This document shows, one piece after another, positions 1 to 64,000 of a stretch of DNA of 64,000 nt. The DNA lies in contig NC_019780.1 in NCBI RefSeq assembly GCF_000317615.1, positions 930,001 through 994,000 of the forward strand, in the 5' to 3' direction. The DNA is from Dactylococcopsis salina PCC 8305 (GTDB lineage Bacteria; Cyanobacteriota; Cyanobacteriia; Cyanobacteriales; Rubidibacteraceae). Below the pieces are notes generated by a model, which searched no databases, was not told the DNA's origin, and worked only from the letters and a program-made list of their open reading frames with translations. Position 1 is the first letter of the stretch; each line of letters begins with the position of its first letter. Made by a program: the position numbers and the translations under genes.

Positions 1-174
1 TAAGTCTTCATAATTTTCGCCACACTGATGCACCCAATGGTGAGCTTCTTTGCGAACCAAGCCCAAATTTAATTCTACAATACAGTTACGGGTGACTTGG
101 CTGGGATTTTCTTGGTAACTTTTCAGGAGTTCCAAGCTGTTTTGTTTGACGTTTTCAGTGAGAGGAGAAGGCAT
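1..174 (-). CDS. sigF: RNA polymerase sigma factor SigF (N-terminal part, runs off the window)
   Basis: Only the first 58 codons are present; the gene reads leftward and continues beyond base 1. The start is the ATG whose complement lies at 172-174. The peptide carries VELNLGLVRKEAHHWV followed by CGENYEDL, the region 2.1/2.2 opening of the cyanobacterial group 3 factor SigF. In Synechocystis SigF controls pilus and motility genes. The core-binding segment is visible, but the promoter-recognition regions are outside the window. Another group 3 sigma factor is the only realistic alternative. Confidence 0.85.
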   Translation of the reverse strand, partial: MPSPLTENVKQNSLELLKSYQENPSQVTRNCIVELNLGLVRKEAHHWVHQCGENYEDL

Positions 175-436
175 GATATTTTGGTCGATCGGGACTTAGC
201 TATAAAGATTGTATATTTTTCTATTTAAGAGGAATTTAAGTTAACGTTTATTTACCTTAAAGAGTTAGTTTTTATGACTAACCTTTTCTCATACACAACC
301 TGATCTTAAAGCTATTGTCCCCTTTTTACAACCGTATAATTACAGTTTCATCTCCTGATCATTTTTCTTTCCCCAAAGCAATTTTCTATTTCTTTCTTTA
401 GTTAGATATCTAGTTTCAATTAATGTGTAATTAGAA

Positions 437-1114
437 TCACTTATGGTTAGTTCTCATTGCCTTTAATTGCTGGCTAACATTCTGAATATCCTGCCACATT
501 AACCACTTGGGTTTACCCTTTTCTCGCGAAGGATTTCTTAACAAATAAGCAGGATGAAAAATTGCCATCGCCCAACGTCCTTCCCACTGTAACCATTGAC
601 CGCGAATTTTACTAATTGCCTTTTTTTCTCCTGTTAGCCCCTTAAAAGCAGTCGCACCAGTAAACAAAATAATCAGTGGGTCAACCAATGCCACCTGTTC
701 CAACAAATAAGGTTTACAAGCATTAATTTCCTTCGCCGTCGGGGTGCGATTTTGAGGAGGACGACACTTAACAATATTGGAAATATAAACATCCTTTTCT
801 ACACTTAACGCCACAGAAGCGAGAATCTGGTCTAATAATTGTCCTGACCTTCCCACAAACGGTAAACCTTGCTCATCCTCACTTTGTCCGGGTGCTTCGC
901 CAATAATCATCACATCAGCATTCTTATTGCCTCGACTCACCACCACCTGCGATCGCGTTTGGGATAGCTCACATCGTTGACACTGCCGACAGTGACTTTC
1001 TAATTGCTCTAAATCACTATAAGTTTGTCTAGGAATCGGAATATTGGCATCATAGGGAATCTTTTCCCATTGTGATTGATTCTCAAAAAGATTAGTTTGT
1101 TGAGGATTATTCAT
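437..1114 (-). CDS. Family 4 uracil-DNA glycosylase (4Fe-4S)
   Basis: This 225-residue protein removes uracil from DNA at the start of base excision repair. Motif 1 is [17 protein letters not shown] (residues 72-88) and motif 2 is HPAYLLRNP (187-195). Cysteines C45 and C48 of the CxxC pair, C117 and C133 are in the places expected for the iron-sulfur ligands of family 4 enzymes; C42 is an extra one. Length is normal for the family. The start overlaps the end of ccmP by 8 bases, so the two are probably translationally coupled, although their functions are unrelated. Gene name left open because type 4 and type 5 naming varies. Confidence 0.92.
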
Positions 1115-1748
1115 TGGTTTTTACTTCTACCCGTTCTCGTCCACGTACATTTTCAATTGCTCCTTTTACCGCATGAGAAGCCGCGATAATTTCCCGTTCT
1201 TCTCCTCCGAGATACAAACGTCCAAAACTCCCCACTGCGGAAACTTGTAAGATGTTAATATTAGCGGCTTTTTCCGCTTCATTGGCAGCTAAAGCGGCAA
1301 ACGCGGCTGGTTCTACTTCAAACACATATAAACTTTCTCCCTTCAACAACATATGTCCGCGACGAGTGCGATTAATCAGTTGTGCTTGATGAGCATCAAT
1401 ATTGCGAATAATCTGACTAGAAACCACTCTCGGTTTTAAGCCATCTTTTTCCGAAACCCCTAAAGCATCTAAAATCGCTCTCCCAGCGATGGTGACATCT
1501 CCTTTTTGCGAAGAATGAATTTCTAACAAACCATATAACCGTTCTACCGCTTGTACTCCAGGACGGACATTGGTTGCTTTCAGTGCGACATCAGTAATGC
1601 GGTTAATTTCAATGCCAGGGGAGATTTCAATCCAGAGGGAAGTATCCCCAGGAAGCGGTAAAAATCCTAAAGACACAGTTCCCATATAAGCTGCGTGTTG
1701 CGCTTGTAGGCTATCTAAATAAACATAACTCCGAAGCTCGATACCCAA
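1107..1748 (-). CDS. ccmP: Carboxysome shell protein CcmP (tandem-BMC trimer)
   Basis: The 213-residue protein matches the length and sequence character of CcmP, the BMC-T shell protein that forms double-stacked trimers with a gated pore in beta-carboxysomes. The first BMC domain covers about residues 1-100 ([36 protein letters not shown]) and the second about 110-205 ([19 protein letters not shown], then [20 protein letters not shown]). It lies away from any ccmKLMN operon, as CcmP genes usually do, and is the upstream gene of a pair with the uracil-DNA glycosylase. A decayed second copy of its C-terminal half is found at 59605-59924. Confidence 0.93.
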
Positions 1749-1775
1749 AAGAGATTCTCCTAATTCTTGAATCGT

Positions 1776-1999
1776 TTAAGAGTGCGGTTCACCGAATAGA
1801 ATCAGAGAACAAGTCAGAGAGTTGATCACCTCTGTTGTCACATCACTCACGGTTAATCCTCCTGCTGTGGGCCGCCACAACGATCGCGCGCACCACCAAA
1901 TCAAACGATCGCGCCGCGGGGATAATCACCTCTCCCGTTTTATCATGGGGAATGGTTTTAATGCGAGAGCGAACTTCTAACTCTCCCTGTTCTAAAACT
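1776..1999 (-). pseudogene. Relic of the C-terminus of a cation/proton antiporter or UspA-like protein
   Basis: Reading leftward, one frame gives VRSRIKTIPHDKTGEVIIPA then RSFDLVV. After a frameshift near base 1890 another frame gives RPTAGGLTVSDVTTEVINS and LTCSLILFGEPHS before a stop at 1776-1778. From memory this resembles the C-terminal stress-protein-like tail of large cyanobacterial cation:proton antiporters (LVVLRS..RRTAGGL..S). No membrane domain is present, so only the tail survives, and it is frameshifted. It sits directly upstream of ccmP. The family assignment is moderate; the broken frame is directly seen. Confidence 0.5.
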
Positions 2000-2026
2000 A
2001 CCTCCTAAAATTACACCAGCTACCAG

Positions 2027-2157
2027 CAACCCAACACCAATATCGTAGGTTGGGTGAAATGAAATGCAACCCAACACCAACATCGTAGGTTGGGTAAAAT
2101 GAAATGTACCCCAACACCAACATCGTAGGTTGGGTAAAATGAAATGCAACCCAACAT
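2027..2157. repeat. Three tandem 40-bp copies of the GGTTGGGT/ACCCAAC palindromic repeat
   Basis: Copies of CCAACACCAACATCGTAGG plus TTGGGTAAAATGAAATG follow one another with a period of 40 bases. Each can fold through ACCCAAC pairing with GTTGGGT. The apparent reading frame across it is only a translation of the repeat. Confidence 0.9.
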
Positions 2158-2180
2158 TGACTGTTCGGCGTGAATAAAGC

Positions 2181-2666
2181 ATGACTAAAACAACAATTCA
2201 GAAACTGGAAATAGAAGCGATTACTCAGAAAAATTTTGCTCCTTATGGAGAGTTAATTTTACCGACTGAAGATGGAAAACCTTATGACGAAACTGATGCC
2301 AAACTTGATTTAAGTCAGGGAACACCACGCTTTTATATTATGCAGTTAAAACAGCGTGGAAGACAGTTTCATCTCATTACCCGTCATCAATTATGCACTC
2401 AATGTTTAGGGGCTTTAGAAGGGAAAAGTTGGTTTTTAGCAGTTGCGCCTCCGAACCAAGATCAAAAGCCTAATGTTGACCAATTAAAAGCCTTTTGTAT
2501 TCCTGGAAATTGTTTTGTTAAACTTCACAAAGGGACGTGGCACGCGGGACCTTATTTTGATGCTAATGTGATTAATTTTTATAATTTAGAGTTGAGTGAT
2601 ACCAATGAGGTTGATCATTTTAGTTATGATTTTTTGGCTTCTGATCATCTAATTTGGGAAATTTAG
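2181..2666 (+). CDS. Ureidoglycolate lyase family protein (AllA-like cupin)
   Basis: The 161-residue protein has the cupin features of the ureidoglycolate lyase family: NFAPYGELILPTEDGKPY near residues 18-35, ITRHQLCTQCLGALEGKSW at about 66-84 and the metal-site-like KLHKGTWHAGPYFD at about 113-126. Ureidoglycolate lyase splits ureidoglycolate to glyoxylate and urea in purine and allantoin breakdown. No other allantoin genes are nearby, so the true substrate in this organism is open. It is a single gene flanked by palindromic repeats; the ATG follows a repeat block by about 20 bases. Confidence 0.85.
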   Translation: MTKTTIQKLEIEAITQKNFAPYGELILPTEDGKPYDETDAKLDLSQGTPRFYIMQLKQRGRQFHLITRHQLCTQCLGALEGKSWFLAVAPPNQDQKPNVDQLKAFCIPGNCFVKLHKGTWHAGPYFDANVINFYNLELSDTNEVDHFSYDFLASDHLIWEI

Positions 2667-2734
2667 TTGATCTCCTTTGCTTTGAAATGGGGAACATGGG
2701 TCATCAGACGATCGCGTCATATCAAGTTCAGGTA

Positions 2735-2888
2735 TTGGTGTTGGGTTTCGCTTCACTCCACCCAACCTACTTTTTATGCTACTTCACTCCACCCAACCTA
2801 CTTTTTATGCTAATGACCAATTGGTGTTGGGTTTCGCTTCACTTCACCCAACCTACTTTTTATGCTTCACTTCACCCAACCTACTTTT
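2735..2888. repeat. Cluster of GGTTGGGT/ACCCAAC-type palindromes
   Basis: Repeated units of TTGGTGTTGGGTTTCGCTTC and CACCCAACCTACTTTTTATG lie between the ureidoglycolate-lyase-like gene and the convergent UbiA-like gene. The same core recurs at more than a dozen sites in the window. Confidence 0.9.
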
Positions 2889-2893
2889 TGCTC

Positions 2894-3787
2894 CTAAAAA
2901 ATAATGAATTGAAAACTATAATAAACGATCGCGGGGAGGAATAATAAGCCGTCGATGATTAAGTCGTAAAATAAAAGTGGAGTTTCTTCGTCAACTGTCC
3001 AAATTAAAATTAACATTAATCCTGTAGCGCTGAAAATTTCTGGATAAAAGGAAACGATCGAAGCGTTGCCATAAAACAGCACAATTCCTAACATTAATAA
3101 ATTCATTACAGTGAGGACAATTCGACTGTTTTTAAGTCCCACCATTAAGGGTAAAGTTAAAACTCCTTTTCTCGCATCAGATTCTAAATCGCGGACATCA
3201 AAAAGGTTGGCGTTTGATCCTTCAAATGCAAAAATAAAACAAGTAGTAAGTGCCGCTCTGGTGTCGAAATCGGTTTTGGCATAGGCTAAAGGAAGCGCGA
3301 TCGCAGCGTAAGTAATAATTGTACAAACAATCCAAGCCTTCGAGCCAGGAATATCTTTGAGTCGATACCAACGCCATTTTTTAGCTCTAGGAATGGGGAA
3401 AATCGGTGCGCCATAAACTAGGGGAAAAACTACAGCCAAACTCACGTAACGCACGGGATTCGGCGCAAACCACAGTAAAGTAATTACGCCACCAACTGCG
3501 AGGATTAATAATGCTAAAAGTCCAAAATTAGAGCGAAAATAGGCTTGTGCTTTTTCGTCAGAACTTTTCTGGACATAAGCATCAAACAATCGATCTAAAT
3601 TGTAAGGAATGAGAGCAACTAGAAACACAAAAAGAATTGGTCGCCAATCGCTTTCTAACCCCATCATTGCTTGGCTGAATGCGGTGAGAGAAGCCAGGGC
3701 TAAAGCAACCCAAATACTGGGATAGATGATTAATTGGAGAGCGCGATCGCGCAACCACTCTTGTTGTGGCGAAATTTCTAGACTCAT
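2894..3787 (-). CDS. UbiA-like prenyltransferase family membrane protein
   Basis: A 297-residue polytopic membrane protein with about eight hydrophobic segments. The second Asp-rich motif of the UbiA superfamily is clear as NLFDVRDLESD (residues 194-204). The first is degenerate, NLDRLFD (63-69) instead of NDxxD. UbiA enzymes transfer prenyl chains onto aromatic or other acceptors in membranes. The substrate cannot be read from sequence, and the altered first motif makes activity uncertain. It is distinct from the canonical 4-hydroxybenzoate enzyme at 30563-31477. It is monocistronic between repeat blocks. Confidence 0.75.
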   Translation of the reverse strand: MSLEISPQQEWLRDRALQLIIYPSIWVALALASLTAFSQAMMGLESDWRPILFVFLVALIPYNLDRLFDAYVQKSSDEKAQAYFRSNFGLLALLILAVGGVITLLWFAPNPVRYVSLAVVFPLVYGAPIFPIPRAKKWRWYRLKDIPGSKAWIVCTIITYAAIALPLAYAKTDFDTRAALTTCFIFAFEGSNANLFDVRDLESDARKGVLTLPLMVGLKNSRIVLTVMNLLMLGIVLFYGNASIVSFYPEIFSATGLMLILIWTVDEETPLLFYDLIIDGLLFLPAIVYYSFQFIIF

Positions 3788-3849
3788 CTTAGGACAATAA
3801 CGAAACCGTTTCTTTTATAATGTAACAAAATGTAAAGAAAGTTAACCTC

Positions 3850-4006
3850 GCTGCGAAACCCAACACCAAAAACGTAGGTTGGGTAGAGACGTGCCATGGC
3901 ACGTCTCCACGGGAAACCCAACACCAAAAACGTAGGTTGGGTGGAGCGAAGCGAAACCCAACACCAAAAACGTAGGTTGGGTGGAGTGAAGCGAAACCCA
4001 ACACCA
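3850..4006. repeat. Three palindromic repeats (GTAGGTTGGGT ... ACCCAACACC)
   Basis: Units read ACCCAACACCAAAAACGTAG then GTTGGGT, with variable inner parts (GGAGCGAAGCGA, AGAGACGTGCCATGGCACGT). The first loop holds a perfect GACGTGCCATGGCACGTC palindrome. The block lies in the divergent gap between the UbiA-like gene and the DnaJ-like gene. Confidence 0.9.
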
Positions 4007-4050
4007 ATGATAAGCAACTACCTAGTGCTATAAAGGAAGCAGGGATAATT

Positions 4051-5046
4051 ATGGCAAAAACAGACTTTAAAGATTATTATTCCATTCTCGGAATTAACAA
4101 AAATGCCACTGAAAGTGACATCAAAAAAGCCTATCGTAGGCTTGCTCTCAAATATCACCCCGATCGAAATCCCAACGACAAAGAAGCAGAAAATCGTTTC
4201 AAAGAAGTCAGTGAAGCCTACGAGGTGCTATCAGACCCCGAAAAACGGAGAAAATACGACCAATTTGGTCAATATTGGCAACAAGCCGACCAATTCCAAC
4301 AACGGGGCGATCGCGCTCGCACCACAACCACAGGGTTTGGGAACGATATGGGAGGCTTTGACTTTAGCCAATATGGCAGTTTTGAAGAATTTATTGATGA
4401 ACTCCTCGGACGTTTCAACACCACAGGGGGAACACGCACCCGTTACAAATATCAAACCTCCCCTGGTGGGTTTAGCGACTTTGGTAGTGGCGTTGGTGGC
4501 GCAACTAGCGTGGGTGCGGATGCAGAAGCGACCATCCGTTTAACCTTTAGTGAAGCCTTCCGAGGGGTACAAAAACGCCTCAGTATCGGTAATGAAGTAG
4601 TTAATGTTCGCATTCCAGGTGGCGCAAAACCAGGCAGCCGCATTCGTGTTCCAGGGAAAGGAAAAGCCAGCCCTTATGGCAATCGAGGGGATTTATATCT
4701 CAATGTTGAGTTGCAACCTCATTCCTTTTTCCGCTTTGAAGATGACCATCTAATCTGTGAAGTTCCCATTACTCCTGATGAAGCGATCTTAGGAGGTAAT
4801 ATCGAAGTTCCCACTCCTGATGGGAAAGTATCGGTAAAAGTTCCGACGGGGATTCGATCGGGTCAATCTTTGCGTTTGCGAGGAAAAGGCTGGACGAAGC
4901 CAAAAGGGGAAAGAGGTGATTTATTTGTCCGTGTCAATGTGACGATTCCTAAAAATATCACCGCTAAAGAACGGGAGTTCTATGAGAAAATTCGTCAAAC
5001 TCGCCAGGAAGACCCCAGAGAGAATATTAAAAACGTGCAGCTTTGA
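4051..5046 (+). CDS. DnaJ-class co-chaperone without zinc finger (CbpA/DnaJ-like)
   Basis: A 331-residue protein with an N-terminal J domain (residues 8-73) carrying the essential HPD tripeptide at 36-38, which stimulates the DnaK ATPase. A glycine- and phenylalanine-rich linker follows (about 75-150), then the two beta-rich DnaJ C-terminal substrate-binding domains (about 155-315; [34 protein letters not shown]). No CxxCxGxG repeats are present, so this is a type II/CbpA-like member. It is alone on its strand and convergent with sigA. Confidence 0.93.
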
Positions 5047-5049
5047 GAT

Positions 5050-5080
5050 CATCCCCCCAACCCCCCTTAATAAGGGGGGC
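5050..5080. repeat. C-rich hairpin repeat between convergent genes
   Basis: CCCCCCTTAATAAGGGGGG at 5061-5079 is a perfect palindrome. It stands between the stops of the DnaJ-like gene and sigA and could end transcription in both directions, though it lacks a long T-run. The same element occurs at 15386-15405. Confidence 0.7.
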
Positions 5081-5095
5081 TAAGAAGAAGGGGGT

Positions 5096-6262
5096 TTAAG
5101 TGCGAATATACTCCTTTAAAATGCTGTTGCGGTTGGGATGGCGCAACTTTCTTAATGCTTTCGCCTCGATTTGTCGAATCCGTTCACGGGTGACGTTAAA
5201 AATCTGTCCAATTTCTTCTAAAGTTTTCATCCGTCCATCTTCTAAGCCGTAGCGCAGTCTTAGAACATCTCGTTCACGAGGACTCAGTGTGTCGAGAACA
5301 TCCTCTAAATCTTCTCGGAGTAAACTTTTTGAAACTTCATCTTCTGGGGTTTCTCCGTCCGCTTCAATAAAATCCCCTAAACGAGAATCTTCTTCCTTGC
5401 CAATGGGCGTTTCTAAAGAAATCGGTAATTGTGCTGATTTAGCAATAAACCGTAATTTCTCGATCGTCATTTCCATGCGTTCGGCGATCTCTTCCTCAGT
5501 GGGTTTTCGCGCTAATTCCTGAGAGAGAATCTTAGTGGTTTTCTTAATGCGAGAAATGGTTTCATATAAGTGAACGGGAAGACGAATTGTTCGTGATTGA
5601 TCCGCGATTGCGCGAGTGATCGCTTGCCGAATCCACCACGTTGCATAAGTAGAAAACTTATACCCTTTTTCGTGATCAAACTTTTCCGCAGCGCGAATTA
5701 AACCTAAAGACCCCTCTTGAATCAAATCTTGAAAAGATAACCCCCGATTCATATACTTTTTCGCGATCGAAACCACTAGCCGTAAGTTAGACTGCACCAT
5801 TTTCTCTTTCGCCCTGCGTCCCAACAGCAAGCGACGACGGAACTTCGGGAGTGCTTGTCCCACTTCTTCGGCCCATTCCTCATCTGTGGGTTCACAACCG
5901 ATGGTAGCTTCTAATTCCGTGCGTGTGCGCTCTAACTCCGATAAATCGGCAATTTTCCGCGCTAACTCAATTTCCTCATCAGCCCGCAATAAGCGAATCC
6001 GACCGATTTCCTGTAGATAAAGCCGAATTGAATCTTCTGTATAAGATTTCTTTTTGCTGTCTTCTTTTGTAGTTGTTGCTTCTATTTTTTGTGGCGCTTC
6101 TTCTGGAGGTTCAGCTTCTAAAAGGGCTTCTTTTTCTAAATCCGAATCCGCCGGCTCCACTTCTAGCGCTACTGTGTTTCCTTGCGCTGCTTCGTGACTT
6201 TGCTCCTCAATTAAGCGTTCGAGTTCGCTTTTTTGCTGCTGGTTGGTTAGTGCGTTTACCAT
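5096..6262 (-). CDS. sigA: Primary RNA polymerase sigma factor SigA (RpoD)
   Basis: The 388-residue group 1 sigma-70 factor directs housekeeping transcription. An acidic N-terminal part (residues 1-72) precedes region 1.2 ([19 protein letters not shown]). Region 2 has [20 protein letters not shown] and the -10 recognition segment [20 protein letters not shown]. Region 4.2 ends in the helix-turn-helix [20 protein letters not shown]. The length and the short region 1.1 are typical of cyanobacterial SigA. A candidate promoter lies about 155 bases upstream. Confidence 0.95.
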
Positions 6263-6417
6263 AAGGCTCGTTTTCCTCTTATCGTTTTCATTCTCAAATG
6301 ATCTGAATCATTTATTAATTATTTTGGACTTTTTTCTGTCCCTTTCCCCCTTGGAGGTTGAGTGTTCCCATCCCTCACTGTTTATGGGAGTGATTAACTC
6401 CGAAAGTCCTAGCCATG

Positions 6418-6445
6418 ATTGTAGCCTTTCTTACAAAAATGACAA
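6418..6445 (-). promoter_or_regulatory. Candidate promoter of sigA
   Basis: On the minus strand TTGTCA (6440-6445) and TACAAT (6418-6423) are spaced by 16 bases, a good match to the primary sigma consensus. It would give a leader of roughly 150 bases. The rest of the 508-base gap 6263-6770 shows no gene I can support; the weak plus-strand frame there resembles no known protein. Confidence 0.5.
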
Positions 6446-6770
6446 CTTAACCATCACTACGGGGGCGCAAACGATCGACTTCTCCGACATTTTTCATTGT
6501 TCGATCGCAATTGATCCCAGCTTCCGTTTCTGTCAGGTTGCTTCATCTTTTTTAATAACCAAATTAATTGTCACCGTCTTTGCTTGCTCTCAGCATAAGG
6601 CAACCGATCCCCAATTGTTATTTGATCTCGAAACCGAGACAAAAAGGGCGATCGATCATCAAAATTAAGAGCCAGAGACGACGAAATCTCTGACAACATT
6701 GTAATCAGTTCTTGAGGTAATGACAGAAAAAAGATTAAATCATCAACACTGTACCGCCATTACAGAATCA

Positions 6771-8409
<1,639 letters not shown>

Positions 8410-8541
8410 GGCGACCTGATTGGTGATATTACGTTTATGATTCTATCCCTAATCATAAGAAGTTTCTCTAATCCTTTCATCATGGTTTATTTAACAAAAG
8501 GTTAACTTTAATTTAACTCTGAATAAATAATGACAATTGCG

Positions 8542-11500
8542 TTAAAACCGAGTTTCATATTCTATAATCAGGCTATCATTATCTGATAAATCCGTAGAAC
8601 CTCGGAATAAAATATCATCACTCAAACGATAGCGCACACTGTACTGAAAAGTTTGTTCAGCGTTAAAAATGGTTAGCACTGAAAAAGAAAAATCATTACT
8701 AATGTCAATTCCCGCTTCTGCGCCAAAGCCTAAAGCCGAACCAGAACTTTCTTCTCCCTCTTCGGTTTCTGTGGGAATTAAAGTCGGAAAAATCCGAAAC
8801 TCACTCAACCCTAAAGCATCCCCAATGGTATTTTGAAACGTTCCGAAAAAGGTAGAACCAGCTAAATTCGCTAATCCTAACGCTGTATTTCCTTGTCCAA
8901 AACCACTGGTTAAACCACCGCCGAGCAGTGCTAAAATTTCAGTTTCGCTACGGTTGGGATCACTGCTTAAAGTTAAGACATTATTATTTGCTGTTAGCTG
9001 TCCGGGTTGTAACTCGCTGGCGCGTCCTTGTACTAATGCTTCTACTCGCACGGACTGTAATGTTCCCAACCCAGAACTAACATTGATTTCCTCTGCGCCA
9101 CTATCTTCGCTGAAGTTACCACTGGTTTCCGCCACAGAGGTAGCTAAACGCACATTTAAAGTTGGGTCTAATCCTTGAGAGGGGACAAAAGTGGCGGTTT
9201 GTTCGTAACCCTTCGCGAGGCGAAATTGGGTCGGTCCGATATTGACTTGACCTCGTTGTAAGGTGACTGTTCCTTGAGGACGCATAGCGGCTAAATTTCC
9301 ATTCAAGACTAAACGACCATCAGCGAGAAAGTCCATAATTGGCGGACGAACCACATTGAGATTTTCTCCCAAAATAATATTTAAGTTACTAAAACCAATG
9401 TTGCTCATATCTGCTTCTTCCTGACCTTCGGTTGCGGTGGGAGTCTCGGTTTCCGCGAGGATGACTTCTCCATCAGAAACGGTGATTTCGCCGCCAATTT
9501 CAGGTTCGAGTGCGGTTTGAGCAATGTTTATCTTACCAGCCACATCCCCTTCGTAAAGGTCTGGAACATTGACGGTAAGAGTTTCTAAGTTGAGGTTGAG
9601 GCTGTCGTTGGTGACACTGGGGTCAAATAATGCTAGTCCCCCCGTTGCGGTCACTTCACCGCCGCCAAAGTTGGCGTTAAATTCTTGAATGTTTAATTTG
9701 TTGAAGTTAAATTCAACAAGGGTTTGAATGTCGGTTAAGGGTTCGGGAATAAAAGCGGTGCCAATACTGGCGTTATCAAGACGAATGACTCCTTCTGTGG
9801 TTAAGTTCTCAAATTGGAAGTTTTCTAGATTAAAGGGTCCAGTAATGGCGAGATTAATTTCTCCTTCACCGCCATTCCAAGTCAGTTGTCCGTTACTCAC
9901 TACATCAAGTAAGCTGAAACTTTCATCTTTGAGATTCATACTAATACTTAATTCTTCGGAAGGAGGAGTAACGGAAGCAAAGGGGAGTTGGTAGGGAATA
10001 TCGCCACTGAGAGTAACGGGTTCAGTTTCTGGGGTTAATAAACCTCTCGCAAAGAAGTTAAGTTGAGAGTTGCTATAACTAAAACTTCCCTGAATGTTAT
10101 CAATGGGACTTTCGTTGAGGGTGGCTTCTAAAACTTCTAGTTCTCCTCGTGCGCTGGGGTTGTCTTGCGTACCGGCGACGGTGGCGCTACCGTTGATAAA
10201 ACCGCTAACGCCAATAAATTCTGGCAGTTCTACAAAGTTTTGTACAGTAGCAACGGGAATTTGATTCACTCGTAGTTGTGCGGATTGGTTTTCCCCTCCA
10301 AATGTTCCAGAAAGGTTGATAAAACTATCCTCTGAAGCGAGACGCACGGGAAGAAGGGTAATTACGCCATTGTTGACGCTTCCTTTACTGGTTACGGTTT
10401 CGGCTTGATAGGGGCCCCATTGCCATCTGTCACCGTCAAGGCTAAATTCTCCTTGAATGTCTGGAAGGGCGAAAGATGTTCCTTTGAGGTTAATGTTACC
10501 GCTAAAGTTGCCTTGGGCGGCGCCAAGAGGGGGGATGGCGGTGGTTTCGGTTTGGTTTGCTCGCAGTTGAGCCAAAAGTGCTTTAATTTCAGAGAAGCGT
10601 TCCAGTTGGGTTTCTATGGGTTGGTTTTGAATGTCGAGGGAGGAGACGTTTAAGTCGTTGGCGTTGCCATATTCGGGAGAGGCAAAGTTTTGATTGATGT
10701 CGGAAATATCAAAGAGTTGTAGGGCGCTGAGGATGTCTTGAATGCGTCCTTTTTCGATGTTAAGGTTGGCTTCAAATTCTGGGTTGGTTTCGGTTAGGGT
10801 AAGACGACCATTTCCGCGATAGGTGCTGGCTTCTTCTTTGAGGAGGGCTTCTCGGATGGTGACGGTGTTGTTACGATAGGTGAAGTTGGCGCTGGCTCGA
10901 TCGCTGTTAAAGCGCCCTAAAGATGGTTTAATGAGGGCAAGTTCTCCCAGCACATTATAGTTATTGAGATTAACGGTTAGTTCTCCTTCTAATTCTCCTG
11001 ATGCGGGTTGCTGGGCAAGTTCTGGGGGGAGAGGGGCAAAGTCTTTTAGCAAGTCGAGGGGAAGGTTTTCTAAACTGACATCAAATTCTTCCCCATATCG
11101 GATGCCTTCTATGGTGGCTTGATTGCGTTTAATGAGAAGGGATAAGGGTTCTAGGGGTAATAAATCATTTTCGTCGGGAGATAATAATCCGATTTGGATG
11201 CGATCGGGCGTGTTATTATCATTGCCAGTGAGGTCGAGTAAAACTCCTTGTCGAGCATTCGCTTCAATTCCTCCCACCATTTCCGAATCAAAGTCAAATC
11301 TTTCCACCGCAAAGTTTTCCAGCCGAATTTCTCCTTGAAGTTGCGGCTGATCAATGTTTCCTTTGAGGTTTCCTGAAAAGTTCGCTAACCCTTGCACATC
11401 AATTTTACCTACTGGTTCAACTTGAGGAAGCGGAAGTCGCGCTAAGTCGAGGTTTTCCGCGTCAACGGTTAAATCTAGTTGTTCGATGATCTCAGTTCCT

Positions 11501-14196
11501 TCTTTTTCTAAGTCTAGCTCGATCGAGCCAGCAGCAAAAAAGTCTTCTGCGGTTGCTTCTTCTAAAATCATCTGCTCACCATTCCAACGTAACTGAGTTT
11601 GAAGAGGATTTGTAATCAGAGCCACTCCCTGACTAAAGTTTAAATCAGCTTGAGCAGTGATTCCAGCAGGACTTAAACTCTCTAGTGTTCCTTCAACGGT
11701 AACTTCTCCTCCCACATCCCCTTCTAATTCTTCGGCAATTTTTCCGAGTTGTAAGTTTTGGGGAGAGGCGACAATTTGAAATCCTCCCGCTTCCAGACGA
11801 ATTAAATCAGCGACAATATTCCCGCCAAGGATGCGATTAATTTCCCCACTCCCTTGCATATTGATTCCTGCTGGGGTTAAATTGTCTAATGTTCCCTGAG
11901 CGCTTAATTGGGTACTGACTAAAGCCTCATCTAGTTGTATCGGTAACTCTGGAAGAAACGGCGAGACTTTTAAGCGCCTAACATCGAGATTTCCTTGCCA
12001 ATTGCCACGATTCAAACGCAGATCAGAAAGCGTGATCGAAGCTCGATCGTTGCCACTAATTGTAACTGATCCTGATCCGTTTCCTTGAATGGTATTGACA
12101 TCAAATTCGGTAACATCAGCGCTAACTTGCAACTGTGCTGAGAGCAACTCATTGTTTTCTGGTGATTCTTCTGGCAAAAATGGCGCGATCGGGATTTGTT
12201 TTAAACTAACATTTGCCTCCAACTGTCCTTGATTAAAGGTGATTGCTGTCGCGCCAATTTCCCCTCTGGTGAGGTTCAAATTGCCATTTCCCGTAAGACT
12301 GATGGTTTCTGGGGATAACTCTCCCACATCAGCGCTGACTTGAAAGCGTCCTGAGAGTAATTCATCACTATATTCAGGTGGGGCTTGTGGCACAAAGAGC
12401 GCGATCGGAATCTTACTAAAATTCACATCTGCGTTCAACCTCCCCTGATTAAACACAATAGAAGTCGCCCCAATTTCCCCGTTGGGAACGCTTAAACTCC
12501 CTTCTCCGATAACACTTACCTTCTCTGGAGACAAGTCAGCCAAATTCGCGTTTAAACGAAACTCTCCCGAAACAGGATTCTGTAATGGTTCAGGAACTTG
12601 ATCTGTCAGTTGTTCGGGTTGTAAACTATTAACATCAATTTGGGCTTGGAGACGACCCTGAGCTAATTCTAATTGGGGTAAAGTGACACTTCCTCCCGCA
12701 ATGGCTAAATTCGCTTCACCTGTTCCTTGGAGACTTTTCCAATCACTTAACGCGCCAGTTAATTTTCCAGCCCCATTGAGAATCCCTAAATCAGCAGGAA
12801 GGTTAGGTTGATAGGGACGAACAATTTCCCCTGAAACGTCATTTAATTCGACCTCAAGAGCAATTTTTTGTTTCGGGGTTAAACCAATTGTTCCCGTCGC
12901 AATAATTTCGCCTCCAGTGGTGGGAGTGGCTTGGAAATTTTCCACCACCACTTCTGTTCCTTCTACAGATAACTCCGTTTGAAACGCACTAAATTCCAGT
13001 TCATCCAGTTTGATGTTTTCGGTACTGTTCGCCGTAACCCTAATTTTAGGATTCTCTAACGCCCCTGTAATCGCAATTTTTGCCTCAATCGTACCGCTAA
13101 CAGGAGTTTCTAAAGACTCCATATCCACAGCCGCGAGAAGATTAGAAATAGGAGTCGGTTCAATGGTCGCTGTTAGATCATAACCCGTCGCCAGATTAAT
13201 GCTTCCAGTGGCGACAGCGCTAATATCTCCAAATTCAGTGTTAAAGTCTTCGACAATAATATCTTGTCCAGAGAGACGCACTTCAGCATTGGTATCGGTG
13301 ATGGGAGTGCTAAACTGATCGAGTTGGGCGCTGAGGTCGTTTAAGGATGCTGTCCCTTCAAAACTGGGGAGACGACCATCTAGAGAAATATTTGCGTCTG
13401 TATTGAGATTAATATTGCCGCTTTTGATAGCAAGGGGAGAAGTGACTAACCTTGCTAACTCTTCCATGGCGAGGTTGTTACTGGTGACGTTAACTTCGAC
13501 TTCTCCCGATTCCAAATTTGCTTCTCCTTCGAGATTAAGATTTCCAGTCGTGTCGGTGACAGAGAGGTTTTCCAGTTGGAATTGAATCCGTTGGTTATTG
13601 TCGAAAAATTGACTCTTGAGTTGAGGAAGTGTCAGGTTAACAGGTGTTTGTAATTCTCCAGTTTCGTTACGAGGAGACAGTGCGATTTTTGAATTTTCAA
13701 CGGTGAGAGTATTTAAGTTAATTTTCAGGAAACCAGGAGGTTGAGGAGTGAATTGGGTGGTTAACCATTGTCCAGTTGTGGTTTGTTCAACTTTGACTTC
13801 GGGTTCAATGAGAGTAACATCAAGGTTGAGGGTTTGCTGTGTGATCAGTTTTAAGGGAGTAAAGTCAACCTCAATCGCGGGAATAATGACAGTTTCTGAA
13901 TAGTTTTCGCTGGGAGGAAGAACGGTTTTTCCAAATTTAAGAGAAGTGAGAGAGAAGGCTTCCAATTTTCCCATTTCCAAAGGACGGGAAATCATAGGAG
14001 TGATGCTTTTTTCCACAGTGGGAGAAAGTCGATAATAGATAAAATACCACGCAGCCGCGACACCACCGCCGACTCCTAATAAGATGAGAATTAGCATCGA
14101 TCGAAGCCAGAGTTTAGAAGACTGAGGTGAGGAAGGTTCGTCCAATGGAGAGTCCTCTTCTGAGGAGTCGGGTTTGGGGTTTTGCCTATAAGTCAT
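8542..14196 (-). CDS. TamB-like translocation/assembly module protein (DUF490)
   Basis: An 1884-residue protein with one N-terminal membrane anchor (about residues 30-52, SMLILILLGVGGGVAAAWY) and then many beta-rich AsmA/TamB-type repeats (GxGxxxLxxGxxxxxxIxF). The C-terminal DUF490 signature is seen as FNAEQTFQYSVRYRLSDDIL and ends in the aromatic RF. TamB-like proteins bridge the inner and outer membranes and are linked to outer-membrane protein assembly or lipid transport. Length is within the usual cyanobacterial range. The gene stands alone. Confidence 0.9.
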   Translation of the reverse strand: MTYRQNPKPDSSEEDSPLDEPSSPQSSKLWLRSMLILILLGVGGGVAAAWYFIYYRLSPTVEKSITPMISRPLEMGKLEAFSLTSLKFGKTVLPPSENYSETVIIPAIEVDFTPLKLITQQTLNLDVTLIEPEVKVEQTTTGQWLTTQFTPQPPGFLKINLNTLTVENSKIALSPRNETGELQTPVNLTLPQLKSQFFDNNQRIQFQLENLSVTDTTGNLNLEGEANLESGEVEVNVTSNNLAMEELARLVTSPLAIKSGNINLNTDANISLDGRLPSFEGTASLNDLSAQLDQFSTPITDTNAEVRLSGQDIIVEDFNTEFGDISAVATGSINLATGYDLTATIEPTPISNLLAAVDMESLETPVSGTIEAKIAITGALENPKIRVTANSTENIKLDELEFSAFQTELSVEGTEVVVENFQATPTTGGEIIATGTIGLTPKQKIALEVELNDVSGEIVRPYQPNLPADLGILNGAGKLTGALSDWKSLQGTGEANLAIAGGSVTLPQLELAQGRLQAQIDVNSLQPEQLTDQVPEPLQNPVSGEFRLNANLADLSPEKVSVIGEGSLSVPNGEIGATSIVFNQGRLNADVNFSKIPIALFVPQAPPEYSDELLSGRFQVSADVGELSPETISLTGNGNLNLTRGEIGATAITFNQGQLEANVSLKQIPIAPFLPEESPENNELLSAQLQVSADVTEFDVNTIQGNGSGSVTISGNDRASITLSDLRLNRGNWQGNLDVRRLKVSPFLPELPIQLDEALVSTQLSAQGTLDNLTPAGINMQGSGEINRILGGNIVADLIRLEAGGFQIVASPQNLQLGKIAEELEGDVGGEVTVEGTLESLSPAGITAQADLNFSQGVALITNPLQTQLRWNGEQMILEEATAEDFFAAGSIELDLEKEGTEIIEQLDLTVDAENLDLARLPLPQVEPVGKIDVQGLANFSGNLKGNIDQPQLQGEIRLENFAVERFDFDSEMVGGIEANARQGVLLDLTGNDNNTPDRIQIGLLSPDENDLLPLEPLSLLIKRNQATIEGIRYGEEFDVSLENLPLDLLKDFAPLPPELAQQPASGELEGELTVNLNNYNVLGELALIKPSLGRFNSDRASANFTYRNNTVTIREALLKEEASTYRGNGRLTLTETNPEFEANLNIEKGRIQDILSALQLFDISDINQNFASPEYGNANDLNVSSLDIQNQPIETQLERFSEIKALLAQLRANQTETTAIPPLGAAQGNFSGNINLKGTSFALPDIQGEFSLDGDRWQWGPYQAETVTSKGSVNNGVITLLPVRLASEDSFINLSGTFGGENQSAQLRVNQIPVATVQNFVELPEFIGVSGFINGSATVAGTQDNPSARGELEVLEATLNESPIDNIQGSFSYSNSQLNFFARGLLTPETEPVTLSGDIPYQLPFASVTPPSEELSISMNLKDESFSLLDVVSNGQLTWNGGEGEINLAITGPFNLENFQFENLTTEGVIRLDNASIGTAFIPEPLTDIQTLVEFNFNKLNIQEFNANFGGGEVTATGGLALFDPSVTNDSLNLNLETLTVNVPDLYEGDVAGKINIAQTALEPEIGGEITVSDGEVILAETETPTATEGQEEADMSNIGFSNLNIILGENLNVVRPPIMDFLADGRLVLNGNLAAMRPQGTVTLQRGQVNIGPTQFRLAKGYEQTATFVPSQGLDPTLNVRLATSVAETSGNFSEDSGAEEINVSSGLGTLQSVRVEALVQGRASELQPGQLTANNNVLTLSSDPNRSETEILALLGGGLTSGFGQGNTALGLANLAGSTFFGTFQNTIGDALGLSEFRIFPTLIPTETEEGEESSGSALGFGAEAGIDISNDFSFSVLTIFNAEQTFQYSVRYRLSDDILFRGSTDLSDNDSLIIEYETRF

Positions 14197-14258
14197 GATC
14201 GCTTTTGATTATTGTTTTTGAGGGAAGCTGGAGTGTTTCGACTCGACTAAATTATATT

Positions 14259-14684
14259 TCAATTTAACCATTTTGATGCCATGATACCAACGATCGCGGA
14301 TAAAATTGGACGACTCAAAAACTGGACTCGATTCGGCTGCGTGAGGACACTTTGAAAGGTGTCTGGATCATGTTGATAAATGTAAGTTGCCAACTTGCTA
14401 ATCTCTTCCGAGTTCATTTGTTTGGGATTAACTGTCGAAAGCAAAAAATTGGCTTGAAACTCCTCAATTGTTATTCCTTTTTCTGGGAGTTTTTTTAAGA
14501 ACTCATCAGCAATGCTTTCTCTTTGTTCTTGATGGATTTTTAGAAGCATCCGCTTCATTTCTCTTTCCATCACTGCGGTTGATTTTCCCATTTTGTTTGG
14601 GGTGTCTTGCGGAAAAGGGAAGGGGGAATTACGATCGATTTTCTGTCGAGGTTTGGATTTTATTTTATCGGGTTTATGTGTCAT
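14259..14684 (-). CDS. Unrecognised 141-residue protein
   Basis: I do not recognise this protein. The first 30 residues are basic and proline-rich, the middle (35-110) is predicted helical with charged residues (MEREMKRMLLKIHQEQRESI), and the C-terminus is mildly hydrophobic (FLSRPILSAIVGIMASKWL), perhaps membrane-associated. It lies upstream of the TamB-like gene on the same strand, about 60 bases away, so co-transcription is possible. Confidence 0.55.
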   Translation of the reverse strand: MTHKPDKIKSKPRQKIDRNSPFPFPQDTPNKMGKSTAVMEREMKRMLLKIHQEQRESIADEFLKKLPEKGITIEEFQANFLLSTVNPKQMNSEEISKLATYIYQHDPDTFQSVLTQPNRVQFLSRPILSAIVGIMASKWLN

Positions 14685-14793
14685 TTTTCTAAGTTTTTTT
14701 TATTAACAATATTTGTACTTTTTTCTAGCTTGGTATTTAATATAACAAAAGCGCGATCGAGCTACTTCCTTCTCTCGACAGAATCAAGACAAT

Positions 14794-14823
14794 AAAAAAA
14801 CTCCCCTGTATTCCACAAGGGAG
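14794..14823 (-). terminator. Rho-independent terminator of the RP-repeat protein gene
   Basis: On the minus strand CTCCCTTG pairs with CAGGGGAG (one G-U) around a seven-base loop, followed by seven T residues. It lies about 40 bases after the stop at 14866. Confidence 0.85.
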
Positions 14824-14865
14824 AATCATTGTTTTCGCCACAAATTAGATGATTAGCATCAAAAT

Positions 14866-15294
14866 CTAATCAATATAACCCATTAATAAACTTGGGTCAT
14901 CAATTTGATTAGAAGCAACTGGACGATTACCAAAATTAGAATAGGTTTCGTCAATTTTAAGCACACTTGCGCCAATGGGACGACTTCCTGAAGAATAGAA
15001 ATTACCCACTGTGGGTAACTGTGTCGCAAAAACGGGACGACTTCCTCCCATGGTACGGAAACTTTCCACAACGCTTAATTTACTCGCCAGAATGGGACGA
15101 TCACCACCCATGGTGCGAAATGTCCCCCAAAGTTCTAGTTTTCCATCACCGACAGGACGATTCTCTTCAGTTCTTCTTAAGGTGATGGAATCTTTGCTTC
15201 CCGTTGCGGCTTTTGTTTCTGAAGTGGCTTTTTGGGTTTCTTGCTCCTGTTCTGCTTCTAAAGTAGCAAATTCTTGCACTTGTTCTTCACTCAT
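14866..15294 (-). CDS. Cyanobacterial protein with five RP[IV] boxes at 19-20-residue spacing
   Basis: The 142-residue protein has a Glu/Gln/Lys-rich N-terminus (1-38). It then has boxes NRPV, DRPI, SRPV, SRPI and NRPV with arginine at residues 46, 66, 86, 105 and 124. The unit is roughly [LV]xxxxFxxMGGSRPIxAxxL. No signal peptide or membrane segment is seen. Function is unknown to me. It is monocistronic, with its own strong terminator. Confidence 0.7.
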   Translation of the reverse strand: MSEEQVQEFATLEAEQEQETQKATSETKAATGSKDSITLRRTEENRPVGDGKLELWGTFRTMGGDRPILASKLSVVESFRTMGGSRPVFATQLPTVGNFYSSGSRPIGASVLKIDETYSNFGNRPVASNQIDDPSLLMGYID

Positions 15295-15385
15295 AATATT
15301 TTCCTTAACAGTGGTCTTGGGCGTTTATAACGATTGATAACACCATTTTAATAAACTAGCGCTACGAGACGATCCAACCAATTAT

Positions 15386-15416
15386 CCCCCCCTTAATAAG
15401 GGGGGTTAGGGGGGAT
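15386..15416. repeat. C-rich palindromic repeat
   Basis: CCCCCCTTAATAAGGGGGG followed by TTAGGGGGGAT. It is the same hairpin as at 5061-5079, here between the WbuC-like gene and the RP-box gene. Confidence 0.8.
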
Positions 15417-15482
15417 CAACTATAACATTACTTTTCATCAGATGGTAATGATCTAATCCTAAACTTTTATGTTTTTCGGGGA

Positions 15483-16001
15483 TCACTTCCTATTATAGGA
15501 AGGTTTGGCATTTCCCACAAAATACGATTCCCATATCTTCACTTGTTCTCGCGCTGTCGTCGTTCCTTCTTGAGGAAAATTGGGGAGAAAATCTTTATCA
15601 CTGGTGGAAATATAAGGGCCTTCTTTCAGTTCAAACATCACTGTATTTGGGGCTAAAGCCACCAGTGTATGAAATGTTCCTTCTGCAATTTCAATCCCAT
15701 AATTACCTTCCTCCAGACTAAGAGTTTCAGTATGGATCACGTTTCCCGATTCGTCAAATAACAAGACTCCAATTTTTCCTTGTAAGGCAATAAAAAATTC
15801 AAACCCCTGCATTTCCTCTGGACGAGTATGGCGATGTGGACGGACATAAGTTCCAGGTTGCATAATGTTAATAAAGCGTTGCACTTTGTCAGAAAGTTCG
15901 TGGAAGTTATAGTTTTTCCGTAATCTTTCGCTATTTGTCGCCTCTTTCGCTACGGTGTTAATTAAGTCTTGATTTAAATGTTTAATTGGTAAATTATTCA
16001 T
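15483..16001 (-). CDS. WbuC family cupin-fold metalloprotein
   Basis: The 172-residue protein shows the WbuC pattern: RLRKNYNFHELSDKVQRFIN, then MQPGTYVRPHRHTRPEEMQG with metal-binding histidines, then the cupin strand FEFFIALQGKIGVLLFDE. WbuC proteins are often found in polysaccharide loci, but their chemistry is not established. No glycan genes are near. It is divergent from uvrB, with only about 40 bases between the start codons. Confidence 0.8.
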   Translation of the reverse strand: MNNLPIKHLNQDLINTVAKEATNSERLRKNYNFHELSDKVQRFINIMQPGTYVRPHRHTRPEEMQGFEFFIALQGKIGVLLFDESGNVIHTETLSLEEGNYGIEIAEGTFHTLVALAPNTVMFELKEGPYISTSDKDFLPNFPQEGTTTAREQVKIWESYFVGNAKPSYNRK

Positions 16002-16040
16002 TATTCTACTTCCTGATTGCTCCTTTTAATTATTAGAAAA

Positions 16041-18038
16041 ATGTCAACATTTCAATTACAATCTTCTTATCAACCGACAGGCGATCAACCGATCACGATC
16101 GAGCAGTTAACCGAATCTCTTCTCAACAAAAACCGTTTCCAAACCTTACTCGGTGCAACGGGAACAGGAAAAACTTATACAGTTGCTAATGTTATTGAAA
16201 AAATCAGCAAGCCCACTTTAGTTTTAGCACATAATAAAACCTTAGCTGCCCAATTATGTAATGAGTTACGAGAATTTTTCCCGAACAATGCGGTAGAGTA
16301 TTTTATTAGTTATTACGACTATTATCAACCAGAAGCATATATTCCTGTTTCTGATACTTACATCGAAAAAACTGCCTCGATTAACGACGAAATTGATATG
16401 TTACGCCATTCAGCAACGCGATCGTTATTTGAACGTGAAGATGTCATTGTTGTCGCTTCTATTAGTTGTATTTATGGCTTAGGAATGCCGAGTGAATATC
16501 TGAAAGCTGCAATTCCTTTACGCTTAGGAGAAGAAACAGATCAACGTCAATTATTAAGAGATTTAGTGTCGGTTCAATACACTCGTAATGATACGGAATT
16601 ACAAAGAGGAAGATTTCGTTTAAAGGGAGATGTTTTAGAGATTGTTCCCGCGTATGAAGATCGCATTGTTCGCGTCGAGTTTTTTGGAGATGAAATTGAT
16701 GCGTTGCGTTATGTTGATCCGACAACAGGAGAAGTTTTAAAGAGTTTAGAAGGACTTAATTTATATCCAGCGCGTCACTTTGTTACTCCTGATGGTCAGT
16801 TAGAAAGAGCCTGTGAGGAAATCAAAGCAGAATTAAAAGGAAGATTAGAGGAATTAGAAAAGGAAGGAAAACTCTTAGAAGCGCAACGACTAGAACAACG
16901 GACAAAGTATGATTTAGAATTACTAACTGAAGTGGGTTATTGTAATGGCGTTGAAAATTATTCCCGTCATTTAGCAGGACGAAGCGCAGGAAGTCCACCC
17001 GAATGTTTAGTGGATTATTTTCCCGATGATTGGTTATTAATTGTCGATGAATCTCATGTCACCGTTCCGCAATTAAGAGGGATGTATAATGGCGATCAAT
17101 CTCGGAAAAAAGTTTTAATTGATCATGGTTTTCGACTGCCTAGCGCGGCGGATAATCGTCCCTTAAAAGCTGAAGAATTTTGGGAAAAAGTCAATCAATG
17201 TATTTTTGTTTCCGCAACTCCTGGGGATTGGGAAATTGAACAATCAGAAGGGAATGTGGTGGAACAAGTTATTCGTCCAACAGGGGTTCTTGATCCAGAA
17301 GTTTTTGTGCGCCCAACTGAAGGACAAATTGATGATTTATTAGGGGAAATTAAAATCAGATCAGAAAAAAATGAGCGGGTTTTAGTCACGACTTTAACGA
17401 AACGAATGGCAGAAGATTTAACGGAGTATTGCGAAGGAAGAGAGATTCGAGTCCGTTATTTACACTCAGAAATTCACTCGATCGAACGGATTGAAATTTT
17501 ACAAGATTTGAGACAAGGGAAGTTTGATGTGTTAGTTGGGGTGAATTTATTACGGGAAGGATTAGATTTACCAGAAGTGTCTTTAGTCGCGATTTTAGAC
17601 GCAGATAAAGAAGGGTTTTTGCGATCAGAACGATCGCTCATTCAAACCATGGGACGTGCGGCGCGTCATGTAGATGGACAGGCGATTTTATATGCCGATC
17701 AGCTAACTGATAGCATGGATCAGGCGATTCAAGAGACACAACGACGACGAAAAATTCAGATTGAATATAACAAGAAACATGGGATTACACCGCAATCTAT
17801 TGTTAAGAAACAAAAGAATTCGATTCTTTCCTTTTTGGATATTTCTCGCCGCTTAAATTCTCAGCAGTTGGAAATGGTATATGAACAAGCGGATGAGTTA
17901 CCTTTAGATAAGATTCCGCAATTAGTGGAACAGTTGGAAGCAGAAATGAAGGACGCAGCAGAAAAGTTAGAATTTGAAAAAGCCGCTAATTTGCGCGATC
18001 GAGTGAAGCAATTAAGAGAAAAGTTATTAAGACATTAA
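16041..18038 (+). CDS. uvrB: UvrABC system protein B
   Basis: A 665-residue DNA damage recognition subunit of nucleotide excision repair. I place the start at ATG 16041, giving [17 protein letters not shown], instead of an in-frame start 24 bases earlier. Walker A is GATGTGKT (residues 38-45), the damage-verifying beta-hairpin region is [12 protein letters not shown], the DEAD-type motif is IVDESHV, and helicase motif VI is [10 protein letters not shown]. The C-terminal UVR domain that binds UvrC is present (about 620-660). Length is normal. Confidence 0.97.
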
Positions 18039-18176
18039 TCAGGATTGGGGGAAATGTTATTTTTTCGATCGAGTATTTGTGCAATCCAAGTTTTAATTAC
18101 AGCTTGTCGATGAATATTCAGAAGAAACTAGAATGATTTCTGCTCTTATCAAACCTTAAATTATTAAATCACTTTT

Positions 18177-18392
18177 GTCTCTTGCCTCTTGCCTCTTGCC
18201 TCTTGCCTCTTGCCTCTTGCCTTTTGCCTCTTGCCTAAGGCAACTTGCCTTTTGCCTCTTGCCTAAGGCAACTTGCCTAAGGCAACTTGCCTTTTGCCTC
18301 TTGCCTAAGGCAACTTGCCTAAGGCAACTTGCCTTTTGCCTCTTGCCTTTTGCATGCAAGCCTTTTACCTCTTGCCTCTTGCCTTTTGTAAT
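18177..18392. repeat. Heptamer array (TTGCCTC/TTGCCTT/TTGCCTAAGGCAAC)
   Basis: Some 25-30 tandem 7-bp units, mostly TTGCCTC and TTGCCTT, are interspersed with the palindrome TTGCCTAAGGCAA. The period matches the short tandemly repeated repetitive (STRR) sequences known from cyanobacteria. Frames read through it are artefacts. Confidence 0.9.
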
Positions 18393-18496
18393 TGTTATTT
18401 ATTGCTTTGCTACATTATTCTTAACATTTAACGAATTTTCGCCATTTGAGAACGCTACTCTTGCCAAATAGCCTGTTCCGTTATAAAATTACCGTA

Positions 18497-19620
18497 CCAT
18501 GATGGGAAGTAGTGCCAATTTTAAAAATATTGCCATCAAACTCCTATCGTTTCGTTGGCTGCTTGCGATTTCCTCTTCTCTGGTTAGGGGTCGAAATGAA
18601 CATTAAGTTAGATTAAGCTGACGACAAAAAAATCATTAACCGTAGGCAAAACTCTGAAAATATGGTATGCAAGCAGATTTTAAGTTGAATTAAAGATCAT
18701 CCCCAACCTCTACACCCAGAGAAGCCATTAAAAGCAAAAAATTTTTTTTCAGGGGTGGCGCTCGATCGAGCTTTCTGATAAAGTATTTCTAGATAATGGG
18801 AAGTGTTGCCAATTTTAGAAAACGCCCCTGAAAGCAAGGAAACTCGTTCCTAATATCCCCCCTCCCCGTATTGACGAGCCTCGATCGAGCATCAGAATTT
18901 AAGGAAATCCTGAAGACTTACCATAAGTGAAAGCAGTGGGCAAAATCAAGAAAATATGGTATGCAAATGAATCTTCATGTTGAATAAAGCATCATTCCCA
19001 TTCCACGATACCTTTTTCGCCAATACCAAATACCAAATAACAAATAACAAATACCAAATAACAAATAACAAATCAAGAGAAACCAGAAAAGGGCGAATTT
19101 TTTTTCAGGGGTGGCGCTCGATCGAGCTTTCTGATAAAGTATTTCTAGATAATGGGAAGTGTTGCCAATTTTAGAAAACGCCCCTGAAAGGAAGGAAATT
19201 CGTTGCTCATATCCCCCCTCCCCGTATTGACAAGCCTCGATCGAGCATTGAACTTTCCAAAATAATTAAGCAGCAGCCATAAGAAAAACCAGTGGGCAAA
19301 AATCTGAAAATATGGTATGCAATCAGATTTAGAGTTGAATTTAACATCATCCCCAACCTCTACACCCAGAGAAGCCATTAAAAGCAAAAATTTTTTCAGG
19401 GGTGGCGCTCGATCGAGCTTTCTGATAAAGTATTTTTAGATAATGGGAAGTGTTGCCAATTTTGGAAAACGCCCCTGAAAGCAAGGAAATTGGTTCTCCA
19501 TATCCCCCCTCCCCGTATTGACAAGCCTCGATCGAGCATAAGAAATTAACGCATTATCAAAGAGTAACCATAAGGAAAAGCAGTGGGTAAAATTGGGAAA
19601 ATATGGTACGCCAACCGATT
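18497..19620. repeat. Tandem array of about 290-350-bp units with a long hairpin
   Basis: Three good units (hairpins from about 18748, 19104 and 19395) and one degenerate upstream unit (about 18497-18670) follow each other. Each good unit has TTTCAGGGG...CCCCTGAAA arms about 60 bases apart, enclosing CTCGATCGAG and GATAATGGGAAGTGTTGCCA. Each continues with ATATCCCCCCTCCCCGTATT, a TTGACA or TTGACG box, a second CTCGATCGAG, AGTGGG and GAAAATATGGTATGC. CCCAACCTCTACACCCAGAG precedes the first and third hairpins, while an AAATAAC microsatellite precedes the second. No convincing protein frame is present, and this fills most of the 1.8-kb gene-free gap 18039-19867. Confidence 0.8.
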
Positions 19621-19626
19621 TTAATT

Positions 19627-19830
19627 AGTGTTGGGTTTCGCTTCTCTTCACCCAACCGACATCTCTTATTAATTTCCCCCAAGATTGGGGGTTAGGGGGC
19701 TGACCTTAAGTTGGGTTTCGCTTCTCTTCACCCAACCGACATCTCTTATTAATTTCCCCCAAGATTGGGGGTTAGGGGGCTGACCTTAAGTTGGGTTTCG
19801 CTTCTCTTCACCCAACCGACATCTCTGGTA
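19627..19830. repeat. 81-bp tandem repeat combining two hairpin families
   Basis: About two and a half copies of a unit joining GTTGGGTTTCGCTTCTCTTC/ACCCAACC with CCCCCAAGATTGGGGGTTAG. It ends about 40 bases upstream of the gene at 19868. Confidence 0.9.
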
Positions 19831-19867
19831 AAATCGGAGAGTAGAAACCTAGCAAGCGATCGAACAG

Positions 19868-20335
19868 ATGTCAGTGCATCGAGTGCGAGTGGCGAAAGAC
19901 AAAGCAAGTTTAGTACAAGCGTTAATTAGAGAGAAAGAAAGCAGAGGGACATTTGAAACCTATGCTGATGTCATCATGTTTGCGGCGGCTTATGGGGGAA
20001 AACATCAGAAGTATGTTCCGATCACCACAGGAATTAGTAATGACCCCGCACCGATTAGTTTAGAGATATTTCTCTCACGAGGATATGATTGGGCAATTAA
20101 ACTGATTGCGATCGCGCATTGGCAAGATACAAGTATTTTATCTCCTTATGAAGCCCAAGCACAAACGCAACGGGTAACACTGATCGAACAAGCAGCAAAT
20201 GGAGGATTAGAATTACTAGGGGAAGCGTTACGGGGTGCGGTGGATTACAGCGATCGGTTGCTGTTGGTTTTAAATCAGGAACGTTATCGCAAGCCGAACC
20301 CTCCTCCGAATTTTGACCTCAGCCGTTTCTTATAG
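19868..20335 (+). CDS. DNA phosphorothioation-associated protein 4 (dnd_assoc_4-like)
   Basis: The 155-residue protein has HRVRVAKDKASLVQALI at the start, TYADVIMFAAAYGG, the central PAPISLEIFLSRGYDWAIKL and the late ANGGLELLGEALRGAVDYSD. From memory these fit the small family annotated as dnd system-associated protein 4, found beside dndBCDE and dndFGH genes that put sulfur into the DNA backbone or restrict unmodified DNA. Its biochemical role is not known. No dnd core gene lies within this window, so here it is an orphan. The ATG follows a HIP1-like CGATCG and shows no strong Shine-Dalgarno. Confidence 0.75.
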   Translation: MSVHRVRVAKDKASLVQALIREKESRGTFETYADVIMFAAAYGGKHQKYVPITTGISNDPAPISLEIFLSRGYDWAIKLIAIAHWQDTSILSPYEAQAQTQRVTLIEQAANGGLELLGEALRGAVDYSDRLLLVLNQERYRKPNPPPNFDLSRFL

Positions 20336-20336
20336 G

Positions 20337-20453
20337 ATGACACATACTTTTTTACTAGAACCTAGACAATGGCATCTCAAAGGGGTACTGACGCACCGAG
20401 TAATGTTTCAGGGCTTTAAACTCGGTTTACGATCGAGCTTGGGAGAAAAATAG
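20337..20453 (+). other. Short frame, possibly a truncated gene remnant
   Basis: A 38-codon frame starts one base after the preceding stop and encodes MTHTFLLEPRQWHLKGVL. It resembles the opening of a larger cyanobacterial protein but ends early and runs into the 3' end of the opposite-strand stress protein gene. It is probably a remnant of a once longer downstream gene; the alternative is chance. Confidence 0.3.
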
Positions 20454-21311
20454 AACGGGATACCAACTACTCCGCAGGATTTCGTTTGCCAGACTGGGAA
20501 CTGTCCATTGTAATAAGCCTCCTCGATCGTCTGACCCGACTGCGATCGCGCTCACATCTTTTGTCATCACGGCGTTAATAATTTCTACCGTCGGATTTCC
20601 TCTTCGCACTTGTGTCTCTACTTTTAAGCCAATGCTTTCTAAGTCTTGTTTTACTTCTGCAATTCGTTTCTCCGCTTCTTCTTGACGTGCTTTGACGGTT
20701 TCTTCTGGCATCCGTCCGCCTTCATTAATCACCCAAAGCAGGATACATTCTTCTAGGGAAGAAGCGCCATCATTTTCAAAATAATTCTTGATCTGTTTGA
20801 CTAAATATTGCGCGGCTTCGCTGTCGTTGTAGGGAATGAGCATCGATCGCCATAAGTGCTGACAGCGCAACTCCAATTCCTCTTTCGTATAAACCGAGAT
20901 CTGATTGGGGCGAAAAATCATTAACGGTGCGGATGTTGCCCGCGCTAAACTTAAACTGGTGCTACCAAATACTTTTTCCTGTAAAAAACTACGAATTGGT
21001 GTCCCTGCTAAAACAATCTCAATTTTTTCCCGTTCCACAATGCGGGGAATGGTATCGCTCGGTCGTCCACTGGGAACTTCTACTTTCACCTCAATCCCAT
21101 CAGGAACATTTTCCAAAGCAACTTGCAATCGTTTCTTCGCTGCTTCCACTTTTTCTTCGTCAACGTGGGGAATTTCTCCTTCTTCCCAATAAGGAACACT
21201 ATGAAGGAAGACAAGACAATTTACACCAGAAGCACTGAGGCTAGGGACAAAAGAGGCGAAACGATCTAAGCCGTCCGTAAAATCCGTACAAATTAGACAA
21301 CGCTTAAACAT
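20427..21311 (-). CDS. Tandem universal stress protein (UspA family)
   Basis: The 294-residue protein is built of two Usp domains (about 1-138 and 150-290). Domain 1 begins MFKRCLICTDFTDGLDRF and contains EIVLAGTPIRSF; domain 2 ends with SAIAVGSDDRGGLLQWTVPS, close to the Usp ATP-binding pattern GxxGxGG/S but altered. Usp proteins modulate stress tolerance. No membrane segment is seen. It is convergent with the phosphorothioation-associated gene, and the truncated frame there overlaps its 3' end. Confidence 0.85.
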   Translation of the reverse strand: MFKRCLICTDFTDGLDRFASFVPSLSASGVNCLVFLHSVPYWEEGEIPHVDEEKVEAAKKRLQVALENVPDGIEVKVEVPSGRPSDTIPRIVEREKIEIVLAGTPIRSFLQEKVFGSTSLSLARATSAPLMIFRPNQISVYTKEELELRCQHLWRSMLIPYNDSEAAQYLVKQIKNYFENDGASSLEECILLWVINEGGRMPEETVKARQEEAEKRIAEVKQDLESIGLKVETQVRRGNPTVEIINAVMTKDVSAIAVGSDDRGGLLQWTVPSLANEILRSSWYPVLFFSQARS

Positions 21312-21486
21312 GAGTTACAGAAAAGTTTGGCAATTAAACCCACTTTACCATAAGACTTGCTGAAACCGTTATTTGTTATTCGTTAACTGAATTACTGGTA
21401 ACTGGTAACTGAAGCGCCCCATTTTCCCCAGCTTGTTCAACTGAAGCGATCAAGCAAGAGACAGAGGTCGATCAGCCTAATTTAGA

Positions 21487-21669
21487 TTATGCTGAGTAGC
21501 CTTGATCAATTCCCCATTCGTGTTTGAGAAATTCTTTGTACATATTTTCTCGTGTTAGCATCTGTTCATAGAGTTGCACGAGAAACGCTTGTGCCTGTTC
21601 TCGACTCATGTGTTTGACTTGGTTTTCAAACGATCGAACATTGAATTCTTGTTCTAAGGATAATTCCAT
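21487..21669 (-). CDS. nblA: Phycobilisome degradation protein NblA
   Basis: The 60-residue helical protein has ELSLEQEFNVRSFENQV, MSREQAQAFLVQLYEQML and the basic/aromatic tail REN..KEFLKHEWG of NblA, which links phycobilisomes to the Clp protease for breakdown during starvation. I choose MELSL as the start, since an ATG four codons earlier adds residues not typical of the family. It is monocistronic. Expression of nblA is normally induced by nitrogen, sulfur or high-light stress; I found no NtcA consensus (GTA-N8-TAC) in the short upstream region. Confidence 0.93.
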   Translation of the reverse strand: MELSLEQEFNVRSFENQVKHMSREQAQAFLVQLYEQMLTRENMYKEFLKHEWGIDQGYSA

Positions 21670-21723
21670 AGCTGACCTCACTGTTTTACTTGATGGATAA
21701 GTCTGCTGCTTGATTTGTTAATA

Positions 21724-21729
21724 ATTATA
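21724..21729 (-). promoter_or_regulatory. Candidate -10 box of nblA
   Basis: TATAAT on the minus strand lies 55 bases before the nblA start. No good -35 is present at 17 bases, which would fit activator-dependent control. An inverted TCTTTC-CCAA-GAAAGA stands about 30 bases further upstream and could be an operator. Confidence 0.35.
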
Positions 21730-21853
21730 AAGAATGCTTGACATTTTTCACCATCTTTCCCAAGAAAGACTTTTTTTCAAAGGAAAGATTGAGTTTTGAT
21801 TAATATAGCGAATGGGAATTGGGAGAGATTGTTCAAAATGAACGATTTTAAGA

Positions 21854-22045
21854 TCAAGTCTTTTTTCCGAAATAAAATCCCAACGCCGCAGCAATCAAAA
21901 TCCCCTGAACCGTGATTAAAAGTGTTAACTCTTCTTGGCGTTCGGCGAGAGGAAGGGCTAAAGTAATAGCAAGAAAAGAGCCAATAAGGCTGAGAGCGTA
22001 AGTAATCACCAATAAAATCAAAACAGAATTCATCGCTTTTTGCAT
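21854..22045 (-). CDS. Small membrane protein of unknown function
   Basis: A 63-residue protein with two hydrophobic stretches (about residues 6-30 and 41-58; VLILLVITYALSLIGSFLA, LITVQGILIAAALGFYFG) and a basic GKKT end. Two membrane helices in hairpin arrangement are likely. The first ATG overlaps the ATG of the divergent HTH gene, so the start at MNSV (22033) is also possible. I cannot assign a function. Confidence 0.55.
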   Translation of the reverse strand: MQKAMNSVLILLVITYALSLIGSFLAITLALPLAERQEELTLLITVQGILIAAALGFYFGKKT

Positions 22046-22616
22046 GACTAAATCAACAACTTCCGACTATACGCTTAGATTAAAAAATCTAATGGAACAA
22101 GTAGGAATTACTAATTTTAAACAGTTAAGTGAACAAACTGGCGTATCGAAAAAGCAAATTCTGCATTTACGTCGGGGAAAAATTAAACAAATGCGGGTAG
22201 AAGTGTTATTGGCTTTAGGATCAACTTTAGGCGTGAGTGTCAATGAGTTGATTGAGTGGTTTTCTGGGGAAACCTCCTCTCCTGTGTTATCAACGCGAGA
22301 ACAGTTTGAACGAGAGAGTTTATACATCATTGAATCTTGGTTATTGCAGTGGCCCACAGTAGTGAGCGCGATCGAGCAAAACCCCGAATTACCAGCCCAA
22401 CGAGTGATAAAACTACTTAATCCCTTCGAGAAGTTACTCAAATTTTGGCGAGTGGAAAGAATTGGACAAGTGGGGGAAGTTGTCACTTATAATCCTCAAC
22501 AGCACCAATTGTTATCGGGAAACGTTGAACCCGAACCAACCGTAAAAGTCCGTTATGTTGGGTATCGACACGGAAATAAACTTTTATATCGAGCAAAAGT
22601 TGAACCCATAGATTAG
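22044..22616 (+). CDS. HTH (XRE-type) protein with GrpE-like C-terminus
   Basis: In this 190-residue protein, residues about 10-70 form a Cro/CI-type helix-turn-helix (LSEQTGVSKKQILHLRRGKI). The following region (about 88-188) is like the end of GrpE, the DnaK nucleotide-exchange factor, with VGEVVTYNPQQHQLLSGN and VRYVGYRHGNKLLYRAKVEP. Such HTH-GrpE-like fusions occur in cyanobacteria, but their role is not established to my knowledge. It lies directly upstream of ccmK3 on the same strand, 58 bases away, so co-transcription with the shell gene is possible. Its ATG overlaps that of the divergent small membrane protein. Confidence 0.7.
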   Translation: MTKSTTSDYTLRLKNLMEQVGITNFKQLSEQTGVSKKQILHLRRGKIKQMRVEVLLALGSTLGVSVNELIEWFSGETSSPVLSTREQFERESLYIIESWLLQWPTVVSAIEQNPELPAQRVIKLLNPFEKLLKFWRVERIGQVGEVVTYNPQQHQLLSGNVEPEPTVKVRYVGYRHGNKLLYRAKVEPID

Positions 22617-22674
22617 TTACAATAGGAAGCATTACTTTTAAGCATGATTCAGGAAGTAGGAGGAGAAAACAAAA

Positions 22675-22983
22675 ATGCCAATTGCTGTGGGTGTGATTCA
22701 AACGGATGGGTTTCCCGCCGTTTTAGCGGCAGCAGATGCAATGGTCAAAACCGCATCAGTTACCCTGGTTTCTTTCGATAAAGCTGAACGAGCGCAATTT
22801 TACGTGGCGATACGCGGTCAAGTATCGGAAGTGGAACGCTCAATGATTGCTGGGATTGAAGCCGCCGAACAATCTTACAACGGAACAGTGATCACTCATT
22901 ATACAATTCCGAATCCTCCCGAAAACTTAGAGTCAGTAATGCCAATTGCTTTTAGTGACGAGGTAGAAGCATTTCGAGTTTGA
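22675..22983 (+). CDS. ccmK3: Carboxysome shell protein CcmK3 (single BMC domain)
   Basis: The 102-residue BMC protein begins AVGVIQTDGFPAVLAAADAM and ends PENLESVMPIAFSDEVEAF. The pore-loop region reads SFDKAERAQF instead of the usual K-I-G-S-G type, fitting CcmK3. From published work on other species, CcmK3 does not build homohexamers but joins CcmK4 in mixed hexamers. AGGAGG stands about 10 bases before the ATG. CcmK4 follows on the same strand after an unusually large 386-base gap. Confidence 0.88.
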   Translation: MPIAVGVIQTDGFPAVLAAADAMVKTASVTLVSFDKAERAQFYVAIRGQVSEVERSMIAGIEAAEQSYNGTVITHYTIPNPPENLESVMPIAFSDEVEAFRV

Positions 22984-23055
22984 GTTCTCCATTGATTAAA
23001 ATTCAATGGATTCAAGAGGGGGTGACTCAATGGATGGTAACTGAGCTTGTCGAAG

Positions 23056-23196
23056 TTAAAACCGCATTTCATCACTTCCTTTCCCACACTCAAGAATGGG
23101 AGACAGACCTTGACTAGGGTTCGCCCTAGCTGTATCCTTACCTGTTAAATTAGCCCGTTTGGGTTTTTCACCATTAGGTTTAGGGCTATCTAGCAT
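23056..23196 (-). other. Short frame in the ccmK3-ccmK4 gap, possible transposase remnant
   Basis: A 46-codon minus-strand frame encodes PKPNGEKPKRANLTGKDTAR and ends SDEMRF. Some TnpB-type proteins have similar polar tails, but I cannot confirm this. Around it are dispersed-repeat words such as GAGCCTGTCGAAGG and GAGCTTGTCGAAG and the palindrome CATCGGTTTCAAACCGATG. Nothing else supportable is present in 22984-23369. Confidence 0.25.
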
Positions 23197-23369
23197 GATA
23201 ACATAAAATGACACAAAAGGCTAAAGCCTTGGCAGGCTCTGTTCCTGAGCCTGTCGAAGGATTCATCCATCGGTTTCAAACCGATGGCTCTCTGACTGGT
23301 CTATTGTAGAATTGTCTTGGACTTGATATTAAACGGTAGATAAATTAAAACGATTAAGGAGCAATGTGA

Positions 23370-23723
23370 ATGTCTCTAGATGCAGTGGGTAGCCTTGAAA
23401 CCAAAGGGTTTCCTGGAGTTTTAGCCGCCGCCGATGCGATGGTGAAGACGGGAAATGTCACCTTAGTGGGTTATATCCGTGCTGGTAGTGCGCGGTTTAC
23501 AATTATTATTCGTGGTGATGTCTCAGAAGTGAAAACAGCGATGGATGCTGGGATTAATGCGGTGGATAAAGCATACGGGGCTGCGTTAGAAACTTGGGTG
23601 ATCATTCCTCGTCCTCACGAAAATGTAGAATGTGTTTTACCCATTGCTTATAACGAAAATGTAGAACGTTTCCGTCAAAGTACAGAACGTCCTTTAATTG
23701 GTTCTTCCCAAAATCGTAGCTAA
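23370..23723 (+). CDS. ccmK4: Carboxysome shell protein CcmK4 (single BMC domain)
   Basis: The 117-residue BMC protein opens with AVGSLETKGFPGVLAAADAM, has the pore loop YIRAGSARFTIIIRG typical of CcmK4 and ends with a polar extension. CcmK4 hexamers and CcmK3/K4 heterohexamers adjust shell permeability to substrates. AAGGAG lies about 10 bases before the ATG. It is separated from ccmK3 by repeat-rich DNA and may need its own promoter. Confidence 0.92.
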   Translation: MSLDAVGSLETKGFPGVLAAADAMVKTGNVTLVGYIRAGSARFTIIIRGDVSEVKTAMDAGINAVDKAYGAALETWVIIPRPHENVECVLPIAYNENVERFRQSTERPLIGSSQNRS

Positions 23724-23732
23724 CCGTTAAGC

Positions 23733-23880
23733 AAAAGTAGGTTGGGTGGAGTCCCACGAAACCCAACAGTAATCAGTGACCAGTAATCAGTAATCAGTGA
23801 CCAGTAATCAGTAATCAGTGACCAGTAATCAGTAATCAGTGACCAATGACTAATGACCAATGACCAATGACTAATGACTA
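23733..23880. repeat. GTTGGGT palindrome followed by heptamer array (CAGTAAT/CAGTGAC)
   Basis: A degraded GTAGGTTGGGT/ACCCAAC unit (23738-23768) is followed by about 16 tandem 7-bp units reading AATCAGT and GACCAGT, changing to GACTAAT and GACCAAT. The array runs directly into the ATG of fmt at 23881, leaving no ordinary ribosome-binding sequence. Confidence 0.9.
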
Positions 23881-24882
23881 ATGAAAGTTGTTTTTTTCGG
23901 AACACCTAATTTCGCTGTTCCCACCCTGAAAGCACTACTAGACAATTCGACAATAGATGTTTTAGCAGTGGTGACGCAGCCAGATAAACCAAAAGGGAGA
24001 GGGAAAAAATTGATTCCTTCTCCAGTTAAAGAATTGGCGATCGAGCAGAATATTACGATTTTACAACCGAAACGGATCAAGAAAGATACAACTAGCTTAC
24101 AGCAGTTACGAGAAATCAATGCTGATGCGTTTGTGGTCACTGCTTATGGTCAAATTTTATCTGAGGAAATCTTAAATATGCCTCGTTTGGGTTGCATTAA
24201 TGTTCACGGTTCGATTTTACCCCAATATCGTGGCGCAGCACCGATTCAATGGAGTCTCTACAATGGGGAATCGGTGGTGGGAGTAACGACGATGTTGATG
24301 GACGTGGGAATGGATACTGGCGCAATGTTATTGAAGGCGACAACCCCAGTGGGATTATTGGAGAATGCGGAAACGGTGGGAGAAAGGTTAGCCAGTCTTG
24401 GCGGTGAGTTACTGGTGGAAACGTTGTTGAAGTGGGAGAAAGGAGAAATTACAGCGACTCCTCAAGCGGATCAGGAAGCGACTTATGCACCGTTGATTAA
24501 AAAGGCGGATTATCAGTTAGATTGGTCGAAAAGCGCGATCGAGCTTCATAATCAAATCAGAGGATTTTATCCCAATTGCACAACCTCCCTGCGTGGAGAA
24601 ACCCTCAAGATTTTGGCAACTGTTCCTTTAGGAAAATCCTACTGGTTACAACTTCCGTCGGAGTATCAACAAACACGTCAACAGTGGGATAATCTCAGCC
24701 AAGAAACTGGACAAGCTGGGGAAATCGTGGCGATCGTGAAAAAATTCGGTGCGATCGTGCAAACGGGAGAAGGAATGCTATTACTGTCTCAAGTCCAACG
24801 TTCTGGTAAGCGTCCTCAGTCTGGTTGGGATTTTTGTAATGGAATGCGTTTAACGGTGGGAGAAAAGTTGATTGTTGATTGA
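23881..24882 (+). CDS. fmt: Methionyl-tRNA formyltransferase
   Basis: The 333-residue enzyme formylates initiator Met-tRNA with 10-formyl-THF. The formyltransferase core has [20 protein letters not shown] at the start, the signature [18 protein letters not shown] (His and downstream Asp of the active site) and [10 protein letters not shown]. The C-terminal OB-like domain follows from about residue 210. The start codon immediately abuts a heptamer array, so the leader of the mRNA is made of repeats. Confidence 0.96.
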
Positions 24883-24909
24883 AAAATCTTAACGAGGGGA
24901 AGATCAATC

Positions 24910-25122
24910 ATGATCGCGATTCGATATCAAATGCTAATTATTTGGTCAAATGAAGATCACTGTTATATTGTGCATCTTCCTGATTTTCCAGAACAAACAT
25001 ATCGCACACATGGAGATAGTTATGAAGAAGCGGCGAGAAATGGTGAGGAGGTTTTGCAGCTACTCTTAGAAGAAGATGGACTTCCACACCCAAAACCTAG
25101 CTTCGTCGCCTCAAAGATGTGA
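24910..25122 (+). CDS. HicB-like antitoxin-family protein (no HicA partner seen)
   Basis: The 70-residue protein has the partial RNase H fold pattern of HicB: an N-terminal beta strand IRYQMLIIWSNEDHCYIVHL followed by PDFPEQTYRTHGDSYEEA and a helical end. No DNA-binding domain is attached. HicB neutralises the HicA mRNA interferase, but no hicA-sized frame lies on either side. It could therefore be a solitary member with another role. It begins 28 bases after fmt, with AGGGGAAG upstream. Confidence 0.7.
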   Translation: MIAIRYQMLIIWSNEDHCYIVHLPDFPEQTYRTHGDSYEEAARNGEEVLQLLLEEDGLPHPKPSFVASKM

Positions 25123-25154
25123 TTTCCTATGTGAGATTAGTTTTAGGTAATTGT

Positions 25155-25335
25155 TTAGAATTGGTGTTGGGTTTCGCGTGGAGACGTTCCATACTTTGAC
25201 AAGCTCAGTAACAGGAATATCTTTACCCAGCCTACGTTTTCTACTGATTGGTGTTGGGTTTCGCTTCGCTTCACCCAACCTACGTTTCTGATTGGTGTTG
25301 GGTTTCGCTTCGCTTCACCCAACCTACGTTTCTAC
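25155..25335. repeat. GGTTGGGT/ACCCAAC palindromes
   Basis: Three units of TTGGTGTTGGGTTTCGCTTC and CACCCAACCTACGTTTCT, the first interrupted by TTTGACAAGCTCAGTAACAG. Confidence 0.9.
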
Positions 25336-25355
25336 GTTTCATACGTTTTCTTGAA

Positions 25356-26062
25356 GTTCCCCCAGAGTTGGGGGTAAGGGGGCGATCGAGTTCCCCCAAA
25401 GTTGGGGGTGAGGGGGCGATCGAGTTCCCCCAGAGTTGGGGTAAGGGGGCGATCGAGTTCCCCCAGAGTTGGGGTAAGGGGGCGATCGAGTTCCCCCAGA
25501 GTTGGGGTAAGGGGGCGATCGAGTTCCCCCAAAGTTGGGGGTAAGGGGGCGATCGAGTTCCCCCAGAATTGGGGGTAAGGGGGCGATCGAGTTCCCCCAA
25601 AGTTGGGGGTGAGGGGGCGATCGAGTTCCCCCAAAGTTGGGGGTGAGGGGGCGATCGAGTTCCCCCAGAGTTGGGGTAAGGGGGCGATCGAGTTCCCCCA
25701 GAGTTGGGGTAAGGGGGCGATCGAGTTCCCCCAAAGTTGGGGGTAAGGGGGCGATCGAGTTCCCCCAGAATTGGGGGTAAGGGGGCGATCGAGTTCCCCC
25801 AGAGTTGGGGTAAGGGGGCGATCGAGTTCCCCCAAAGTTGGGGGTAAGGGGGCGATCGAGTTCCCCCAAAGTTGGGGGTAAGGGGGCGATCGAGTTCCCC
25901 CAGAATTGGGGTAAGGGGGCGATCGAGTTCCCCCAAAGTTGGGGTAAGGGGGCGATCGAGTTCCCCCAAAGTTGGGGGTAAGGGGGCGATCGAGTTCCCC
26001 CAAAGTTGGGGGTAAGGGGGCGATCGAGTTCCCCCAAAGTTGGGGGTAAGGGGGCGATCGAA
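25356..26062. repeat. 21-copy tandem array of 33-34-bp hairpin units
   Basis: Twenty-one head-to-tail units read GTTCCCCCAAAGTTGGGGGT then AAGGGGGCGATCGA. Variation is confined to AAAGTT/AGAGTT/AGAATT, the G-run length and TAAG/TGAG. Each unit holds a CCCCCA..TTGGGGG hairpin and a CGATCG core. There are no unique spacers. The array ends two bases before the ppx stop codon. Frames through it are artefacts of the repeat. Confidence 0.95.
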
Positions 26063-26064
26063 AA

Positions 26065-27705
26065 TTAGACCGAGAGTTTCGGAACGACCTTAACACTAAA
26101 TTCGTTTTCAAAAATAACTTTTTTATCTTCTAAATTCCAAAGTTCTAAAGCACAATCATCATTAACATCTTTCGGAAATAACTCTAACTGTAATTCCTGA
26201 TTGTCTTCATTATAGTGACAATAAAGTGCTGTTATTGCACCGATTTGTCTGCGATCCAATGCGATAGCTAACCGTAACATTGCACTGACTTCGCTGACCA
26301 TTTTTTTTGTTGTTTTATCAGGTAAGTTCTGATAGTTATAATGTTTCTTTTTCGGTTTACTTTTGCGATGATACCGAGCAATATTTGCGATAATTTCTAG
26401 TTCATTTTCTGTAAAACCTAATAATTCAGCATGACGAATTAAATAATAAGAATGTTTATGATGAGCCGCATGACTAATATAAAAACCACAGTTATGTAAA
26501 ATCGCTGCCACCCACAACCATTCTCGCTCTCGATCGCCCCAACTGTGTAATATGCCTTGGATTTGATCAAAAATATCAAGGCAAAAATTAGCCACACGCT
26601 GACTCGATTCGAGATCAACTTGGTATTTCTGAGCAATATTAATCACGCTTCGATCGCGCACTGATTTTTGGTAACGCAAGCGATTTTCAATCAAGCCATG
26701 AGTCAACATCCAGTTAACAATTAACCCCTCTCTTAACGCTCGCTCACAAATCGTAATGCTTTCTGCTTCTAGCATTTTCATTGTTTCTAATAAAATAATA
26801 GCCCCTGGCACGATAATCTCGGCTCTTCGTCCTGACATTCCAGGTAAATCAGCACGTTTATTAATATCTAAACTTGCCAATAACTTAACAACATCCTCTA
26901 AATCTTTGCGACTGAAACTATACCCCTGTAAGGGATTGGGATTCGTATTTAATTTTTCCTTAGCGTGAATCATTGCTAAACATTCGATCGTCCCTGATGT
27001 TCCCACTAAGTTAATTACTTCTTCTGGGGCTAACTTTGCCTTTAATTCTTCTACTGGACGTTCCATCCGTCCGCGAATATAGGCTTGTAGAAACTTTAAC
27101 TCTTTATTATTAATGGGATCAGTGGTAATAAACTCACTAGCTAGGCGTACCGCTCCTACTTTCGTACTACTTAAACATCTCGGTTCGTGACCATTACCTA
27201 AAATTAATTCCGTTGAACCGCCACCAATATCAATAATGACATGGGGCTGTTCTTGAAACTCCATCGCGGACAAAACCCCTAAATAAATGCGTCGCGCTTC
27301 TTCTGGTCCCGAAATCAGGTTAATGGTTAACCCCAATTGTTCTCGTACTGTTTTGATAAATTCTCGACCATTGGGCGCTTCTCTGACGGCGCTAGTGGCG
27401 ACAGCAATGGTTTCTTCCGCGTTAAAACTCCGCGCTAATTCTAAACCCCGTTGTAAAGCGGACATCGCCCTTTCCATCGCATCTAACGTGAGATTACCCG
27501 TTTTCGGGTCTCGATCGCCCAATCTGACGGTATCTTTTTCACGAGCAATGATATTAAACGCGGGAAGAGAGGGTTCAATTTTCACAATCACCATGTGAAT
27601 CGAATTTGTCCCAATATCGATCGCCGCAATGATTCGATCGCTTGTAGAATCCTTATTTTCAGAAGTTAATGTTTTCGTTGGAATTGGATAAATTGTGTTA
27701 ACCAT
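26065..27705 (-). CDS. ppx: Exopolyphosphatase / pppGpp phosphohydrolase (Ppx/GppA)
   Basis: A 546-residue protein of the ASKHA fold. The phosphate-1 motif AAIDIGTNSIHMVIV lies at about residues 27-41, and DIGGGSTELILGNG is the second glycine-rich loop. The C-terminal part has an HD-type domain (VAAILHNCGFYISHAAHHKH). Ppx removes orthophosphate from polyphosphate; GppA members also hydrolyse pppGpp. The last residues are followed directly by the 21-copy array, and its start is divergent from the ubiA transcription unit now split by a group II intron. Confidence 0.93.
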   Translation of the reverse strand: MVNTIYPIPTKTLTSENKDSTSDRIIAAIDIGTNSIHMVIVKIEPSLPAFNIIAREKDTVRLGDRDPKTGNLTLDAMERAMSALQRGLELARSFNAEETIAVATSAVREAPNGREFIKTVREQLGLTINLISGPEEARRIYLGVLSAMEFQEQPHVIIDIGGGSTELILGNGHEPRCLSSTKVGAVRLASEFITTDPINNKELKFLQAYIRGRMERPVEELKAKLAPEEVINLVGTSGTIECLAMIHAKEKLNTNPNPLQGYSFSRKDLEDVVKLLASLDINKRADLPGMSGRRAEIIVPGAIILLETMKMLEAESITICERALREGLIVNWMLTHGLIENRLRYQKSVRDRSVINIAQKYQVDLESSQRVANFCLDIFDQIQGILHSWGDREREWLWVAAILHNCGFYISHAAHHKHSYYLIRHAELLGFTENELEIIANIARYHRKSKPKKKHYNYQNLPDKTTKKMVSEVSAMLRLAIALDRRQIGAITALYCHYNEDNQELQLELFPKDVNDDCALELWNLEDKKVIFENEFSVKVVPKLSV

Positions 27706-27800
27706 TATGTACCGTTTAAGTGTTCTCTACTCGAAGTTAGACTCCCTTATCGTTCCCATCTTGAAGGAAGAGGGTTCAAATTTCCCCAACCATTTAGTCT

Positions 27801-27806
27801 TATAAT
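27801..27806 (+). promoter_or_regulatory. Candidate -10 box just upstream of the intron
   Basis: TATAAT on the plus strand would place a transcription start near 27813, five bases before the intron's first base. The -35 region at 17 bases is weak. If used, ubiA mRNA would begin with the intron and need splicing or internal initiation. Confidence 0.4.
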
Positions 27807-28551
27807 AAGTTCAGTTGGTGCGATTCGTTCAGTCTAAACATACCTTTATGGTTATGGGGACGATTGGCTTCTGGGGGGCAACCGATTAGGTTGAGTTCGC
27901 ACTTAAATCCCTCTCAGTTGACAACTCTGTGACCTTATAGGTGAGAGTGACCAGTGCAGCAATAGCAAAGACCACTGGAAGGGAAAAAACCCCATAACAA
28001 CTCAAGTCCTGTCGCCTAAGCACGAGGTTGAAAGCATATTCCCTACGGTAGCGACTAGCCATCAATCCGTAAAGCGGGAATAAAAGCGGAAAGAGGAAGG
28101 ACAGCCTGTGTCCCAGTCCCGTTAGCACGTCTCTATGGAGAACAAGGTCTAAGGATGCGTCTTAATCATCGTTTACTATAAACCAGAGAAATCAGGCTGA
28201 CCACTCTGGGAGTCCCAAACGGGCATTAGTTAGGGTGGCAAGAAGTCAACTATTCTTGCCAGTGCCACCCTTAAACTCGGTGAAAAGTATCCCTCCTAAA
28301 GGAGACAAACCAAAGGTCATAAGGGAACGAAGTAACTCCCTCGATTACTCTCAGTCTAGGTCGATGGGCTGAGTAGTCAGCTAAGACGTAACATCTACTT
28401 TCATTATTGTAGGTAACGGGGGAGAGAGATTGAGTCAGAAGCAAACGCCTTACTGTAATGGTGAGGATACGCGGTTCGGCAACGCTCACCGCAAGCAGAC
28501 GGACTCACGGTTAGATGGATTGTAGAGGTACAAGTAGAGAGTTAATATGTT

Positions 28552-30372
28552 ATGAACACGGACAACCGATGTATTAAATGGGGCGATATCGATTGGCATA
28601 AAGCCGAGAGGGTCGTCTATAAGCTCCAAAAGCGCATCTACAAAGCGTCAAGTCGTGGAGATGTCAAAGCAGTTCGCAGACTCCAGAAATTGTTAGTAAA
28701 ATCTTGGTCGGCTAAGGTATTAGCGGTGCGTAGAGTTACTCAGGACAATCAGGGCAAAAAGACGGCAGGAGTGGATGGGGTTAAATCCTTGTCCCCAGTA
28801 GCACGTATGAAGCTCGTAAATAATCTGAAACTGGGTTCAAAGGTTAAACCAACTCGAAGGGTAAAGATTCCGAAACCTAATGGGGAGGAAAGACCTTTGG
28901 GAATACCTACCATGTATGACCGTGCGCTACAAGCGTTAGTAAAACTAGCCTTAGAACCTGAATGGGAGGCGGTCTTTGAACCAAATTCCTACGGGTTTCG
29001 TGCAGGGCGGTCAGCCCATGATGCTGTCACAGCTATATTTGATGCCATTCGGTACAAGCCTAAATACGTGCTTGATGCGGATCTAGCTAAATGTTTCGAC
29101 CGTATCAACCACGAGAGACTCCTGAATAAAATAAAAACCTTTCCCACGTTTCGGAAACAAATTCGGGCGTGGCTCAAAGCAGGGGTAATGGAGGGTAAGG
29201 AGTTCTCGCCAACATCTGAGGGTACGCCACAGGGTGGGGTCATTTCTCCACTACTGGCTAACATTGCCCTCCACGGTATGGAAAATGAAATCAAGGCTAT
29301 CGCTCACACTTTTGATATGAAAACCAATAATGGTTATCAAGTCAGTGCTTCAAATAAGCGGAGGTCTGTATGTGTAATCCGATATGCCGACGATTTCGTT
29401 ATCCTACACGAGAGCCTCGCCGTTGTCCAGAGATGTAAAGAGGTTGTTTCCAATTGGTTGGCAGACATGGGGCTAGAATTGAAACCGAGCAAAACCAGAA
29501 TCGCCCACACCCTTGAAAATTACGAAAATGAAAAAGCGGGGTTTGACTTCCTCGGCTTTAATATCCGCCAACATAAGGTGGGTAAATATACATCAGGAAG
29601 GGACACAAAAGGGCGACTTTTAGGGTTCAAAACGCTCATCACCCCTAGTAAGGAAAGTCAGAAAAAGCACTATCGGAGGATAGCTGAGGTAATTGATAAG
29701 CATAAAGGGCAGTCACAAGCTACTTTGATTGCGAATCTCAACCGTGTTATCCGAGGGTGGTGTAACTACTTCTCAATAGGAGTAAGCTCAAAGGTCTTCT
29801 CAAGGCTAGAACATCTGACTTTCTGGAAGTTATGGAAATGGGGTGTAAAACGTCATCCGAATAAAGGAAAGAAGTGGGTTAAAACCAAATACTTCCGAAC
29901 TATAAGGGGCGACAAATGGACGTTTGCCACACCGCGTGAAGGGTCGAATCCTATGGTGCTAATGAAGCACTCACAAACAGCAATCGTCCGTCATGTCAAA
30001 GTTAAGGGGGATAAAAGCCCTTATGACGGCGACTTAATCTACTGGAGTTCAAGAATGGGCAAACACCCTGAGATGCCAAAACGAACAGCGTCGTTGCTCA
30101 AGAAGCAGAAAGGGAAGTGCGCTCACTGCGGATTGTTTTTCCGAGATGGAGATTTATTAGAGGTTGACCATATCGCCCCCCGCTCAAAAGGCGGAAAAGA
30201 CGAGTATAAAAACTGGCAACTACTCCATCGACATTGCCACGATGAAAAGACCAGAACGGATGGGAGTATCCACCATCACGGGACTTCCGTAAAAGGGAGT
30301 AATCACCACCCCGTGGCTTCCATTATCCCAGAGGATTATCAATGGGAAAACGATATGCTGGTGACGTACTGA
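28552..30372 (+). CDS. ltrA: Group II intron reverse transcriptase/maturase with HNH endonuclease
   Basis: A 606-residue protein. The N-terminal RT0-like region precedes reverse transcriptase blocks with KPNGEERPLGIPTMYDRALQ, the template-binding LDADLAKCFDRINH and the catalytic RYADDFV. Maturase domain X follows (FDFLGFNIRQHKV, RVIRGWCNYFSIG). The C-terminus is an HNH nuclease with zinc cysteines (GKCAHCGLFF, EVDHIAPRSKGGKDEYKNW, LLHRHCHDEKT). All key residues are present, so the protein should support splicing and retrohoming. Codon use and HIP1 density differ somewhat from neighbours, as expected for a mobile gene. Confidence 0.95.
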   Translation: MNTDNRCIKWGDIDWHKAERVVYKLQKRIYKASSRGDVKAVRRLQKLLVKSWSAKVLAVRRVTQDNQGKKTAGVDGVKSLSPVARMKLVNNLKLGSKVKPTRRVKIPKPNGEERPLGIPTMYDRALQALVKLALEPEWEAVFEPNSYGFRAGRSAHDAVTAIFDAIRYKPKYVLDADLAKCFDRINHERLLNKIKTFPTFRKQIRAWLKAGVMEGKEFSPTSEGTPQGGVISPLLANIALHGMENEIKAIAHTFDMKTNNGYQVSASNKRRSVCVIRYADDFVILHESLAVVQRCKEVVSNWLADMGLELKPSKTRIAHTLENYENEKAGFDFLGFNIRQHKVGKYTSGRDTKGRLLGFKTLITPSKESQKKHYRRIAEVIDKHKGQSQATLIANLNRVIRGWCNYFSIGVSSKVFSRLEHLTFWKLWKWGVKRHPNKGKKWVKTKYFRTIRGDKWTFATPREGSNPMVLMKHSQTAIVRHVKVKGDKSPYDGDLIYWSSRMGKHPEMPKRTASLLKKQKGKCAHCGLFFRDGDLLEVDHIAPRSKGGKDEYKNWQLLHRHCHDEKTRTDGSIHHHGTSVKGSNHHPVASIIPEDYQWENDMLVTY

Positions 30373-30394
30373 TGACAACAGCCGTTTAACTGAG

Positions 30395-30428
30395 GAGCGG
30401 TGTGATGGGAAACTATCATGCACCGTTT
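30395..30428 (+). ncRNA. Group II intron domain V
   Basis: The 34-base hairpin begins GAGCGGTG and ends CACCGTTT, with the AGC catalytic triad at positions 2-4 and a GAAA tetraloop (GGGAAACT). This is the catalytic core of group II introns. Confidence 0.9.
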
Positions 30429-30489
30429 TGGAGAGCAGTGGAGGGGGCGACCTCTTCACTGACTTTAATTCCTCTAACAATTAATGTAA

Positions 30490-30526
30490 TGTTGGGTTGC
30501 ACTTCTCTCCACCCAACCTACGTTTG
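30490..30526. repeat. Single GTTGGGT/ACCCAACC palindrome
   Basis: ATGTTGGGTTGCACTTCTCT and CCACCCAACCTACGTTT fold into the same hairpin as the other members. It lies in the ubiA leader, 37 bases before the start codon. Confidence 0.85.
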
Positions 30527-30562
30527 AATAGTATTAGATCAACAAATTTAGTGTATTGGATT

Positions 30563-31477
30563 ATGGTGCAAGAATACCAACCGCCATCGACCTGGCAAGC
30601 AATTATAAAACTTTTACGTTGGGATAAACCCACTGGGCGACTGATTTTAATGATTCCCGCATTATGGGCTGTGTTTCTCGCTGCCAACGGAATGCCCCCT
30701 TTCCCCCTTGTCACCATTATTATTTTAGGCAGTTTAACCACTTCCGCCGCCGGTTGTGTGGTGAATGACCTTTGGGATCGTAATCTTGATCCGCAAGTGG
30801 AACGCACTCGCACTCGTCCCCTTGCGTCTCGTGAGTTATCGGTGAAAGTAGGGATTGTGGTTGCTGTGTTGGCATTTATTTGCGCCGCTGGACTCGCCTT
30901 TTATCTCAATCAGGTGAGCTTTTTCTTGTGTGTTCTCGCTGTTCCTGTGATTATTGGTTATCCCCTGGCGAAACGGGTGTTTCCAGTGCCGCAGTTAGTT
31001 TTATCCCTTGCTTGGGGCTTTGCAGTTTTGATTAGTTGGACAGCAATTAGTTGTGATGCTAATCAAGGAGCGTTTTGGAATCTTACCGCTTGTGTGGAAA
31101 GAGAAACTTGGCTGTTGTGGACGGCAACGGTACTCTGGACGTTAGGCTTTGATACGGTTTACGCGATGGCCGATCGAGAGGACGATCGCAAAATTGGGAT
31201 TCGTTCTAGTGCCTTATTTTTCGGGAAATACGCCCCAGAAGCAGTGGGAGTCTTTTTTCTGGGAACGGCGGTTTCTCTTGCTGTGCTGGCTCTCAAAACG
31301 CAACTCCAGTTTATTTTTTGGCTAACTTTGGGAGTTGCGGTTTGCGGTTGGGGATGGCAATATTATCGTCTTCGACAAAAAAACATTCCGACGACGTTGT
31401 ATAGTTCGATCTTTCGCCAGAATGTTGGATTGGGCTTTATTTTACTCGCGGGAATGATTGCAGGATCAATTTTTTAG
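30563..31477 (+). CDS. ubiA: 4-hydroxybenzoate polyprenyltransferase (UbiA type)
   Basis: A 304-residue membrane enzyme starting at MVQEYQPPSTWQAI; an earlier in-frame ATG at 30497 reads through a repeat and is unlikely. The first Asp motif is NDLWDRNLD preceded by AAGCVV, the second is YAMADREDDRKIG, and RPLAS follows the first as usual. About nine hydrophobic segments are seen. It attaches the polyprenyl chain to 4-hydroxybenzoate, in cyanobacteria toward plastoquinone. Upstream lies the group II intron. Confidence 0.93.
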   Translation: MVQEYQPPSTWQAIIKLLRWDKPTGRLILMIPALWAVFLAANGMPPFPLVTIIILGSLTTSAAGCVVNDLWDRNLDPQVERTRTRPLASRELSVKVGIVVAVLAFICAAGLAFYLNQVSFFLCVLAVPVIIGYPLAKRVFPVPQLVLSLAWGFAVLISWTAISCDANQGAFWNLTACVERETWLLWTATVLWTLGFDTVYAMADREDDRKIGIRSSALFFGKYAPEAVGVFFLGTAVSLAVLALKTQLQFIFWLTLGVAVCGWGWQYYRLRQKNIPTTLYSSIFRQNVGLGFILLAGMIAGSIF

Positions 31478-31484
31478 GTGATCA

Positions 31485-31510
31485 GGTGGGCATTGCCCAC
31501 CCTACTTTTT
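31485..31510. terminator. Hairpin terminator between ubiA and infC
   Basis: GGTGGGCATTGCCCACC (31485-31501) is followed by CTACTTTTT. It is a strong hairpin between two convergent genes. A similar GGTGGGC/GCCCACC element is at about 61658-61674, so it is also a dispersed repeat. Confidence 0.6.
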
Positions 31511-31517
31511 GGACTGT

Positions 31518-32048
31518 TTATTCTTTTTTCGGAGACAATAACATAATCATGTTTCGCCCTTCCCGTTTTGGCGACTGTTGAATCTCTGCGGTGTCTTTGA
31601 GGTCGATCGCCATTTTTTCTAATAATTCTCGCGCCAGATCACTGTGCTGAATTTCTCGCCCTCGGAAATTGATCGTGGCTTTTACTTTGTCTCCAGATTT
31701 CAGGAAGCGTTTAGCTTGGTTAACGCGCACTTCGTAATCATGCTCGTCAATTTTATAACGCATTTTCACTTCCTTGACTTCGGCGTTGTGTTGTTTCTTT
31801 TTCGCTTCTCTTGCCCGACGTTCCTGTTCATATTTATACTTGCCATAGTCCATGATGCGACACACTGGGGGATCAGCCTTATCGCTAACCAGGACTAAAT
31901 CGAGTTCCTTTTCTTCGGCGATTTTTTGGGCCTCGTTAGGGGTAAGGATTCCCAGTTGTTCTCCCTCGCTGTCAATGACGCGAATTTCGGGAAAACGAAT
32001 ATTTTCGTTGATTGGGGGAAGCTGGCGGTTGCGGTTTTTTTTCTTCAC
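31518..32048 (-). CDS. infC: Translation initiation factor IF-3
   Basis: The 176-residue protein has the IF-3 N-domain ([40 protein letters not shown]) and C-domain ([33 protein letters not shown]). IF-3 proofreads initiator tRNA and start codons. The start codon read here is GTG; rare start codons for infC are known from autoregulation in other bacteria. There is no ATG between this GTG and an in-frame stop 33 bases upstream, so GTG is well supported. Confidence 0.95.
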
Positions 32049-32170
32049 AGGCGTTTTTTTTTGCGTTCGGTTAGGCTTAAGTTAAGTATCACAACTAAGG
32101 GTTATTCCCTTGTCATTGTAATAATTTTGTTGGAATTTTTGCCAGATGTTAACACAAAAGTAACAGAGGG

Positions 32171-33079
32171 ATGAATCAGATTAACGTGGATTTAGGAAGA
32201 CAACGGGATTGGGTTTGGCGCGGTTGGCAGGTTCGTTATACTTATTTACGGGCGAAGCGGGAAACGGGCAAAAATCCGCCGTTGGTGCTGTTACATGGTT
32301 TTGGGGCCGCGATCGGGCATTGGCGACATAATCTCCCGATTCTCAGTGAAACGCATACGGCATATGCGATCGACTGGTTAGGATTTGGGGCATCTCGCAA
32401 AGCCGTAACCCGCTACAGTATGGATTTTTGGAGTGATCAACTGTATCATTTTTGGCGCACGGTGATTAATTCTCCTGCGATTTTCATCGGTAATTCTTTA
32501 GGATCATTAATTGGTTTAACTGCTGCTTCTCGTTATCCAGAGATGGCGCAAGGATTGATTTTAATTAATTTACCTGATACCGCAGCCCGTTCTGAAATTC
32601 TCCCGCCAACAGTGCAAAAATTGGTTAACGGGGTAGAATCTCTTTTTTCTGCACCTTGGTTGTTGCGAGGGCTGTTTCCGATTTTACGATCGCGATCGGT
32701 GATCCGCCGTTGGGCGAAACTTGCTTATCCCAATGTTCCTAATTTAGACGAGGAACTGGTGACGATTTTATGCACGCCACCTCGGGATCAGTGTGCCTCT
32801 GATGCGTTTGTGGCGTTGGTGAAATCAGCGTTGAATCCTCATTTTGCGCCCCCAGTTAAGCAATTATTACCCCATTTAACGATTCCGATTTTACTATTAT
32901 GGGGAGAGCGCGATCGGTTTATTCCTCCGCAGTTAGCGCGATCGTTTGTTGATCTCAATCCGAATTTAGAATTAGTGATGTTACCGAAATTAGGTCATTG
33001 TCCCCATGATGAATCTCCGCAACAGTTTCATCGAGTGATTTTACCTTGGTTGGAAAAGTATCAGTTTCTTTCCCAATAA
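32171..33079 (+). CDS. Alpha/beta hydrolase
   Basis: The 302-residue protein has the oxyanion-hole HGFGAAIGHW (residues 42-51), the nucleophile elbow GNSLG with Ser109, the acid in LLWGERDRFIPP and the histidine in KLGHCPHDESP, so the catalytic triad is complete. The lid region is about 135-190. The substrate is unknown; MenH-like and chlorophyll- or lipid-related hydrolases in cyanobacteria look alike at this level. It is a single gene divergent from infC. Confidence 0.88.
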   Translation: MNQINVDLGRQRDWVWRGWQVRYTYLRAKRETGKNPPLVLLHGFGAAIGHWRHNLPILSETHTAYAIDWLGFGASRKAVTRYSMDFWSDQLYHFWRTVINSPAIFIGNSLGSLIGLTAASRYPEMAQGLILINLPDTAARSEILPPTVQKLVNGVESLFSAPWLLRGLFPILRSRSVIRRWAKLAYPNVPNLDEELVTILCTPPRDQCASDAFVALVKSALNPHFAPPVKQLLPHLTIPILLLWGERDRFIPPQLARSFVDLNPNLELVMLPKLGHCPHDESPQQFHRVILPWLEKYQFLSQ

Positions 33080-33081
33080 AG

Positions 33082-33433
33082 TAAGTTGGGTGGAGAGAAA
33101 CGAAACCCAACAACAGTCAGACAAAAATGTAGGTTGGGTGGAGAGAAACGAAACCCAACAACAATCAGAAAGTAGGTTGGGTGGAATGAAATGTAACCCA
33201 ACAACAGTCAGAAAGTAGGTTGGGTGGAATGAAATGTAACCCAACAACAGTCAGAAAGTAGGTTGGGTGGAATGAAATGTAACCCAACAACAATCAGAAA
33301 GTAGAAAGTAGGTTGGGTGGAATGAAATGTAACCCAACAACAATCAGAAAGTAGGTTGGGTGGAGAGAAACGAAACCCAACAACAATCAGAAAGTAGGTT
33401 GGGTGGAATGAAATGTAACCCAACAACAATCAA
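33082..33433. repeat. Eight tandem 43-bp palindromic repeats
   Basis: Units read AAAGTAGGTTGGGTGGAATG then AAATGTAACCCAACAACAATC, with GGAGAGAAACG as the alternative loop. Two loop variants alternate irregularly along the array. Confidence 0.92.
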
Positions 33434-33482
33434 TGACCAATTACAAGTTATAGTAAATCCCCCCTAGCCCCCCTTTGAAAGG

Positions 33483-34682
33483 CAGGGCTGTTTCATTCTA
33501 TCAAAATGGGTAGTAGCCAAAGCCTCTCTCCAAGCCATCTTCGGGCTTCAGTAACTGATAAAAAGCCTAATAGTCTGAAAAGATTAAGACAAATGGTTTT
33601 TAATACTGAAAAGTTGACTGCTGACTGAAGATGGTGTACCGGGGAAACATCTTCAGAAAAAATAACATCTTTAACCCAATGTAGTTGGTTCTCAATTCCC
33701 CAATGTCCCTGAATCTTTTTACTAAAATTTTGAGCCGTTTGGTAACAACTACTTAAATAATAAACAATTTGATGATAAGGCTTATTTTTTCGAGTGCCTT
33801 TCCTTTCTACTTTGATAAAACACTGACTACTGATCCAAATTTCTTGAAGAGTTTCTGGAATTCTAAAGACAGATACGGTTCGAGTAACTTGTCGTCCGTG
33901 ACTCGTTTCTGTTCGAATATCTTCCTGATCAGAAATCTGATTATGAGCGATTTCTTCTAAACGGTTGTACAATTTCGGTTGATTTTTCTTCACCGCAATT
34001 ACATAATCATTACGAGAGCGATTAATCGTTTTAATTGTTTCTTTTTGACAGTGAACTGCATCCAGAGTCAAAACTTGATTTGATAAAGGCGTGTTATTCA
34101 CCATCTCTCGAACACAGTAAATTTCTGAAGTCTTTTTATTCTCTAATTTTTCTAGAGCTAAAACTAACCCATTGTCCTGACTAAACCAAGAGACAATTGA
34201 AGCAAAATTCTGCTTATTTCCGTAGGTATCAGTTAAAGTTGACTTAATACTTTTACCATCAATCGCGATCCAATTAGAAAGTTCATCTGGGGAAGATAAT
34301 TGAGCAGCCCATTGGTTAAAAACTTGAATTAAATCATTATTATCTACTCCCATCATGGCTCTTCTAATTGTTGAATAAGATGGCGACTTTAGCTTAGGAG
34401 ATTTTCCTAAACGAGTGAGGTAGTAATGCTTATTTTTTCCAAAGGCAGCTAAGTCTCGGTAACTTAAGTTACCCATCATTAAACCAAGAATAACAATGAA
34501 AAGTACCCACCATAGGGGATGTCTTTGTCCACTGCGATCGCGCCAGTCCTTGACTTGTTTTAAGTAACTGATTAAACTAGACATATCAGAAATTTTTCTA
34601 GAAATGCGCGATCGCGCTACTGATTTATTATCGCGATCGCGCTTTACATTTACAATTTTACCCCGAGAATGAAACAGCCCTG
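33483..34682 (-). mobile_element. ISAs1-family insertion sequence (1200 bp)
   Basis: Terminal inverted repeats are CAGGGCTGTTTCATTCT at 33483-33499 and its complement at 34666-34682. CCTTTGAAAGG is duplicated on both sides (33472-33482 and 34683-34693), an 11-bp target duplication. The target is the C-rich palindrome seen elsewhere as CCCCCCTTTGAAAGGGGGG. The element encodes one full-length transposase, so it may be active. Its ends recur at 61396-61568 and 62026-62180 on non-autonomous elements. Confidence 0.93.
33493..34584 (-). CDS. ISAs1 family transposase
   Basis: The 363-residue DDE transposase starts at MSSLISYLKQVKDWRDR; the longer frame upstream reads into the inverted repeat and flanking DNA. 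Family marks are the N-terminal DDE_Tnp_1-associated region (LSYRDLAAFGKNKHYYL), the first Asp in WIAIDGKSIKS, the second in LTLDAVHCQKETI and the Glu segment QGHWGIENQLHWVKDVIF. The TGA stop lies within the left inverted repeat. No internal stop or frameshift is seen. Confidence 0.93.
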   Translation of the reverse strand: MSSLISYLKQVKDWRDRSGQRHPLWWVLFIVILGLMMGNLSYRDLAAFGKNKHYYLTRLGKSPKLKSPSYSTIRRAMMGVDNNDLIQVFNQWAAQLSSPDELSNWIAIDGKSIKSTLTDTYGNKQNFASIVSWFSQDNGLVLALEKLENKKTSEIYCVREMVNNTPLSNQVLTLDAVHCQKETIKTINRSRNDYVIAVKKNQPKLYNRLEEIAHNQISDQEDIRTETSHGRQVTRTVSVFRIPETLQEIWISSQCFIKVERKGTRKNKPYHQIVYYLSSCYQTAQNFSKKIQGHWGIENQLHWVKDVIFSEDVSPVHHLQSAVNFSVLKTICLNLFRLLGFLSVTEARRWLGERLWLLPILIE

Positions 34683-34771
34683 CCTTTGAAAGGGGGGAAC
34701 AATGGGCTGGTGTGTAGCGCCAGTTATCAAAATGGTATAACAATCTGTTCCATGAACTTTTTCAGTAAACC

Positions 34772-35446
34772 CTAAGTAAAAACTATCAAATTTCCCTGTA
34801 AGAAAATAGCATCTTCAGTAATGATTAAATCATCGAGATGAACTTGTGAACCTAAATCAAACTCGATCGAGGATAATTCTTGATTAAAATCTAAGCCTTC
34901 TACCTTAATCGGAGAAATCAATAAATGTTGAGGACTTTTCCAACTCACTTCTCCTTGAATTAAAACCGAATTAGAGGAGGGAGAGAAACTTTTTCCTTTC
35001 AAAATAAAACCGTTGTTTTCTAGAGTAATGCTTTCCCAATGAAAAGCAGGAAGAGAATCAGTTTGGAAAAGGAGAAACAGAAAATCTCTTAAACCAGACT
35101 GGAGAAGAGGAGACGATCGAGAATCATTGAGATGAGTTTTCGTCATCCGCATTTTTACTGAAATTGAAATCGGCTTTAAAAGTTGTAATGGTTCACCCCT
35201 TAAAATTTGAGTAATGTTGACTTTAATTTCTTCTGCTGCGAGAGAAATTTGATCAAAATTTAGCCCTTGATAAATTGCAAAATCGCTGGTTAAAGAAACT
35301 TTAGAAATGATTCCTCTCAATAATTGACGATCGGTACTGACAATTTTAATTTGTAATCCTTGTACGGTTTCTAATTGTGAGGATAGCCACACTTTTAGCG
35401 CTGGAGTTAAAAGTGTCGTCAGGAAATTACTCTTTTTAAATATCAT
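34772..35446 (-). CDS. DUF2993 domain protein (LmeA-like lipid-binding)
   Basis: A 224-residue protein of the DUF2993 family common in cyanobacteria: LKVWLSSQLETVQGLQIKIV, a beta-rich body with VSLTSDFAIYQGLNFDQISL and IKVNITQILRGEPLQL, and a C-terminal strand set. LmeA, the characterised member, binds phospholipids. There is no clear signal peptide. The gap on its 3' side holds the IS element. It is divergent from the pseudouridine synthase gene. Confidence 0.75.
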   Translation of the reverse strand: MIFKKSNFLTTLLTPALKVWLSSQLETVQGLQIKIVSTDRQLLRGIISKVSLTSDFAIYQGLNFDQISLAAEEIKVNITQILRGEPLQLLKPISISVKMRMTKTHLNDSRSSPLLQSGLRDFLFLLFQTDSLPAFHWESITLENNGFILKGKSFSPSSNSVLIQGEVSWKSPQHLLISPIKVEGLDFNQELSSIEFDLGSQVHLDDLIITEDAIFLQGNLIVFT

Positions 35447-35502
35447 ATTAAATTAGATTTAACAAACTTTGATTACAATCAGAAAAGCTAGGAAGTTAAC
35501 TT

Positions 35503-36246
35503 ATGGAACGAGTGCAAAAAATTCTCTCCCAGTGGGGAGTCACTTCACGTCGTCAAGCTGAAAAAATGATGATTGCTGGACGAGTAAAAATAAATGGGAA
35601 AGTAGCGCAACTCGGGCAAAAAATAAATTTAGAGCAGGATCAAATCACTGTAGATGGTAGGTTAATCTCACCTAAAAAGCGTCCACGCCAACTCTATATT
35701 TTAGTGAATAAACCGCTCGGTGTTGTCTCTACTTGTCGGGATACCCAAAACCGAAAAACAGTTCTAGACTTACTTCCTAACTCCCTGAAAAACGGACAAG
35801 GATTGCATCCTGTGGGACGATTAGATATTAATTCCACTGGCGCTTTACTACTAACCAATGATGGAGATTTAACCCTTCATCTCACTCATCCTCGTTACCA
35901 TTTACCCAAGACTTATGAAGTTTGGATCAAGGACAATCCTCCAGAATCTGTGTTAGAACAATGGCGTAATGGCGTAATCCTAGATCAGAAAAAAACTTTA
36001 CCGGCTGCGATTAAAGTTCTCAAACGCCAACGAGAAAAAACACTCTTGGAAATCGTGCTTACAGAAGGAAGAAATCGTCAAATTAGACGAGTTGCAGAAC
36101 AGTTGGGTTATCCCGTTCTGGCTCTTCATCGTAGCGCGATCGGTGCGCTCAATTTGAAAACTAAGGATAAACTTTTAAATGAATCTGGGAATTATCGATT
36201 TTTAACGGCCCAAGAAGTCTATTATCTTAAACAGGAATCTAAGTAA
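35503..36246 (+). CDS. rRNA pseudouridine synthase, RsuA/RluB family
   Basis: The 247-residue protein begins with an S4 RNA-binding domain ([20 protein letters not shown]) and has the catalytic motif [20 protein letters not shown], in which the Asp of GRLD is the nucleophile. [20 protein letters not shown] is the family's late motif. It probably modifies rRNA uridine, as RluB or RsuA do. The next gene follows after 19 bases, suggesting an operon. Confidence 0.92.
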
Positions 36247-36265
36247 AATTAAATCAATTGATACT

Positions 36266-37051
36266 ATGTTCAGTGAAAAACAACAAGCTCCGCCCATGAC
36301 TCCCCAGCAACAACAAGTGGATAAACTCAAGGAAATCGGCTCACAAATGCGCCAAATACGGGAAGAAAAGTCGATTTCCATCGATGAAATCGCTACTAAA
36401 ACCCGTATTCAAGCTCGGTTACTGGTGGCGATCGAAGAAGGAAATCTGGATCATCTTCCCGAACCCGTTTATGTACAAGGTTTAATCAAACAATTTGCAG
36501 AAGCATTGGGTTTAAACGGAAGAGAATATGCGGAAGCATTTCCCATAGGAAGACAAACTTACACGATCGAACCCTCTTGGCGACAACTACCAGCGGCGCA
36601 ATTACGCCCTTTACATCTCTACCTTTTCTATATTTTATTAATTGTGGCTTCGGTGAGTGGTTTATCCTACCTAGTGGAAAGCCATACCACACAAGAAAAC
36701 GCCGAACCACAGACCAATCAAGAGCAAATCGTCGAAAAACCGATCGAGGACAATAATTCTCCACCTCAATTAGCCAGCACGACTCCTCCTCCCGAAAAAA
36801 CCCAAGAACACCCGATCGAGATCAAAGTATCCATTAAAAAAGACTCTTGGGTGAGAGTAACCAGCGACGGGGAAGAAATTTATGAAGGAATCCTCGCCAC
36901 TGGAGAAACCCAAAAATGGACAGGAGAAGAAAAACTCACTCTTCGCGCGGGAAACGCTGGCGGTGTTGTTGTGGAATACAATCAACAATCACCGACGGTT
37001 TTAGGAGAATCGGGAGAAGTCAAACAAGTTACTTACTCGCCGTCAAATTAG
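36266..37051 (+). CDS. RodZ-like membrane-anchored HTH protein
   Basis: In this 261-residue protein a helix-turn-helix (about 25-85; IREEKSISIDEIATKTRIQ, LPEPVYVQGLIKQFAEALG) precedes a membrane segment (about 112-133, LHLYLFYILLIVASVSGL), a Gln/Glu/Pro-rich linker and a DUF4115-like beta domain (about 190-250; SWVRVTSDGEEIYEGILATG). RodZ couples the MreB cytoskeleton to the cell wall. The third base of its TAG stop is the first base of an inserted mobile element, so the C-terminus may once have been different. Confidence 0.82.
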   Translation: MFSEKQQAPPMTPQQQQVDKLKEIGSQMRQIREEKSISIDEIATKTRIQARLLVAIEEGNLDHLPEPVYVQGLIKQFAEALGLNGREYAEAFPIGRQTYTIEPSWRQLPAAQLRPLHLYLFYILLIVASVSGLSYLVESHTTQENAEPQTNQEQIVEKPIEDNNSPPQLASTTPPPEKTQEHPIEIKVSIKKDSWVRVTSDGEEIYEGILATGETQKWTGEEKLTLRAGNAGGVVVEYNQQSPTVLGESGEVKQVTYSPSN

Positions 37052-37311
37052 GGGTTGCTGAAAAAGTCCATTGGTTGGTTAAGTAAGGCAAGTTGCCTTA
37101 GGCAAGAGGCAAGTAGGTTGGGTGAAGTTTACGAAACCCAACACCAATCAGCAAGTTGCCTCTTGCCTTAGGGTTGATTGATCGGTAGGAGTTCAAGGTT
37201 TTGATGCAAGGTGCGTGACGATTGAACAATCAATGAACTTGCATTTTTATCTGAACTGAATCGCCTCAAATCCTTATTTGGCAAGACTTTCAGTTTTATT
37301 CAGCAAGCCCC
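37051..37311. mobile_element. Non-autonomous element (MITE-like) of the GGGGTTGCTGAA family
   Basis: The left end is GGGGTTGCTGAAAAAGTC at 37051 and the right end, as complement, GGGGCTTGCTGAATAAAAC at 37311. AAATTA flanks it on both sides (37045-37050 and 37312-37317), a likely target duplication. The interior holds TTGCCTT heptamers and a nested GTTGGGT palindrome (37111-37150). Related copies are at 49369-49645 and 58289-58803. No transposase for it is in the window. Confidence 0.75.
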
Positions 37312-38327
37312 AAATTAGAGGAAGAAACGAGAGGAGAACCATCCGCAGCTTCGAGAGTAAACCCAGCATCTTCGATCATTTGCCAATCTTCCTTCGCCGC
37401 TTGTCCTGGGGTCGTCAAATAATCAGCAACAAAAATCGAGTTTGCGGGATACAAGCCTAAAGGCTGGAGAGAGCGTAAATGGACTTCTCTTCCCCCTGCA
37501 ATCCGAATTTCTCGTTCTGGAAGCAGAAAGCGGTATAAACACAGCACTCGTAAACAAAACGGTGGCGTTAAGGGAGAGGTTGGCTTTTCTCCAAAGAGAG
37601 TTCCCGAAATCGGAATCAGGAAGTTGACAGGAATACTTGTGATTTCTAGCTTCCTAAGAGAGAGCGCCAGATCAATAACATCATCTAAAGATTCTCCCAT
37701 GCCAATAATCCCCCCAGAACAGGTGGTCATTCCTGCTTTTTGCACCTGATTGACAGTTTCGACTCGATCGAGGAACGTATGAGTCGAACAAATCTCAGGA
37801 TGATAATTCTCGGAAGTATTCAAATTATGATTCACACGGTCAACTCCTGCGGCTGCTAACCGTTGCGCTTGAGTTTCATTGAGTAGCCCCACACAAGCGC
37901 AAATTTTCAGGTTATATTGACGTTTAACCGCCTCTACCGCCTCACAAACCTGATTGAGGAGAGATGCGGTGGGAGTGCGTCCAGAAGTGACTAAACAGAA
38001 CGTTCCCGCTTTCAATTCTGAGGCTTGAGCCGCCGCATCAAGAATTTTTTCCTTTGCTAAAAAAGGATACTTTTCAATTTCTGCGGTGGAAATTTTGGAT
38101 TGAGAACAATAATGACAATCTTCGGGACACAAACCACTTTGAGCATTGACTAAAAAATGGAGACGAACTCGATTTTCCCAATAGTGATAGCGCACCTGAT
38201 ACGCTGCGTTTAATTGTGATAGTAACTCCTCATTGGGAGCAGTTAAAACCGCCTTTGCTTCTTCTCTGGTGAGACATTCTCCAGCGAGAGATTTTGTCGC
38301 TAGAGCATTCCAATTAATTGTGGTCAT
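37296..38327 (-). CDS. bioB: Biotin synthase
   Basis: The 343-residue radical-SAM enzyme inserts sulfur into dethiobiotin. The SAM cluster cysteines are C67, C71 and C74 in [38 protein letters not shown] and [14 protein letters not shown] follow in the usual order, with the second-cluster residues present. The last codons, encoding NLGLAE and the stop, lie in the right end of the inserted element, so its natural C-terminus has been replaced. Convergent with the rodZ-like gene. Confidence 0.95.
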
Positions 38328-38373
38328 GCGTTATTCATTATGCGTTATGCGTTTGCTTCTGGGAATCAGTGTT

Positions 38374-38763
38374 TTATGATCCCATTTGAGCTAAATTCCA
38401 ATCTGGACGTAAATCTTGAGCATTGCGTAGATAGGGATGAACAATTTCCCAGTGAGGGTTAGCCGTGTTCACATGAATTAAAAAACGAATACAACGAGCT
38501 AAACTTCCTTCTACGTGCATTTGTTGTACATCCAGCAGAGCCACATTATCCCAATTTGGTCGTTCTCGTGCAATACTTGCAGGGAAAGTCGCATCTAAAT
38601 CGCGGGTTGTGGTGAAGACAGCGCTAATAATATCATTTGGGTCGAGATGATTTCGGGTTTCTAGTTCATCGAGAAGTTCCATAACTGCTTCTCGCATTGC
38701 TTCCACCGTATTTGCTGAAGCTGTTGTCGCCCCACGAATTGCTCGTACTTTCCACTCCACCAC
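38374..38763 (-). CDS. aroH: Monofunctional chorismate mutase (AroH type)
   Basis: The 129-residue protein has the AroH pattern: WKVRAIRGATTASANTVEAM at the start, FTTTRDLDATFPASIAR and MHVEGSLARCIRFLIHVNT. It converts chorismate to prephenate on the way to phenylalanine and tyrosine. It sits between bioB and sppA on the same strand, 34 bases after sppA, so these may form a loose operon. Confidence 0.93.
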   Translation of the reverse strand: MVEWKVRAIRGATTASANTVEAMREAVMELLDELETRNHLDPNDIISAVFTTTRDLDATFPASIARERPNWDNVALLDVQQMHVEGSLARCIRFLIHVNTANPHWEIVHPYLRNAQDLRPDWNLAQMGS

Positions 38764-38797
38764 GAAGTTTCCTCCCTTTACTCTGTTTTAGTCATTT

Positions 38798-39625
38798 TTA
38801 AGGTCGATAGAGCCATAATGGCTGACCATTGGTTTCTAGTTCAAATTTTAGCCAATCTCTTGTGGTTTTCAGGGTAAGATTTGTATCAACTTCACTGCGA
38901 CCTGGTAAAAATCGCTGTAGAGGAGACTTTTTCTCCCCAATGTTGACGCATTCTGTATAATCGGGGTTGAGATCAGCGAGTTCCGCTACCCAGCGCCGCG
39001 CTTCTTCTTCTGTTCCCAGACGATCGACAATTCCTAAATTTTGAGCCTGTTCTCCCGTGAAAATTCGCCCATCTGCAAAACTTTGTACGGTTTCTCGGGT
39101 TAAATTACGAGCTTCTGCGATCGTTTGCACAAACTGATGATAACTGGTGTCAATCAATGCTTGTAAGATTTGCTTTTCTTCGTCGGTGAGTTCTCGATCG
39201 AAGGAAAGAATGTCTTTATAGGGACCCGATTTAATCACCTTGAAAGAGACTCCTATTTTGTCGAGAAGGCGTTCTAAATTGTTCCCTCGTAGAATTACGC
39301 CAATGCTACCCGTAATCGTGCCAGGGTTGGCGACAATTTTTTCCGCACCCATCCCCACATAAACGCCTCCAGAGGCGGAAATATTGCCGAAACTAGCGAC
39401 AATTTTTACTTTTTGCTGTAACGCCCTCAAAGCGCTATAAATCTCTTGAGAGTCGCCGACAGTTCCGCCAGGGGAATCAATGCGAAGTAACAGCGCTTTC
39501 CATTTCTGTTTCTCCACTGTTTTCAGTGCTTTTAGCACTCTTTCTCGTGTTTCCGACGCGATCGCGCCTGTGATTTCAATGCGAGCAATTTTTTTGCCTC
39601 GTCTTTTTCCAATCAACCAAACCAT
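38798..39625 (-). CDS. sppA: Signal peptide peptidase SppA (short form)
   Basis: The 275-residue protein is of the single-domain SppA type. RIDSPGGTVGDSQEIYSALR and the nucleophile segment ASFGNISASGGVYVGMGAEK (Ser in SASGG) are clear, and the catalytic lysine is in IKSGPYKDILS. It degrades signal peptides left in the membrane; in Synechocystis an SppA has been linked to phycobilisome changes in stress. A hydrophobic N-terminal anchor is not obvious. Confidence 0.92.
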   Translation of the reverse strand: MVWLIGKRRGKKIARIEITGAIASETRERVLKALKTVEKQKWKALLLRIDSPGGTVGDSQEIYSALRALQQKVKIVASFGNISASGGVYVGMGAEKIVANPGTITGSIGVILRGNNLERLLDKIGVSFKVIKSGPYKDILSFDRELTDEEKQILQALIDTSYHQFVQTIAEARNLTRETVQSFADGRIFTGEQAQNLGIVDRLGTEEEARRWVAELADLNPDYTECVNIGEKKSPLQRFLPGRSEVDTNLTLKTTRDWLKFELETNGQPLWLYRP

Positions 39626-39798
39626 AGATTATCAGCGACTATTTGAATCTATTATTCTAACCCAATAGTGACTGTTTGATGGCGATCCCACTTCCCACCG
39701 TTAGAATATAGCATTTTGTAACAATTTATATCGCATCTTGCTTGAAATATTGCAAAGTGGTGAAAAGATATTTCTTAGTTGAGAGGAGCTTATAACTC

Positions 39799-39894
39799 AT
39801 GTCATTATCAGATACACAAGTGTTGATTGCTTTAGCAGTTGCTTTAGTGCCAGGTGTTCTCGCCTTTCGTTTAGCAACTGAACTTTACAAATAA
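39799..39894 (+). CDS. psaM: Photosystem I subunit XII, PsaM
   Basis: The 31-residue one-helix protein begins MSLSDTQVLIALAVALVPG and ends RLATELYK, the PsaM pattern. PsaM lies at the trimer-facing side of photosystem I. A good ribosome-binding sequence (GAGAGGAG) stands about 11 bases upstream and a terminator follows. Too short for routine frame calling. Confidence 0.95.
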   Translation: MSLSDTQVLIALAVALVPGVLAFRLATELYK

Positions 39895-39934
39895 AAATCG
39901 GCGTGCGTCAAGTTTGACAATCTCGATAATTCCG

Positions 39935-39964
39935 TCCACAGTTGATGCTGTGGGCGTTTTTTTT
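39935..39964 (+). terminator. Rho-independent terminator of psaM
   Basis: CCACAG TTGATG... CTGTGG forms a strong stem followed by GCG and eight T residues, 40 bases after the psaM stop. Confidence 0.88.
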
Positions 39965-40326
39965 GCTCGATCGAAGATCATGGAGGAATGGTTTTGCCCC
40001 CCAACCCCCCAAGTTTGGCGTTTTTTTGCTCGATCGAAGATCATGGAGGAATGGTTTTGCCCCCCAACCCCCCAAGTTTGGGGGGCTTCCATGAGTAAAC
40101 TTTTTACGAATAATTATAGAACTGCTATATAGCAATCTGGTTTCTTATGTGAGAAACCGATTAACTAAGTTCCCCCAGAATTGGGGGTTAGGGGGCAAAA
40201 TTTTCTCGTCACTCATCTTAACTAAGTTCCCCCAGAATTGGGGGTTAGGGGGCAAAATTTTCTCGTCACTCATCTTAACTAAGTTCCCCCAGAATTGGGG
40301 GCTAGGGGGCGAAATTTTCTCGTCAC
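39957..40326. repeat. Two sets of C-rich hairpin repeats
   Basis: First, two copies of a 61-base unit with GCTCGATCGAAGATCATGG and CCCCCCAACCCCCCAAGTTT. Second, three copies of a 57-base unit with CCCCCAGAATTGGGGGTTAG and TTCTCGTCACTCATCTTAAC. The first set begins inside the psaM terminator T-run. No gene is seen between 39895 and 40386. Confidence 0.9.
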
Positions 40327-40386
40327 TCATCTAGGATTGCTATAGCATAGTTATCAAAAGTTAAGTTTAATTTCTCTTCTGGTAAA

Positions 40387-40749
40387 ATGCCCACAAATCA
40401 AGCCACTCCTGTACGTCAAAAAAAAGCCTCTTCTCGACGCAAGAAATCCACCCGCCGCACTTTTCCTCGTTATACTGCATTAACGCTCGAAATTAGTGCC
40501 AAAATCCTCGTCAATCTCGTTCTGCTAACGGTTGTAATGACCGCACTTAATAAGTTAATTCCTACCTACAGAATCCAAGTGTCTCGCTTAGAAGAAGTGA
40601 AACAGGAAGTGGATAAAACTAAAACTCGTGTTGATGAACTCAACAATGAATTTACTCGCAACTTTGATCCCTATCAAAGCGAGATTATCATGCAGGAACA
40701 AACCAATCAAATCAAACCCAATCAGCGTCGCGTGATTTGGTTAGAATGA
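40387..40749 (+). CDS. Conserved cyanobacterial membrane-anchored coiled-coil protein
   Basis: In this 120-residue protein a basic N-terminus (RQKKASSRRKKSTRR) is followed by one membrane helix (about 39-57, ILVNLVLLTVVMTALNKLI), a short coiled coil (VSRLEEVKQEVDKTKTRVDE) and a polar end NFDPYQSEIIMQEQTNQI. The layout resembles FtsB/FtsL-type small bitopic proteins, but I cannot assign it. It ends three bases before polA, so the two are probably co-transcribed. Confidence 0.7.
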   Translation: MPTNQATPVRQKKASSRRKKSTRRTFPRYTALTLEISAKILVNLVLLTVVMTALNKLIPTYRIQVSRLEEVKQEVDKTKTRVDELNNEFTRNFDPYQSEIIMQEQTNQIKPNQRRVIWLE

Positions 40750-40752
40750 ACA

Positions 40753-43677
40753 ATGACCTGTGAAGCATCAGTAGTGACCGTGACTAACCAACAACAAAAC
40801 AACAACCAATTATCAATTCTCAACGATTCCCCCGTCTTACTGTTAGTTGATGGTCACTCCCTCGCCTTTCGTGCTTATTATGCCTTTGCGAAAGGGAGAG
40901 ACGGGGGATTAAAAACGTCTGATGGTACACCGACCAGCATTTGTTTTGGTTTTCTTAAATCCCTGCTACTGGTGTTAGAAGCGGAAAAACCCCAAGCCTG
41001 CGCGATCGCCTTTGATTTAGGTTTACCCACCTTTCGCCACGAAGCTGATGAAACCTACAAAGCCGATCGAGCGGAAACCCCTGATGACTTCATTCCAGAT
41101 TTAGCGAACCTGCAAGAAATCCTTGCCGCGCTTAACTTACAGGTCATCACTGCTGCTGGTTACGAAGCGGATGACGTTCTCGGAACACTCGCTAGACAGG
41201 GGAAAGCGCAAGGATACCTTACCAAAATTATAACTGGAGACAGAGATTTATTTCAACTGATTAATGAAACCGACAAAATCAGTGTTCTTTATCTGGATAA
41301 ATCAGTTTTAAAAGGGTCAAAAACCATAGAAGAATATCACAGTCAAGACGTAGAAGCCACTCTGGGAATTGCGCCAAAACAAGTCATTGATTATAAAGCA
41401 TTATGTGGGGATAAATCAGATAATATTCCAGGGGTTCATGGAATTGGCGAGAAAACCGCCGTTAAACTTTTAAAGGAGTATGAAACCCTAGATAACATTT
41501 ATCAAAACATTGATACAATTAAAGGCGCAATCCAAACGAAATTAAAAAACGGAAAGGAAAACGCCGAACATTCTCGTTATCTCGCTACGATTAAAGACGA
41601 TGTTCCTTTACCCATTACCATTAATGATTTGAAGTTAAAGGGAATCAATGTCGCTAAATTAAAACCCCTTCTCAGTCAATTAGAGTTAAATAAATTCTCC
41701 CAACAAATCGACTACTTTAAGGAACAACTGGGAGGAGAGATCATCCCAGACAAAAAAGATGAGAGTCTTTGGTTTTTTAGTCTGGAAGATACCCAACAGC
41801 AACCGAATAAAAATCTGACAACTGTTGAACCACAAATTATTGATACCAGCGAGAAACTTGATCAGTTAGTTGAGACCTTAAAACAACATCAAGACGCTTC
41901 TTTTCCCGTGAGTTGGGATACAGAAACGACAGGATTAAAACCCCGTAATGCGGACTTAGTGGGAATTGGTTGCTGTTGGGGAAATGATGTAAAAGAAACG
42001 GCTTATATTCCTGTCAAACATACTCAAGAAACCTCTTTAGATCAAGATAAAATTATCGCGGCGTTATCTCCCATTTTAGAAAGTGACGACTATCCGAAAA
42101 CGCTACAAAATGCAAAATTCGATCGACTGATGTTCCGTCATTTCGGAATTAACTTAAAGGGAGTCGTGTTTGATACCATGTTAGCCAGTTATGTTTTACA
42201 TCCCGAACGCACTCATAACTTAAGCGACTTAACGACGCGATATTTACCAGATTTATCAACTCAAAGTTATCAAGATTTAGACATCACCAAAGGAAAAACC
42301 ATTGCTGATTTAGACATTCAAACCGTTGCGGAATATTGTGGGATGGATGCGTATGTTACCTACAGATTGAGTCAGTTATTAGCAGCAGAATTAAAAGCCA
42401 TTCCGAAGTTAGATCAGTTATTCCGAGAGATTGAAATTCCCCTTGAACCTGTTTTAGCAGAAATGGAATACTGGGGAATCAAAATTGATACGGAATACTT
42501 AAATCATTTATCCCAAGAAATTGGAAGCAAGTTAGAAGCAATAGAAACTAAAGCCTATGAGTTAGCAGGAGAAGCATTTAATCTTAATTCTCCGAAACAG
42601 TTAAGTAAAATTCTATTTGAAAAACTCGACCTCAATAAAAAGAAATCTCGGAAAACGAAAACGGGTTACTCCACAAATCACGCAATTCTAGAAAAGTTAC
42701 AAGGCGATCATCCGATTATTGATTTCATCCTTGAACATCGTACTTTGTCGAAACTAAAATCCACCTATGTTGATGCGCTTCCCGACTTGGTTAATAATAA
42801 AACGCAACGCATTTATACAGATTTTAATCAAGCGGTTACGACGACAGGAAGACTGTCTTCTTCTAATCCCAACTTACAAAATATTCCCATCCGTACTGAT
42901 TTTTCTCGTCAAATTCGACGCGCTTTTCTCCCCGAAGAGGATTGGTTATTAGTTTCTGCTGATTATTCCCAAATTGAACTGAGAATCCTCACGCATTTTA
43001 GTCAAGAACCGATTTTATTAGATGCGTATCAAACAGGGAAAGATGTTCATCGGGTTACTGCTAAATTACTGTTTGAAAAAGAGGAAGTGACAACCGAACA
43101 AAGACGGTTAGGAAAAACGATTAATTTTGGTGTTATTTATGGGATGGGATCGCAAAGATTCGCCAGAGAAGTTGCGATGACTAATCAAGAAGGAGACGCA
43201 TTTATTAAAAAATATCGATCGCGCTATCCGCTGGTTTTTGAGTATTTAGAAACCCAGAAAAAGAACGCCATTACTAAAGGATATGTGGAAACGTTACTCG
43301 GACGCAGACGTTATTTCTATTTTACAGGTTCTGCGCTCGATCGATTCAAAGGAAGCGATCCGAACACAGTTGATTTAGCATCAATTAAACTGGGAAAAGA
43401 TGAAAGCGAAACCCTCCGCGCGGCGGCTAACGCACCGATTCAGGGTTCAAGTGCGGATATTATTAAAATCGCAATGGTCAAATTGAATGAACTGTTAGCC
43501 CCCTATAAAAGCCGTCTTTTGCTACAAGTCCATGATGAATTAGTGTTTGAAATTCCCCCTCAAGAATGGGAAGAATTACGTCCCAAAATCAAAGAAACCA
43601 TGGAGAATGCTGTTGCTTTAAGTGTTCCTTTAGAGGTAGAAATTAAGGTGGGGAAAAATTGGATGGAAGCGAAATAG
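40753..43677 (+). CDS. polA: DNA polymerase I
   Basis: A 974-residue polymerase. The 5'-3' exonuclease domain (about 28-320) starts LLLVDGHSLAFRAYYAFAKG. The 3'-5' exonuclease domain has SWDTETTGLKPR, so proofreading residues are kept. Polymerase motif A is SADYSQIELRILTHFS, motif B RRLGKTINFGVIYGMGS and motif C LLLQVHDELVFE. It fills gaps after repair and removes RNA primers. It is probably the second gene of an operon with the small coiled-coil protein. Confidence 0.97.
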   Translation: MTCEASVVTVTNQQQNNNQLSILNDSPVLLLVDGHSLAFRAYYAFAKGRDGGLKTSDGTPTSICFGFLKSLLLVLEAEKPQACAIAFDLGLPTFRHEADETYKADRAETPDDFIPDLANLQEILAALNLQVITAAGYEADDVLGTLARQGKAQGYLTKIITGDRDLFQLINETDKISVLYLDKSVLKGSKTIEEYHSQDVEATLGIAPKQVIDYKALCGDKSDNIPGVHGIGEKTAVKLLKEYETLDNIYQNIDTIKGAIQTKLKNGKENAEHSRYLATIKDDVPLPITINDLKLKGINVAKLKPLLSQLELNKFSQQIDYFKEQLGGEIIPDKKDESLWFFSLEDTQQQPNKNLTTVEPQIIDTSEKLDQLVETLKQHQDASFPVSWDTETTGLKPRNADLVGIGCCWGNDVKETAYIPVKHTQETSLDQDKIIAALSPILESDDYPKTLQNAKFDRLMFRHFGINLKGVVFDTMLASYVLHPERTHNLSDLTTRYLPDLSTQSYQDLDITKGKTIADLDIQTVAEYCGMDAYVTYRLSQLLAAELKAIPKLDQLFREIEIPLEPVLAEMEYWGIKIDTEYLNHLSQEIGSKLEAIETKAYELAGEAFNLNSPKQLSKILFEKLDLNKKKSRKTKTGYSTNHAILEKLQGDHPIIDFILEHRTLSKLKSTYVDALPDLVNNKTQRIYTDFNQAVTTTGRLSSSNPNLQNIPIRTDFSRQIRRAFLPEEDWLLVSADYSQIELRILTHFSQEPILLDAYQTGKDVHRVTAKLLFEKEEVTTEQRRLGKTINFGVIYGMGSQRFAREVAMTNQEGDAFIKKYRSRYPLVFEYLETQKKNAITKGYVETLLGRRRYFYFTGSALDRFKGSDPNTVDLASIKLGKDESETLRAAANAPIQGSSADIIKIAMVKLNELLAPYKSRLLLQVHDELVFEIPPQEWEELRPKIKETMENAVALSVPLEVEIKVGKNWMEAK

Positions 43678-43699
43678 TTCGATCGATTCTTGGGTACGG

Positions 43700-43792
43700 C
43701 TAGGTTGTTGGGTTACGTTATCTCTTCACCCAACCTACGGCTACGGCTAGGTTGTTGGGTTACGTTACCTCTTCACCCAACCTACGGCTTTG
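43700..43792. repeat. Two GTTGGGT/ACCCAACC palindromes
   Basis: TACGGCTAGGTTGTTGGGTT and TCTTCACCCAACCTACGGCT are repeated twice with a period of about 50 bases between polA and tRNA-Val. Confidence 0.88.
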
Positions 43793-43810
43793 ATTTTGTT
43801 AAGTGTCAAA

Positions 43811-43882
<72 letters not shown>

Positions 43883-43922
43883 AGACTTTTACAAAGATAA
43901 CACAGGGATTTGAAAAAGGCAA

Positions 43923-43948
43923 CCCCCCTCAACTGAAGATCAGGGGGG
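43923..43948 (-). terminator. Hairpin downstream of the peroxiredoxin gene
   Basis: CCCCCCT...AGGGGGG pair over a 12-base loop just after the stop at 43958. There is no immediate T-run, so termination is likely but not certain. Confidence 0.45.
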
Positions 43949-43957
43949 AAGTGAAAA

Positions 43958-44560
43958 TTAAACAGAAGCGAAGTAAACTTTGGATTTCACGGGATCAGGA
44001 TTCATCGTTTTCTCTCCAGGTTTCCAGCCTTCTGGACAAACTTCGTCAGGGTTAGCTTGAACGTGCTGTATGGCTTGGAGGGTGCGTAAAACTTCATCGA
44101 CGTTACGTCCGAAAGCAAGGTTATTAATAGTGGCGTGTTGAATCACTCCCTCTTTGTCGATGATGAATAATCCTCTGAGGGCGACACCACCATCAGGATC
44201 AAGGACATTATATGCGGTGCTGATTTCTTTTTTGATGTCGGAGACGAGAGGAATGTTTAAGTCTCCAACACCGCCGTTTTTACGTTCAGTTTGAATCCAT
44301 GCGAGGTGAGAAAATTCGCTATCCACAGAAACGCCTAAAATTTGGGTGTTAATATCTTTAAATTCTTGGGCGCGATCGCTGAAAGAAGTGATTTCGGTGG
44401 GGCAAACGAAGGTAAAGTCAAGAGGATAGAAGAATAAAACGACATACTGTCCGCGAAAATCAGACAGCTTCAAGGTCTTAAATTCTTGGTCTTCTACTGC
44501 GGTAGCGGTGAAGTCTGGGGCTTGTTGTCCAACTCTGAGGCATCCTTCTGTCATGGTCAA
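43958..44560 (-). CDS. 2-Cys peroxiredoxin
   Basis: The 200-residue protein has the peroxidatic Cys53 in [10 protein letters not shown], the conserved Thr in the same loop and the resolving Cys175 in DEVCPEGW, plus [16 protein letters not shown] typical 2-Cys peroxiredoxin reduces peroxides with electrons from thioredoxin, and in cyanobacteria protects photosynthesis. The C-terminal tail after C175 is of the chloroplast type. The start [11 protein letters not shown] is uncertain by two residues. Confidence 0.95.
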
Positions 44561-44635
44561 TACTCCTAAATCCTAAGTTTTACGAACTGTTACAACTATA
44601 TCATACTCATAACGAGTTTGAGTAGTACCGTAAAT

Positions 44636-44866
44636 GTAGGTTGGGTGGAGGAAACGAAACCCAACATCAATTAGTCATTGGTCATTGGTCATTGGTCATT
44701 GGTCATTGGTCATTGGTCATTGGTTATTTGTTCACGGGTTACTGGTCACTGGTCACTGGTCACTGGTCACTGATCACTGATCACTGGTCACTGGTCACTG
44801 ATTACTGGTCACTGATCACTGATCACTGGTCACTGATTACTGGTCACTGATCACTGATTACTGATC
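44636..44866. repeat. GTTGGGT palindrome and heptamer arrays (TGGTCAT, TGGTCAC/TGATCAC)
   Basis: A palindrome (44636-44662) is followed by six units of GGTCATT, then about 20 units of ACTGGTC/ACTGATC, all 7 bases long. The array runs into the ABC permease gene and supplies its final codons. It occupies the divergent gap between the peroxiredoxin and permease genes' non-coding sides. Confidence 0.92.
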
Positions 44867-45730
44867 ATTGGGATTAAACACCTCGCTGAGTCCTTCTCCG
44901 AGTAGGGATAATCCTGATACCATCAGCGTCATTGCTAACCCTGGGAAAAATGCTGTCCACCAAATACCAGTGGGAAGTGCGTCTAAAGCTAAACGAAGGG
45001 CATAGCCCCATTCAGGGACAGTTTCAGGTAATCCTAAACCGAGGAAGCCTAATCCGCCTAAAATCAAGATGGCATCGGCGGCGTTGAGCGTAAACAAGAC
45101 GGGTACACTTTGGATGACGTTGAAGAAAAGGTAGCGAGAGAGAACTCTGGTCGGGGTTGCTCCCATTGCTCTGGCGGCTTCAATAAAGAGTTCCGTTTTA
45201 ACGCTGGTGGTATGGTTGCGAACCACTCGATAGTATTGCGGAATGTAAGAAATACTGACGGCGATCGCGGCGTTAAATACACCTCTTCCTACAACAAAGG
45301 CGAGAGTGACTGATAATAATAATCCTGGCAAAGTGTAGATTGTATCCATTAAAAACAGTAAAGCTCGATCGATGCGTCCTCCCAAATAACCACTAATTAA
45401 ACCTAAAGGAACACCAATCACTAAACTAATAGAAGTGGCGACGACGACCACCTGTAAAGCTGCCCGACTGCCAAAAATTGTCCGAGAAAAAACATCATAA
45501 CCTTGACGAGTTGTGCCAAACCAATACTCTCCGTTTGGCGGTTGATGGATGGGATTACTTAAGGATTCGGTGGGACTTTGTAGCCAACCCCAAGTTTCCC
45601 AAGTAGGAGCAAAAATCGCGATCGTAATGAACCCGATCGTAATGATTAATCCTAATCCCAATAGCAAGTTTGAGATTGTCAGACGAACAGGAAATCTAAT
45701 TTTTTGATCAATACTATTTTTACTAACCAT
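44858..45730 (-). CDS. Peptide/nickel-type ABC transporter permease (DppC/OppC family)
   Basis: A 290-residue inner-membrane permease. After a first membrane helix comes WFGTTRQGYDVFSRTIFGSR, typical of DppC/OppC. The EAA loop is EAARAMGATPTRVLSRYLFF, and about six helices are seen. The substrate is unknown because no binding protein, partner permease or ATPase is adjacent. Its last residues NDQ and the stop fall in the heptamer array, so the C-terminus is defined by repeat sequence. Confidence 0.9.
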   Translation of the reverse strand: MVSKNSIDQKIRFPVRLTISNLLLGLGLIITIGFITIAIFAPTWETWGWLQSPTESLSNPIHQPPNGEYWFGTTRQGYDVFSRTIFGSRAALQVVVVATSISLVIGVPLGLISGYLGGRIDRALLFLMDTIYTLPGLLLSVTLAFVVGRGVFNAAIAVSISYIPQYYRVVRNHTTSVKTELFIEAARAMGATPTRVLSRYLFFNVIQSVPVLFTLNAADAILILGGLGFLGLGLPETVPEWGYALRLALDALPTGIWWTAFFPGLAMTLMVSGLSLLGEGLSEVFNPNDQ

Positions 45731-45761
45731 TCATTTAATATCAGTTTTAGGTAATTCTTTA

Positions 45762-45806
45762 TCATTGGTGTTGGGTTTCGCTTCGCTACACCCAACCTAC
45801 TTTTTA
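45762..45806. repeat. Single GTTGGGT/ACCCAACC palindrome
   Basis: TTGGTGTTGGGTTTCGCTTC and GCTACACCCAACCTACTTTT lie upstream of the permease gene. Confidence 0.88.
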
Positions 45807-45963
45807 TCATTGAATAAAACGACATCTTATTCAACGGAATCTTTTTTGTCTCTTTTGTCAAGCTCTGATTAGCTATCCTCATCATATTCTTAGCTTCTGA
45901 TTAGATTTCTCTATCAATGTAAGGACTTTACATATCTTAACGGAAGAAATTGCCCCGAAAATA

Positions 45964-45993
45964 TTGACGAGATTGCGCCATTTCGGATATGAT
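45964..45993 (+). promoter_or_regulatory. Candidate promoter far upstream of the methyltransferase gene
   Basis: TTGACG (45964-45969) and TATGAT (45988-45993) are 18 bases apart. A start near 46000 would give a leader of about 245 bases that includes the hairpin CAGGG-TAAAGA-CCCTG (46040-46055). It may drive the downstream gene or a short RNA. Otherwise 45807-46244 shows nothing I can support. Confidence 0.4.
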
Positions 45994-46244
45994 ACAGAAA
46001 ATGAAAATCCAGAGGGAGTTCTGTCTTTGCTTCAGTTTACAGGGTAAAGACCCTGATTGTAGCGTCTCGATCGAGCAAATTTTGTCAAGTTTTTTGAGGA
46101 CAACTCACATGGATTTTTATTGCAGAGTTATAAGATTAGTGAAGAGGGGTTGACACGCATTGAGAAGTTAAGCATTGGGTAAAGAACGCGATCGGACGTA
46201 AGATAATGTTACCCTCAACTCGTTAAAATTTTTCGTTAGTACAA

Positions 46245-48296
46245 ATGACTCAACTGGATCGGGTAACTTGGGAAAAGGAGATTCTAGCCTCGTCGGAAGC
46301 GAGTGCTGTGGGGAAACATCTTCCCAACGCTTTCTATGTTCATCTTAGTGCCTTATCTGTCCTTCCAGAACCCTTACAGAGATATGAGCAGGAAGCACGG
46401 AAATGTGTAACAACAGACATCAGTGTTGCCACACTGATTAAGTTTAACCTGAGTGAGCCTAAAGTCTCCTACTTATTTTATCCTACCTTCAACCAAGAAG
46501 CACATCCCCCTCTACAAGGAAGTTTACAGGTTAACCTCCTCACCGCAGAAACCAGTTATCGTCGCTATGACGATCAAGTTAACCCTCCCATTCTCCATCG
46601 CAAAGAAACCTTTGTCACTGCTGATTATCCGCTTTATGAGCAATTTGTCCAACTGACAGAAGCCGAGGTCAAGTTAGGATTATTGGCTCAACCGCGTTTA
46701 ATTGGGACAAAGCGAGAGTGGGAACAACGACTGCGCGATCGAGCGGTAGAAATCAAAGGACATCAAGTCATCTCCCATCAAACTCCTCGCAAACCGAAGA
46801 TCGATCGTCACAAAGCCGCCATCATCCGTCAACAGCTCTCTCGTCCCGTCCGAGTGGCACTAGAAGCGGAATTATTCACCCCTAGCAGCACCTTTTTTGA
46901 TTATGGTTGTGGACACGGGGGAGATATTGAACGCATTGCCGTCCAAGGCTATGAAAGCGAAGGATGGGACCCTTACTATCGTCCTGAAACCCCCTTAAAG
47001 GAAGCAGACATTGTTAATCTTGGCTACGTGATTAATGTCATTGAGGACACCACAGAAAGACGGGAAGCGTTATTGAATGCCTGGCAGTTAACCCGTCGCG
47101 TTTTAATTGTTTCGGCACAGGTATTAATTAATGATTCCGCTAACCGTCAAGTTGCTTATGGGGATGGGGTGATTACCCGCCGTAACACCTTCCAAAAATA
47201 CTACGAACAAGAGGAACTCAAGGCATATATCGATCAAGTTTTAGAAGTGAACGCAGTTCCCATTGGTTTAGGGATTTATCTGGTTTTTCGTGATCAAACT
47301 CAAGCCGAGACCTTTCGCGCCAGTCAGTTTCGGTCTTATGCGGCGACTCCTCGCTTACAGAAGCGAGTGCGTCGTTTTGAAGACTATCAAGTCTTATTAA
47401 CTCCTCTCATGGATTTTTTAACCGAACGAGGGCGTTTACCGGCAAAAGGGGAGTTAGCAGAAGAACCTCAAATTAAAGCCGAATTAGGGGGATTAAGGAG
47501 GGCTTTCCGAGTGATTTTGAAAGCGACTGACCAAGAAGACTGGAATGCGATCGCGCGACAACGGACAGAAGAGTTAAAGTTATACTTAGCCACTGCCTTA
47601 CTGACCGATCGCCCGAAACTGAAAGACTTTTCTCCCACCATTCAACAGGATATCAAAGGACTCTTTGGTACATTTAAGCACGCTTGCGCCGAAGCAGAAG
47701 TGATGTTGTATAGTTTAGGGGATCAAGCATTAATCAAAGAGAAAATTAGCAACAGCAAAATTGGCTTAAAACTGGGGAAAAGTTTGTTAGTCCATTTCAG
47801 TTGTTTAGAGGAATTAGACCCTTTGTTACGGCTTTATGAGGCTTGTGCGAGTCGTACGATCGGACGTTTAGAAGATGTTACCGTTGTCCAGTTTTATCTG
47901 GAGAAACCCAAAATTGCTTATCTATCCTATCCCGAATTCGACAGTGATCCTCATCCGCCTCTCGAAGCCAAAATGGAAATCAATTTAGGAGATTTAAGAG
48001 TTCACTACACCGAATATGATCAGGTCAATCCGCCGCTTCTCCATGAGAAAGATAAGTTGGTGACTCCAGACTATCCTCTTTATGAAAAGTTCGCTCGTTT
48101 GACGAAAAAGGAGAGAGAACGGGGATTATTAGATGATTTTAAGGCAATTCGCGATCGTCGCGGTTGGTTAAAGTGTTTAGAAGAACACGGAAGCGAACTT
48201 AGAGGTTATCAACTGGTTTGGCGTAAAGACATCGATCCTTACCGCTTAAAAATTCTCAAGAATCAGGTTCAACAACGTAAGCGTAACCAAAATTAG
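46245..48296 (+). CDS. DNA phosphorothioation-associated putative methyltransferase
   Basis: A 683-residue protein. A SAM-dependent methyltransferase core occupies about 195-345, with motif I FDYGCGHGGD (218-227) and the acidic WDPYY strand end. It is flanked by two copies of one domain: residues about 22-165 and about 505-650. The copies match through VSYLFYPTF/IAYLSYPEF, the AHPPL/PHPPL box, YDDQVNPPILH/YDQVNPPLLH and the TADYPLYEQF/TPDYPLYEKF pair. From memory this is the family named DNA phosphorothioation-associated putative methyltransferase. No dndA-E or dndF-H gene is near. Whether it methylates DNA is unknown. Confidence 0.8.
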   Translation: MTQLDRVTWEKEILASSEASAVGKHLPNAFYVHLSALSVLPEPLQRYEQEARKCVTTDISVATLIKFNLSEPKVSYLFYPTFNQEAHPPLQGSLQVNLLTAETSYRRYDDQVNPPILHRKETFVTADYPLYEQFVQLTEAEVKLGLLAQPRLIGTKREWEQRLRDRAVEIKGHQVISHQTPRKPKIDRHKAAIIRQQLSRPVRVALEAELFTPSSTFFDYGCGHGGDIERIAVQGYESEGWDPYYRPETPLKEADIVNLGYVINVIEDTTERREALLNAWQLTRRVLIVSAQVLINDSANRQVAYGDGVITRRNTFQKYYEQEELKAYIDQVLEVNAVPIGLGIYLVFRDQTQAETFRASQFRSYAATPRLQKRVRRFEDYQVLLTPLMDFLTERGRLPAKGELAEEPQIKAELGGLRRAFRVILKATDQEDWNAIARQRTEELKLYLATALLTDRPKLKDFSPTIQQDIKGLFGTFKHACAEAEVMLYSLGDQALIKEKISNSKIGLKLGKSLLVHFSCLEELDPLLRLYEACASRTIGRLEDVTVVQFYLEKPKIAYLSYPEFDSDPHPPLEAKMEINLGDLRVHYTEYDQVNPPLLHEKDKLVTPDYPLYEKFARLTKKERERGLLDDFKAIRDRRGWLKCLEEHGSELRGYQLVWRKDIDPYRLKILKNQVQQRKRNQN

Positions 48297-48520
48297 TCAT
48301 TTGTTATTCGTTATTTGTTATTCGTTATTTGTTATTTGTTATTTGTTATCCCATTTTCAACAAATAAATTAGGTTACAGTATATCCCCCCTAACCCCCCT
48401 TTGAAAGGGGGGAATAATGGGATAACGAGTAGGTTGGGTAGAGACGTTCCATGGAACGTCTCCACACATGGAACGTCTCCACGCGAAACCCAACATTTTG
48501 AGACAAAAAAAGAGCCTTGG
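48297..48520. repeat. Heptamer array (TTATTCG/TTATTTG), C-rich hairpin and GTTGGGT palindrome
   Basis: Heptamers run at 48301-48350. The palindrome CCCCCCTTTGAAAGGGGGG is at 48394-48412; it is the intact form of the target used by the ISAs1 element. A GTAGGTTGGGT/ACCCAAC unit with TTCCATGGAA and ACATGGAACGTCTCCACG inserts lies at 48430-48496. Confidence 0.9.
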
Positions 48521-48546
48521 TGTTACCCAAAGCTCCTTTTTTTTAG

Positions 48547-48619
48547 TACCCCCAAGGGAATTCGAATCCCTGTCGCCTCCGTGAAAGGGAGGTGTCCTAG
48601 GCCTCTAGACGATGGGGGC
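48547..48619 (-). tRNA. tRNA-Glu (anticodon UUC)
   Basis: The minus strand gives a 73-base cloverleaf starting GCCCCCATCGTCTAGAGGCC, with anticodon stem CCTCC/GGAGG around CTTTCAC and T-arm GGGATTCGAATTCCC. In cyanobacteria glutamyl-tRNA also feeds tetrapyrrole synthesis. Confidence 0.95.
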
Positions 48620-48714
48620 TTGTTGTTCAGTCCTTCATTAATCTAACGCAGGTTTTTAGGACTGTCAACATTTTTGGGAAATTTTTTTGCTCTTTTTTTG
48701 ATTAATCGGATTTT

Positions 48715-49254
48715 CTATAAGCCGTGACGCAGTTTTGACAACTGTTTCTGGGCTTTTGGATCAAGGGCATTAAATAAAAAACGTCCTTGGGTTTTCTGGC
48801 GCGATCGTTGCTTGGTTTTCGTCTTTCGTTTCGACAAGGTTAAATCGTGGGCTAATTGTTCCGCCGATCGCCACTGGGCGCCATAACCAGAAACGGTTAA
48901 TTGTTGCGCTCGATCGGAAGTCGCCACGATGAGATGATGTTGTACCATTTTCCCTTGACGGGAGTTTTGGGCGCAAAATTTCTCGATGTAGGTATCTGCG
49001 GTTTCACCGAAGGCGGTGTAGTAAACTGACAGATAATCCGTGGGAGTTTCGCGGACTTTGGGAGTGGCTTGGAAATGAGCATCAAAGACGACCTGCGTTT
49101 GATAGCCTTTGCTGGCAGTATAATTAATCATCAGATCGACGAGTCGGTAACGAGCGGATTCTAAATCATGATCGCGCAAAGACTTGAGTTCGGACCAAGC
49201 ACCGATGATGTTGTAACCATCCACTAAGAGAATCGGAGGAGTAAGAGAAGACAT
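48715..49254 (-). CDS. YacP-like NYN domain endoribonuclease
   Basis: The 179-residue protein has the PIN/NYN-like fold pattern: ILLVDGYNIIGAWSELK at the start (first acidic residue), VVFDAHFQA, YTAFGETADTYIEKF and VATSDRAQQLTVSGYGAQWR. This is the YacP/Rae1 family, whose Bacillus member cleaves mRNA at the ribosome. The C-terminal 40 residues are basic (KRKTKTKQRSRQKTQGRFL), fitting RNA binding. It is single, next to tRNA-Glu on the same strand. Confidence 0.9.
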   Translation of the reverse strand: MSSLTPPILLVDGYNIIGAWSELKSLRDHDLESARYRLVDLMINYTASKGYQTQVVFDAHFQATPKVRETPTDYLSVYYTAFGETADTYIEKFCAQNSRQGKMVQHHLIVATSDRAQQLTVSGYGAQWRSAEQLAHDLTLSKRKTKTKQRSRQKTQGRFLFNALDPKAQKQLSKLRHGL

Positions 49255-49368
49255 GGTTCTGCATTAAAATCATTGAAAAGGACAAACGTTATCGTATGTT
49301 CACAATGATAATGGCAATTTCCTTCCCCCTTCCAAGTTTTACCCGATGCTTTGTGCTTATTAGTGCCT

Positions 49369-49645
49369 CCTGTTGGGAAACTGAAAGTTTTACCAAATAA
49401 AGGTTTGAGGCGATTCAGTTCAGATAAAAATGCAAGTTCATTGATTGTTCAATCGTCACGCACCTTGCCTCTTGCCTTTTGCCTCTTGCCTCTTGCCTTT
49501 TGCCTTTTGCCTCTTGCCTCTTGCCTTTTGCCTTTTGCCTCTTGCCTCTTGCCTTTTGCCTTTTGCCTCTTGCCTCTTGCCTCTTGCCTTTTGCCTTTTG
49601 CCTTTTGCCTTACTAAACCAACCAATGGACTTTTTCAGCAACCCC
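49369..49645. mobile_element. Second copy of the GGGGTTGCTGAA element, inverted, filled with heptamers
   Basis: Read on the minus strand it begins GGGGTTGCTGAAAAAGTC at 49645 and matches the copy at 37051 through CCATTGGTTGG, GCAAGGTGCGTGACGATTG, CAATCAATGAACTTGCATT and GAACTGAATCGCCTCAAA up to CTTTCAGTTT. The far end is then lost. The middle is about 20 units of TTGCCTC/TTGCCTT (49461-49606). It lies upstream of rbcR. Confidence 0.75.
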
Positions 49646-49751
49646 TAATTAGGACGATGATTTCGTGTTACTGTCAATTCAGAAGAGACTTTTCTTCGTT
49701 GTCGAAATCAATTGTATTTATCCGTTGTATTCCCCTCTCTTTGGCGAAAAG

Positions 49752-50783
49752 ATGTCAGATATACCGTTTTCTCTCGATCAGCTACGAATATTAAAAGCGA
49801 TCGCGGCTGAGGGTAGCTTTAAACGCGCTGCCGATACGCTTTATGTGTCTCAACCCGCGATTAGTCTTCAGGTGCAAAATTTAGAACGACAGATGAATGT
49901 ACCATTATTCGATCGAGGGGGACGCAAGGCGCAATTAACAGAAGCGGGTCAACTTCTCCTCACTTATGGGGAGAAAATTCTTTCTCTGTGTCAAGAAACC
50001 CGTCGCGCGATCGAAGACTTGCAAAATCTTCAAGGAGGAACGTTACTCATTGGCGCTTCCCAAACCACAGGGACGTATTTGTTACCGAGAATGTTAGGGT
50101 TATTCCGACAAAAATACTCCGATGTTTCCGTACAGTTACAAGTCCATTCCACTCGTCGCACTTCTTGGAGTGTTGCCAACGGACAAGTTGATTTAGCAAT
50201 CATCGGCGGTGAAGTCCCCACAGAATTACATGACACTCTACAGATTTTTCCTTATGCTGAAGATGAACTTGCTTTGATTATGGGAAGCACTCATCCGATG
50301 GTGAAAGAAGATGCAATTCCAAAAGAAGATTTATACAAACTGAATTTTATTACTCTCGATTCTCAATCGACAATTCGTAAGGTGATTGATCAAGTTTTAA
50401 CCCGATCGGGAATTAATCCGAAACGCCTTAATATAGAAATGGAATTGAACTCGATCGAAGCGATTAAAAACGCTGTTCAATCTGGACTGGGTGTTGCTTT
50501 TGCGTCCGTTTCTGCCATTGAAAAAGAACTACAAATGGGAACATTATATCGAATCAATATCGAAGAAGTCATCGTGAAACGTCGCCTCTCTTTAATTATT
50601 AATCCCAACCGTTATCGATCGAAAGCCGCTGAAGCATTTATCCAAGAAATTCTCCCCCAATTTTGTACCAATGGCTGGTTTACTGGAAGCGAACTCACCC
50701 CCCATCCCGCGCCTTCTCCTCGCCAACGTCCGATTCCCATTGCAGAAAAATTAGAAAACTCTTCTCCTCCTGAAATCAGTTAA
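49752..50783 (+). CDS. rbcR: LysR-type regulator RbcR (Rubisco operon regulator)
   Basis: A 343-residue LysR-family protein. I choose [20 protein letters not shown] as the start, since the longer frame reads through unrelated DNA. The winged HTH is at about 10-65 ([20 protein letters not shown]). The effector domain has [20 protein letters not shown], which matches the RbcR/CbbR group of algae and cyanobacteria. It controls carbon-fixation genes, fitting the carboxysome genes elsewhere in the window. The C-terminal 35 residues are Pro- and Ser-rich and probably disordered. Confidence 0.9.
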
Positions 50784-50809
50784 CATTAAAATGTTATTCA
50801 ATGTGTCTT

Positions 50810-51512
50810 ATGGAAACCTACTGCAGGCAGACCAGATTGTTCCCAACCCATTGATGATTTTCCTGATCTCGATGAGCGATCTAAATTACAAACCGCTCAA
50901 CAAAAATACTGCAATTGTTATGGGAGGCCGCAAATTTTAGCAGGGCGTTATATTCCCCAAAAACTGTTAGGAAAAGGCGGATTTGGTGCAGCTTACCTCG
51001 CCCTCGATCGTTAGACAACTCAACTGCGTCAATGTATAGAAAATCCAGAATCAGAAATAAATCTTTCTCAAGAAAATCAACCGAACGACGCTTTATCGCC
51101 TATGAAATCTCCCAATCATCAACCCGAAAAAAAACCGCCATCCTACTCTCCGAAACCTACCGCTAAATCTCCTCGTTTTGCCTTATGGGAATGGTTAGCC
51201 AGCGCTGGATTTACAGGGTTAGAAGGGGCGTTATTATTAATTGCTTTTACCAGTGTTTTTAATGTGCCAGGAATTAGTATTGGGCTTTGGGGAATGAGTA
51301 TGGGAGGATTGATTTATGCCCAGTGGAAACGCTTTATTGAGAAAATTGATTTCTTGATTTTAGGAGTGCTTACTTTAGCAGTAGTGGTGTTAGTTCCGCC
51401 TTTACATAGTATGCCCGTAATGACAGTTATTGTTAGCTCGATCGTTGCGGCTTCTGGCGCGATCGCCTTTACAGCTTTATTTCGTTTAATCTTAAAAATT
51501 CTATCTCGATAA
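50810..51512 (+). pseudogene. Ser/Thr protein kinase with its kinase domain deleted
   Basis: One frame encodes GRYIPQKLLGKGGFGAAYLA, the N-lobe P-loop of a cyanobacterial Hanks-type kinase, then reaches TAG at 51012. The same frame continues with TTQLRQCIENPESEI and a Pro-rich linker to a C-terminal part with four hydrophobic helices (LASAGFTGLEGALLLIAF, IDFLILGVLTLAVVVLV). The whole catalytic region (VAIK, HRD and DFG motifs, about 250 residues) is missing. A methionine at 51102 could still start a 136-residue membrane protein. Confidence 0.7.
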
Positions 51513-51539
51513 TCAGATGATGAGTCCCTTATTAGATAA

Positions 51540-51795
51540 AAAGTAGGTTGGGTGCAGCGAAGCGAAACCCAACACCAATCAGTGACCAGTAGTTTTCCAA
51601 CTTAATTAGTAAGTAGGGTTTGCTGAAAAAGTCCATTGGTCGGTGAAGACCGTTATTCGTTATTCGTTATTCGTTATTTGTTATTTGTTCACTGATCACT
51701 GATCACTGGTCACTGATCACTGATCACTGATCACTGGTCACTGATCACTGACCACTGATCACTGGTCACTGATCACTGGTCACTGATCACTTTAA
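51540..51795. repeat. GTTGGGT palindrome, GGGTTTGCTGAA element end and heptamer arrays
   Basis: A palindrome at 51543-51580 is followed by GGGTTTGCTGAAAAAGTC at 51616, the left end of the mobile-element family at 37051. Then come CGTTATT heptamers (51650-51687) and about 15 units of ACTGATC/ACTGGTC (51690-51790). No right end of the element is found. No gene lies between 51513 and 51863. Confidence 0.88.
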
Positions 51796-51863
51796 CTCTC
51801 TACAGATGGTTAAGATAATAGCAGAATCTAGCACTCTCAAACTCTTAATAAAAAATACCCGCC

Positions 51864-52922
51864 ATGACACAAAAAAATGAAACCCTCACCCTTGTTGTCT
51901 CATTTGTTCTCACGTTAGGCATTCTTGGCGGTGGATTGTGGTGGTTACTCAAAGATCGTCAACCCATCAGCACCACTGAAAATAACACCCCTTCTAACCC
52001 CTCTGGAAACAACACCACACCCACATCTGAACTCAAAGCAAATTTCGCCAGCGTTAATGGCATTCCGTCTGGATTATTTAACTACGGCGGAAGCACCACC
52101 TGGGCCCCAATTCGAGAAAGTGTTGACCCCATAATCCAACAAACCTATCCTGAATTTCGTTTACGCTATACCGATCCGATTTCGGGGACACCTGGTTCTG
52201 GAAAAGGAATTGAGATGCTTTTAGAGGGTCAACTCGCTTTTTCTCAATCCTCCCGTTCCCTCAACGAAGATGAATATCAAGCCGCACAAAATCGAGGCTA
52301 CAGTTTAAAGCAAATTCCTGTTGCTTTAGATGGAATTGCGATCGCAGTTAACTCTAATTTAAACCTTTCTGGTTTAACAGTTCAACAACTACAAGGAATT
52401 TATAGCGGTGAGATTAGGAATTGGCAAGAAGTAGGCGGTCCCAACCTGCCAATCATACCCTATTCTAGGGAAATTGAAGACGGAGGAACAGTAGAATTTT
52501 TCTTAGAGAATGTTGTGGGAAAACAGGAATTTGGTTCTAACGTTCAATATGTTTATAGTACAACACCAGCACTGAGAAAAGTCTCGGAAAATCAAGGGGC
52601 AATTTATTACGCTTCAGCCCCAGAAGTCGTGCCACAATGTACGGTAAAACCCCTTCCGATTGGTCGTAAGGCTGGCGAGTTTATTCCTCCTTATCAAGAA
52701 CCTCCTGTCACTGAAACCGCTTGTCTTGAACAAGGAAAACGAGATCAATTGAACCTTATTGCATTTCAAAATGGACAATACCCGATTACTCGTCGTTTAT
52801 TTGTTATCGTCAAAGAAAATGGGGGGAACGATCAAAAAGCAGGAGAAAGTTACGCTCAATTACTGCTTACAAAACAAGGACAAGATTTAATTGAAAATAC
52901 AGGGTTTGTTAGAATTCGTTAA
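51864..52922 (+). CDS. PstS-like phosphate-binding protein
   Basis: A 352-residue protein with an N-terminal anchor or signal segment (about 9-28, LVVSFVLTLGILGGGLWWLL) and a Ser/Thr/Asn-rich linker. The periplasmic domain has NYGGSTTWAPIRESVDPII, GTPGSGKGIEMLLEGQLAFS and PVALDGIAIAVNSNLNLSGL, typical of PstS and related binding proteins. No lipobox is obvious, so it may stay tethered by the helix. No pstCAB genes are near, so it may be a sensor or accessory binder. Confidence 0.85.
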   Translation: MTQKNETLTLVVSFVLTLGILGGGLWWLLKDRQPISTTENNTPSNPSGNNTTPTSELKANFASVNGIPSGLFNYGGSTTWAPIRESVDPIIQQTYPEFRLRYTDPISGTPGSGKGIEMLLEGQLAFSQSSRSLNEDEYQAAQNRGYSLKQIPVALDGIAIAVNSNLNLSGLTVQQLQGIYSGEIRNWQEVGGPNLPIIPYSREIEDGGTVEFFLENVVGKQEFGSNVQYVYSTTPALRKVSENQGAIYYASAPEVVPQCTVKPLPIGRKAGEFIPPYQEPPVTETACLEQGKRDQLNLIAFQNGQYPITRRLFVIVKENGGNDQKAGESYAQLLLTKQGQDLIENTGFVRIR

Positions 52923-52931
52923 AGTTTTGTT

Positions 52932-53115
52932 CCCTAACTCCCAATTCTGGGGGAACTAGAAAAGATCGCCCCCTAACCCCCAATGCTGGGGGAACTAGAA
53001 AAGATCGCCCCCTAACCCCCAATGCTGGGGGAACTAGAAAAGATCGCCCCCTAACCCCCAATTCTGGGGAACTAGAAAAGATCGCCCCCTAACCCCCAAT
53101 TCTGGGGGGAGTGCT
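52932..53115. repeat. Five tandem 39-bp C-rich hairpin repeats
   Basis: Units of GCCCCCTAACCCCCAATGCT then GGGGGAACTAGAAAAGATC occupy the gap between the PstS-like gene and sbcC. The CCCCCAAT...CTGGGGG hairpin belongs to the same broad family as the 25.4-kb array, in the opposite orientation. Confidence 0.92.
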
Positions 53116-53150
53116 ATGGCAATATTACCTTTAAAAATAAACAATAAACG

Positions 53151-56100
53151 ATGATTCCACAACAATTAATCCTTTCTAACTTCCTGAGTTATCAACAAGC
53201 AAATCTCGATTTTACTGGACTCCATACCGCTTGTATTTGTGGCGCAAATGGTGCGGGAAAATCATCCCTCCTCGAAGCAATTACTTGGGTTTTATGGGGG
53301 AAAACTCGTGCGACTTCCGATGAAGAGGTTATAAATAGCACCGCAAAAGAAGCACAAGTAGATTTTAGATTTCAATACAATGGTGACACTTATCGAGTTT
53401 TACGCAGCCGCAAAAAAGGACAAAGTGCGTCTTTAGAGTTACAAGTTCAAAACAGTAATGATCAGTTTCAATCATTAACCGCAAAAGGCGTTAAAGCCAC
53501 TCAAAAGAAAATTAATGAACTGCTGAAACTTGATTATGATACGTTTATTAATTCGGCTTATCTTCGACAAGGACGTGCGGATGAGTTTATGTTACGTTCT
53601 CCCAGCCAACGAAAAGATGTTTTAGCAGAATTACTGAAACTTGATCAATATCAAACTTTAGCAGAGGATGCGAAAGGAATTTCTAGAACGCTGAAAGGAC
53701 AAACTGATCAATTAGAACAAAGTTTAGCCCCGACGGAACAGGAATTAGAACAAAAAAAGACGATTCAGCAACAGTTAGAAACAATTAATCAAAACTATCA
53801 GCAGTTACAATCAACTCAAGAAAAAGACCAAGCACAATTTCAACAGTTACAAACGTTAGATTCTCAAAGACAAACGAAACAGGAACAAGTTAATTGGTAT
53901 CAGCAACAGGATCAAACTTTTTCTAAAGAGTGCGAAAAATTAAGGGAACAACAATCTAAACTGGAAACAAGTCTTTCTCAAATCAGTCAGTTGTTAGAAC
54001 AAGAATCTTTGATTAATCAGAATTATCAGCAATATCTCGATTTACAAAAAGAACAGGAAACCCTTTCCGAGAAATTCCAAACTTATCAAGATTTACAACA
54101 GCAACGTCAACAGATACAGCAACAGCAACAAGCGACAATTAATCAGTTAAAGTTACAGCAACAACGCTTAGAAACTGAATTAGAAAATTTACAGACTGAG
54201 GAACAAGCTACACAAAAAATTCTCCAACAATCAGATGAGATTAATCAAGCATTAAATGCGCTGAAAAAAGCTCGTCAACGGCTTAAGGAATTAGACCAAC
54301 TCCAACAAGAAGTTTCTCCGCTTATCCAACGTCGTCAAACCCTACAGGTAGAAATTGAACGGGAAGCAGCGCGACGAAAAGCACGGTTAGAACAGATTGA
54401 AAGTAATCAGCAAGAGTTACAACAAGAGTTAGCAAAATTTCCTGATCGAGAAACTGAGTATAACACAATTCAAGAAAAATTAGAAGCACTGAAGAAAAAG
54501 CAGAATTATTCCCAACGCATACAGGAGAAAAGACAACAGCAGCAAAGCATCCAAGAAAGACTAAAACAAGAGGAAAAAAACTATGAGAAACAGTTAGCGG
54601 ATTTAGTGAAAAAGTTAGAGTTATTACAGAATCCACAAGCGAGTTGTCCATTATGTGAACGTCCTTTAGATACGGAACATAAACAGCGTGTTACTGCTAA
54701 AACGAATCGAGAATATGAGACAATTCAAACGGAAAAGGAAACGATTTGGGAAGACTTAGCAAAATCGAAACGCGAGTTGGATAAATATACTCAAGAGTAT
54801 GAAGCTATTAGTGAAGAATTAGCCGAATATGATCACTTGGTTTCTCGTAGTGGACAGCTAGAATCTTACTTTGATGAGGTTTGTGATCTCCATGAAAAAA
54901 TTTCTAATTTGAAGCAAGAGAAACGGGAAATAGAGAACGCATTAGAGACGCAAAATTATGCGGAAACCTATCAAACAGAGTTACAAAATATAGAACAGCG
55001 TCTTGGTGAGATTAATTATGATGAAAAAACGCACGCTGTCGCACGAGAGAAGGTGGATAATTTACGTTATGCTGACCGTAAAGGGGAACAGTTAGAGGAG
55101 GCGAAAAAACAAGTTAAACGCATTAATGAACGGAAACCAGTATTAGAAACTAAGCTGAAGGAAGTCCAACAAAAGATTACGGATGCGGAAAGAGAAGAGA
55201 CAGAAAAGTTACAAAATATTGATCAAGCAATTACAGATTTAGGTTACACCCGATCGCGCCACAATGAAATTATAACTGCTATCAAGGAAAAACAAAACAG
55301 TCAGCTTCAATATCAAAAACTCCAACAAGCCAAAGCAGATTATCCTCAAAAACAACAGGAATTAACTGAGGTTAAGGAAAGTCTAGCGAGTAAGGAACAA
55401 GAGAAAGCCAACTGTCAGCAACAACTGGAAAATCTCACCGCAGAATTAGCAAAAATTACTGATGTTCGGGAAGAGATGGAGAAGTTAAAAGCGAAGATTC
55501 AACAACAGCGTCAGCAATTGGATCAGTTGATATCAGAGAAAGGAAAATTAGAGCAAAAATTAAACTATCTAGAGGAGTTAAAAGCGAAGTATCAAAACGC
55601 AAAAGAAGAGTTAAAAACCCTGAAACGTAAACAAACGATTTATAATGAATTGTCGCAAGCATTTGGGAAAAATGGGATTCAAGCGCTGATGATTGAAAAC
55701 GTTTTACCCCAACTAGAAGCGCAAACGAATCGCATATTAACTCGCTTGACAGGGAATCAGCTTCATGTACAGTTTTTAACTCAAAAGGCTGGAAAAGGTC
55801 GATCGAAAAAGCAAGCCAAACTCATTGATACCCTTGATATTATCATCGCGGATACTCAAGGCACAAGAGCTTATGAAACCTATTCTGGAGGTGAAGGATT
55901 TCGGATTAATTTTGCCATTCGTTTAGCCCTAGCGAAACTCTTAGCACAACGCGCGGGAACTGCTTTACAATTGTTGATTATAGATGAAGGATTTGGTACA
56001 CAAGACGCAGAAGGATGTGAACGTTTAATTAGTTCAATTAATGCAATTGCGCCTGAATTTTCCTGTATTCTTGCGGTGACTCATATGCCACAATTTAAAG

Positions 56101-56168
56101 AGGCGTTTCAGCATCGGATTGAGGTGACAAAAACCGCAGACGGATCACAGATTTCTGTTTTCTCTTAA
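53151..56168 (+). CDS. sbcC: SbcC/Rad50-type DNA repair ATPase
   Basis: A 1005-residue SMC-like ATPase. Walker A is ICGANGAGKSSLLEAITWVL (about 33-52). Two very long coiled-coil arms (about 170-480 and 530-850) flank the zinc hook ASCPLCERPL. The signature is TYSGGEGFRINFAIRLALAK and Walker B LQLLIIDEGFGTQDAEGCE. With SbcD (not in this window) it trims DNA ends and hairpins, which is notable in a genome so rich in palindromes. Confidence 0.95.
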   Translation: MIPQQLILSNFLSYQQANLDFTGLHTACICGANGAGKSSLLEAITWVLWGKTRATSDEEVINSTAKEAQVDFRFQYNGDTYRVLRSRKKGQSASLELQVQNSNDQFQSLTAKGVKATQKKINELLKLDYDTFINSAYLRQGRADEFMLRSPSQRKDVLAELLKLDQYQTLAEDAKGISRTLKGQTDQLEQSLAPTEQELEQKKTIQQQLETINQNYQQLQSTQEKDQAQFQQLQTLDSQRQTKQEQVNWYQQQDQTFSKECEKLREQQSKLETSLSQISQLLEQESLINQNYQQYLDLQKEQETLSEKFQTYQDLQQQRQQIQQQQQATINQLKLQQQRLETELENLQTEEQATQKILQQSDEINQALNALKKARQRLKELDQLQQEVSPLIQRRQTLQVEIEREAARRKARLEQIESNQQELQQELAKFPDRETEYNTIQEKLEALKKKQNYSQRIQEKRQQQQSIQERLKQEEKNYEKQLADLVKKLELLQNPQASCPLCERPLDTEHKQRVTAKTNREYETIQTEKETIWEDLAKSKRELDKYTQEYEAISEELAEYDHLVSRSGQLESYFDEVCDLHEKISNLKQEKREIENALETQNYAETYQTELQNIEQRLGEINYDEKTHAVAREKVDNLRYADRKGEQLEEAKKQVKRINERKPVLETKLKEVQQKITDAEREETEKLQNIDQAITDLGYTRSRHNEIITAIKEKQNSQLQYQKLQQAKADYPQKQQELTEVKESLASKEQEKANCQQQLENLTAELAKITDVREEMEKLKAKIQQQRQQLDQLISEKGKLEQKLNYLEELKAKYQNAKEELKTLKRKQTIYNELSQAFGKNGIQALMIENVLPQLEAQTNRILTRLTGNQLHVQFLTQKAGKGRSKKQAKLIDTLDIIIADTQGTRAYETYSGGEGFRINFAIRLALAKLLAQRAGTALQLLIIDEGFGTQDAEGCERLISSINAIAPEFSCILAVTHMPQFKEAFQHRIEVTKTADGSQISVFS

Positions 56169-56301
56169 AATAATTGGTCTCGGTTGGTCGGTCGAAGTAG
56201 GGAAACCCGAATGAAAAAAGCACGGGAATTTGGGATTTCCCTGAAGCGCTCGATCGCGCACAATGCAAGAAGAAGTGAACAATTTAAAGAAGAGGAAACC
56301 T

Positions 56302-58272
56302 ATGACCGTTTTAGAACAAGGGAAAATAACAATCCACAGTGAAAACATTTTTCCGATTATTAAAAAATCGCTCTACACCAATCACGAAATCTTCTTACGA
56401 GAACTGATTTCTAATGCTGTTGATGCCATCAGTAAACTGAAAATGGCTTCCCTGTCTGGAGAATTAAAGGGAGAAATTGGAGAACCAGAAGTCAAAATTC
56501 ATTTAGACCAAGGTAAGAAACAAATCTCTGTTTCTGATAATGGCATCGGAATGACCGCCGATGAGATCAAAAAATATAATAACCAAGTCGCATTTTCCAG
56601 CGCGGAAGACTTTATTAAAAAATATCAAAATAGCGATAATAAGCTCATTGGTCATTTTGGACTAGGATTTTATTCCTGTTTCATGGTTGCGGAAAAAGTT
56701 GAAATTGATACCCTATCTTATCAAGAAGGAGAAAAAGCAGTCCATTGGAGTTGTGACGGTTCACCAGAATTTCAACTGGAAGAATCCGATCGAAAAACGC
56801 GAGGAACAACGATTACAGTTACTCTTTTAGACGAGGAAAAAGAATACGCAGAACAACAACGCATCCGACAACTGGTTAAAACCTACTGTGATTTTATGCC
56901 AGTTCCGATTAAATTAGACGGTGAAACAATCAACCGTCAGCGTTCGATTTGGAAAGAATCGCCACGAGACTTAACCGACGAAGACTATCTCGAATTTTAC
57001 CGTTATTTATATCCTTATCAAGAAGAACCCTTACTCTGGGTTCACCTCAACACTGATTATCCTTTTCTCCTCAATGGAATCCTTTATTTCCCGAAATTAA
57101 AACCTGATGTGGATGTCAGTCGGGGACATATTAAACTGTTTTGTAATCAAGTATTTGTTAGCGATAACTGCGAAGAAATTATCCCTGAATTTTTACTTCC
57201 TTTGCGCGGTGTTATCGACAGTCCAGATATTCCCTTAAACGTCTCCCGTAGTGCTTTAACTGCTAATCGAACGGTTCGTCGTATTGCTGATTATATTACG
57301 AAAAAAATCGGCGATCGTCTCAAATCTCTCTATGAAGATAATCCCAAAACTTACATCAACAGTTGGCAAGATTTAGGGACGTTTGTTAAATATGGTGCGT
57401 TACGAGATGAGAAGTTTAAAAAACAAGTGGAAGACATTATTATCTTCCGCAGCACTGCTGATTTAGGGGGAAATACGCCACAAGTAGAAGTGCAAAAAGA
57501 AGGGGAAGATGCTTGGGAAGAGGCGACCCCAACTCAACAAGCAACAGACGAACAAGGCTATTATTACACCACCCTTAAAGATTACCTCGAACGAAACCAA
57601 GAGAAACACGAAAACCGTGTTTTCTACTGTACTGATCCTTCGACACAAAGCACTTATGTGGAGTTGTATAAAAATCAAGGGTTAGAAGTCCTGTTTATGG
57701 ACTCTTTCATTGATAACAATTATTTCATTCCTTTCTTAGAACAGGAGTATTCTAACTTGCAATTTACGCGAGTGGATGCGGAATTAGATGACACTTTAGT
57801 TGACAATGACCAAGCGGGAGAAATTGTTGATCCGCAAACGAATAAAACTCGCAATGAGGTGGTTAAAGAGTTATTTGAAGGCGCGATCAATAATTCCAAT
57901 GTAAACATTAAAACGCAAGCGATTAAATCAGATGATCCGCAAAATTCACCGCCAGCGATGGTATTATTACCAGAGGCAATGCGTCGGATGCAGGAAATGA
58001 CAGCGTTGATGCAACAACAATCAATGCAATTCCCAGAACAGCACGTTTTAGTTGTTAATACGGCACATCCTTTAATTCAAAATATTGTGCAACTTAATCA
58101 AGGAGGAATTATTCAAAGCAGTAGCGGTGAGTCTTCCTCTAATGAGTTAGCAAAAATGATGTGTCGTCATGTTTATGACTTGGCGTTAATGGCACAAAAA
58201 GCATTTGATGCTGAAGGGATGCAGCAGTTTATTGAGCGATCGAATCAAGTTTTAACTCGTTTAACCAAGTAA
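56302..58272 (+). CDS. htpG: Chaperone HtpG (Hsp90)
   Basis: A 656-residue Hsp90 started at MTVLEQGKITIHSENIF, with AGAGGA about 10 bases upstream; an earlier in-frame ATG adds 13 atypical residues. The ATP-binding domain has NHEIFLRELISNAVDAISKL, SDNGIGMTADEIKKYN and HFGLGFYSCFMVAEKV. The middle domain has PLNVSRSALTANRTVRRIAD. HtpG is important for heat and oxidative stress tolerance in cyanobacteria. Acidic DQAGEIVDPQTNK lies in the C-terminal third. Confidence 0.96.
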   Translation: MTVLEQGKITIHSENIFPIIKKSLYTNHEIFLRELISNAVDAISKLKMASLSGELKGEIGEPEVKIHLDQGKKQISVSDNGIGMTADEIKKYNNQVAFSSAEDFIKKYQNSDNKLIGHFGLGFYSCFMVAEKVEIDTLSYQEGEKAVHWSCDGSPEFQLEESDRKTRGTTITVTLLDEEKEYAEQQRIRQLVKTYCDFMPVPIKLDGETINRQRSIWKESPRDLTDEDYLEFYRYLYPYQEEPLLWVHLNTDYPFLLNGILYFPKLKPDVDVSRGHIKLFCNQVFVSDNCEEIIPEFLLPLRGVIDSPDIPLNVSRSALTANRTVRRIADYITKKIGDRLKSLYEDNPKTYINSWQDLGTFVKYGALRDEKFKKQVEDIIIFRSTADLGGNTPQVEVQKEGEDAWEEATPTQQATDEQGYYYTTLKDYLERNQEKHENRVFYCTDPSTQSTYVELYKNQGLEVLFMDSFIDNNYFIPFLEQEYSNLQFTRVDAELDDTLVDNDQAGEIVDPQTNKTRNEVVKELFEGAINNSNVNIKTQAIKSDDPQNSPPAMVLLPEAMRRMQEMTALMQQQSMQFPEQHVLVVNTAHPLIQNIVQLNQGGIIQSSSGESSSNELAKMMCRHVYDLALMAQKAFDAEGMQQFIERSNQVLTRLTK

Positions 58273-58288
58273 GAATCATCTCTATTTA

Positions 58289-58838
<550 letters not shown>

Positions 58839-58908
58839 TAGCGAGCGTGGTTTTTCTCTTCTCAATCGGGTGTTCCGTTATGAGGAACTTACTCAGACTT
58901 AACCACGT

Positions 58909-59040
58909 TTACTCAAAACCTGATTTACTCTGATGTCCACTTCCTGCTTCTTTCCGCTCAGGGCTTTTTCTGGCAACGTCGGCGTTAACCAGTCCACAGG
59001 CTGACACGATGTAACTCACCGCCAAAAAGTGACTTATTCT
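58909..59040 (-). pseudogene. Possible C-terminal fragment of a TnpB-type transposon protein
   Basis: The minus strand reads SYIVSACGLVNADVARKS then PERKEAGSGHQSKSGFE and a stop. The ACG motif followed by a polar tail is common at the end of TnpB proteins after the zinc finger and RuvC parts, which are absent here. The assignment is tentative. Confidence 0.4.
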
Positions 59041-59145
59041 TAAACTGTCTTGGTTATTGATCAGTTAAAGTTAGCCACTCTTATATTATATTAGTTAATT
59101 TGGCTAACTAAGTTAAGAAATGGTTAAGTTTCCACTTTCTGTTTC

Positions 59146-59496
59146 AAGCCCTCTTTAGGCGCAAGTGGTGCGATCACTGCTGCTAGTATTGGAATGGAAG
59201 GTGGCGGTGTCGCTTATTGGACGCACGCTGGCGGGTTTATTTTTTATCTCTCTTGTGGGGCTTTGGCGGCTTTGGCGCAATGGTTCTTTTCTGTAGAGTC
59301 GGAAGTGCCTCTCTTGGGCGCAAGTGGCGCGATCGCGGGCGTTATGGGGGCTTATATCTTGAGATTCCCCACAGCGAGAATTTTAACCTTTTTAGCCAAC
59401 CCTAATGACCTTAAAAGATTCTATGTTTTGGTGGCATTTCAGACTTTGATTCGTTATCTTGAAGAAAACGAAACGATTGATCAGTTGCCAATATGA
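59146..59496 (+). pseudogene. Rearranged rhomboid-protease relic
   Basis: The frame reads LGASGAIT, then EGGGVAYWTHAGGFIF, then ALAALAQWFFSVESEVPLL, then a second LGASGAIAGVMGAYILRFPT. GASGAIAGVMGAY with its catalytic serine and the later GGVAYW.HAGGF box are typical of rhomboid intramembrane proteases. Here the normally later box precedes a complete GASG box. The two GASGAI segments are encoded by near-identical 27-base stretches 159 bases apart, which suggests a recombination scar. The essential fold cannot be complete. Confidence 0.65.
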
Positions 59497-59588
59497 CCCC
59501 AAACGAACTTTTAATGTTAGTGATTCTCCTTAGTCCTGGTATCTTACTCTCTGTACTTGTTATGGTGACGTTTGCCGAAGGTGGGTGA
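59493..59588 (+). CDS. Very short hydrophobic protein (31 residues)
   Basis: The frame encodes MTPNELLMLVILLSPGILLS followed by VLVMVTFAEGG, a single membrane helix, and starts in an ATGA overlap with the rhomboid relic. Small one-helix proteins are common in cyanobacterial photosynthetic complexes, but I do not recognise this one. It could be real, a fragment or chance. Confidence 0.35.
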   Translation: MTPNELLMLVILLSPGILLSVLVMVTFAEGG

Positions 59589-59604
59589 AATCTAAACTTA
59601 TTTT

Positions 59605-59924
59605 ACTAGTCAAATTATTCGCAACATTGATGCTCACCAAGCACAACTAATTAACCGCACTCGTCGAGGACAAATGCTGCTGACAGGGGAAACCTTATTT
59701 GTTTTTGAAGTGGAACCTGCAGCGTTTGCAGCACTCGCAGCCGCAGCGAAGCAGAGAAAGCTGCTCAGATTAATATTTTACAAGTGTCTGCGGTGGGAAG
59801 TTTTGGACGGTTATATTTAGGAGGGGAAGAGCGCGGTATTATTGCTGCTTCCTATGCAGTGAAGGCAGCGATCGAGAATGTCCGGGGACGGGAACAACCA
59901 GGTCGCAACAGCAAGAATGAGTGA
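59605..59924 (+). pseudogene. ccmP: Second, frameshifted copy of the ccmP C-terminal half
   Basis: From about 59608 the frame reads [38 protein letters not shown] and AFAALAA. After a net +2/-1 shift near 59742-59747 it continues as [38 protein letters not shown] and ENVRGRE, ending at 59924. This matches the second BMC domain of the intact CcmP at 1107-1748 almost residue for residue. The first BMC domain and the start are gone. Confidence 0.92.
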
Positions 59925-59956
59925 CAAGTAAGTGCTTTTGAGGGAAAAACGTTGGC

Positions 59957-61315
59957 TTATTCCCGCGATAAGAGGGTTAAAATGAGCGCGATCGGGAGGA
60001 AGAGACAGCACGCATACAATCCCGATTGATACGAGCCAAAGGTATCTTTAAATAAGGCTAACAGAGACGGCCCGATCGCGCTTCCTACCACCATGCTTGT
60101 CATCTGCATTCCCCCGATCGCGCCCAAATGCGTGCGACCAAATAAACGGGGTAAAGCAACAATGGTCAGGGTGGCGAAAAACCCACCGCTTGTTCCCAAT
60201 CCGATAATTCCCAATAATCGCCAAGGAAGTAACGCTAAGTTCGCCATTCCCACAAACCCTGCAAACTGTAGCAACAGCAGGGTAACAACCAGCCATTTTA
60301 GGCGCACACGATCGCTGATAACTCCCACTAAAAAGCCTGTAATCGTGGATAAAATGCCAATGGGAAGAAATAATCCCACCGCTTCCTGTTCATTTAATCC
60401 CGACTGTGCCCCTAAATCGACAATATTGAAAGTAATTCCTGTAACCGTCAACGCATGAATGGATAACCCCAAGGTAACGCCCCAAAATTCTCTGGTTTTC
60501 AGGGCTTCTTTCGCCGTTAATTCCCCAATTTTCGCCACAGTCTCTTCTGTCTGGGAAGCCTCCTCACTGGTTTCTTGCGGTAACGTTTTGGGAAGTTTCC
60601 CATCCATTGTTAACCCGCAGATTTCAGGATTATCGCGATAGAATAGCCATCCCAGAAACGTCATTCCCCCGCCGACTGTTACAGCTAAAGCCAGCCAAGC
60701 ACCGCGCCATCCGAAGCCATCAATCCAGAAACTAAGGATCAGAGGCGCTGCAGAAAAGCCAAAGGAAATAAAGACATTGGCGATTCCTGAAACAAACCCA
60801 CGACGGCGATCGAACCATTTCGCGATCGTATTGCGACTAACGAGGGTTAAAACTCCTTGTCCGCTAAAGCGTAACGCTGTAAACCCGATCGCCATGACGA
60901 CTAAGCCAACAATTGAGCGATTCACTAAGGGGAAAAAACCGTTCAAAAAGACAATTAAATAATCGCAAACGCTCAAATAAACTAAGGTTAAACCTAACCC
61001 CAAAGAAGAGAGCATTACGGTTAATCTTGCCCCAAAGCGATCCATTAAGCGTCCGCCGAGGGGAAGCATAAAACTACTTCCTAATGTTCCCACCAAATAA
61101 GCCGAACTTAACTGCACACGGGATAAGCCTGTTGCTGCAATCACAGGGTCTGTAAAAACGCTTACTCCTGCGGTTTGACCTGGAATGCTAAATAACGTTC
61201 CCACAGTGGTAAAAACCGCAATTATCCAACCGTAAAAGAAGGGAAAGCGCTGCGGAGAAAAGGGAAAATGGGGATCGAAGGCGGTTTTGAGAAAAGGAAA
61301 ACGAGATAAGTTCAC
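59957..61315 (-). CDS. Major facilitator superfamily transporter
   Basis: A 452-residue membrane protein with about twelve helices. The MFS loop signature is GGRLMDRFGARLTVM (between helices 2 and 3), with its echo GVISDRVRLKWLVV in the second half. The central loop (about 245-275) is acidic. The closest group by feel is the monocarboxylate/oxalate-like MFS, but the substrate cannot be read. It is monocistronic; an inserted MITE stands about 80 bases upstream of its start. Confidence 0.9.
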   Translation of the reverse strand: MNLSRFPFLKTAFDPHFPFSPQRFPFFYGWIIAVFTTVGTLFSIPGQTAGVSVFTDPVIAATGLSRVQLSSAYLVGTLGSSFMLPLGGRLMDRFGARLTVMLSSLGLGLTLVYLSVCDYLIVFLNGFFPLVNRSIVGLVVMAIGFTALRFSGQGVLTLVSRNTIAKWFDRRRGFVSGIANVFISFGFSAAPLILSFWIDGFGWRGAWLALAVTVGGGMTFLGWLFYRDNPEICGLTMDGKLPKTLPQETSEEASQTEETVAKIGELTAKEALKTREFWGVTLGLSIHALTVTGITFNIVDLGAQSGLNEQEAVGLFLPIGILSTITGFLVGVISDRVRLKWLVVTLLLLQFAGFVGMANLALLPWRLLGIIGLGTSGGFFATLTIVALPRLFGRTHLGAIGGMQMTSMVVGSAIGPSLLALFKDTFGSYQSGLYACCLFLPIALILTLLSRE

Positions 61316-61395
61316 AATAACAATTAATAATTAACAATTATAGCAATCCCAAATGAATTGTAAATTTGATTGCCCCCCAAACCCCCCAAGTGTGG

Positions 61396-61568
61396 CAGGG
61401 CTGTTTCATTCTATTTTTTTGGTTATTCCAGATGTTAGGAATAGCAGGGGTTTTACGGCTTTTTTCTTAAGAAAAAGCCAAATTAGAAGAAATTGGCGCG
61501 ATCGCGCCACCCCGTAGGGGTTTTAGGCGATCGCTTTCGATTTTAACACCGAGAATGAAACAGCCCTG
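61396..61568. mobile_element. MITE 1 with ISAs1 termini (173 bp)
   Basis: CAGGGCTGTTTCATTCT at the left and its complement at the right are identical to the ends of the IS at 33483-34682. CCCAAGTGTGG is duplicated at 61385-61395 and 61569-61579, an 11-bp target duplication. The interior has no gene but includes TTCCAGATGTTAGGAATAG and a TTTTTTCTTAAGAAAAA palindrome. Confidence 0.92.
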
Positions 61569-61811
61569 CCCAAGTGTGGGGGGCTTCCATGAGTCAACTT
61601 TTTACATAAGATAGAGAACTGCTATACCATTTTGATAAATTGGCGCTTGCCTTGTAGGGTGGGCAACGCCCACCATCAGGTAACTTTGCGCTTATTACTG
61701 TAACTTTACTTTTCCAAAATGGTATAACCGATGGCGATCGAATAAAACATTGTCCCTTTTTTTGCTGGGTGAAAGCCCCCGCGCATCTCCCAAGTGTAGG
61801 GGACTTTAAAT

Positions 61812-62025
61812 TTCCCCTCAGAATTGGGGGGTCAGGGGGGCGACTTCCCCCCAGAATTGGGGGGTCAGGGGGGCGACTTCCCCTCAGAATTGGGGGGTCA
61901 GGGGGGCGACTTCCCCCCAGAATTGGGGGGTCAGGGGGGCGACTTCCCCTCAGAATTGGGGGGTCAGGGGGGCGACTTCCCCCCAGAATTGGGGGGTCAG
62001 GGGGGCGACTTCCCCCCAGAATTGG
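61812..62025. repeat. 33-bp tandem C-rich hairpin array, interrupted by MITE 2
   Basis: About six and a half units of CCCCTCAGAATTGGGGGGTC then AGGGGGGCGACTT, alternating CCCCTCAG with CCCCCCAG. The seventh unit is split by the MITE at 62026-62180, and the array resumes at 62181-62240. Confidence 0.93.
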
Positions 62026-62180
62026 CAGGGCTGTTTCATTCTCGGGGTCAAAATTGAATGCGATCGCCTGAACCCCTTATTGTACGTTCGATCGAACGCT
62101 TTTTCTTAAGAAAAAAGCCGTGAAACCCCTGCTATTCCTAACATCTGGAACAAGCAAAAAAATAGAATGAAACAGCCCTG
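62026..62180. mobile_element. MITE 2 with ISAs1 termini (155 bp)
   Basis: It has the same 17-base inverted ends as the IS and MITE 1. CCCAGAATTGG is duplicated at 62015-62025 and 62181-62191 (11 bp). Its interior matches MITE 1 in opposite orientation (CTATTCCTAACATCTGGAA, CTTTTTCTTAAGAAAAA) at one end only. Confidence 0.92.
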
Positions 62181-62371
62181 CCCAGAATTGGGGAGTCAGG
62201 GGGGCGATTTTCCCCCAGAATTGGGGGTCAGGGGGGGCTAGTGCGATCGCGAAAAATGTTAATTTTCGTCTCAATCTTGTTTTTTTGTCAAGTTTCTGTT
62301 AATCTTATTTTGATAGTTTGAGATATATCAAGCATTACCAGTAGCCATTTATTTTCTCTTTCGGAGCAGAC

Positions 62372-63084
62372 ATGACTCAAATCACACAAAAACTGCTAAA
62401 AATCGGGGGGGTAGCCTCTCTGCTCTCTTAGTCTTTACTGGTGCTGAATCTGCGAGCGCAATTGTTATCAATGTCGGAACGTTTGATGTCGGACCGATTA
62501 CATCCCTTGATCCAGATAGCCCTGAAACTGCTGCTGGCTTCCAGTCGGGTGAAAATGTTTTATTGGACTTTACTTTTGATAATAGTGTGTCCGACGTCCG
62601 TTCTGCAGGCACTGGTGAAGCTCTTTATGAATATCCTAATGGAGTTATCACTTTAACAGGATTAACATCAGGAGCAAGCATTGATTACTCAGGTGGAATT
62701 GAGCTTAATTTTCCAGACAATGAGGAGATGGACATTGATAGTACCCTTTTTTTCCCAGATGCTAGCAACTCTCCTATTTTAGGAAACAATATTAATTTTG
62801 ATACTCTAGGAACTCCCTTTTTCAGTGATGTTGATAACTTAGCACTGTCTTTATCAGAATTGCAAGCAAGCTCCTTCAACAATCAAAGTGGAGCTGGTGG
62901 AGGTACTGCATTTTTCGATCCCTCCGCCATGTTTAATTCTGAAACAGGAATGAGATTTGGTCCCGTTCCTGCAGATAATCTGGTTGCTGAACCCGTTCCC
63001 TTTGAAGCAGAAGGGACAATGGGGTTAGCTGCGTTAGGTGGCTTCTTCTGGTACAGAAAGCGCAAGCAAGCGAAAAACAATTAA
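62372..63084 (+). pseudogene. PEP-CTERM-like exported protein, frame broken at a poly-G tract
   Basis: From ATG 62372 the frame reads MTQITQKLLKIGG and is interrupted at seven G residues (62405-62411), meeting a TAG soon after. One extra G would join it to a frame with SALLVFTGAESASA, a good signal peptide with an AxA site, and then about 200 Asn/Ser/Gly-rich residues. The end is VPFEAEGTMGLAALGGFFWY plus RKRKQ, a PEP-CTERM-like sorting tail of the PFE type, processed by exosortase. The restored length is about 237 residues. Function is unknown; likely surface-located. Confidence 0.7.
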
Positions 63085-63130
63085 GAATGAATCATTAATG
63101 ATTATTTAATGGACTGGGGATGACAAAACG

Positions 63131-63643
63131 TCAATTGATGACCATTCGGGCTGCTTTGTTCACAGCGTCTCTGATTTGACGATTTCGTTTTTCAGTGATT
63201 TTAGATAACTCAAAATTCCAATAACCTTGAGGCTTTCCTTCTTTCAAGGAAGAGACTCGACGATTATAGTTTTGATTTAGAGATTTTACTTTTCTTCCAT
63301 CAATAATGAAAGACTCACCGAGAGTGGAAACACAAGTTAACCAGTTATCAATACCAGGATCAATTCCTAAGGCTTCTTCTGAGTTAACCATCTTCTTGAC
63401 TTCTGGTGTTTCATAAACCCACTCTAGATAAAACTCTTGGTTTCGAGGCAGAATCCTAAGTTCTTTAATCTGCTTAAAGTCTAAGTTAGAAGGAAAGGGA
63501 AGGAAAATTTCTTTTTTACCTAAGTGAGATTTGGCAGTTTTACCAAGAGGTACTCTTACGTGATTATCTTTCAATCTAAGTGCTTGTTTCGGATAAGTAG
63601 CAACCGCTAAACCACCTTTCTCTCGATAGGTTTCGTCATTCAT
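63131..63643 (-). pseudogene. TnpB-type RNA-guided nuclease fragment (middle part)
   Basis: The 170-residue frame carries VRVPLGKTAKSHLGKKEIFL, YETPEVKKMVNSEEALGIDP and GIDNWLTCVSTLGESFIIDG, followed by KSLNQNYNRRVSSLKEG. GIDPG is the first RuvC Asp motif of TnpB. The N-terminal helix-turn-helix part is missing, and the protein stops before the rest of RuvC and the zinc finger. A nuclease function is not possible in this form. Confidence 0.85.
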
Positions 63644-63644
63644 C

Positions 63645-63665
63645 CCTCGATTTCAAATCGAGGGC
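63645..63665. other. Perfect hairpin beside the TnpB fragment
   Basis: CCCTCGATTT C AAATCGAGGG is a 10-bp stem with a one-base centre. It abuts the start of the TnpB fragment. IS200/IS605 elements have subterminal hairpins, so it may mark a deleted transposon end. The rest of 63666-63888 shows nothing I can support. Confidence 0.5.
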
Positions 63666-63888
63666 TTTCTGGCTGAGTTACTGTAAAAACTCTTCTCGTG
63701 CGATTGCAATTTCTCCTCATCAAATCAGCGCGATCGATTGGAATTGTGTACCTTAGAAACGATCGAACCGATCCCCGAACATTTAGAATATAAGGATCAA
63801 AAGTAGCCTAGCACACCTTCTTAAACACCGAAAAACCATGATCAATTTCTCCCCTTAGTGAAGAGGAGAATCAATGTTAAAAATTTGT

Positions 63889-64000
63889 TTAACTATCTAA
63901 ACTGTGATCCATACGAGTTTCTAACTCCATGCGTTGTTCCATTTGACGCAAGAAATAGCCAGTCATCATTGCAGAAGCTAACATATTAGAAAGATGATCT
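63889..64000 (-). CDS. Conserved protein, C-terminal 36 residues only
   Basis: A minus-strand frame enters from the right edge and ends at 63889-63891. It encodes DHLSNMLASAMMTGYFLRQM then EQRMELETRMDHSLDS, a helical, methionine-rich end. The composition looks like genuine coding, but I cannot name the protein. Confidence 0.55.
   Translation of the reverse strand, partial: DHLSNMLASAMMTGYFLRQMEQRMELETRMDHSLDS

Follow-up and report, generated by a model that had tools for sequence, protein, structure and literature searches.

Correia elements of Neisseria are non-coding intergenic repeats that bear promoters and have defined inverted-repeat ends, and the heptamer STRRs of cyanobacteria are tandem intergenic repeats whose 7-nt units are without promoters. 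The BrickBuilt MITE of Porphyromonas gingivalis is intergenic, is present in tens of copies with variable internal tandem direct repeats, and has reported promoter activity (PMC4596501). NsiR1 of Nostoc, ~60 nt long, is found in 12 copies at one site upstream of hetF and carries a heterocyst-specific promoter motif (PMC9045159).

The repeat analysed here lies in a 64,000-nucleotide stretch of the Dactylococcopsis salina PCC 8305 genome (the window). It resembles BrickBuilt in being intergenic, present in tens of copies, variable in its tandem repeats and spread within a single species, with promoters that are here a sequence signature only; it differs in that BrickBuilt has 23-nt repeats in a leader/tail element with inverted-repeat ends (PMC4596501), whereas here the repeat module is ~300 bp, has three promoter-like sites and no inverted-repeat ends that we could identify, and we claim no sequence relation. 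With NsiR1 it shares a cyanobacterial host, tandem repetition in a gene-free stretch and a promoter per repeat (here predicted), but its units are ~300 bp, lie at ~20 sites and have no defined RNA. Correia elements and this repeat are both small, dispersed, non-coding, intergenic and promoter-bearing (promoters being predicted here), but no inverted-repeat ends were found in our repeat and its whole module is tandemly amplified. STRRs are likewise tandem and intergenic and are intermingled with the units (19022-19073, 18170-18388), yet their 7-nt units are promoter-free. We found no literature on the transcriptome of the genus or on a repeat of this kind.

The array occupies a gene-free gap of 1.83 kb between the stop codon (18038) of a gene that, from its protein sequence, we take to be uvrB and the ATG (19868) of a 155-aa ORF, both from the ORF table of the window (Table 1). 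Three near-identical B units (18736-19618) are preceded by one divergent unit A (~18420-18677). The original prediction of a tandem array in a 1.8-kb gene-free gap is confirmed, all the boxes it named being present in all three B units; its left end of 18497 falls inside a fourth unit and caught only half of it, because unit A precedes the B units. B1, B2 and B3 are mutually 83-86% identical (18739-18978, 19095-19334 and 19386-19625; spacing 356 and 291), and each holds the arms, two CTCGATCGAG palindromes, the C-rich block and a TTGACG/TTGACA box. B1 and B2 also hold GAAAATATGGTATGC, and the last unit, B3, has GAAAATATGGTACGC instead. Unit A is without arms, palindromes and TTGACA and retains the ATGGGAAGTAGTGCCAATTTT core and GAAAATATGGTATGC. 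Because CGATCG is in genome-wide excess (161 in the 64-kb window, 694 in 272 kb), the palindromes carry little weight by themselves. AT-rich repeats akin to the heptamer repeat between B1 and B2 separate B units at several other loci.

Table 1. Features of the array and its flanks (positions in the window)
Feature	Position	Strand	Sequence or basis
uvrB, co-directional, upstream of array	16017..18038	+	ORF and translation
Unit A, first, divergent	18420..18677	+	model matches 18481-18677, G000:948417-948671
Unit A box1	18421-18441	+	TTAACATTTAACGAATTTTCG
Unit A P1 (promoter-like site 18461-18489)	18461-18466 / 18484-18489	+	TTGCCA / TAAAAT
Unit A core	18499-18522	+	ATGATGGGAAGTAGTGCCAATTTT
Unit A P3	18643-18648 / 18666-18671	+	TAGGCA / TATGCA
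Unit B1	18736..18971	+	
Unit B1 arms	18747-18755 and 18825-18833		
Unit B1 P1	18756-18761 / 18779-18784	+	TGGCGC / TAAAGT
Unit B1 palindromes	18761-18770 and 18880-18889		
Unit B1 core	18790-18817	+	TAGATAATGGGAAGTGTTGCCAATTTTA
Unit B1 box2	18840-18849	+	AAACTCGTTC
Unit B1 C-rich block	18853-18869	+	
Unit B1 P2	18871-18876	+	TTGACG
Unit B1 P3	18937-18942 / 18960-18965	+	TGGGCA / TATGCA
Heptamer short tandem repeat, B1-B2 spacer	19022..19073	.	AACAAAT
Unit B2	19092..19327	+	
Unit B2 P1	19112-19117 / 19135-19140	+	TGGCGC / TAAAGT
Unit B2 P2	19227-19232	+	TTGACA
Unit B2 P3	19293-19298 / 19316-19321	+	TGGGCA / TATGCA
Unit B3	19383..19618	+	
Unit B3 P1	19403-19408 / 19426-19431	+	TGGCGC / TAAAGT
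Unit B3 P2	19518-19523	+	TTGACA
Unit B3 P3, most degenerate of the three B P3s	19584-19589 / 19607-19612	+	TGGGTA / TACGCC
80-bp repeats between array and 155-aa ORF	19630-19826		
155-aa ORF, first co-directional gene downstream of array, ~250 bp off	19868..20335	+	

Copies exist genome-wide: BLAST with one unit gave 41 matches, and the box pattern TTGACNAGCCTCGATCGAGCAT gave 39; its reversed control gave 0. An HMM iterated over 21 regions yields ~36 B and ~9 A units at ~20 sites in the single contig of 3,781,008 bases, and these units occur between genes both singly and in tandem arrays. Where the divergent unit A is present it is the first unit, in the order A-B(-B)n (the window array, L034, L036, L038, L042, L045 and L051, with a partial A at L044 and L047). 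The A-to-B junction, TTGAATTAAA.ATCATCCCCAACC..CACACC then AGAGAAGCC..., is seen at many different sites, and since an identical junction recurs in this way the composite A+B block must have been copied. Weaker relatives form further tandem arrays in this genome at 1467k (nine copies, 339 bp), 3311k (four, ~382 bp), 1823k (four), 2255k (two) and 3066k, and their alignments contain few gaps across up to 240 positions. The nine gene-free 339-bp units at ~1467k (L215 3640-6935, G000:C1) are distant relatives with model scores of 17-21 bits and lie downstream of one gene, tail-to-tail with ispE. Two four-unit arrays (L218 3808-5195 and L216 3778-5418, units ~382 and 440-520 bp apart) each have a box of TTGAC or TTGAA type where P1 would lie, and each precedes a co-directional gene, by eye for a FemAB-like and a subtilase-like protein.

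A 37-base match in the genus-mate G001 revealed a third type, C, which is older than the A and B units and occurs singly at dispersed places in four species of the genus: this genome has four copies, G001 has two, and G003 and G004 have one each. Aligned A, B and C units have in common box1 AACGAATT (poorly kept in B), P1 of the form TTGCNN-N17-TANNNT, the core AGATAATGGGAARTAGTGCCAAAAAT, box2 GAGGATTCGT, P2 TTGACAAA (lost in A) and P3 of the form TTGACA-N17-TAAGCA/TATGCA; AATTTTTGTAAAGC is present in C copies only. A sequence-only model built from A, B and C units (R1) and searched across the family matched 77 times in this genome, 2-5 times in each genus-mate and not at all in the family's three other genera. 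With two mismatches or fewer, the core pattern is found in 6 of 391 genomes of the order, eight times in Prochloron didemni (G050), and over all species genomes the 19-base pattern hits 35 stretches, scattered single matches except for several in Prochloron. There the core is preceded by a textbook-like promoter (TTGACAAAAAAAATTTGGAGTAGTATCCTAGATAATGGG / TTGACAAAAAAAATTTGGAGTAGTATCCT) in three 159-bp tandem copies, in which P2 and P3 were not seen. Promoter and core recur in such 159-bp copies at L065 and L067, followed at L065 by several ~52-nt repeats CTCTAAGCAAGAATACTCACTCACTACTCTAACGATATAGCAGCTCTCAAAAC. A search of viral contigs, phages and plasmids returned no match, and relatives of these kinds were rejected.

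TTGACA/TATAAT was scored at every alignment position with spacers of 16-18, giving 675 position/spacer combinations, with the other positions of the same conserved alignment as the null. The best three of the 675 were P3, P2 and P1 (z 5.1, 4.4 and 4.1; spacers 17, 16 and 17), coinciding with the conserved boxes, which read TTGACA-N17-TA.... at P3, TTGACA at P2 and TTGC..-N17-TANNNT at P1; the best minus-strand score was lower. An extended TG is present at P3 in 9/9 copies and at P1 in 8/9. Each repeat unit thus carries the signature of sigma70-type promoters, -35 and -10 hexamers at 16-18 nt conserved across copies, with the P3 -10 atypical in ending in A, C or G and not the usual T, and the P2 -10 weak. 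Reading the alignment, we also see TTG-N17-TANNNT at the P1 position in weaker copies outside the model-building set (G001 and other families of this genome). The promoter signal rests on the multi-copy alignment, because a plain consensus scan of the window array alone finds 4 promoters against 3.0 in shuffles, no excess. Between the -35 boxes of P1 and P3 the distance is 179 bp in five of ten copies (C1, C2, C3, C5 and C6), 182 bp in C7, C8, A and B (for B after a 3-bp correction for gap misplacement in the alignment) and 194 in C4; most C copies have 116 bp from P1 to P2 and 63 bp from P2 to P3, near whole helical turns. No forward intrinsic terminator is predicted in the array. The conserved boxes are better read as putative sigma70-type promoter elements with adjoining conserved DNA, and the protein-binding array proposed at the outset survives with RNA polymerase, perhaps a regulator, as the would-be binder.

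Fitch change counts on a tree of 34 B units gave 496 changes (2.1 per column) and two internal gap patterns. The block TATCCCCCCTCCCCGTATTGACAAGCCTCGATCGAGCAT, comprising the C-rich stretch, TTGACA and palindrome, has ~0.6 changes per column against 2.1 overall, and GCAAGGAAACTCGTTCCTAA has 3.3, in agreement with the claim that discrete boxes are kept while spacers drift; the arms, at 1.2 and 2.1, are about average. Unchanged columns are clustered (longest run 11, p=0.012; variance of 20-column sums, p=0.01). The scarcity of indels among B units may partly reflect recent copying, and because change clustering and gap scarcity also depend on such copying, the cross-species spacing is the stronger argument. 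As was also claimed, it is not a reading frame that is conserved: no ORF is kept across units. Unit A has a 35-codon ORF (18499-18606) with a hydrophobic middle (MMGSSANFKNIAIKLLSFRWLLAISSSLVRGRNEH) and no Pfam match, intact in most A copies and broken in two. A small-peptide gene was rejected on finding a stop in one A copy, a frameshift in another and, in most B units, a stop after MGSVANFRKRP.

The "long hairpin" of the original prediction holds as an inverted repeat with ~70 nt between its arms, but not as a supported fold. Two of the checks proposed with it, covariance over genome-wide copies and fold prediction of the arms, came out negative: among 33 distinct B units no pair of the arms TTTCAGGGG/CCCCTGAAA has changed on both sides, pairing is kept in 90.9% of cells against 91.0% in shuffles, and folding of single sequences does no better than shuffles on either strand (z -0.72 and -0.09). 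RNAalifold on the B units gives 32 pairs, none with a double change, and the consensus fold energy of the C copies is -1.5 kcal/mol. The arms are absent from A units and are not kept as a pair in C copies. Known RNA families were rejected since no Rfam covariance model came near its gathering score on the array or its relatives, in keeping with the earlier failure to match a known RNA.

The repeat has the MITE features of being without coding capacity, multi-copy and intergenic; no transposase, target duplication or consistent pair of inverted ends was identified for the arrays. A hairpin, H (GTTGTTTCATTATGAATGAAATCAAC), borders a few arrays, some at the left and others at the right, in the same orientation, and an inverted-repeat transposon ending in H was rejected because H does not bracket the arrays. 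Of the 18 occurrences of H in this genome, 10 are an identical element distinct from the arrays. This 21-nt hairpin is found at one end of a distinct multi-copy element, some copies of which have an inverted partner. This ~230-bp element (L236, L237-L240) starts with CAGGGCTGTTTCATTATGAATGAAATCAAGG, ends in some copies with AATGAAACAGCCCTGC, has ten identical hairpin ends in this genome and none in genus-mates, and looks like a MITE.

The 20 A/B sites comprise 10 convergent, 2 divergent, 5 co-directional aligned and 3 co-directional reversed, as classed from mechanical ORF calls of which several are ambiguous. Since a circular genome has as many convergent as divergent spaces, the ratio of 10 to 2 (p=0.039, two-sided) suggests that copies insert, or survive, at places where they leave promoters intact; given these ORF calls, the preference for convergent gene ends is modest evidence. 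At one orthologous site, the chlH-wcaJ interval, there is an array in this genome, one C copy in G003 and no element in G001 and G005, where the junctions have diverged too far for a duplication to be seen. What relatives conserve upstream of wcaJ has been lost here, with the array in its place, and the array may now supply transcription of this gene.

On balance these data favour a dispersed, gene-less intergenic repeat, a ~250-bp module with three co-directional predicted sigma70-type promoters, which has probably been tandemly amplified in this genome. We infer promoter firing, mobile-element-like spread and any function that the repeat may have. It would act as DNA, with RNA polymerase starting at P1, P2 and P3 and the P1 product beginning inside the conserved core (AUAAUGGGAAGURKUGCC), and, because the array holds no terminator, transcription would run along it and outwards. 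Copies would spread as A+B composite blocks to sites between genes, with a preference for spaces flanked by gene 3' ends, and tandem duplication would later lengthen or shorten the arrays. If the promoters fire, one genome has been seeded with tens of co-directional promoter clusters between its genes, which would be a natural source of new promoters, as at wcaJ where conserved upstream sequence has been replaced, of antisense transcription of convergent genes and, through tandem duplication, of variation in copy number. Ordinary promoter regions do not usually hold three promoter-like sites at near-constant distances over ~180 bp while the copies diverge, which lets a question of multi-promoter architecture be tested with a single reporter. 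More tentatively, and with considerable doubt, the repeats might constitute a previously undescribed genus-wide intergenic superfamily, in which three predicted promoters and flanking boxes, near-constant over ~240 bp despite deep divergence, would form one transcriptional unit, for example with several polymerases or a regulator on one DNA face; it would have undergone repeated independent tandem amplification in one species and have a related core in Prochloron.

The main rival, which we consider unlikely, is a tandem array of small-RNA genes like NsiR1, where P1 of each unit would drive a short RNA lacking structure, and this RNA would pair with target mRNAs through its conserved 5' end (AUAAUGGGAAGURKUGCCAA) or its C-rich CCCCCCUCCCC. 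A promoter per tandem unit matches the NsiR1 layout (PMC9045159), and P1 with the ~25 nt after the expected start is the only part common to the Prochloron copies and among the best-kept parts of B. Yet the array has no forward intrinsic terminator and no RNA structure, many C copies have a shorter or changed C-rich stretch, and P2 and P3 would lie inside the RNA at conserved distances that a small RNA does not need.

It is distinctly less probable that the repeat is a regulatory module whose promoters were amplified so as to increase or adjust the expression of the genes downstream. Single C copies are more often upstream of a co-directional gene, directly so at alaS here, the atp operon in G001, wcaJ in G003 and an asparagine-synthase-like gene in G004; the window array co-directionally precedes the 155-aa ORF and the wcaJ array has displaced conserved upstream sequence. 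However, at the convergent sites, half of the total, there is no gene to drive, the conserved promoter-like block directly before atp is present in 6/6 genomes and the element in G001 only, and alaS is without the element in the five genus-mates. An ancestral promoter of alaS or atp was likewise rejected, as at these genes the other species have upstream sequence of their own and no element.

It is improbable, too, that box1 and box2 (GAATCGTT, roughly its inverse), which flank P1, are bound by a regulator or DNA-organising protein that the arrays titrate: the two boxes keep fixed places in C copies and most weaker relatives, but box1 is poorly kept in B units and the promoter signature accounts for the most constant positions with no further protein. 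The structured RNA first proposed draws on the paired arms of the B consensus and is very improbable, being rejected for its shuffle-level energies, the lack of covariation, and arms that are missing from A and not kept as a pair in C.

Apart from these readings, C copies lie at two places, one in this genome (L136, G000 577k) and one in G001 (L241, G001 464k), at which the methyltransferase and atp genes no longer adjoin as they do in three genus-mates, as if the elements marked points of rearrangement. Elsewhere in the window, 33-34-bp units of the form TTCCCCCAAAGTTGGGGGTAAGGGGGCGATCG make up tandem arrays at 25355-26061 (21 copies) and 61812-62025 (6.5 copies), and a 606-aa ORF with, behind it, a match to an Rfam group II intron at 30393-30469 is probably a group II intron with its reverse transcriptase (28552-30469).
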